32,370 bases of DNA from Halobacteriales archaeon QS_5_70_17. GTDB taxonomy: Archaea > Halobacteriota > Halobacteria > Halobacteriales > Haloarculaceae. The notes under the pieces were generated by a model, which saw only the letters and a program-made list of their open reading frames with translations, had not been told where the DNA came from and did no database searches. Shown here piece after piece: positions 1 through 32,370 of the stretch. Position 1 is the first letter of the stretch; every line of letters begins with the position of its first letter. The stretch lies in contig PXRR01000057.1 of the NCBI GenBank assembly GCA_003021975.1, positions 5,077 through 37,446 on the forward strand, in the 5' to 3' direction. Position numbers and translations under genes: made by a program.

Positions 1-31
1 AGCCGCTCTGCTGAGGCTCTCGTCCCGCTCC

Positions 32-38
32 TTTTATA
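32..38 (+). promoter_or_regulatory. TATA-like box for the DUF5811-like gene
   Basis: TTTTATA is centred about 28 bases before the ATG at 64. That spacing suits leaderless haloarchaeal transcription, and no Shine-Dalgarno sequence is seen before the ATG. Confidence 0.5.
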
Positions 39-63
39 CGCAGGGGCGACTACTGTCGCTCGA

Positions 64-399
64 ATGCACGGCAACGCACCCTACGCCGGGGCACCGAGCG
101 AGGACCTCAACCTCTCGCCCGAGCAAGTGGAGGTCCTCCGGAGCGACCTCCAGGACGTTACCGACCGGACCCGTGCGCTCCTGCCCGACGAGTTCGTCGT
201 CGGGTCGGAGATCCGCGACGGCTCCGGGGCGCCCCGGGCGACCGTGGCCGTCCAGCCGCCGGTCGGTAACCTCGTCACCTCGGGACTGTCAGTCGACGCG
301 AGCGACGAAGAGCGAGCGGCGCTCGTCCACGAACTCGCCGCGGGCGCCGCCATCCAGGTGAAACGCGCGGTCGACGACGTCGCCCCGACCGCGGGGTAG
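64..399 (+). CDS. small haloarchaeal conserved protein, DUF5811-like
   Basis: A 111-residue acidic, soluble protein without signal peptide or membrane segment. It opens with MHGNAPYAG and contains the stretch LPDEFVVGSEI followed by a predicted helix rich in Ala and Glu (DEERAALVHELAAGAA). From memory this matches the haloarchaeal family named DUF5811, whose function is unknown; the family name is recognition rather than a search result. The ATG at 64 is supported by a TATA-like box at 32-38. It is convergent with the AEC permease gene, with about 50 bases between the stops. No catalytic or metal-binding residues can be pointed to. Confidence 0.8.
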   Translation: MHGNAPYAGAPSEDLNLSPEQVEVLRSDLQDVTDRTRALLPDEFVVGSEIRDGSGAPRATVAVQPPVGNLVTSGLSVDASDEERAALVHELAAGAAIQVKRAVDDVAPTAG

Positions 400-449
400 G
401 TCCGATACCCCTCGCGGCCCGTCCGATCGACGCTTAGCGACCGCGCAGT

Positions 450-1406
450 TCATAGGACGACCCCCGATCGGAGCACGGCGATCAGGAGCGTCAGCGTGAC
501 CATGCTCGCCAGCGTCGACGTGAGGACCGTCGTACTGACGAACTCGGAGGCCGACAGGTCGGTCGGTTCGCCGTCCCCGCCGAACTCCAACACGAGGATC
601 AGCGGCGTGATCGCGGCGGGGGTCGCACACTCGAGGACGAACACCCGGGCGACGGCGGTGTTCGCGACGCCGAGCGCGAGAACGACGGTCAGGCCGACCG
701 CCGGCGCCACCAGCAGTTTCAGGACGCTGACCAGCGAGACCGGTCCGAGGGCGGCCCGGAGGTCGGCGCCGACGAGTTGACTGCCGAGCATGATCAGCAT
801 GAGCGGGATAGAGGAGTCGCCGACCAGGCGGAGCGTCTCCATGGCGTTACTGTCGGCCGGCGGGAGGGCGCCGAGCCAGCGCAGGGCGACGGCGGCAACG
901 ACGGCGTAGACGAGCGGGATGGCGAACACCCGCCGGACGCCCGCCAGCCGGCTCCCGGCGTCGGTGCGCGCGGCGACGTAGACGCCGTGGGTGTAGATGA
1001 GCACCGCCTGGGCGGTCAGAAACAGCACGGCTGTCGACCGGCCGACGGCGCCGAACGCGAACGCCGACAGGGGGATGCCCAGGTTCCCGGAGTTGGGGTA
1101 GACGCTCTCGAGGACGAGCGCGCTCAACAGCGGCTCCTCCACGCCCGCGGCCCGACCGGCGACCTCCGCGAGGAGGGTCATGGCGACGACGAACGCCGTG
1201 ACGCCGGCGAACACCTTCAGGACCGTTCGGCCGTCGATGGTCGTCGTCGCGAGGCTGTGAAAGACCAGTGCCGGGATGAGAACGTACACCAGCACGGTGT
1301 TCAGCGGATCGACGTCGAGGCCCCGAGTCCGACCGAGGAGGTAGCCGACGGCTCCGATGGCCACGATCGGGGCGACGGCCGACGCGAAAATCCCGGCGAG
1401 CGACAC
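450..1406 (-). CDS. AEC family transporter (auxin efflux carrier-like permease)
   Basis: A 318-residue integral membrane protein with about ten hydrophobic segments in the two-bundle pattern of the AEC family. The stretch VYPNSGNLGIPLSAFAFG (about residues 104-121) matches the conserved asparagine-containing segment typical of AEC permeases. Members of this family export or import small organic anions; the substrate here cannot be read from sequence. The start is a GTG at 1406, chosen because the hydrophobic N-terminus begins at once and a TATA-like box lies about 27 bases upstream. Length is normal for the family. It stands alone, convergent with the DUF5811-like gene. Confidence 0.88.
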   Translation of the reverse strand: MSLAGIFASAVAPIVAIGAVGYLLGRTRGLDVDPLNTVLVYVLIPALVFHSLATTTIDGRTVLKVFAGVTAFVVAMTLLAEVAGRAAGVEEPLLSALVLESVYPNSGNLGIPLSAFAFGAVGRSTAVLFLTAQAVLIYTHGVYVAARTDAGSRLAGVRRVFAIPLVYAVVAAVALRWLGALPPADSNAMETLRLVGDSSIPLMLIMLGSQLVGADLRAALGPVSLVSVLKLLVAPAVGLTVVLALGVANTAVARVFVLECATPAAITPLILVLEFGGDGEPTDLSASEFVSTTVLTSTLASMVTLTLLIAVLRSGVVL

Positions 1407-1428
1407 GTCGCTACGGTCGTCGCGGCCT

Positions 1429-1436
1429 GTTACAAG
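1429..1436 (-). promoter_or_regulatory. TATA-like box for the AEC permease gene
   Basis: On the minus strand CTTGTAAC is centred about 27 bases before the GTG at 1406. It supports a leaderless transcript starting at or next to that GTG. Confidence 0.4.
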
Positions 1437-1478
1437 TTTTGCGACACGTCGCCGCCCGTCGACCGGCGCGGAGAGCGG

Positions 1479-1682
1479 TCAGCGGTCCGTGATTCCCCGC
1501 CCGGGGGGGTCGACGAACAGCGCGTAGCCGACCGCGCCGCCGGCCGGGATCGACCCGCCCGCAAGGCCGACCGCGGCCGACACCGAAAACACCAGACTCG
1601 AGATCCCTCCCAGCGCCAGCGACAGCGGCATCACTACGAGCAACAGGTCGTAGACGCCGATCGACGCATCGCTCCCAGTCAT
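1479..1682 (-). CDS. small membrane protein of unknown function
   Basis: A 67-residue protein with two hydrophobic segments (about residues 9-33 and 34-56) separated by a short glycine-rich turn, and a short charged tail ending GRGITDR. No family is recognised. It is probably a real gene: the ATG at 1682 has an AT-rich TATA-like element (1706-1715) at leaderless distance, the hydrophobic pattern is typical of small haloarchaeal membrane proteins, and no larger gene overlaps it. It lies between aIF5B and the AEC permease on the same strand. Function cannot be inferred. Confidence 0.65.
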   Translation of the reverse strand: MTGSDASIGVYDLLLVVMPLSLALGGISSLVFSVSAAVGLAGGSIPAGGAVGYALFVDPPGRGITDR

Positions 1683-1705
1683 CGTACTCGGGACGACGAG
1701 GGCCA

Positions 1706-1715
1706 GCTAATTAAT
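1706..1715 (-). promoter_or_regulatory. TATA-like element for the small membrane protein
   Basis: ATTAATTAGC on the minus strand is centred about 29 bases before the ATG at 1682, inside an AT-rich patch (1707-1723) that contrasts with the GC-rich surroundings. Confidence 0.45.
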
Positions 1716-1752
1716 AGTTATTACCGCCTGCACGAGCTGCGAGGATCGACCC

Positions 1753-3564
1753 TCACTTGCCCCAGAAGGGGTCGACCTTCCGCCGTGTGTCGAGGTACAT
1801 CGAGAGCGTCTCGCGCTCGTCGCCGGGGATGTCCTCTTTGAGTTCCTGTTCGAGGATCTTGGCGTGTTTCTCCGGAATCTCCGTCCAGAGTTCGTCGCCC
1901 TCGTCGATCTGACGGCCGACGGTCGGTCCGTCGATCGACACCGATACCCGCTCGCCCGAGCGGACCTCGTCGAGGTCCTCGCCCTGGCTCTGGATCCCCT
2001 TGACCGTCCCCACGCGCTTCGGGTCGTTGCCGTTGAACTTGGCGACGGGGGTGTTGCGCTTGAGCGTCCCCGAGAGCACCTCGACGCCGACGACGGCGGG
2101 GTCGTTCTGCCGGAACACGTGGTCCTCGAGGATCCGGAACCGGCAGGGCCGGCGGATGTTGTCGAGGATCGCCGACTGCTGGGCCCGCTCGATTTCCTCG
2201 ACGTGCTCCTCGTACTCCTCGACGAGCTGGTAGATGACGTCGTCGGCGAAGACCCGGACGTCGTCCTCCTCGGCCTCGCGCTCGGCGCCGTCGAGGACGT
2301 CGACGTTGAACGCGAGGATGGCCTCCTGCTTGGGGTCCTCGGCGGTCGAGGCGACCGCGACGTCCCGCGGGGCGACGTCGCCGACCTCCGCGCGGACGAT
2401 CGGGATCTCGGCCTCCTGGAGGGCGTTGGCGATGGCCTCCAGCGATCCGAGCGTATCCGCCTTGACGACGACGCCGTTCTCGGCGGTCTCGACGGCGAGT
2501 TCCGCGAGTTCCGCTTCGACCTCCTCGATGACGCTCTCGCGGTCGCGGTCGCGGATCACCCGGACCGGCGCGCCCGCGATGGCGTCGTCGAGGTTGGGCG
2601 CCGCGATCTTCACCCCGGCCGCGGCGGTGACCTCCTCGACCTGCTCGAAGCGCTTCTCGGTGCGGATCTCCGAGAGGGGACGGGGCTGCAGGAGCGCCCG
2701 CACCTCGGTGGCGATGGTGCCGTTCTTCCCCCCGACGACGACGACGTCGTCGGTGCGGATCGTCCCGTCGTACAGCACCACGTCCAGGGTGGTTCCGAAC
2801 CCGCGTTCGTCTTTGACTTCGAGGACCGTGCCGGACCCCGGTCCCGTCAGGTCCACGGCCATGTCCTCTTTCATGTACCGCTGGGAGAGCCCCATGAGGA
2901 CCGTCAGGAGGTCGGGAACCCCCTCGCCGGTCTCCGCGGAGACCGGCACGACGCCGATGTTCTTCCGGAAGTTCTGGACCCGCCAGTACATGTCCGCGGA
3001 GAACCCGTTGTCGCTCATCTCGCCGATGATCTCGTAGAGGTTGTCGTTGAGCCGGGACTCCGCGCGGTCGCTCTGGGCCTCGAGGCTCCGCTGGATCGAC
3101 TCGTCGGGCTGGGGGTTCCAGCCGGGGGTCGTGTCGATCTTGTTGGCGGCCACGACGAACGGCGTCTGGGTCCGCTTGAGAATGTCGATGGCCTCCATCG
3201 TCTGGGGCTGGAACCCGTCGTTGACGTCGACGACGAGAATGGCGATGTCGGCGAGCGCGCCCCCCCGCGAGCGCAGCGTCGAGAACGAGTGGTGGCCGGG
3301 CGTGTCGATGAACAGCAGGCCCGGCAGGTCGAAGTCGTCGGGATCGACGAGGCGGCCGGCGATGTCGGAGATGACCTCCAGAGGCACGGCCGTCGCGCCG
3401 ATGTGTTGCGTGATCGCCCCGGCCTCGCCCGAGGTAACGGTCGACCCGCGGATCTTGTCGAGGAGGCTCGTCTTCCCGTGGTCGACGTGCCCCAGGACGG
3501 CGACGATCGGCGTCCGGAGGTCGCCGCCGGCGTCCGGGTCGGTGGTTGCGTCCGTGTCAGACAT
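1753..3564 (-). CDS. infB: translation initiation factor aIF5B (IF-2 homologue)
   Basis: A 603-residue GTPase that promotes ribosomal subunit joining during archaeal translation initiation. The N-terminal G domain shows GHVDHGKT (25-32, P-loop), DTPGH (87-91, switch II) and NKID (141-144, base recognition). A beta-barrel domain II follows, then the alpha/beta domain III and the C-terminal domain IV with the family's late helices. The short N-terminus, without the long charged extension of eukaryotic eIF5B, and the roughly 600-residue length are normal for archaea. It ends in the conserved-looking tail RRKVDPFWGK. There is no intein in the G domain. It is probably transcribed alone from the gap in front of 3564. 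Confidence 0.97.
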   Translation of the reverse strand: MSDTDATTDPDAGGDLRTPIVAVLGHVDHGKTSLLDKIRGSTVTSGEAGAITQHIGATAVPLEVISDIAGRLVDPDDFDLPGLLFIDTPGHHSFSTLRSRGGALADIAILVVDVNDGFQPQTMEAIDILKRTQTPFVVAANKIDTTPGWNPQPDESIQRSLEAQSDRAESRLNDNLYEIIGEMSDNGFSADMYWRVQNFRKNIGVVPVSAETGEGVPDLLTVLMGLSQRYMKEDMAVDLTGPGSGTVLEVKDERGFGTTLDVVLYDGTIRTDDVVVVGGKNGTIATEVRALLQPRPLSEIRTEKRFEQVEEVTAAAGVKIAAPNLDDAIAGAPVRVIRDRDRESVIEEVEAELAELAVETAENGVVVKADTLGSLEAIANALQEAEIPIVRAEVGDVAPRDVAVASTAEDPKQEAILAFNVDVLDGAEREAEEDDVRVFADDVIYQLVEEYEEHVEEIERAQQSAILDNIRRPCRFRILEDHVFRQNDPAVVGVEVLSGTLKRNTPVAKFNGNDPKRVGTVKGIQSQGEDLDEVRSGERVSVSIDGPTVGRQIDEGDELWTEIPEKHAKILEQELKEDIPGDERETLSMYLDTRRKVDPFWGK

Positions 3565-3631
3565 AGAGAAAACCCCTTACCGCCTCAACTCGGGGAGCCC
3601 GGTTAAGTCTTTCAGAACGGCCGCGGCGGCC

Positions 3632-4219
3632 TCACTCGACCGTGAACGATCCGGTCATGCCGAAACTCCGGTGGGGCTGACAGTAGTACTCGTACTCGCC
3701 GGCGACGTCGAACGACTCCTCGTAGCTGTATCCCCCGTCGTACGTCGTCGACGATCCGCCCGGCGTTCCCGACCAGTCGGCGCCGTCCGGTTGGGCGGCG
3801 ACGACGATGTTGTGACCGCCGGAGGCCCACTCCCAGGTGACGGTGCCGCGCCGCTCAAGGACGAACGACTCGGGGTCGAACCGCGTTCGGCCGTTCGCGC
3901 CGACCGAGACGGTGACGCTCGACTGCGGGTCGCTCGACGACTCGGTCTGCGTCTGCGTCTCAGTTTGGGTGAGAGTGTCGGTTTCCGTCTCCGTCTCGGT
4001 CTCTGTGGGCGTCTCGGTCGGGGCGTCCGTTTCCGTCCGGGTGGGCGTCTGGGTCCCCGTTTCGGTTCCCGCTCCCGCCCCCGCGGTCGTCGTCTCGGTC
4101 GTCGCCCCGGCCTCCGTCTCGGTCCCGCCGGTGTCGTCGCCGTCGCCGGCACAGCCGGCCAGCCCGACCGCTCCGGCCAGTGCGACCCGCCGCAACAGCG
4201 CCCGCCGTTCGGAATCCAT
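3632..4219 (-). CDS. halocyanin-type cupredoxin lipoprotein (type 1 copper protein)
   Basis: A 195-residue exported electron-transfer protein. The N-terminus has paired arginines (10-11), a hydrophobic stretch and a lipobox LAGC with Cys23, fitting Tat export and a lipid anchor. Residues 33-96 are a Thr/Glu low-complexity linker. The C-terminal cupredoxin domain (about 99-195) contains the copper ligands His136 (in GGHN), Cys180, His183 and Met188 (in YYCQPHRSFGMTG), in the plastocyanin spacing C-x2-H-x4-M. The start at 4219 is chosen because it places the twin-arginine signal at the N-terminus; an upstream start would add residues with no signal character. The partner oxidoreductase is not encoded nearby. 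Confidence 0.92.
   Translation of the reverse strand: MDSERRALLRRVALAGAVGLAGCAGDGDDTGGTETEAGATTETTTAGAGAGTETGTQTPTRTETDAPTETPTETETETETDTLTQTETQTQTESSSDPQSSVTVSVGANGRTRFDPESFVLERRGTVTWEWASGGHNIVVAAQPDGADWSGTPGGSSTTYDGGYSYEESFDVAGEYEYYCQPHRSFGMTGSFTVE
3932..4123 (-). repeat. Thr/Glu-rich low-complexity linker coding repeat
   Basis: An irregular hexamer-like repeat (variants of GTCTCG on the plus strand) encodes alternating Thr-Glu, Thr-Gln and Thr-Pro residues between the lipid anchor and the copper domain. It probably forms an extended, possibly O-glycosylated spacer through the S-layer. Such repeats can vary in length between strains. Confidence 0.7.
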
Positions 4220-4380
4220 ACTTCCGGATCGGCCGCGTGCCGCATCAAGGTTGGCCCGAATCGGCCCCGGATTCGACCGCTCGAACCGTCTCAGTGAGTT
4301 TCCGACCGGCCGGAAGGTCGGCTCCCGCACCCCGGGCGACGCCGTCCCCCCGCTCGGATCGGCGGATCGTCAGTGGTCGT

Positions 4381-4388
4381 TATGTATA
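4381..4388 (+). promoter_or_regulatory. TATA-like box for the PRC-barrel/nob1 pair
   Basis: TATGTATA is centred about 30 bases before the ATG at 4415. It favours that ATG over the in-frame upstream codon at 4373, which would precede the box. Confidence 0.5.
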
Positions 4389-4414
4389 TCAGGGTGGTCC
4401 TCCCAATCGCCAGT

Positions 4415-4654
4415 ATGCCAGAGATACTCGCCGAGAACCTCTCGGGGAAGGACGTCATCGGCGACGACGGGGCGACGCTCGGACAGCTCTACAACATCAC
4501 GCTCGACCTGAAGACCGGAGAACTCCACGATCTCGTCATCGATCCCGAAGACGGGATCCGGGACGTGGGCTTCTCGCAGAACGAGTTCGGCCGCTATCTC
4601 GTTCCCGTCGACCGCGTGCAGGCGGTGAAAGACCACATCGTCGTCCGCCGGTAA
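4415..4654 (+). CDS. PRC-barrel domain protein
   Basis: A 79-residue single-domain protein. The order 'ENLSGKDVIGDDGATLGQ', then a strand with ITLDLKTGELHDLVI, then FGRYLVPVDRVQAVKDHIVV matches the PRC-barrel fold. In archaea, short proteins of this kind are conserved and have been linked to cell division (the CdpB group) or RNA-related roles; sequence alone does not say which subgroup this is. The start at 4415 is set by the TATA-like box and by the family's usual N-terminus. It precedes nob1 by 10 bases on the same strand, so the two are probably co-transcribed. Confidence 0.88.
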   Translation: MPEILAENLSGKDVIGDDGATLGQLYNITLDLKTGELHDLVIDPEDGIRDVGFSQNEFGRYLVPVDRVQAVKDHIVVRR

Positions 4655-4664
4655 GGGCAGGAAG

Positions 4665-5117
4665 ATGCACGTTCTCGACGCGTCGGCGTTCATCCGAGAG
4701 TACACGACCGACGAGCCGACGGCGACGGTCCCGCAGGTCCGAGAGGAACTCACCGACGAGAGCGGGTACCGCTTCGACGCGCTCGAGGGCGCCGGGATGC
4801 GCGTCCACGTCCCCGACGACCAGACCGTCGACCGGGTGCGGCGAGCGTCGGCGGAGTCCGGGGACCGGGAGGAACTCTCGGCGACCGACGTCCGCCTGCT
4901 CGCGGCGGCGTTCGAACTCGACGCGACGCTGGTCACCGACGACTACGCGATGCAGAACGTCGCCGGCCGCATCGAGGTGCCCGTCGAGACGGTCGGCCGG
5001 GAGGGCATCACCGAGGAGCGCGAGTGGGACTTCCAGTGTCAGGGCTGCGGGCGCACCTTCGAGGACGACGCCGACCGCTGCCCGGTCTGCGGGAGCGACC
5101 TCACCCGGAAGCGCTGA
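4665..5117 (+). CDS. nob1: rRNA maturation endonuclease Nob1 (PIN domain plus zinc ribbon)
   Basis: A 150-residue endonuclease expected to cleave the 3' end of pre-16S rRNA during small-subunit maturation. The PIN domain has acidic residues at Asp5 (in LDASAF), Asp75 (in ATDVRLLAAA) and Asp92/Asp93 (in LVTDDYAM), which would bind the catalytic metal. A C-terminal zinc ribbon follows, with Cys125, Cys128, Cys139 and Cys142. Length and domain order are those of archaeal Nob1. It lies 10 bases after the PRC-barrel gene, suggesting one transcript. Confidence 0.94.
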   Translation: MHVLDASAFIREYTTDEPTATVPQVREELTDESGYRFDALEGAGMRVHVPDDQTVDRVRRASAESGDREELSATDVRLLAAAFELDATLVTDDYAMQNVAGRIEVPVETVGREGITEEREWDFQCQGCGRTFEDDADRCPVCGSDLTRKR

Positions 5118-5140
5118 GGCGACGGCGTCTTCTCGCTCGT

Positions 5141-5896
5141 TCAGAGGGGGGCGTTCCCGGTGGTCCGCAGGTACGCCAGGACGAACTGGGAGGCGTTGTA
5201 CAGCCCGTGGACCAGCGCCGGGACCAGCAGGTTCCCGGTGTACTCGTAGAGCGCTCCCAGCACGAGCGAGAGGAGGAAGATGGTCCCGAGCATCGCGAGC
5301 ACGCCCAGCGCGGAGCCGCTCAGTCCGAAGGCGTGGATCGGGGCGAACAGCGCACTCGTGGCGACGACGGCCCCCCACGGACCGAGCACCGGACGGAGCC
5401 GTCCCTGGATGACCCCCCGGTAGAGCAGTTCCTCGGCCGGGCCGACCAGTAGAACCGACAGCGGTGCCAGCAGCAAGAGCAGTTCGGGGGTCTGGAGTCC
5501 GGTGGTGACGATGTCGCTGGAGGCGACCGGCACGTCGAAGACCGTGAACAGGGCGCTGATCCCGAGGTACGCGAGTCCGAGGACGGCGTAGCCGACGACG
5601 ACGGCCGCGGCGTCGCCCAGCGACGGGCTGTCGAGCCACACTAGGTCCCGGCCGCTCTCGGCCGTCGCGAGGTACGCGAGGGCGACGCCGCCGAACCCGA
5701 CCCCCTGCAGCGCGAGCGTCCCCAGGAGGACGAGGCGGTCGTTCCGACCGAACACCTCGACTCCGGCGAACTCGATGAGGGTAGCGCTCACGAGCAAGAC
5801 GACGTTGCCGGCGGCGTAGGCGCCGACCGCCAGCAGCGCGGCGAAGACGAACGCCCGGAACTGACGGCGACGACGGTTCACGGTTGCGTCAGTCAT
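5141..5896 (-). CDS. CPBP family intramembrane glutamic endopeptidase
   Basis: A 251-residue polytopic membrane protein with about eight hydrophobic helices. The CPBP (Abi) signature is present: EELLYRG at 155-161, His188 in APIHAFG and His230 with Asn234 in LVHGLYNAS near the C-terminus. These are the residues expected to activate water in Rce1-type proteases. The family includes prenyl-protein proteases and proteins of unknown substrate, so the substrate here is open. It is convergent with nob1 (23 bases between stops). It lies on the same strand as pgi, about 100 bases downstream of it, and may or may not share its transcript. Confidence 0.88.
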   Translation of the reverse strand: MTDATVNRRRRQFRAFVFAALLAVGAYAAGNVVLLVSATLIEFAGVEVFGRNDRLVLLGTLALQGVGFGGVALAYLATAESGRDLVWLDSPSLGDAAAVVVGYAVLGLAYLGISALFTVFDVPVASSDIVTTGLQTPELLLLLAPLSVLLVGPAEELLYRGVIQGRLRPVLGPWGAVVATSALFAPIHAFGLSGSALGVLAMLGTIFLLSLVLGALYEYTGNLLVPALVHGLYNASQFVLAYLRTTGNAPL

Positions 5897-5995
5897 TGCC
5901 GCACCTCCGGAAGGTCGGTCATCGCCCCCCGCTACGCGAGAGCCCGGAATAGGTCTTGTTCTTGTCCGACGGGCCGGGTCACCGGACGACCCGCG

Positions 5996-7315
5996 TCAGT
6001 CCCGGTCGGACCCGTCCGAGTCGGCGTCGACCGTCAGTCGCTCCTTCCCGGCGACGGCGTCGGCCTCCTCGAAGTCTCCCCCGCCGAGCAGGCCGCGGGC
6101 GGCGCGTTTCCCCCACTCGACGGCCGGCTGGGTGAACGTCTCGACGCCCGCGAGTTCGCCCGCGAGCACGCAGGCGGCCTCCAGCCCGTAGAGCAGCTCC
6201 CCGACGCCGGCGGCGTCGAGGCGGTCGACCTCGATCCGGACGCTGGGCCGGTCGGCGGCTGCGAGACTCGCCTCCGTGGCCTCGAACTCGGCGTCGAGCA
6301 GGTCCCCGAGGTCGGTACCGCCGAGATACGACAGCGCTTCGACGTCGGTCTGAGGGATCGGACAGCCCGGACGTTCGCGCGCGCGGACGAAGGTTACCAG
6401 TCCGTCGTGGCGGCCGGCCCGGTAGAGCTGGAGCTGGGAGTGCTGGTCGGTAGCGCCGAGCGCGCGCACCGGCGTCTGCCCGAGGCCGTCCTTGCCGAGG
6501 CTCTCGGCCCACAGCTGGGCGAACCACTCGGCGAACGACTCCAGTCGCTCCTCGTAGGGCATCATCACGTTCGTCGCCGCGCCGCGGACCTCCAGGGCGT
6601 GGGCGACCGCGCCGTAGGCGTAGGCGGGAGAGTCGAACAGCGAGGGGGCGAGGGCCTCCCGGCCGGCCCGTCCGCCCTCGAGGACGGCCTCGACGTCGAC
6701 GCCGTGGATCGCCGCGGGGACCAGTCCGACCGACGAGAGCACCGAGAACCGGCCGGGGACTCCCTCGGGGACGTCCAGCGCGGGCAGCCCCTGATCGTCG
6801 GCCAGGTCCCGCAGCGGGCCGGACTCGCCGGTCGTGACGACGGTGCGCTGGGTCCAGTCGACGCCGGCTTCCTCGAAGGCCTCGCGGACGACCAGGAAGT
6901 TCGCCAGCGTCTCGGCGGTCGTCCCCGACCGGGAGACGACGTGGACGGCGGTCTCGGCGAGCGGCAGGTCCGCGAGCAGGCGATTGGTGTGGGCCGGATC
7001 GACGTTGTCGAGGACGCCGTGGAACCGCTCGGGGACCAGCGCCTCAGTGAGCGTCGCCGCGCCGAGCGCGCTGCCGCCGATGCCGACCGTGAGGACGGCC
7101 TCGCTGTCCTCGACGGGGGTGACCGCCTCCCGGATCGCGCCGGGATCGGCCTCCGCGGGGAGCCCGAGCGCCGCGTAGCCGAACTCCCGGTCGTCGATCC
7201 CGCGCTCGATCCGGTCGTGGGCCCGCCCCACCCGGTCGTCGAGCGATCCCAGGGAGTTCCGATCGACGCCCGGCTGTGCAACCGCCGCGAGCGCGTTGCC
7301 GATGTCCACCCGCAT
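5996..7315 (-). CDS. pgi: glucose-6-phosphate isomerase
   Basis: A 439-residue cytosolic enzyme interconverting glucose-6-phosphate and fructose-6-phosphate. Two SIS-type sugar-phosphate-binding parts are visible: GIGGSALGAATLTEAL (78-93) and SRSGTTAETLANF (128-140). The segment WAESLGKDG carries the catalytic Glu271 and GATDQHSQLQL carries His292; a C-terminal EWGKRAARG supplies the lysine expected for phosphate binding. Length is like short bacterial-type Pgi, not the cupin-type archaeal enzyme. The ATG at 7315 is supported by a TATA-like box 27 bases upstream. Its product, fructose-6-phosphate, is the substrate of GlmS encoded at 23808, though the genes are unlinked. Confidence 0.95.
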   Translation of the reverse strand: MRVDIGNALAAVAQPGVDRNSLGSLDDRVGRAHDRIERGIDDREFGYAALGLPAEADPGAIREAVTPVEDSEAVLTVGIGGSALGAATLTEALVPERFHGVLDNVDPAHTNRLLADLPLAETAVHVVSRSGTTAETLANFLVVREAFEEAGVDWTQRTVVTTGESGPLRDLADDQGLPALDVPEGVPGRFSVLSSVGLVPAAIHGVDVEAVLEGGRAGREALAPSLFDSPAYAYGAVAHALEVRGAATNVMMPYEERLESFAEWFAQLWAESLGKDGLGQTPVRALGATDQHSQLQLYRAGRHDGLVTFVRARERPGCPIPQTDVEALSYLGGTDLGDLLDAEFEATEASLAAADRPSVRIEVDRLDAAGVGELLYGLEAACVLAGELAGVETFTQPAVEWGKRAARGLLGGGDFEEADAVAGKERLTVDADSDGSDRD

Positions 7316-7337
7316 AGTCGGGGGGTGCGCCTCCTCC

Positions 7338-7346
7338 CGTATAGCT
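7338..7346 (-). promoter_or_regulatory. TATA-like box for pgi
   Basis: AGCTATACG on the minus strand is centred 27 bases before the pgi ATG. With GGTTAATC at 7381-7388 (27 bases before the ATG at 7412) it forms a compact divergent promoter pair. Confidence 0.45.
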
Positions 7347-7411
7347 GAACGGATCCGTCGCGGCCGTCTCCAACCGGCACGGTTAATCGCCGCCGCCCGC
7401 TAGTGCCGCCG

Positions 7412-7918
7412 ATGAGCGATGAGCCGTACTCGGGGCTGCTGGGCGCGTTCCCCTACGCGTTCCGGTCGAGCGAGTCGCGGCTGTTCCGCCTGTACGCGGT
7501 CGTCGGGGGGCTGCTCGCGCTCGCGGTGGCGCTGCTGTTCGGCCTCGCGCTCGTGGCGGTGCTAGGCCAGACGGCGACGGCCGAGGGCGGCACCTTCACG
7601 TTCTCGCGGTCGCTGTACGTCCTCGTCGGACTGTTCGCCGTCGCGCCGCTGGTCGCCCCGGTACTGTTCGTCGCCCGACACCACCGCCGGAATGGCGCCG
7701 ACCGGGGGTTCGACGCCCGGATGGCGACGGCCGGCTTCCTGTTCGTCCTCGCGCTCTATCTCGCGGCGGTTGTCTCTACGCCCGCCGAGCAACAGCAGAC
7801 GACCGCAGGGGCCCTGGCACCGGTCGCCGACACGCTGTACGCGCTGCCCCGGCCGCTCGGTCCGGCGATCCCCGCGGCGGTCGCCGTCGGGATGTACCTG
7901 CTTGCCCGGCGCGGATAG
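7412..7918 (+). CDS. haloarchaeal membrane protein of unknown function
   Basis: A 168-residue membrane protein. After a short soluble N-terminus (SDEPYSGLLGAFPYAFRSSE) it has about four hydrophobic helices, two adjacent in the first half, then one around the VLALYLAAVVS stretch and one at the C-terminus ending YLLARRG. No family with known function is recognised. The ATG at 7412 is preferred over a GTG at 7403 because a TATA-like GGTTAATC lies 27 bases before it. It is divergent from pgi and followed after about 50 bases by the DUF5812-like gene, which may be co-expressed. Confidence 0.82.
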   Translation: MSDEPYSGLLGAFPYAFRSSESRLFRLYAVVGGLLALAVALLFGLALVAVLGQTATAEGGTFTFSRSLYVLVGLFAVAPLVAPVLFVARHHRRNGADRGFDARMATAGFLFVLALYLAAVVSTPAEQQQTTAGALAPVADTLYALPRPLGPAIPAAVAVGMYLLARRG

Positions 7919-7966
7919 CGCGGGGGAACGATACGGGCAAGGGTAACGGCGGCCTACCGAACGGGT

Positions 7967-8434
7967 ATGCCCGAAAAGGAGGGAACGTTCGTCGTCACCC
8001 ACGCCGACGGCGACAGCGCAGTGCTGAAAGACGCCGACGACGGACAGGTACACACGCTCGTCGAGAACCCGGGCGTCGACCGGGGAGATGTCGTGGAGGC
8101 GACGCTCTCGCCGGAACCGCCCCTGGAGGTAGCCTGGCGCGTCGCGGGCATCGAGGACCACCGGTCGCTGTCGATCGAGCGGAGCGAGGAACCCCCGACG
8201 GAACAGGAGCGATCGCTGGCCGACGAGAGTTCGGTGGGGGACGTCGCGCGGGTCGACCGCGCCGGGACCGGCGAACTCCACGTCCTCCCGGTCGACCCCG
8301 AGGAGACGGATGCCGCCGTCCGGGACGTCCTCGAGGACGAGGCGACGCTGACCCGCGCGGCCCGGATGGCGGGCGTCGGGCGGGTCGAGGTGCGGTCGGA
8401 ACCGGGTGTGGTCAGCGTCCGTTACCTCCCGTAA
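7967..8434 (+). CDS. haloarchaeal conserved protein, DUF5812-like
   Basis: A 155-residue very acidic soluble protein. The first half (EGTFVVTHADGDSAVLKD to VAWRVAGIED) looks like a small beta-rich domain. The second half contains VARVDRAGTGELHVLPV and a helical segment (TDAAVRDVLEDEATL), ending in beta strands. I recognise it from memory as the haloarchaeal family called DUF5812, whose function is unknown. It ends about 25 bases from the stop of the convergent terpene-synthase-like gene. Confidence 0.82.
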   Translation: MPEKEGTFVVTHADGDSAVLKDADDGQVHTLVENPGVDRGDVVEATLSPEPPLEVAWRVAGIEDHRSLSIERSEEPPTEQERSLADESSVGDVARVDRAGTGELHVLPVDPEETDAAVRDVLEDEATLTRAARMAGVGRVEVRSEPGVVSVRYLP

Positions 8435-8458
8435 CCGCCGTAAAGGTCACCTTAAACG

Positions 8459-9520
8459 CTATTTCAGGTCACGGCTCGCCAGGTGGTACTCCATGACCGT
8501 CTCCATGCCGGCAATAAACGCGTCGGTGTCGACGGTGTCGATCCCGTAGTCCTGGCCGCTGACCTCGTCGTATCGCTCCTCCCACTCGGAGAGAAACGCG
8601 TCCTCGACGCCGCGGTCCTTGATCCGCTGGGCGACCCGATCGAGGTCGGCGTTGGCGGGGTCGAGTTCGTCGGGCGCGACGATCCCTTCCTGGAGGGCCT
8701 GGACGATGACGCCGGCGGAGTAGTCGCCCTCGGTGAGTTCCCGCTCCCAGGTAGTGAGCCAATTGCCGATCCGGGCCATCTTCTGGAGGTCCCAAGTGAG
8801 GTCCCGGAGGCCGCTGAGTTCGTCCAGCGAGAACCCGGGCGAGAACATCAGGTCGATGTCCGTGTAGGGGAACAGGACCATGTTGTGCGCGCCGTAGGCG
8901 CGCGCGCCCGTCGCGTTGGCCATGTGCTTGTTGTCGCTGACGACGCGGGTGTACTCCATCGCGTTGAACCCCTGCCGGAGGTCGTACGAGAAGATGCTCG
9001 CGAACTCGCCGTAGCAGGGCGCAGCCTGAAGTCGCCCGTCGATCTCCTCCCAGAGTTCGCGGACGAACTCGAGGAGCTCCCCGTCGACGCCCTCCCGTTC
9101 GGGATCGACCGTCCGGGGCGCGCGAGCCACCCGGCGGGCTTCCTCGAAGGTGGCAGTGTCGTTGCGGGTCTCGATGAGGTCGTCAAGGGTGGTGATGAAC
9201 ACTGTAAATAGCGTCTTAATCTCCTTCACGTCGGCCAATTCGGCCGCGGGAACGCAGGAAAGCGTGAACGAGTCGAAGAGCTTGTGGATCCACCGCCAGA
9301 GGAACCGATCGCGATCGTTGTCAACGACGCGCTCGTACTTCTCCACGTACTCGATGACTGTTTTGGGGAGCTCTACCGTCTGAATCTCCGAAATCAGGTC
9401 TGCTGGTTCGTGTTCGACCGACAGCGGCTGGTTTGGAGTCGTTTCGACCAGTTCGTGTGCCATGCCAGTTGAAGCAGAGGCCTGCGCCTCTGTAAATGTT
9501 TCCATTATACTATCATACAT
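8459..9520 (-). CDS. class I terpene-synthase-like protein
   Basis: A 353-residue all-helical soluble protein with the active-site pattern of class I terpene synthases. The Asp-rich motif is DDLIE at 113-117, after a helix ending FTVFITTL. The second metal site is NWLTTWERE at 253-261, fitting N-x3-(S/T)-x3-E with Asn253, Thr257 and Glu261. Arg207 sits exactly 46 residues before Asn253, where the pyrophosphate-sensing arginine is expected, and Gly210 follows. The 140-residue spacing between motifs and the context MARIGNWLTTWERELTEGD are typical of bacterial cyclases. Asp at the second triad position is Trp here, but that residue is not a metal ligand. The likely substrate is a prenyl diphosphate; the product is unknown. 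Starts at 9520, 9505 or 9463 are possible. It is divergent from the Bat-type regulator. Confidence 0.78.
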   Translation of the reverse strand: MYDSIMETFTEAQASASTGMAHELVETTPNQPLSVEHEPADLISEIQTVELPKTVIEYVEKYERVVDNDRDRFLWRWIHKLFDSFTLSCVPAAELADVKEIKTLFTVFITTLDDLIETRNDTATFEEARRVARAPRTVDPEREGVDGELLEFVRELWEEIDGRLQAAPCYGEFASIFSYDLRQGFNAMEYTRVVSDNKHMANATGARAYGAHNMVLFPYTDIDLMFSPGFSLDELSGLRDLTWDLQKMARIGNWLTTWERELTEGDYSAGVIVQALQEGIVAPDELDPANADLDRVAQRIKDRGVEDAFLSEWEERYDEVSGQDYGIDTVDTDAFIAGMETVMEYHLASRDLK

Positions 9521-9644
9521 TGGATTAATTCACGTTATTGAGAACAAAACAACTATGTTATCATGAATTTCACGCCGGAAAGATATCCAAACGGCCAGTC
9601 GAGTGGCGAACGACTTATTCATGTGTAGTTACAGAGATTAGGCG
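9521..9644. promoter_or_regulatory. AT-rich divergent promoter region between terpene-synthase-like gene and Bat-type regulator
   Basis: These 124 bases are markedly AT-rich compared with everything around them. For the regulator, CTTATTC (9614-9620) is centred 28 bases before the ATG at 9645. For the synthase-like gene, minus-strand AT-rich elements near 9524-9547 could serve as a TATA box, but none gives an unambiguous match to one start. A regulator bound here could control both genes. Confidence 0.55.
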
Positions 9645-12536
9645 ATGATTTCGAGTCGGGCCCGAAACGATACCGCGGCGTCCCCGGTGCGTATTGTTCA
9701 CGTAACTGGAACGGACGCCACGGACCTAACCACGAGCGACCTCGAGGTGACGTCGGCCGTCTCAACGACTGAGGCCATCGATCGGCTGGAAGACGGCGCG
9801 CGCGTGGACTGTGTAGTGAGTGATTACGACCTCCCGTCCTCGACGGGGGCGGAGTTCGTCGACCGTTTGCGCGCCCACGGTCACGACGTTCCCGCCATCG
9901 TCCGGGTCCCCAACGAGGCGGCGACCAGTGAGGCGTTGGCCGCGGGCGCTACCGACGTCGTCGACGTCGACGCTCCCCCAGGCGTCCTCAACCAGCGGAT
10001 CCAGAACACCGTCGGTCCGGACCCCGCCGCCCGCACGCGCGAACACTACCGGGAGGCCGCCGCCGACCTGCGACAGGTCGCTCTCGAGGGGGCGGGTCTA
10101 CCGCGGCTGTTCGAGGAGACTACCGCACTGATCGAGGCGGCGCTCGGTATCGACCGCTGTGTACTCTTCGAACACCAGGCCGGGGACCTCGTCGTGCGTG
10201 CCGAGATCGGGGGCGCCGGCGACATCGAGGCGCTCTCCGGGGACGGATCGCTCGCGCGCAACGCCCTGACCGCCAGTAAAGCAGTCTGTGCCGACGGCGA
10301 CGGCGGGACGCTCTCGGGGGGGATCGCCCACTCGCTCCGCGTCGGAGACGAACCGTGGGGCGTTCTGGCCGCCTACGCGACCGACGACCGGCAGTTCGGC
10401 GCCGACGAGCGACGGCTGCTCCGGACCGTCGCCGGCATCCTCGAACCGTCGATCGGCCGCGAGCACCGCCGCCAGGAACTCGAACGCTACGAGACGATCC
10501 TCTCGACGATCGACGACGGGATCTACTCGCTGGACCCCAACTTCCGCATCGAGTGGGTCAACGACGCGATCACCGACCAGACGGGCTACGACCGATCGGA
10601 ACTGCTCGGACAGCACTCCTCGCTGCTGGCGGACGACGACGTCTTCGACCTCGTCGAACAGCTATCGAGCCAGATGATCGAGGGCGACGAGAACGTCGCG
10701 AGCCTCGACACGAAACTCGCGACGAAAGGCGGCGGCCGCCTCCCAATCGAGACCCGCTTCTCGATGATGCCCCGCCAGGACGGGGGCCACGGGTTCGTCG
10801 GGGTGGTCCGGGACATCACCGATCGAAAGCGCTACGAGCGGACGCTCACCGCCCTCCATGATTCCACCCGGGACCTGCTGCACGCCGAGAACAAGGCGGA
10901 GGTCAGCGACGAGATCGCCGAGACGGCCATCGACGTACTCGACCTGCAGGGCGTCGCGGTGTACCTGTTCGACGGCGACGACGGACGGCTCAAACCCGCC
11001 GCGTGGTCCGAGGAGATGGCCGACCTTACCGGCGAACTCCCGGCGGTCGGGCCGTCGGACCCCGCTCTGACCTGGCGAGCGTTCGTCGCCGGCGAGGTGA
11101 TATCGCTGGAGGACATCCGGGAAAGCGAGCACGTCTATCGCGAGGAGACGCCGTTCCGGTCGGGGCTGTACATCCCGCTCGGGGAACACGGCGTCCTCAT
11201 GGCCGAGTCGACCGACGTCGCCGCCTTCGACGACCAGACGACGGAACTGGTCGACCTCCTGGCGGCCAGCGCCGAGGCCGCGCTGGACCGCGTCGAGCGC
11301 GAGGAGGAACTCCGCGAGCGCGACCGGGAACTCCGCGAGCAGAACGACAAGCTCACCGGACTGAAACAGACGAACGACATCATCCGCTCGATCGACGCGG
11401 CGCTGGTGCAAGCCGACACCCGCGAGGAAATCGAGACCGCGGTCTGCGAGAAACTCGTCACCGCCGACGAGTTCGCGTTCGCCTGGACGGGGACCCTCGA
11501 GAACGGCGGCGAAACCCTGGAGCCGAGCGCGTGGGCGGGCGACGAGCGCGGGTACCTCGACAGCGTCGACCTGACGCCGGAGGAGCACCACGCGGAGCCA
11601 GCGGCCCGCGCTGCGGCCACCCGCGAGCACACCGTCGTCTCGGAGATCGCCGACGGCTTCCAGGCGGAGCCGTGGCGCCGGACCGCCCTCTCGAAGGACT
11701 ACCTCTCGGCGTTCGCCGTCCCGCTGATCCACGGTGACGTCCTCTACGGCGTGTTGACCGTCTACGCGGACGAGCAGGACGCCTTCGACGAGATGACCCG
11801 CTCGGTGCTCGACGAGCTCGGCGAGACGATCGCCAACGCGATCAACAACGTCGAAACCCGGCGGACGATGCTCGCGGACAAGGTCGCCGAGATCGAACTC
11901 CACATCGACGACGAGGAGATGCTGTTGCGGACGCTCGCGACCGCCGCCGACTGCCGGATCGAGGTCGACGACATCGTCCACGAGTCCGAGGGCACCTCGC
12001 TGGTGTTCTGTTCTGCCGCCGGTGCCGACCCCGAGGACCTCCGGGACCTCGAATCGGAGTTCGTCGGCGTCGAGCACGTCGGAGTCATCGCCGAGGACGA
12101 GGAGGCCACCCGCTTCGAGATGCGCCTCTCGGCGAACACGGTCGCGACGAAACTCGCCGACAACGGCGCCGTCACGCGGTCGATCACCGTCGACGACAGC
12201 GGCACGCGCGTCGTCGTCGAACTCCCCCAGGACGCCGACGTCCGGGAGTTCGTCGAGGCCGTCCAGGCCAGCTACCCGGCGACGGACCTCGTCGCCCGGC
12301 GCAACCGCTCGTCGTCGGCCCAGACCCGCCGGGACGTCCGGAGCGGTATCTCCGAGCGGCTCACCGACCGCCAGCACGAGGTGCTCCGGACAGCGTTCGC
12401 CAGCGGCTTCTTCGAGTGGCCCCGCGACCGGACCGGGCAGGAGGTCGCCGACTCGCTGGACATCTCCCAGCCGACGTTCAACAAGCACCTCCGGGCCGCC
12501 GAGCGCAAGCTCTTCTCGATGCTGCTGGAGGGGTGA
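9645..12536 (+). CDS. multi-sensor Bat-type (bacterio-opsin activator-like) transcriptional regulator
   Basis: A 963-residue cytosolic regulator. Domains in order: a receiver-like domain (about 15-125) with Asp60 in CVVSDYDLP but lacking the usual acidic pair and C-terminal Lys; a GAF domain (about 134-270); a PAS domain (about 279-402, ending VVRDITDRKRYE); a second GAF (402-549); a coiled-coil linker (549-585, RERDRELREQNDKL); a third GAF (575-742); the Bat-associated domain (745-882); and a C-terminal HTH-10 DNA-binding domain (900-962) with LTDRQHEVLRTAFASGFFEW. The family includes Bat, which senses light and oxygen to activate bacterio-opsin and carotenoid genes. Being divergent from the terpene-synthase-like gene suggests it controls that gene. 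No kinase domain is present. Confidence 0.93.
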   Translation: MISSRARNDTAASPVRIVHVTGTDATDLTTSDLEVTSAVSTTEAIDRLEDGARVDCVVSDYDLPSSTGAEFVDRLRAHGHDVPAIVRVPNEAATSEALAAGATDVVDVDAPPGVLNQRIQNTVGPDPAARTREHYREAAADLRQVALEGAGLPRLFEETTALIEAALGIDRCVLFEHQAGDLVVRAEIGGAGDIEALSGDGSLARNALTASKAVCADGDGGTLSGGIAHSLRVGDEPWGVLAAYATDDRQFGADERRLLRTVAGILEPSIGREHRRQELERYETILSTIDDGIYSLDPNFRIEWVNDAITDQTGYDRSELLGQHSSLLADDDVFDLVEQLSSQMIEGDENVASLDTKLATKGGGRLPIETRFSMMPRQDGGHGFVGVVRDITDRKRYERTLTALHDSTRDLLHAENKAEVSDEIAETAIDVLDLQGVAVYLFDGDDGRLKPAAWSEEMADLTGELPAVGPSDPALTWRAFVAGEVISLEDIRESEHVYREETPFRSGLYIPLGEHGVLMAESTDVAAFDDQTTELVDLLAASAEAALDRVEREEELRERDRELREQNDKLTGLKQTNDIIRSIDAALVQADTREEIETAVCEKLVTADEFAFAWTGTLENGGETLEPSAWAGDERGYLDSVDLTPEEHHAEPAARAAATREHTVVSEIADGFQAEPWRRTALSKDYLSAFAVPLIHGDVLYGVLTVYADEQDAFDEMTRSVLDELGETIANAINNVETRRTMLADKVAEIELHIDDEEMLLRTLATAADCRIEVDDIVHESEGTSLVFCSAAGADPEDLRDLESEFVGVEHVGVIAEDEEATRFEMRLSANTVATKLADNGAVTRSITVDDSGTRVVVELPQDADVREFVEAVQASYPATDLVARRNRSSSAQTRRDVRSGISERLTDRQHEVLRTAFASGFFEWPRDRTGQEVADSLDISQPTFNKHLRAAERKLFSMLLEG

Positions 12537-12624
12537 GGCTACACACGTAGCCCGCCCCGCCCGCCCGACTCAGGATATAGCGAGCAGCCCCTTGCTCGCG
12601 GCGTTGAACGGGCTGGCAAGGCAG

Positions 12625-12897
12625 ATGAGCACCGACGACGTTCGAGGCCGGAGCGTGTCCGGGAACCGTTCACTCGCCGGCGCCATCGCGGCCGCGGTCG
12701 CGGAGACGAAAGGCGTCGCTCCCGAGTCACTGCCGCCACTGTACGAATCGATCGATCCGGACGCGCTCGAGCGGCTGTTCGCTCCGTGTAACGACGGTAC
12801 GTCCCGCGCCCGGGGGCGGGCGGTGTTCCCGGTCGCGGGCTGCGAGGTCACCGTCCGCTACGACGGTGCGGTGTCCGTCCGGGAACGCGGGGAGTGA
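12625..12897 (+). CDS. HalOD1-type output domain protein
   Basis: A 90-residue protein with a helical first half (AIAAAVAETKG, then LPPLYESIDPDALERLF) and a beta hairpin second half (GRAVFPVAGCEVTVRYDGAVSVRE). This order is typical of the haloarchaeal HalOD1 domain, proposed as a signalling output module. The ATG at 12625 follows the end of the Bat-type regulator by 88 bases on the same strand, so it may be co-expressed with it. The function of stand-alone HalOD1 proteins is unknown. Confidence 0.85.
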   Translation: MSTDDVRGRSVSGNRSLAGAIAAAVAETKGVAPESLPPLYESIDPDALERLFAPCNDGTSRARGRAVFPVAGCEVTVRYDGAVSVRERGE

Positions 12898-12984
12898 GCG
12901 CCGCGGCGCTCGGTCGCTTCAGCGCGTCGACCGGCGGAACGGAGCTTCGCAGGAATTAACCACCGGGCCTGCAGACCGATCCGC

Positions 12985-13792
12985 ATGGCTCGATTCGAGG
13001 TACCGGACGTCGACTACACCCGGTACACGAACCGCCAGCTGGTCGCGGTCCCGCTCGGCCTGCTGGCGGTCGCGCTCGCGGTGCTCGCGGGCTGGTACGT
13101 TCTCACGGGCGCGCCGGTCTCCCTCGGGATAGCAACGGGTCCCCTACGAGGTCCAGTCCGTCCAGCGCGGCGGCGACTCCTACGTGGTCACCTTTCAGGC
13201 GACCGAAAACAGCGAGGTCGAGGCGATCACCGCCGCGGCCGAGGACGCCGGCTACGGCGTGGAGTCGGTCCAGTCGCGGTCGCCGCGGTTCTCCACGGAC
13301 GCCCAGCAGCAGGCTCTGTTCGGCCTCGCCGTCGCCTTCGCTGGGATGAGCGCCCTCGTGTTCGTGCTGTTCCGGACGTTCGTCCCCTCGATCGCCGTCG
13401 TCGCGAGCGCCTTCTCGGACATCGTCATCCCGCTCGCGCTGATGAACGTTCTCGGGATCGAACTCTCCCTGGGGACCGTCGCGGCGCTGCTCATGCTCAT
13501 CGGCTACTCCGTGGACTCCGACCTCCTGTTGAACAACCACGTCCTCCGGCGGACGGGCGACTTCTACGAGTCGACCTACCGGGCGATGCGCACGGGCGTG
13601 ACCATGACGCTCACCTCCATCGCCGCGATGATCGTCATGACCATCGTCGCCTCGCCGTTCGTCTTCGGCATCCCCCTGTTGCCCGAGGTGGGGATCGTGC
13701 TCGTGCTCGGACTCACCGCCGACCTGATGAACACCTACCTGCTGAACGTGAGCCTACTGCGATACTACAAGTACGAGGGGATCGCGCGATGA
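12985..13792 (+). pseudogene. secF: protein-export membrane protein SecF, interrupted by an internal deletion and frameshift
   Basis: SecF is a membrane subunit assisting Sec-dependent export with SecD. The N-terminus (MARFEVPDVDYTRYTNRQ, then a first membrane helix and GAPVSLGI) reads in one frame up to about 13131. From 13142 the protein continues in another frame as PYEVQSVQRGGDSYVVTF and on through five more membrane helices to YYKYEGIAR. The part that should lie between, including the SecF hallmark DFTGG after LGI, is absent; I estimate 20-30 residues are missing. A TAG stop at 13130-13132 blocks the second frame upstream. The rest is intact and well conserved, so either the gene was recently broken or the assembly lost bases. 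secD follows on the same strand. Confidence 0.85.
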
Positions 13793-13879
13793 CCGACGGG
13801 CCGACGGCCGCGAGGTGGTCCCCGTGAGCCCCGGTCGCTCCACGGGGCTCCGCCTCCCGCTTCGCGCTCGCGCGCGGAG

Positions 13880-15419
13880 GTGTCTCGCGTGAACCTCCGG
13901 GAGAACTGGCGGATCCTGCTGCTCGTGGTGTTCGTCGCCCTGAGCGCCGTCGCGCTGTTCGGCCCGTTCGGCGGGGCCGAGGCCGGTGCGAACGCGACCG
14001 GCAACGGCAGCACGGCCCAGGCCGACGGCCCAACGAACCTCCAGTACGGCCTCGAACTCTCGGGCGGGACGCGCATCCGCGCGCCGCTGGTGGGGATGAC
14101 CGCCGAGGGCGTCCCCATCGACCCCGGCGACGAGGCCCGGATCGAACGCCGGGTGGCGAGGAACCTCTCGGTGTCGACGCTGGACGTGCAGGTCCGCCCC
14201 GGCGGGCAGGGTCAGTCGGGCACGGGCACCGTCGAGGTGTTCTCCGAGAACGTCACCGAAGAGGAGTTCGTGGCCGCGCTCCGGTCGGCCGGCTACTCCG
14301 ACGTGACGGCCGCCGACGTCCGCCGGCGGCGACGCGGCCATCGTCACCAGCGCGACCGGCGAGTCGTTCATCCTCGTCGAGGTGCCCGGCAAGTCCCGCG
14401 CCGAGGTGCTCGACTTGATCGGCGACCGTGGACAGGTCGTCATCGTGGCGCACTTCCCCGCCGAGAACGGGTCGGGCTACCGGAACGTCCCGCTGTTCAC
14501 CCAGGAGGGAATGAGCGACGTCCAGCCCGTCCGCCAGAACCAGCAGGGCCAGCCGGTCGTCCCGGTGACCCTGACCGAGGAGGCCGCCCAGAACTTCTCG
14601 GACGCGATGCGGACCTTCGGGTTCACCGAACAGGGCGTCCTGAACTGCCGGTACAACCAGAACCCCGACGACGCGGGGTACTGCCTGTACACCGTGGTCG
14701 GGGGCGGCGTCGTGGACAACGAGGTCCAGGGGCGGGTCGTCTACGCCGCGAACGTGGCACCGAGCCTCGCCCAGTCCATCGAGAACGGCGACTTCGTAAA
14801 AGACCCCACTTTCCAGACCAGCGCCTCGAACACCTCCGAGGCCCAGGAGTTGCGCCTGAACCTTCAGGCCGGGGCGATGCCGGCCGAACTCGACGTCGAC
14901 AGCGGGACGACCTACTACCTCCAGCCGAGCCTCGCCAGCGAGTTCAAGACCCTCTCGCTGGTCACCGGAGTGGTCGCAGTGCTCGCGGTCACGCTCGTGG
15001 TCTTCCTGCGCTACCGACAGATCGGCGTCGCGGCGCCGATGTTGCTCACCGCGGGCGCGGAGGTGTTCATCCTGCTCGGCTTCGCGGCGACGGTGGGGCT
15101 GGCGCTGGACCTCTCGCACATCGCCGGGTTCATCGCCGTCATCGGCACGGGTGTCGACGACCTGATCATTATCGCCGACGAGATTCTCCAGAGCGGGGAG
15201 GTCAAGACCGGTCGGGTGTTCGAGTCCCGGTTCCGGAAGGCGTTCTGGGTGATCGGTGCGGCCGCCGCGACGACGATCATCGCCATGTCGCCGCTGGCGG
15301 TGCTCTCGCTGGGGGACCTGCAGGGGTTCGCCGTGGTCACCATCGTCGGCGTCCTCATCGGCGTGCTCGTCACCCGCCCGGCCTACGGGAACATCCTCCG
15401 GAACGTGGTGCTCGACTGA
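13880..15419 (+). pseudogene. secD: protein-export membrane protein SecD, interrupted by an internal deletion and frameshift
   Basis: SecD works with SecF at the translocon. The start is a GTG at 13880 (or 13889) followed by a membrane helix and LQYGLELSGGTRIRAPL, the SecD counterpart of the D1 motif. This frame runs to TAADVR near 14323. The continuation AGGDAAIVTSATGESFILVEVPG is in a different frame from about 14322. Homologues carry a helix of roughly 25-35 residues between these parts, which is missing here. Downstream, the periplasmic-type domain and the C-terminal five-helix region (LALDLSHIAGFIAVIGTGVD and so on) are intact to 15419. The junction coincides with the perfect palindrome CCGCCGGCGG (14320-14329). 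It lies 87 bases after secF; the gap holds no convincing gene. Confidence 0.85.
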
Positions 15420-15923
15420 GAGCGACCTCCGACCCGAGTCGGGGGCCCGCGGGGGCGAGCTACGCGCTCCGCTCCCGCGTCCCGTCGCTCCGGTCGCTCG
15501 CGCTCGGTCGGCCGCCCGCGTGCGTAATGAGTAGATAGAGATGACCAGTCGCGGGCGCCCGATCCGTCGCCGGGAATCAGGGCTCGGTGACCCGCCCAGC
15601 GATGGCTCGGACGTCGGCCAGCGTGTCAGTCGCGGAATCCCGATCGAGACGCGGACGTGCTCGAACTGAGAGCGCCGCGGGGCCGGGTGCCAGCGGCCCC
15701 CGGCGAACGCGCCGGCGGGAACGCGGGCCAGGAGGAGGGGATCGGAGACGGCCCGTGGCCCGCGTCCCCCGCCGGTGGTGCCATCCGCGACAGACGGAAG
15801 AGACGATTCGGTTCGTCCGGGCCGCCTCGCTCCTCCGTAACGGGCTGAGCCTACAGAGGCTGATGGCAATAGCGCTAGCCGTCTCGAATCGCGGGGCTCA
15901 CATCGTAGCCCCTCGCCGGCGGT
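15420..15923. other. 504-base region without an intact gene
   Basis: Between the stops of secD and rnhB. The first 120 bases are a degenerate run of CGCTC-type sequence common between haloarchaeal genes. The next part holds a possible decayed aminotransferase end on the minus strand (listed separately). No tRNA-like cloverleaf or other RNA gene was recognised. Confidence 0.6.
15577..15740 (-). pseudogene. possible remnant of a PLP-dependent aminotransferase C-terminus
   Basis: On the minus strand one frame reads PAGAFAGGRWH and then FEHVRVSIGIP. An adjacent frame then continues ATDTLADVRAIAGRVTEP to a TGA at 15577-15579. Joined by a one- or two-base shift near 15630, these resemble the end of a fold-type I aminotransferase, in which a (E/G)HVRVSIGT strand precedes a last helix. 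No catalytic lysine region or upstream domain is visible, so at most a fragment remains. This is pattern recognition over about 50 residues and could be chance. Confidence 0.28.
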
Positions 15924-16565
15924 TCAAAACGAGTCCAGGGCGGACTGCTCGGCCGCAGCGAGGACGTCCCGGCTCGTCTGCCAACTCTCGCGGGCGCACT
16001 CCGGGAGGCGCCCGTGCTCGTCGACGTACCGCCGCAGGAACGCCCGGGTCGTCGGATCGCTGGGGTAGCCCGACCCGACGTCGCCGTACTCGGCGGCGAT
16101 GTCGGCGACCGCGGCGTCGCGTTCCACCTTGGCGACGACGCTCGCGGCGGCCACCAGCGGGTGGGACTCGTCGGCGCGGTGTTCGGCGCGGACGGTCGCG
16201 CCGTCGGGACAGGCCCCGGCGTCGGTGACTCGGCGAGCGAACCGGTCGGCGTCGACGTCGCCGGCGTCGGCCAGCCCTCGGCCGGCGGCGTCGGCGGCCG
16301 CGACGGCCTCCGCGTGGGCGACCACCGTCAGCGAGTTCATGTCGGTCGCGGGGTCGTCGATGCGGTCGGATCCGACCCGCGCAACGCCGACTGCGACCGC
16401 CGGGTGGTCGCGCACCGCTGCGGCCAGCGTCTCCCGGCGGTCGGGCGAGAGCCGCTTCGAGTCGTCGACTCCCGCCGGAAGCGCCCCCTCGGGACCGGCC
16501 ACACAGGCAGCGACCATCGGTCCCAGCACCGGCCCCTTGCCCGCCTCGTCGACGCCGAACTCCAT
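15924..16565 (-). CDS. rnhB: ribonuclease HII
   Basis: A 213-residue enzyme cutting the RNA strand of RNA-DNA hybrids. The N-terminal FGVDEAGKGPVLGPMV supplies the first two acidic residues (Asp5, Glu6 in DEAGKG). The segment AEHRADESHPLVAAASVVAKV contains a third acidic residue (in the DESHPLVAAAS motif), and a further Asp lies in the region SGYPSDPTTRAFL. Length is normal for archaeal RNase HII. The start at 16565 is chosen because the family begins directly before GVDEAGKG and a minus-strand TATA-like box (16589-16595) lies 27 bases upstream; the longer upstream reading has no conserved character. Divergent from the second Bat-type regulator. Confidence 0.95.
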   Translation of the reverse strand: MEFGVDEAGKGPVLGPMVAACVAGPEGALPAGVDDSKRLSPDRRETLAAAVRDHPAVAVGVARVGSDRIDDPATDMNSLTVVAHAEAVAAADAAGRGLADAGDVDADRFARRVTDAGACPDGATVRAEHRADESHPLVAAASVVAKVERDAAVADIAAEYGDVGSGYPSDPTTRAFLRRYVDEHGRLPECARESWQTSRDVLAAAEQSALDSF

Positions 16566-16588
16566 GAGACTCTCACGGGAACCGGCGG

Positions 16589-16595
16589 GTAAATC
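16589..16595 (-). promoter_or_regulatory. TATA-like box for rnhB
   Basis: GATTTAC on the minus strand is centred 27 bases before the ATG at 16565, consistent with a leaderless rnhB transcript. Confidence 0.45.
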
Positions 16596-16697
16596 GCTTG
16601 CCCTCGGGGCGGTTAAACAGCTAGCCGCCGTCTTCAACGGGTCAGGTGAAAGACAAGACGTTACGATCGCCGCCCCGCTCGGAGGCGATCGATTACC

Positions 16698-17402
16698 ATG
16701 AGTTCGGAATCTGCATCCCGGGGATCGACCCCCCGGACGGAGGGGAGTACAGCGCGCCACGAGGAGGGGTCAGTCACCGTCGCCGAACTGCGCGTTCCGG
16801 CGTCGGAGATCGCACTCGAGGAGGCCTTCCGGCGCGCGCCGTCGATGACGTTCCGCGCGGAGAAAGTCGCCGGGCGCCAGTCCGACCGCCCGTTCGCCCA
16901 CGGGTGGATCGGCGGCGACGCCGAGGCCACCGCGGCGGCGCTGGAAGCCGACCCGAGCGTGACACTGGAGTCGGTGCTCGTCCGCCGGGACGACGAACAG
17001 CTCTGCGAACTGGGGTTCAGCGATCCGGTCGCGCTGGTGGCGGACGCGGTCTACAACAGCGGCGGAACGATCCTCTCGGCGGAGGCCGCCGACGGGAACT
17101 GGCAGCTCTGTCTTCGGTTCTCGGACCGCTCGTCGCTGAGCGACCTGATGGGGCTGTTCGACCGGTTCGGCATCGACGCGAACCTCACGCAGGTGGCGAA
17201 CGGCGACGGGGCGAGCCGGCAGCGGCTGACGGAGAAACAGCGCGAGGCGCTCGCGGCCGCCCACGAGCGGGGCTACTTCGAGGTCCCGCGGCAGGCCTCC
17301 CTCGAGGAGGTCGCCACCGACCTCGGGATCTCTCACCAGGCGATGTCCGAGCGCCTCCGACGCGGACAGAACGCACTCCTGCACTCCGAGATCGTCGACT
17401 GA
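16698..17402 (+). CDS. Bat-family HTH-10 transcriptional regulator, short form
   Basis: A 234-residue regulator made only of the Bat-associated N-terminal domain (about 25-165, SVTVAELRVPASEIALEEAF onward) and a C-terminal HTH-10 DNA-binding domain (about 172-230), with LTEKQREALAAAHERGYFEV and a recognition-helix region GISHQAMSERLRRGQ. It lacks the receiver, PAS and GAF sensors of the long regulator at 9645, so any signal input must be through the N-terminal domain or a partner. Targets are unknown. It is divergent from rnhB, with 132 bases between starts. Confidence 0.92.
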   Translation: MSSESASRGSTPRTEGSTARHEEGSVTVAELRVPASEIALEEAFRRAPSMTFRAEKVAGRQSDRPFAHGWIGGDAEATAAALEADPSVTLESVLVRRDDEQLCELGFSDPVALVADAVYNSGGTILSAEAADGNWQLCLRFSDRSSLSDLMGLFDRFGIDANLTQVANGDGASRQRLTEKQREALAAAHERGYFEVPRQASLEEVATDLGISHQAMSERLRRGQNALLHSEIVD

Positions 17403-17729
17403 CCGTCGACGAGGTCATCACCGAGAAGCGACCGCCTCCCGTTGAATCCGACAGAAACAGACCGGTCTCCGATCCGGATCTCGACCACGGACGCGACGCC
17501 GACGACGCGATTTCTCGAGTTCGTTCGCACCTTTCCTCCCAAGCAGCGGGTACTGTCCCGGCTACGGCGCGGGCGATCCGCCGTGCGGAGAGGCGGCGCC
17601 CGGCGGACTCCGGCCGATCGGCGCCGGCCGGCTCCCCCGAACGAAAGCGGACGGCGGGGACGCTCCCTCGGGAGCGCACCGCCGGCTCGAGCGCCGGAGA
17701 ACCGACCGTCGATGTGGAAAAGTAGTGAG
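17403..17729. other. 327-base gap without a supported gene
   Basis: No reading frame here has family resemblance, a credible start signal or haloarchaeal composition. The part nearest 17700 is probably the downstream region of the small gene at 17730-17855. No RNA gene was recognised. Confidence 0.5.
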
Positions 17730-17855
17730 CTAGTCGTCCGCTTCCGCGAGCAGTTCCTCCTCGGCGTCCGGTTCGTCCTCGTCGCGTCGCTCGAACCGCT
17801 CGCCCTCCTTCTCGTAGTGGTAGACGAATTCCTCGGTGGTGTTACGATGGCACAT
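17730..17855 (-). CDS. 41-residue acidic small protein of unknown function
   Basis: It begins MCHRNTTEEFVYHYEKEGER and continues into a strongly acidic tail (DEDEPDAEEELLAEADD). Evidence that it is real: a clear Shine-Dalgarno GAGGTGA (17862-17868) six bases before the ATG, an AT-rich element (17885-17899) about 35-40 bases upstream suiting a short-leader promoter, and a haloarchaeal acidic composition. The only possible metal ligands are Cys2, His3 and His13. No family is recognised with certainty, although the N-terminus feels like a conserved haloarchaeal microprotein. It sits just downstream of pus10 on the same strand but has its own signals. Confidence 0.68.
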   Translation of the reverse strand: MCHRNTTEEFVYHYEKEGERFERRDEDEPDAEEELLAEADD

Positions 17856-17861
17856 GGTGTG

Positions 17862-17868
17862 TCACCTC
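17862..17868 (-). promoter_or_regulatory. Shine-Dalgarno site of the 41-residue protein
   Basis: GAGGTGA on the minus strand, six bases before the ATG at 17855, is complementary to the 16S 3' end. It is unusual in this window, where most genes look leaderless, and it fixes the start. Confidence 0.55.
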
Positions 17869-17916
17869 GTGCCACACTTCGGGTCGCGTATTCTTAATGG
17901 TTTTGCCCGGGTATCG

Positions 17917-19254
17917 TCAATTGTTGCCGGCGACCGCCCGGTCGTCCTCCGAGGGCGGACCCCCCCGGAAGAACTCGGGGCGCTCGAACGGTTCGTCCTC
18001 CCCCTCGACCCGGAGCACGTCCAGCGCGGTCACGGTCGCGTCCACTCCGAGCAGGCCGGCCAGCGACGGCTCCGTCCGCCCCTCGTCGCTACTGATCAGC
18101 TCCTTCACGTAGAGTCCGCCCTCGCCCCGGAGTTCGACGACCGCGTGGTACTCGTCCTCAAGGTCGGCGGCGATGTCGTAGACCGTCCGCGTGCGCACGA
18201 TGTCGGCCCGGCGCTGCTCGACGCGCTCGGGGGTGCGCTGTTCGACGGTGGCGCCCTCGAGGTCCTCGACCGCCCGCCGGAGGTCCTCCCCGGCGACCGG
18301 GGCGTCGAACTCCACCTGCGCCCGGTAGGTCTTGGCGGCGTCGAGTCCCTTCACCCGCTCGACCATCCGGTGGGTCGCGGGCCGCACTCCCTCGACCTCG
18401 ACGCGGCCGTCGGCGTAGTCGTTGATCTCCCGCTGGAGGGCGTCGGCGTCGACACCGACCGCGCGCCGGCGGGGCTCCTTGACCTCGATGACGAACGGCC
18501 GGCCCCCCTCCAGCATCAACGCGTCGACGTCCTCGCGGCCCGCGCCGTGAAAGACGGCCTCCTCGCCGTCCAGGGCCTCGAGGACGACCGGCGCGGTCAA
18601 CTGCTCGACGCTCGTCTCGTAGCGGTAGCCCGTGCCGTCACAGCCCTGACACGGTTCGCCGCGTTTCGTGCCCGCCGCCCCGCAGTCCGTGCAGGGCCAC
18701 TTCGTCTGGGGGATGTCCCGCTCGAGTTTCCGGTAACGGCCGTAGACGAACGCCGAGTTGACCTGGACCTCGACCTCGTCGGTGGACAGATCGAGGAGGG
18801 CCAGCACGTCCGGTCGTTCGAGGTCGAGGTCGGCGTCGACGCCCGCGCCGATCCGCTTGCCGACCTCGCGGTTGAACTCGCCGTTGATCCCCTCGCCGGC
18901 GTCCTCTGGGAGGCCGGCCTCCTCGCGGAGCAGCCGTCCGTTCTCCTCGAGCAGCGGCGAGACGCGCGTCCCGACCTGGTAGGTGGCGAACTCGAGGCCC
19001 TCGAGGGCCGCCAGCGCCCGTTCGGCGAACTCGCCGAACCGCCGGCACTCCCCCTCGCAGACCCAGCACTCGCCGTCCTCGGGGTCGTGGGGATCGTAGG
19101 GGTCGTCGGCCGCGAGCGCCCGGGCGACGCGCATCGCCTCGCCGCGGCGGGCGTTGGTGAGCCCGTGGCTGCGGTCGGCGACCAGCCGGCCGAGACAGGC
19201 GTCACAGACCGGTCCGGTCGCGAGCGCTCGCTCGGTGACGTCGTGAAGCTCCAT
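17917..19254 (-). CDS. pus10: tRNA pseudouridine synthase Pus10
   Basis: A 445-residue enzyme making pseudouridine at tRNA position 55, and in many archaea also 54. The N-terminal part has zinc-binding Cys pairs CDAC (17-20) and CWVC (63-66), followed by the THUMP-containing region. The catalytic domain shows VNSAFVYGRYRKLERDIPQT (165-184) and GREDVDALMLEGGRPFVIE (239-257), which carries the presumed catalytic Asp. A further Cys quartet (188, 191, 202, 205) forms a knuckle between them. The C-terminal half contains LKELISS-type sequence (VKELISSDEGRTEPSLAGLL). Full length for archaea. Divergent from the DUF389 gene. Confidence 0.95.
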   Translation of the reverse strand: MELHDVTERALATGPVCDACLGRLVADRSHGLTNARRGEAMRVARALAADDPYDPHDPEDGECWVCEGECRRFGEFAERALAALEGLEFATYQVGTRVSPLLEENGRLLREEAGLPEDAGEGINGEFNREVGKRIGAGVDADLDLERPDVLALLDLSTDEVEVQVNSAFVYGRYRKLERDIPQTKWPCTDCGAAGTKRGEPCQGCDGTGYRYETSVEQLTAPVVLEALDGEEAVFHGAGREDVDALMLEGGRPFVIEVKEPRRRAVGVDADALQREINDYADGRVEVEGVRPATHRMVERVKGLDAAKTYRAQVEFDAPVAGEDLRRAVEDLEGATVEQRTPERVEQRRADIVRTRTVYDIAADLEDEYHAVVELRGEGGLYVKELISSDEGRTEPSLAGLLGVDATVTALDVLRVEGEDEPFERPEFFRGGPPSEDDRAVAGNN

Positions 19255-19369
19255 CTACCGGCGAGACGCCGCGCCGGACCTTTGGCCTTCGGGCCCGCGG
19301 CCGGAGCGACCGACTGTGCGGCCGATCCGCCAACAGTTTTCACGCCGGGCCCAGTTGGACAGCGACAGG

Positions 19370-20764
19370 ATGCGTCTGATGCAGGTCCGTACGTCGACCG
19401 AGCAGCGCGCCGACGTCGAGTCGACGCTCGACGACCTCGACGCGGAGTACCTCGTGGTCGACGAGGTAAGCGAGCCGGGGTCGGTCGTGCTCTACGTCCC
19501 GCTGCCGCCCGGGGCGGTCGATCCGGTCCACGACCGCCTCAGGCAGGTCGGCCTCGGGGACGACGCCTACGTAGTCGTGACCGACGCCGACGCCGTCAGC
19601 GGCGTCGATATCGAGGGGATGAACGAGCGCCTCGTCGAGGGACCGAAGGGCGAGCGGGGGGTCTCCAACGCCGAACTGCGCGAACGCGCCGACGACCTCT
19701 GGCCCGACGGCGCGACCTACGTCGCGCTGGCGATACTGAGCGCTTTCCTCGCCACGGCGGGGCTGATGCTCGACTCGGCCATCGTCATCGTCGGGGCGAT
19801 GGTGATCGCCCCCTTCGCCGGGACGACGCTGTCGGCGAGCGTCGGCTGGGTGATCGACGACCACGGGATGGTCGCCCGGAGCGCCAGAGCGCAGGTGGCC
19901 GGCCTCGTCGCCGCGCTCGCCGGAGCGATCGGCATGAGCCTTGCGATCAACCGGATCGGGATCATGCCCGACTCGCTGCAGATCACACAGGCCGAGCAGA
20001 TCGGCTTCTTCCTCACTCCGAGCGTGCTGGCGCTGACCATCGCGGTCTCGGCCGGGGCCGCGGGCGCGCTCGCGCTCGCGACCGACCTCCCCGTCTCGGT
20101 CGCCGGAGTCGCAGTCGCGGCCGCCATCGTCCCCGCGGTCGCGACCACCGCGATCGGCCTCGTCTGGGGAGAGCTGCTGGTGGCACTCGGCGCGCTGATG
20201 TTGCTGTTGATGAACATCGTCTCCATCAACGTCACCGCCTACGTGACGCTGGTCGCGCTGGGCTACCGCTCGACGTTCGTCCGCGACTCCTGGCGGGCCG
20301 CGGGGACGGACCTCCGGACCGCCGGCTACGCGCTCGCGGTGGTGCTGTTTCTCGCCGTCGCGGGCGTCACCGTCTACTCCACCTCCGAACACATCGCCTT
20401 CGAGTACCAGACCACGAACGCCGTCTCCGAGGTCGTCGACGAGCGAGGCTACGACGACCTCGAACTGTACGACATCTCGACGAGCTACGACGACCAGGGG
20501 GTGTTGCGGGAGCCGGAATCAGTGACGGTGACCTTCGCGCGCACGAGCGACCGGAGCCACGACCAGATAGCGGCGGGCCTCCGGGAACAGATCAGCGAGC
20601 GGACCGGCAACGACGTGACGGTCCGCGTCCGGTTTATCGACTACGCCACCGCCGAGGCTGCAGCCGAGAGTGAGAGCGAGAGCAGGGGGTCGTCGCTGGC
20701 GTCGGTCCGACCGACGGGACCGGTCAGCGCGGGGCCGGTGCCGGGCGCCGGCTCCGGGATCTGA
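19370..20764 (+). CDS. DUF389 family membrane protein (TIGR00341-like)
   Basis: A 464-residue membrane protein. An N-terminal soluble domain of about 110 residues (MRLMQVRTSTEQRADV, with beta strands VVLYVPLPPGAVDPV) precedes the DUF389 membrane core. The core includes LMLDSAIVIVGAMVIAPFAG (the family's conserved G-A-M-x-I-A-P-x-x-G stretch), then several helices to about residue 345. A C-terminal soluble domain (SVTVTFARTSDRSHDQI) follows. Function is not established; some relatives have been linked to transport. The ATG at 19370 is chosen over 19316 because GTTTTCA (19336-19342) lies about 31 bases upstream of it and the family starts with M-R-x-(M/I)-x-V. It ends in a Glu/Ser/Gly-rich tail. 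Confidence 0.9.
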   Translation: MRLMQVRTSTEQRADVESTLDDLDAEYLVVDEVSEPGSVVLYVPLPPGAVDPVHDRLRQVGLGDDAYVVVTDADAVSGVDIEGMNERLVEGPKGERGVSNAELRERADDLWPDGATYVALAILSAFLATAGLMLDSAIVIVGAMVIAPFAGTTLSASVGWVIDDHGMVARSARAQVAGLVAALAGAIGMSLAINRIGIMPDSLQITQAEQIGFFLTPSVLALTIAVSAGAAGALALATDLPVSVAGVAVAAAIVPAVATTAIGLVWGELLVALGALMLLLMNIVSINVTAYVTLVALGYRSTFVRDSWRAAGTDLRTAGYALAVVLFLAVAGVTVYSTSEHIAFEYQTTNAVSEVVDERGYDDLELYDISTSYDDQGVLREPESVTVTFARTSDRSHDQIAAGLREQISERTGNDVTVRVRFIDYATAEAAAESESESRGSSLASVRPTGPVSAGPVPGAGSGI

Positions 20765-20911
20765 TTCGTCCAGAACTGACGGTTGCGGGACGGGAACCGG
20801 CGCGTGACCGTTCCGGGACCCGCGTCGGTGCCGCCGCTACCGGAGTCGGAGTCGCGGTTTCGCCCGGCGTCCGCCGCCGGGCGGCCCCGCGGTACTAGCC
20901 GCGAGCGCGCG

Positions 20912-21112
20912 TCACAGCAAGAACGTGATGATCGCGAGGATGATGAAGATCACGATCAGGATCCTCGCCGCCGCCATCGTCAGCCCGGCGATGCCGCGGA
21001 AGCCGGCGAAGCCGGCGACGACCGCGAGGATGATGAACACCACGGCAAGCCACAGCAGGTCGAACCCCCCCTGGAGCGGGACGGCGACCAGCGCGTCGAG
21101 CGGGAGGGTCAC
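20912..21112 (-). CDS. DUF1328-like small membrane protein
   Basis: A 66-residue protein with two hydrophobic helices: LLWLAVVFIILAVVAGFAGF (about 19-38), then AAARILIVIFIILAIITFLL (47-66) up to the C-terminus. This hairpin, with the short GFRGIAGLT loop, resembles the DUF1328 (YtjA-like) family of small inner-membrane proteins. The start is a GTG at 21112 that overlaps the TGA of a possible upstream leader reading frame (GTGA overlap), suggesting translational coupling. Function unknown. The nearest upstream promoter-like element is at 21216-21225, about 108 bases before the start. Confidence 0.8.
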   Translation of the reverse strand: MTLPLDALVAVPLQGGFDLLWLAVVFIILAVVAGFAGFRGIAGLTMAAARILIVIFIILAIITFLL

Positions 21113-21189
21113 GTTCGACTCACCTCCGGACCGGCGGCCGAGGCTCGGTGTGCAGTGCGTCTCCGGCGCGGCGGCGGGTCACGGAACAT
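21109..21189 (-). CDS. possible 26-residue leader peptide before the DUF1328-like gene
   Basis: From an ATG at 21189 a short frame (MFRDPPPRRRRTAHRAS and on to EVSRT) ends in a TGA that overlaps the GTG of the DUF1328-like gene. A TATA-like element at 21216-21225 lies about 31 bases before this ATG, as expected for a leaderless transcript starting here. The Arg/Pro-rich sequence looks non-functional, so its role, if any, would be translational coupling. It may be chance. Confidence 0.3.
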   Translation of the reverse strand: MFRDPPPRRRRTAHRASAAGPEVSRT

Positions 21190-21215
21190 GCCACCAACGA
21201 CTGACATCACATTAC

Positions 21216-21225
21216 AGTATAATAG
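21216..21225 (-). promoter_or_regulatory. TATA-like element upstream of the DUF1328-like gene
   Basis: AGTATAATAG on the plus strand (CTATTATACT on the minus) is a strong AT-rich box in GC-rich DNA, immediately next to the palindrome at 21227-21242. The only downstream genes it could serve read to the left. Confidence 0.45.
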
Positions 21226-21226
21226 T

Positions 21227-21242
21227 TGACCCTGCAAGGTCA
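21227..21242. promoter_or_regulatory. operator-like palindrome TGACCCTGCAAGGTCA
   Basis: A 16-base inverted repeat: TGACC and GGTCA arms around a TGCA core, with one mismatched pair. It abuts the TATA-like element on the upstream side for leftward transcription. That position suits binding by a dimeric regulator acting on the promoter. The identity of the regulator cannot be read here. Confidence 0.45.
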
Positions 21243-21372
21243 CATAACCCGAGAGGAACCGGGTCGGATCGGCGTTCCCCGTCCCGGGTCGGCCACATCC
21301 CCGCCGAGGGCAGCGGACGGCGGTGCCGGCGGCGCCGCTGCGGACCGACCGGTGGTCGGAGCGGCGCCGCAA

Positions 21373-21483
21373 TCAGACGACGGCGTCGTGCTCCTCGCGG
21401 GCGTGCCGGCGGAGTTCCTCCGCCGTCTCGAAGGTCGCACCGCAGCTACACTGGTGGACGGCTTCGGTGTCCTCGGGTGGCAT
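21373..21483 (-). CDS. 36-residue C2H2-like zinc-finger microprotein
   Basis: The sequence contains VHQCSCGATFETAEELRRHA followed by REEH: Cys12-x-Cys14-x12-His27-x4-His32. This is a C2H2-type finger except for the single residue between the cysteines. Single-finger proteins of 35-60 residues are common in haloarchaea. The ATG at 21483 is supported by a TATA-like box centred 27 bases upstream (21507-21514). It probably folds around one zinc and could bind nucleic acid or a protein partner; there is no direct evidence for either. It stands alone. Confidence 0.75.
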   Translation of the reverse strand: MPPEDTEAVHQCSCGATFETAEELRRHAREEHDAVV

Positions 21484-21506
21484 ACGCTGGCTTCGGCGCG
21501 GGCTAC

Positions 21507-21514
21507 GTTATATG
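21507..21514 (-). promoter_or_regulatory. TATA-like box for the zinc-finger microprotein
   Basis: GTTATATG on the plus strand is centred 27 bases before the start at 21483, indicating leaderless transcription and supporting the small gene. Confidence 0.5.
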
Positions 21515-21610
21515 TTGTGTTGCTACACTCGAAAGGACTGAAGCACGGGGATCGGGGACCAGAGACCGGAAACCGGGGACTGACGGCCACAGCCGGGAGT
21601 TCCGCGCCGA

Positions 21611-22399
21611 TCAGCCTCTGCCTATCGCGCGGTGGAGCGGGTCGCGCCAGGCGTCGGTCGCGTCGTTGCTGGTGAGCGTCTCCCGGATCCGCTCGCCGAG
21701 CAGCGTCTCCGCGTAGGCGCTGCGCTCGGCGACGTGGTCGAGCCGGCCGAGGGCGTCGGTCAGTTCGCGCCCGTCAGCGAGGGCGTCGCGGGCGCCGGCC
21801 TCCGTCGGGGCCGGGACGTAGGACACCGAGGCGGCGAGCATCGGAGCGTTGTCGCTGTAGCCCCCGCTCGCTGCGATCACGTCGAACACGGAGTCGGAGT
21901 CGGTATCGGGCTCGCGCTCGACGAACCAGCGGACCGCCGTGTCGGGGTAGCCGAGCCCCTGGCCGTACTCCCGCTGGGTGCGCTCGGCGGGGTGTTGGCC
22001 GGTCCGCTCGACGAACTCCGGGACCGAGTGGCCGTCGGCGCCGACGAGCAGTTCGTACCAGGTGAACTGCCGGCCGTCCTCGCGGACCGTCTCGACGGGA
22101 GTCATCTGCCACTGGAACCCCGCCTCGTCGAGGCGGTCGGCCACGCCCTCTCGGGTGAGGTCCGGATCGGGTTCGACGGCGTCCCACGCCGGGGCGCCGT
22201 CGGCGGTGTAACAGGCCGCCATCTCGGCCATCGGCTTGATGCCGGCGCCGACCGCCAGCATGTCGAGGATGTCGCCGCTGGGGACCGCCGTCGCGAGGTC
22301 GCGACCGAGCGTGAGCAACCGTCGTGCCTGGATCGGATTTATCTCAGTGTTCATGGGGGGACCGTCGGTCGGGACGAGGGTCGATTCGGTCGTTGACAC
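21611..22399 (-). CDS. haloarchaeal protein of unknown function
   Basis: A 262-residue soluble acidic protein; no family with known function is recognised. An N-terminal helical part (INPIQARRLLTLGRDLATAV) leads into IKPMAEMAACY and a central alpha/beta part with FQWQMTPVETVREDGRQFTW and YELLVGADGHSV. The rest is mainly helical and ends DPLHRAIGRG. There is no signal peptide or membrane span. The start is uncertain: ATG at 22399 (MSTTESTLVPTDGP) or at 22354 (MNTEINPIQ). Codon use and acidity match neighbouring real genes. It is divergent from the nucleotidyltransferase gene across about 250 bases. Confidence 0.78.
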   Translation of the reverse strand: MSTTESTLVPTDGPPMNTEINPIQARRLLTLGRDLATAVPSGDILDMLAVGAGIKPMAEMAACYTADGAPAWDAVEPDPDLTREGVADRLDEAGFQWQMTPVETVREDGRQFTWYELLVGADGHSVPEFVERTGQHPAERTQREYGQGLGYPDTAVRWFVEREPDTDSDSVFDVIAASGGYSDNAPMLAASVSYVPAPTEAGARDALADGRELTDALGRLDHVAERSAYAETLLGERIRETLTSNDATDAWRDPLHRAIGRG

Positions 22400-22618
22400 G
22401 GTTCAGCAACCTCCAGTCCCGGCGGCTCATGTCTGGACGCGCAGGACCAGCCACGGAAGAATGCTGTGCCTGCTGCTCTATCGATCGACGGCCCCCGCCG
22501 TCGTTCCACCGGCGGTCGAGGGGGGAAACCATCCGAACGTCCACGGTCCCGAGCCCACGGTAAACATTATCACCCACTTCTCGCCCTCACGCCGGACGCT
22601 TCGCCACCACGTTGCAAT

Positions 22619-22625
22619 CTTTATG
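22619..22625 (+). promoter_or_regulatory. TATA-like box for the nucleotidyltransferase/glmS pair
   Basis: CTTTATG is centred 28 bases before the ATG at 22650. It selects that start over in-frame ATGs at 22623 and 22641. Confidence 0.45.
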
Positions 22626-22649
22626 CCAACGGAACCACCGATGGGAGGT

Positions 22650-23808
22650 ATGACGATCGACACCGCCGTCGTCCTCGCCGCGGGGGAGGGCAACCGATTA
22701 CGCCCGCTGACCCGCAACCGGCCCAAGCCGATGCTGCCGGCGGCCAACCGCCCCATCCTCGAGTACGTCCTCGACGCACTGATCGACGCCGGGATCGACG
22801 AGATCCGGCTCGTCGTCCGGACCGTCCTACCGGGACGTCGACATCGAGTACGTCGTCCAGGACAAACAGCTCGGCAGCGGTCACGCCCTCCAGCAGGCCG
22901 CCGACAGCCTCGAGGGGCGGTTCGTCGTGGTCAACGGCGACCGGGTGATCGAACCCGGGATGGTCGAGGCGGTGATCGACGCCTTCGATCGGGAGACGGC
23001 GGCGGCGCTGGCGGTACCCGAGCACGGCAACGCGAGCCGCTACGGCGCCGTCGAGGTCGGCGACGGCGCGATCACGGCGCTGGTCGAGAAGCCCGACGAC
23101 CAAGCCTATCGGCTGATCAACGCCGGCGTCTACGCCTTCGACCGGACGATCTTCGACGCGCTGGCGACCGTCCGCCGCGAGAACGGGACGCTGCCGCTGA
23201 CCAGCGCCGTCGCACAGCTCATCGAGGAACGGGAGGTCCGGGGCGTCCGGACCGACGGCGTCTGGGTCGACGCCACCTACCCCTGGGACCTGCTGACCGT
23301 GGCACGGGAGGTGCTCCGCCACGGCCTCGTCGAGCAGCGGACCGCCGAGGACGGTATCTGGGTCGCGCCGAGCGCGCACGTCCACGAGGACGCGACCCTG
23401 CAGGCCCCGACCGTCGTCGGGCCGGACTGCGAGATCGGCGCCGGCGCGGTCGTCGGGCCGAACGTCGCGCTCGGGCGTAACACGACCGTCGGCGCCAACG
23501 CCACCATCGCCGAGAGCGTCCTCGACACGGACACCCGCGTGGGGATGGCGTCCGCGCTCGTCGACTGCGTGACCGGCCAGGACGTCCACGTGGGACCGAG
23601 CACGACGGTCCCGGGCGGTCCCGCCGACGTCCGCGTCGAGGACACCGTCCACCGCAGCGAGCGCCTCGGTGCCGTCCTCGCCGACCGCGTGCGCGCCGAC
23701 GGGGCCGTCACCTGCGAGCCCGGGACCCTCGTCGGGACCAACACCCGCCTCGGCACGGGCGTCGTCGTGAGCGGCACCGTCCGGTCGGACGCGGAGGTGG
23801 TCCGGTAA
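22650..23808 (+). pseudogene. bifunctional sugar-1-phosphate nucleotidyltransferase/acetyltransferase (GlmU-like), frameshifted
   Basis: An enzyme of the type that makes UDP-GlcNAc from glucosamine-1-phosphate. The N-terminal MTIDTAVVLAAGEGNRLRPL (1-20), with the nucleotide-binding L-A-A-G-x-G-x-R-x-R-P motif, reads in frame to IDEIRLVV near 22817. The protein then resumes in a different frame as SYRDVDIEYVVQDKQLGSGH and runs to the end through the VVNGDRV metal-site motif. A left-handed beta-helix domain follows (repeats such as VVGPDCEIGAGAVVGPNVAL). About 12-15 residues that normally follow RLVV (a GY-x-x-D/E segment) are missing. The palindrome GTCCGGAC (22815-22822) marks the junction. 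Its stop overlaps the glmS ATG (TAATG), so the pair forms one operon. Confidence 0.88.
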
Positions 23809-25586
23809 TGTGTGGGATCATCGGCTGCGTCGGTCGGCCGGACTCGACGCTGGACACCCTCGTCCACGGCCTCTCGAAGCTGGAGTACCGGGGTTACGAC
23901 TCCGCCGGCGTCGCGCTCGCGAACGGCGACATCGAGGTCGTGAAGCGCGCCGGTAAGATCGAGGAGCTCCGGGAGGCCCTCGAGGGCCGCTCGGTCGGCG
24001 GGGAGGTCGGCATCGGGCACACCCGCTGGAGCACCCACGGGCCGCCGACCGACGAGAACGCTCACCCGCACACCGACTGCACCGATCGCGTGGCGGTCGT
24101 CCACAACGGCATCATCGAGAACTACCAGTCGCTGCGCGACGAACTGGCGGAGGCGGGCCACGAGTTCCGCAGCGACACGGACACCGAGGTCGTCCCCCAC
24201 CTGATCGAGCAGCACCTCTCCGGTGGCGCCGACCCCGAGTCCGCGTTCCGCGCGGCCGTCGAGCGCATCGAGGGGAGCTACGCCGTCGCCGCGGTCCTGG
24301 CCGGCGAGGACCGCGTGTTCGCCGCCCGCGAGGACTCGCCGCTCGTGCTCGGCCTCGACGAGGAGGCCTACTACCTCGCCAGCGACGTCCCCGCCTTCCG
24401 GGAGTTCACCGACAAGGTCGTCTACCTCGAGGACGGCGAGTTCGCCGTCCTCGACGCCGGCGGCTGGTCGGTCACCGACGCCGCCGGGTCGCCGGTCGAG
24501 AAGACCGTCGACACCGTCGAGTGGGACCCCGAGGAGACGGGCAAGTCCGGCTACGACCACTACATGCTCAAGGAGATCCACGAGCAACCGCGCGCGCTGC
24601 GACAGTGTCTCAGCGGCCGGGTCGAGGAACTGGACGGCCGGGTCTCGCTGGACGTCGACGTCGACCCGACCGCCGTGCAGTTCGTCGCCTGCGGGACCTC
24701 CTACCACGCCGCCGTCTACGGCGCCTACCTCTTCCAGTCGATCGGCATCCCCGCCCAGGCGTTTCTCGCCAGCGAGTACACCACCTCGCCGCCGCCGCTG
24801 GACGACGAACTCGTGATCGGGGTCACCCAGAGCGGCGAGACTGCGGACACGCTGAGCGCGCTCCGGGAGGCTAGACGCCGGGGCGCGAAGACGCTCGCCG
24901 TGACCAACACGGTCGGGTCGACGGCGGCCCGCGAGTGCGACGACGTGCTCTACATCCGGGCGGGGCCGGAGATCGGCGTCGCCGCGACCAAGACCTTCTC
25001 CTCGCAGGTAGTCGCGCTGACGCTGCTGGTCGAGCGGATCAACGACGACGACCGCGAGACGATCGCCGCCCTGCGGGACCTCGCGGGCAACGTCCAGCAG
25101 ATCCTCGACGAGTCGACCGCCCGCGAGGTCGCCGAGGAGTACTACGACGCCGGGGCGTACTTCTTCGTCGGCCGGGGGCCGGCCTACCCGGTCGCGCTGG
25201 AGGGTGCGCTGAAGTTCAAGGAGATCAGCTACGAGCACGCCGAGGGGTTCGCCGCCGGCGAACTGAAACACGGGCCGCTCGCGCTGGTCACCGGCGAGAC
25301 GCCCGTCTTCGCGGTCGTTACCGGCGACGACGAACTCGCCCGCAAGACCATCGGCAACGTGAAGGAAGTCGAGGCCCGCGACGCGCCGGTGATCGCCGTC
25401 ACCGACGGCCGCAGCGACATCGAGCGTTACGCCGACCACGTCCTCGAGGTGCCCGAGACCGACCCGGAGACGGCGGCGATCCTGGCGAACGTCCAGCTCC
25501 AGCTGGTCGCGTACCACGCCGCGGCGCTGCTCGACCGCCCCATCGACAAGCCCCGCAACCTCGCGAAGAGCGTCACCGTCGAGTGA
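23808..25586 (+). CDS. glmS: glutamine--fructose-6-phosphate aminotransferase (isomerizing)
   Basis: A 592-residue enzyme making glucosamine-6-phosphate from fructose-6-phosphate and glutamine, the first step to UDP-GlcNAc and other amino sugars. The N-terminal glutaminase domain starts MCGIIGCVG with the nucleophile Cys2 and contains HTRWSTHG and VVHNGIIENY. Two SIS domains follow (about 285-415 and 445-575), with FVACGTSYHAA, TQSGETADTL and AEGFAAGELKHGPLALV. The C-terminal KPRNLAKSVTVE is the family's conserved tail with the active-site lysine. Full length and intact. The start overlaps the stop of the nucleotidyltransferase gene, implying translational coupling; GlmM, needed between the two enzymes, is not in the window. 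Confidence 0.96.
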   Translation: MCGIIGCVGRPDSTLDTLVHGLSKLEYRGYDSAGVALANGDIEVVKRAGKIEELREALEGRSVGGEVGIGHTRWSTHGPPTDENAHPHTDCTDRVAVVHNGIIENYQSLRDELAEAGHEFRSDTDTEVVPHLIEQHLSGGADPESAFRAAVERIEGSYAVAAVLAGEDRVFAAREDSPLVLGLDEEAYYLASDVPAFREFTDKVVYLEDGEFAVLDAGGWSVTDAAGSPVEKTVDTVEWDPEETGKSGYDHYMLKEIHEQPRALRQCLSGRVEELDGRVSLDVDVDPTAVQFVACGTSYHAAVYGAYLFQSIGIPAQAFLASEYTTSPPPLDDELVIGVTQSGETADTLSALREARRRGAKTLAVTNTVGSTAARECDDVLYIRAGPEIGVAATKTFSSQVVALTLLVERINDDDRETIAALRDLAGNVQQILDESTAREVAEEYYDAGAYFFVGRGPAYPVALEGALKFKEISYEHAEGFAAGELKHGPLALVTGETPVFAVVTGDDELARKTIGNVKEVEARDAPVIAVTDGRSDIERYADHVLEVPETDPETAAILANVQLQLVAYHAAALLDRPIDKPRNLAKSVTVE

Positions 25587-25677
25587 CGCCGCTCGCCCGC
25601 TAGACGCCGCGAGCGGCCCGCCGTCCGTATCCGTCCTCCCAGCCCCGAAGAACTCCGTCCGCTCGGGTTCCCCGGAG

Positions 25678-26025
25678 TCACGCTCCGCTCGGCGCCTCGG
25701 CGCGACAGCCCGGTCGGGCGCCCCCGGGCGCGTCGCGGTCCGAGCCGTCGGCGGGCGCGTCCGGCCCGCCCGCCGTCGCGTCACCCCACCTCCCGCAGGC
25801 CAGCCCCGGACAGGCCCGCCGGACAACCGCCGCCGTTCCGACCGGCGACTCCGGGAACGAGGCCGGTGCGGCGAGGCGTCGGTACCGGCGGACGGCGCGG
25901 CGCGCGCAGTCGTCGAACGACAGCCTGAGCCGCGGCTCCCGGCCGACGACGCTCGGGTACCGGCGGCCGCAGCGGTCGCGCTCGTAGTCGAAGGTCGCCC
26001 CGACGGGACAACGGTCGGCGGCCAC
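25678..26025 (-). CDS. possible Cys-containing small protein of unknown function
   Basis: A 115-residue reading frame from a GTG at 26025. The first part, DRCPVGATFDYERDRCGRRY, has spaced cysteines and an acidic/basic mix that looks protein-like, and FDDCARRAVRRYRRL looks helical. The tail is Ala/Gly/Pro-rich and less convincing. An ATG at 26047 opens a different frame that is Arg/Pro-rich and unlikely to be real, so a frameshift near the start cannot be excluded. No family recognised. It lies convergent with glmS in a 520-base interval. Confidence 0.38.
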   Translation of the reverse strand: MAADRCPVGATFDYERDRCGRRYPSVVGREPRLRLSFDDCARRAVRRYRRLAAPASFPESPVGTAAVVRRACPGLACGRWGDATAGGPDAPADGSDRDAPGGARPGCRAEAPSGA

Positions 26026-26109
26026 GGTTGCGTGTATCGTTGTTCATAGGACGGGGCTACTCCGGTAGAAGGATATAAGTCGGTTGTCGCCCCCGTAATG
26101 TGACAGAGT

Positions 26110-27306
26110 ATGTCACGCAGACGGGTCGTAGTCGTCCTTCTGTCGGCGTTCGCGCTGCTCGTCGCGGTGCCGGTCGCGCCGGCGGTCGCGGCCGCTGACG
26201 ACCACGTTGGCGAGGACGCGGCCGAGGACGGGGAAGGGGGCATCGAGGGGGCGATCGGGGGGTTCGTCGAGGGACTGGGGCTCGCGGGCGCGCTCCCCGT
26301 GTTGCTGGCCGGGGTGGCGCTGCTGACCGCCTCGACCGAGAAGCTGATCAGCTATCTCACGCGCGCGTCGCTCGGGTTGCGGATGTCGCTGTTCGCGCTC
26401 GCGATCGTCTTCACCGGCTTCGAGTTCGACGACACGATCCTCGCGCTCGTCCTGTCGGCCGGCGAACTGGAGGGGGCGGCGCTGGGGATGGCGCTCGGCA
26501 CCGGGCTGGCGATCACGGGCATCACACTCGCGCTCGCGGCGGTCGTCAAGCCGTTCCCGGTCGACCTGCCGGCGGACTACGTGGCGCTGTTCGCGCTGGC
26601 TCCCCTCGCGCTGGTGCCGTTCGTGCTGGCGGGGACGCTGACGTTCGTCCACGGCCTCCTGCTGATCGGCTTTTTCGCCCTGACGTTCGCGTACCTCATC
26701 GTCCGGGAGTACCAGCGCAACGTCCCCGTGTTCCGGAGCACCGACCTCGGCCACGAGATCCGCCCCGACGGCGGGACCGCCCTGCCGCCGTCGGTCTCGG
26801 AGATCCCCGAGGACCGGCTGCTGGGAAAGCTCTCGGAGTCGGGGTGGGTCTGGATCGGGCTCTCGGTCGTCGCGCTCGCCGGCGTCGTCTTCGCCTCGAC
26901 GCTCCTGGAGGCCGGATCCGAGGTCGTCATCGAAGGACTCGGCATCGAGCAGACGGTCTTCGGCGCGACCGTGCTCACGCTGATCCTCACCTTCGAGGAC
27001 ATCATGCTGACGATCGAACCGGTCCGCCGGGGCGTCCCGGAGATCGGCGTCGGCAACGTCATCGGAAGCGTCCTCTTCTCGGTGACCGGCAACGTCGGCG
27101 TCATCATGCTGCTCAGCGACCTGCGGATCTCCTCGACCGTGCTCTACTTCCACCTCCCGGCGATCGTCGTCGTGACGTCGCTGGCCGCGTACTTCCTGTA
27201 CGGCGGTGAGCTGAAACGGCGCCACGGGGCCCTGCTGGGCGGCCTGTACGTCGCCTACTGGGTGATCGCGGTGCTCGTCTTCGGCGGCGTCCCGATCGGG
27301 GGGTGA
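26110..27306 (+). CDS. sodium/calcium exchanger-type cation antiporter with signal peptide
   Basis: A 398-residue membrane protein. A cleavable-looking signal (1-27, ending VAPAVAAA) is followed by an acidic stretch (DDHVGEDAAEDGEGG) and about ten membrane helices. Two related segments fit the alpha-repeats of the Ca2+/cation antiporter family: FTGFEFDDTILALVLSAGEL with the following small-residue helix in the first half, and FEDIMLTIEPVRRGVPEIGV with GNVIGSVLFSVTGNVGVI in the second. Acidic residues in these repeats would coordinate cation. They differ from the classic GNxPE form, so ion choice is unclear. A TATA-like GGATATAAG (26071-26079) lies about 35 bases upstream, giving a short leader. 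Confidence 0.82.
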   Translation: MSRRRVVVVLLSAFALLVAVPVAPAVAAADDHVGEDAAEDGEGGIEGAIGGFVEGLGLAGALPVLLAGVALLTASTEKLISYLTRASLGLRMSLFALAIVFTGFEFDDTILALVLSAGELEGAALGMALGTGLAITGITLALAAVVKPFPVDLPADYVALFALAPLALVPFVLAGTLTFVHGLLLIGFFALTFAYLIVREYQRNVPVFRSTDLGHEIRPDGGTALPPSVSEIPEDRLLGKLSESGWVWIGLSVVALAGVVFASTLLEAGSEVVIEGLGIEQTVFGATVLTLILTFEDIMLTIEPVRRGVPEIGVGNVIGSVLFSVTGNVGVIMLLSDLRISSTVLYFHLPAIVVVTSLAAYFLYGGELKRRHGALLGGLYVAYWVIAVLVFGGVPIGG

Positions 27307-27378
27307 GCGCCGCCCCGCCGCCGGTCGCGCCGGGCGTCCCCCGTCGCTTCCGTCCCGCGCGAACCGACTAGCGCGGCG

Positions 27379-27892
27379 ATGGCGGAGTTCTCGATCGCGA
27401 GCCCCGTGTTCGACGACGGGGCACCGATCCCCGGGGAGTACGGCTACACCGAGCGCGACGCCAACTCGCCGCTCAGGGTCTCGGGCGGCCCCGAGGGCGC
27501 CGCGTCGCTCGCGCTGATCGTCGACGATCCCGACGCGGTCGAACCGGTCGGGACGGTGTGGGGTGGGACCACTGGGTAGTCCGGAACGTCGACCCAGGGA
27601 TCTCCTCGAGGAGATCCCGGATGACGGGGATCGGGGAGCCGCGGGGGCCAGCGAGGGCGCTAACGACTACGGCAGTATCGGCTACGGCGGCCCGACCCCG
27701 CCCGACCGCGAGCACACCTACCGGTTCCGGCTGTTCGCCCTCGACGCGACCCTGAGTCTCCCAGTGGGGAACGCGGACGCCGACGTCGACGCCCTCGAGG
27801 GCGCGGCGGAGGGCCACGTCCTCGCCGAGGACCGCCCGGAGGGGACCTACGCCGCCCCGATCGCCGGTCCGCGGGCGCCGAGACCGCGCTAG
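27379..27892 (+). pseudogene. YbhB/YbcL-type PEBP family protein, broken by two frameshifts
   Basis: A phosphatidylethanolamine-binding-protein-like gene in three frames. MAEFSIASPVFDDGAPIP to LIVDDPDAVEPVGTVW is in the first. WDHWVVRNVDPGIS, with the family's D-H-W-x-x-x-N motif, is in the second from 27564. EIPDDGDRGAAGASEGANDY and GYGGPTPPDREHTYRFRLFA are in the third. The first shift is an exact five-base tandem duplication of GTGGG (27558-27567); removing one copy restores V-W-D-H-W. The second is a two-base gain inside a perfect palindrome (27597-27618). The family's ligand site residues are still recognisable in pieces. The likely intact product would be about 150 residues, probably cytosolic, with no defined role. 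Confidence 0.85.
27597..27618. repeat. 22-base perfect palindrome at the second PEBP frameshift
   Basis: GGGATCTCCTC is followed directly by its exact reverse complement. Removing the TC next to the centre would restore the reading frame (G-I-S-E-E-I-P) and leave an imperfect palindrome. The pattern therefore fits a quasipalindrome-to-palindrome correction. Confidence 0.75.
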
Positions 27893-27908
27893 CTCCCGCG
27901 AGGCCGCC

Positions 27909-28235
27909 TCACAGTTCCTCCAGGCGCTCGATCTCCTCGTCGCTCCAGTCGTAGTACGGTTCCTCGATCGTCCGGAGCGTGCGGACGCACTCGTTGTACC
28001 GCTCGCGGGCGATCGGGGCGTAGGGGTCTCCCGGGTTGTCCCGGAGCCACGCCCGGAGGTCGGCCATGGCCCGCGGGGAGTAGCTGTCGATCGCGTCCTG
28101 GCGGCGGAGCAACTCGAGTTTCCGCTCCTCGGAGCGCAGCGTCCGGACCAGCGCCGCGGCGGCGACCCCGGGGAGGACGACGAGCGCGCCGACGACCGAG
28201 AGCCAGGTGAGCGCCGAGAGGGGCATCTCAGTCAC
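27909..28235 (-). CDS. small membrane-anchored partner of the NSS transporter
   Basis: A 108-residue protein with one N-terminal hydrophobic helix (about 8-29, LTWLSVVGALVVLPGVAAAA) and a charged cytosolic helical tail. The tail contains LRSEERKLELLRRQDAID and a Tyr/Trp/Glu-rich end (EEPYYDWSDEEIERLEEL). The start overlaps the end of the NSS transporter gene by eight bases, so the two are translated from one message. Bacterial NSS transporters of the MetP type have a tiny one-helix subunit (MetS) encoded in the same way; this protein is longer, and its homology to MetS is inference from position and topology. Confidence 0.82.
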   Translation of the reverse strand: MTEMPLSALTWLSVVGALVVLPGVAAAALVRTLRSEERKLELLRRQDAIDSYSPRAMADLRAWLRDNPGDPYAPIARERYNECVRTLRTIEEPYYDWSDEEIERLEEL

Positions 28236-29694
28236 CCCCCTTCGGCCGCGCCGGTTCGCCGGTCCCGTCGGCGGTCCCGAGGACGTTCATCACCGCGGCG
28301 CTCGCGACCACGAGCACCGCCATGACCGCGATTCCGCCGAGCATGATCGCCTGGTCGTCCGTTCCGATGCTGGTGTACGCGCCGTAGCCGATGATGAACG
28401 CCATCACGACCGGAACGACGTACCGGACGATCAGGTTCCACCACGACCCGACGTAGACTCCCGCGTTACGGTTGAGGTCGATGGCGCGGGCCCGCTCGGG
28501 GGCGAACTTCCAGCCGACCAGCGTGATGATCGCGAGCGTCGCCAGCGGGAGGCCGAAGTTCCCGAACACGAAGTCCATCTGCCCGAGGAACGACGAGGAG
28601 TAGGCGCTGGGGAGGCCGAGCAGCCAGATGGCGCCACAGACCGCGAGGACGGCGCCCCGCCGTGAGAGCCGCGTCTCCTCGGCGACGGTCGTCACGCCCA
28701 CCTCGGTGATCCCCAGCCCGGAGGTGAACGTCGCGAAGAAAAACGAGACGAAAAACGCGATGGCCCACCCCGCTCCGCCGGGCAGTTGCGGGAACACCTG
28801 CACGAGCGAGACGAAGGCCAGTTCCGACCCGGCCGACGGTTCGAGGCCGAACGCGAAGACCACGGGGAACGTCGCGAAGATGGCCAGCAGGCCGATGCTC
28901 GTGTTCCCGACGGCGGTGAACAGCCCGCCGCCCAGCGGGACGTCGTCGTACCGGCCGAGGTAGCTGCCGTAGGTCAGCGCGATCCCCCACCCCAGCCCCG
29001 TCGAGAACAGCGCCTGGCCGAGCGCGGCGACCCACGTCGACCCGCGGGTCAGCGCCTCGAGGTCGGGTGTGAACGCGAACGCCAGCCCCTCGGTCCCGCC
29101 GGGGAGCGTGAGCCCCCGCACCGAGATGGCGATCAGCGCGACCACCAGGATCGGTATCATCCACTTGACGACCCGCTCGATGCCCCGCCGGATGCCGAAG
29201 ACGAGCACGCCCGCGAGCGCGGCCACCGTGACCGTGTGCATCGCCATCACGAGCAGGGGCGACCCGGAGAAGGCCTCCCAGAACGCGACGGCCTCGAACC
29301 CCGGCTGGGAGAAGGTCAACAGCAGCGAGTGGACGGCGTAGTAGAGCGTCCAGCCGATCACCGGCGCGTAGTACGACATCAGCGCCACGTTGACCAGCAG
29401 GACGACCAGTCCCAGTCCCTGGGCGCTCTTCGACCCGAAGAACTGCTTGAACGTCCCGATCACGCCCGCCCTCGTGTACCGGCCGATCATCGTCTCGGCC
29501 ATCAGCCCCGGGACTGCGATGAGATACAGCAGGACGACGTACGCGAGCAGGAACGCGCCGCCGCCGTTCTGCCCCGTCGTGAAGGGCATGCGCCAGATGT
29601 TACCGGCGCCGACCATCGCGCCGAGCATCGCCATCAGGAACCCGAAGCGGCTCCCCCACTCCTCGCGCGCGGTTCGAGCTTCCGTCTCGGACAT
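28228..29694 (-). CDS. sodium-dependent transporter, neurotransmitter:sodium symporter (NSS) family
   Basis: A 488-residue membrane protein with about 11-12 helices in the LeuT fold. The first helix contains GAGNIWRMPFTTGQNGGGAF (about 26-45), the NSS signature that builds the sodium and substrate sites, followed by LMAETMIGRYTR. Substrates in this family are amino acids and related amines; the specific one is not readable. The start at 29694 (MSETEARTAREEWGSRFGF) is chosen because the family's soluble N-terminus is short and a TATA-like box (29719-29727) lies 29 bases upstream. The downstream small gene overlaps its stop. Divergent from mutS. Confidence 0.93.
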   Translation of the reverse strand: MSETEARTAREEWGSRFGFLMAMLGAMVGAGNIWRMPFTTGQNGGGAFLLAYVVLLYLIAVPGLMAETMIGRYTRAGVIGTFKQFFGSKSAQGLGLVVLLVNVALMSYYAPVIGWTLYYAVHSLLLTFSQPGFEAVAFWEAFSGSPLLVMAMHTVTVAALAGVLVFGIRRGIERVVKWMIPILVVALIAISVRGLTLPGGTEGLAFAFTPDLEALTRGSTWVAALGQALFSTGLGWGIALTYGSYLGRYDDVPLGGGLFTAVGNTSIGLLAIFATFPVVFAFGLEPSAGSELAFVSLVQVFPQLPGGAGWAIAFFVSFFFATFTSGLGITEVGVTTVAEETRLSRRGAVLAVCGAIWLLGLPSAYSSSFLGQMDFVFGNFGLPLATLAIITLVGWKFAPERARAIDLNRNAGVYVGSWWNLIVRYVVPVVMAFIIGYGAYTSIGTDDQAIMLGGIAVMAVLVVASAAVMNVLGTADGTGEPARPKGGD

Positions 29695-29718
29695 GCTGTT
29701 GGGTTGCTTCGTCCCCCG

Positions 29719-29727
29719 GCAAATATG
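29719..29727 (-). promoter_or_regulatory. TATA-like box for the NSS transporter operon
   Basis: CATATTTGC on the minus strand is centred 29 bases before the ATG at 29694. Confidence 0.45.
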
Positions 29728-29840
29728 TGTGGGTTCATATGGCGCGGATACGAACGGGACCGTCCGGCGCGACGGCCGCGAACCGCACACCGGCGCCGGG
29801 ATTCCCGGAGTTGAAGTAGCTCGGCGGCTCCCTACGACAC

Positions 29841-32370
29841 ATGGAGCCGACGGGGCCGCCGGCGAAGATGGCCGAGCGGGAGGGGGAACTGACGCCGATG
29901 CTGTCCCAGTACTACGACCTCACCGTCGAGTACGACGACGCGCTCGTGTTGTTCCAGGTCGGGGACTTCTACGAGCTGTTCTGCGAGGCCGCCGAGGCCG
30001 GCGCGCGGATCTGCGAGATCACGCTGACCAAGCGGGAGGACTCCACGGGGACGTATCCGATGGCCGGGATCCCGATCGACAACGCGGCGCCGTACGTCGA
30101 GACGCTGCTGGACGCGGGCTACCGGGTCGCCATCGCCGACCAGGTCGAGGATCCCGAGGAGGCCTCCGGCGTCGTCGAGCGGGCGGTGACCCGGGTGGTC
30201 ACGCCCGGCACCGTCGTCGAGGACGAACTGCTGGAGATCGGCAACACCTACGTCGCCGCGCTCGCGCGGGCCGACGGTCCTCCGGGCGAGGACAGCGACC
30301 CCGGAAGCGAGGCCGTCGGCGAGCGCTGGGGAGTGGCCTTCGTCGACGTCTCGACCGGCGAGTTCCGCGTCACCAGCGGGTCGCGGGCGGTCGTCGTCGA
30401 CGAACTCGACCGCTTCGGCCCCGCCGAGGTCGTCACCGCCCCCGACCGCGACCACGGGTTCGACGTCGAGGGGATGCACACGCCCTTCCGGGCCGACGCC
30501 TTCGAGCGGTCGAACGCCGAGCGGCGGCTGGCGGCGTACGTCTCCGCCCCGGAGGCCGTCGTCGAGAGCGGGGTCGAACGCCGAGCGGCGGGCGCCCTGC
30601 TCGCGTACGCGGAGTACACGCAGGGCGCCGACCGCGGCGACCTGTCGTACATCTCGCGGGTGACGCGGTACGACCCCCGCGAGGGGATGGGGCTCGACGC
30701 CACCGCCCTGCGGTCGCTAGAGGTGTTCGAGAACCGCGAGGGCGGCGACGAGCACACGCTGCTGGGCGTGCTCGACGAGACCTCCTGTGCGCTGGGACGC
30801 CGGGAGCTGACCCACTGGCTGCGCCGCCCGCTGGTCGACCGCGATCGCATCCGCCGGCGCCACGACGCCGTCGCCGAACTCGCCCGCTCCTCGCTGGTCC
30901 GCGAGGAGGCCCGGGAGCTGCTGCGGGACGTCTACGACGTCGAGCGGCTGATCACGCGCGTCGCCCGCGGGCGGGCCAACGCCCGCGACCTCCGCTCGCT
31001 GAAGTCGACGCTGGACGTCGTCCCCGAACTGAGAGACGCGCTGGCGGACGTCGAGTGCGCGCCGCTTTCCGACCGCCGCGGGGCGCTGGACGAACTCGAC
31101 GACGTCAGGGGGCTGATCGGCCGGGCGATCGTCGAGGAGCCGCCCATCGAAGTGACCGAGGGCGGCGTCATCGAGGAGGGGTTCGACGAGGAACTCGACG
31201 AGGTGCGCGCGACCGAACGGGAGGGCCGCGAGTGGGTCGCCGACCTCGAGCGGAAAGAGCGGGAGCGGACCGGCGTCGACTCGCTGAAGGTCGGCCACAA
31301 CGACGTTCACGGCTACTACATCGAGGTGACGAACCCGAACCTCGACCGGGTGCCCGACGACTACACGCGCCGCCAGACGCTGAAGAACTCCGAGCGGTTC
31401 TACACCCCGGAGCTGAAAGAGCGGGAAGACGAGATCCTGGGCGCCAGCGAGCGCGCCGACGCCCGAGAGTACCAGCTGTTCACCGAGGTCCGCGAGGAGG
31501 TGGCCGCCGAGGCCGACCGCGTCCAGGCCGTCGCGGAGACGCTGGCGGAACTGGACGTGCTCTGTACGCTCGCGGCCGTCGCCGTCGAGCGCGACTACGT
31601 CCGCCCCGAGTTCCACGACGGCGGGATCGACGTCGAAGCGGGCCGCCATCCCGTCGTCGAGGCGACCGAACCGACGTTCGTCCCCAACGACGCCGACCTG
31701 CGCGAGCAGCGGTTCGCGATCGTCACGGGGCCGAACATGAGCGGGAAGTCGACGTACATGCGGCAGGTGGCGCTGATCCAGGTGCTCGCCCAGACGGGGA
31801 GTTTCGTCCCCGCCGACGCCGCCCGCCTGCCGATCGTCGACCGCGTGTTCACCCGCGTGGGCGCCAGCGACGACATCGCCGGGGGGCGCTCGACGTTCAT
31901 GCGCGAGATGGCCGAACTGACCGAGATCCTCCACCACGCGACCGCGGACTCCCTGGTCTTGCTCGACGAGGTGGGCCGGGGGACGAGCACGACCGACGGT
32001 CGCTCGATCGCGTGGGCGGTCTCGGAGTTCATCCGCGACGAGATCGAAGCGACGACGCTGTTCGCGACCCACTACCACGAGCTCACGCGCCTCGCCGAGC
32101 GCCGCGAGGGGATCCGCAACCTCCACTTCACGATCGACCGCGAGGGCGAGGAGGTCACCTTCCTGCACTCGGTGGTCGAGGGGGCCAGCGCCGCCTCCTA
32201 CGGCGTCGAGGTGGCGCGACTGGCCGGCGTCCCCCGGTCGGTGATCTGCCGCGCGCGCGAACTGATCGCCGACGGCCTCCCGGGCGAGCGGGAGAGCGAT
32301 GGCGACGCGCCCGCCCCGGACGCGCCGGAGCCCGCCAACGGCGAGGCGGACCCGACCCGCAGGAACGGCC
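29841..32370 (+). CDS. mutS: DNA mismatch repair protein MutS, C-terminus beyond the window
   Basis: 843 codons are visible and the frame is still open at the window end. The N-terminal mismatch-recognition domain has GDFYELF (41-47) with the F-x-E pair Phe43/Glu45 that wedges into mismatches, so this is a MutS1-type repair protein. Connector, lever and clamp regions follow (about 135-580). The ATPase has Walker [11 protein letters not shown] (629-638), Walker [11 protein letters not shown] with Asp709/Glu710, and the downstream FATHYHEL. Past residue 815 the sequence becomes an acidic, Ala/Pro-rich linker as in other haloarchaea. The start at 29841 is the first ATG with family-like sequence (MLSQYYDL at 20-27). 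No frameshift is seen in the visible part. Confidence 0.95.

Follow-up and report, generated by a model that had tools for sequence, protein, structure and literature searches.

A gene in the window, a 32,370-nucleotide stretch of a contig from Halobacteriales archaeon QS_5_70_17, is best explained as encoding a class I terpene synthase that is catalytically competent and belongs to a subfamily distinct to archaea. We give this reading as a whole a probability of about three in four. An earlier note had described the gene as class I terpene synthase-like, and that description is supported. In the branch of the family to which the gene belongs, the near-constant adjacency of a Bat-type sensor gene, of the light/oxygen kind, hints at regulated archaeal terpene chemistry or signaling.

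Table 1. Features of the putative synthase locus, in window coordinates.
Feature	Position	Strand	Details
Class I terpene synthase-like ORF	8459..9520	-	353 aa; probable start Met20 at 9463, giving 334 aa
DDLIE, residues 113–117, Asp-rich metal motif	9170..9184	-	C-terminal end of helix 92–117 (model)
NWLTTWERE, residues 253–261, NSE-type triad Asn253/Thr257/Glu261	8738..8764	-	within helix 232–264 (model)
Arg207	8900..8902	-	aligned with the bacterial pyrophosphate-sensor Arg; Arg in 15/88 relatives
Arg250, three residues before the triad Asn	8771..8773	-	kept in 84/88 relatives; proposed pyrophosphate ligand
Divergent intergenic region between synthase (from Met20) and Bat-type regulator	9464..9644	.	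181 bp
Bat-type regulator	9645..12536	+	963 aa; receiver, GAF and PAS domains, BAT domain, HTH_10
Stand-alone HalOD1 (halobacterial output domain 1) protein	12625..12897	+	90 aa

The open reading frame and its start codon

The open reading frame lies on the minus strand, which the earlier note had left unspecified. That note had named DDLIE (residues 113–117), Arg207, Gly210, and NWLTTWERE (253–261), and all of them were found at these positions in the translation. The true start is probably Met20, judging from sequence and model, because the resulting distance to the Bat gene equals the 181 bp in the gene calls of three related loci (L001, L002, and L059), because the codon context of Met20 is kept in relatives where the alignment reaches, and because residues 1 to 31 of the model have pLDDT values below 50. 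In the nearest relative (L058), the frame remains open further upstream and the script-derived gap is 87 bp, which counts against a firm assignment of Met20. The source assembly is incomplete (2.6 Mb, 73% complete).

Conservation of the metal motifs and predicted fold

Conservation was assessed in 89 relatives, a set cut at 90% identity. In the DDxxD/E motif, Asp113 was found in 84 relatives, Asp114 in 88, and Glu or Asp at position 117 in 84; in the triad, Asn253 was found in 88, Thr257 in 87 (Ser in 2), and Glu261 in 88. Because these residues are near-invariant across the set, the match to the motifs goes beyond chance. The distance of 140 residues between Asp113 and Asn253 and the location of Arg207 46 residues before Asn253, both pointed out previously, were reproduced. 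Conservation of the residues named in the earlier note held for the metal motifs (84 to 88 of 89) but not for Arg207 or for Gly210, the latter being present in 13 of 89. Degenerate copies also occur: one at L144 (5698–6480) has neither the Asp-rich motif nor the triad residues, the copies at L036 and L151 are in pieces, and seven match rows of the order-wide relative search carry a stop. The one at L036 (5604–6529), a second synthase copy of genome G384, is spread over two overlapping frames and looks like a frameshifted pseudogene.

The Pfam profile PF19086 (Terpene_syn_C_2) matched residues 105 to 279 weakly (E 0.0037); at 17.5 bits, this match lies below the curated cut-off of 23.7. Two paralogues on another contig of the same genome scored above it (32.6 and 28.3 bits), and 23 of 37 family members matched at E≤1. 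Within the order, PF19086 was matched in 31 of 195 genomes at E≤0.001 and in 23 above the cut-off, and a search of 392 sampled genomes turned up relatives in 121. A profile search covering 392 sampled genomes of the phylum matched 39, including 18 from outside the order, where several of the matches were weak or fragmentary.

The predicted fold is that of an all-alpha class I terpenoid synthase, as the earlier note had anticipated, and many of the matches listed in the fold comparison are cyclases by title. Such structures were recovered by fold comparison only; at the sequence level, neither phmmer nor profile searches against the PDB gave a terpene synthase, and comparison of the model with a viral structure library gave nothing at E≤0.001. 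Six distant relatives from other orders (L145–L150) have DDSCD (DDCCD in L148) and, in every case, N-x3-T-x3-E; Pfam gave no terpene match for them. The AlphaFold model for these distant relatives had a pLDDT of 50.7, and they were therefore left out of the structure search. The two paralogues in the source genome lie about 10 kb apart at L035 (6313–7365 and 16159–17139; genome G000, contig C22); the second adjoins a KaiC-family-cluster gene, a pairing seen again in L100 and in L101, where the KaiC domain itself was checked.

Residues at the proposed pyrophosphate site

An hhalign profile alignment with 12 synthases from a Streptomyces clavuligerus plasmid placed Arg207 on the bacterial pyrophosphate-sensor Arg. 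The probability of this alignment was only 50%, and its score of 40.1 compares with at most 17.4 in 59 of 60 column shuffles; the remaining shuffle outscored the real result on six aligned columns and was treated as an artefact. At the same spacing from the triad Asn (N−46), Arg occurs in 10 of the 12 bacterial controls, and the family has Trp in 19, Glu in 17, and Arg in 15 of 88 members. The argument from sensor spacing made in the earlier note thus stands for this protein but does not carry over to the family.

A different Arg, at N−3, is kept in 84 of 88 family members versus 0 of 12 bacterial controls; in plant terpene synthases, an Arg at this place presumably touches the pyrophosphate. 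An RY pair at N+87 to N+99 is present in 10 of the 12 controls. No such C-terminal pair was found near N+93 in this protein, where RY occurs only at N+63. From these alignments, we infer that pyrophosphate binding would rely on other residues than in the bacterial controls.

Genomic neighborhood

The regulator encoded divergently from the putative synthase matched BAT with 150.2 bits and HTH_10 with 72.4 bits, and its GAF, PAS, and receiver domains also scored above cut-off. The intergenic region contains conserved blocks; no Bat site was identified within it. Across 88 loci, many of them from one genus and with L085 excluded as a duplicate of L056, Bat was found within 4 kb of the synthase at 31, HalOD1 at 31, and both at 24. 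The corresponding counts for 4000 random placements, drawn from 40 control stretches of 20 kb that we chose mostly 100 to 300 kb from a synthase, were 326, 77, and 0. Genes at the loci were called by a simple script; its cluster 0 held kinases as well as Bat regulators, and the two were later separated. Neighbors of the synthase supplied the sequences for the initial Bat and HalOD1 profiles. The HalOD1 profile was kept, and the Bat count was redone using a profile made of further Bats from the source genome, themselves cut out with the first profile. None of four signaling gene types (Bat, HalOD1, kinase, and FilR1-type) lies within 4 kb at 36 of the 88 loci.

In a maximum-likelihood tree (set cut at 90% identity), the window gene falls into a group of 24 rows with support of 96/94. 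Bat is linked to 22 of these rows and a kinase stands beside the other 2, with HalOD1 within 4 kb in 17 of the 24; outside this clade, Bat was found at only 9 of 64 loci. The Bat-linked members show three gene orders, namely, divergent (13), Bat-HalOD1-synthase (7), and synthase-Bat-HalOD1 (2), and the linkage is therefore not one frozen arrangement. The tree of Bat proteins recovers the synthase subgroups; the synthase-adjacent Bats do not form one exclusive clade, other Bats standing unresolved beside them. With 21 BAT-domain and 13 HalOD1 matches above cut-off in the source genome, neither gene is rare there.

In G256, a genome of the same genus (locus L202, about 7687–7970), Bat (54% identical) and HalOD1 are syntenic but the synthase is missing, the place expected for it being no more than about 285 bp long; the synthase was either lost or never present. 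Either this Bat also does something else, therefore, or the cell can do without the synthase. On this ground, and because of the number of Bats, we rejected the strict view that serving the synthase is the purpose of Bat.

Other neighbors across the family include PAS kinases, FilR1-type HTH genes, and cytochrome P450s. Six loci from other orders were examined for neighbors (L137, L140, L142, L145, L148, and L150): a PAS-HisKA_2 kinase lies directly upstream in L145, L148, and L150, and a PAS kinase downstream in L137; L140 and L142 have neither arrangement. At L042, L045, and L046, the synthase is near a P450-cluster gene and one or two small proteins, a candidate terpenoid pathway. The P450 domain was checked in one cluster member (L102), and a Pfam scan of one small protein, from L045, gave no match. 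In the source genome, the nearest P450 matches lie on other contigs.

Proposed function and alternative explanations

In the proposed mechanism, Asp113, Asp114, and Glu117 together with Asn253, Thr257, and Glu261 would hold Mg2+ ions, and a prenyl diphosphate would be bound and ionized. The substrate would most likely be GGPP, perhaps FPP, from the cell's own lipid or carotenoid supply; GGPP is the first guess in view of three polyprenyl-synthase and two phytoene/squalene-type matches in the genome. The pyrophosphate may be held with the help of Arg250 and not of a conserved sensor Arg in helix G, and the carbocation would then close or rearrange to give a hydrocarbon or an alcohol. The divergent Bat-type PAS/GAF regulator may control expression of the synthase with HalOD1 as a partner, so that the terpene would be made on a redox, oxygen, light, or ligand cue; by analogy, this cue could be similar to that of the known Bat.

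The synthase and the adjacent regulator could also form a signal/receptor pair resembling LuxI/LuxR, with the PAS/GAF domains reading the terpenoid that the synthase makes. The neighboring sensor is exchanged between family members (Bat/HalOD1, PAS histidine kinase, FilR1-type HTH, and, upstream of three distant relatives in other orders, a PAS-HisKA_2 kinase), as would fit the synthase of a signal that moves together with any sensor able to read its product. One basis for the idea is that Bat-type HTH domains are listed among putative archaeal LuxR solos in the accessible part of one paper (PMC5413776); we regard it as speculative and rather unlikely. About equally unlikely is an active class I diphosphate lyase that forms no ring and releases an acyclic product, such as a linalool-like alcohol or an isoprene-like alkene. 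Many of the listed fold matches are cyclases by title, although nothing here separates acyclic from cyclic products.

The signaling neighborhood could instead point to a protein that has the terpene synthase fold but no catalytic activity and serves as a sensor or partner of the proteins encoded nearby, given that at least one of the four signaling gene types is found within 4 kb at 52 of 88 loci versus 530 of 4000 random placements. Both metal motifs are, however, almost invariant, which would be needless in a pure binding protein, and the broken or degenerate copies described above are few; we consider this explanation improbable. Prenyltransferases and phytoene/squalene synthases share the isoprenoid-synthase fold, so the fold would equally suit a divergent relative of these enzymes that is not a terpene synthase. 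Against this, no match to PF00348 or PF00494 was listed for the protein at E≤10, with filters that drop most weak matches, and neither appears in the set of 19 families that the 37 members hit at E≤1. Moreover, the protein has one Asp-rich motif and an N-x3-T-x3-E triad, and the genome has separate PF00348 and PF00494 genes, which together make such a relationship very improbable.

If a catalytically active class I terpene synthase is the correct reading, a large archaeal group usually credited with lipids, carotenoids, and retinal as its isoprenoids also makes terpenes. This lineage tends to escape standard annotation: NCBIfam gave no match for the protein and only chance-level matches for the family, no model names the protein, and all six plasmid homologues are labeled hypothetical protein (one of these matches reaches the adjoining gene as well). 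The link to a Bat-type sensor offers a testable handle on when and why the terpene would be made, whether as a light- or oxygen-controlled product or as a terpenoid signal.

According to the accessible part of a 2023 paper (PMC10105419), no archaeal biosynthetic cluster besides those for halocin and bacterioruberin has been confidently linked to a product. An antiSMASH survey reports 1990 archaeal "terpene" clusters, with the enzymes unspecified in its accessible part (PMC12144867), and two such antiSMASH clusters per genome are given for Halomicroarcula in the accessible text on that genus. Our literature search, to which subscription journals and preprints were mostly closed, gave no title or abstract on haloarchaeal class I terpene synthases or on a Bat/HalOD1 link. 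Archaeal terpenoid biosynthesis itself has already been claimed; what that search did not turn up is a putative synthase lineage whose pyrophosphate site has residues of its own and which is linked to Bat/HalOD1 signaling.

Comparison with known systems

Bacterial class I synthases of the PF19086 type, such as those for T-muurolol, hydropyrene, and epi-isozizaene, have the same fold, the DDxxD/E motif, and N-x3-S/T-x3-E. The motif spacing is 138 to 143 residues in 7 of the 12 bacterial controls, compared with 140 here, the pattern being absent or elsewhere in the other 5. The structural alignments show 6 to 17% identity over all rows listed. Arg207 of this protein occupies the bacterial sensor position, whereas most family members have another residue there, and the family differs further from the controls in its Arg before the triad and, in this protein, in the missing C-terminal RY pair. 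The alpha domains of plant taxadiene, bornyl diphosphate, and 5-epi-aristolochene synthases show 6 to 12% identity; the plant chains have 500 to 750 residues, whereas the whole model here corresponds to one alpha domain.

Terpenoid biosynthesis in archaea is common ground with a preprint by Samusevich et al. (bioRxiv 10.1101/2024.01.29.577750), known here from citing papers only: it is cited for this subject in the accessible part of PMC12797696, and the accessible part of PMC13235557 cites it for archaeal synthases characterized in yeast. The proximity of a Bat regulator to an isoprenoid enzyme gene has a likeness in the bop/bat/crtB1 cluster of Halobacterium salinarum, as described in the accessible part of PMC2253796. 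The H. salinarum enzyme, however, is the phytoene synthase CrtB1, which serves retinal, whereas at the present locus the enzyme is a putative terpene synthase and a HalOD1 gene stands beside Bat.
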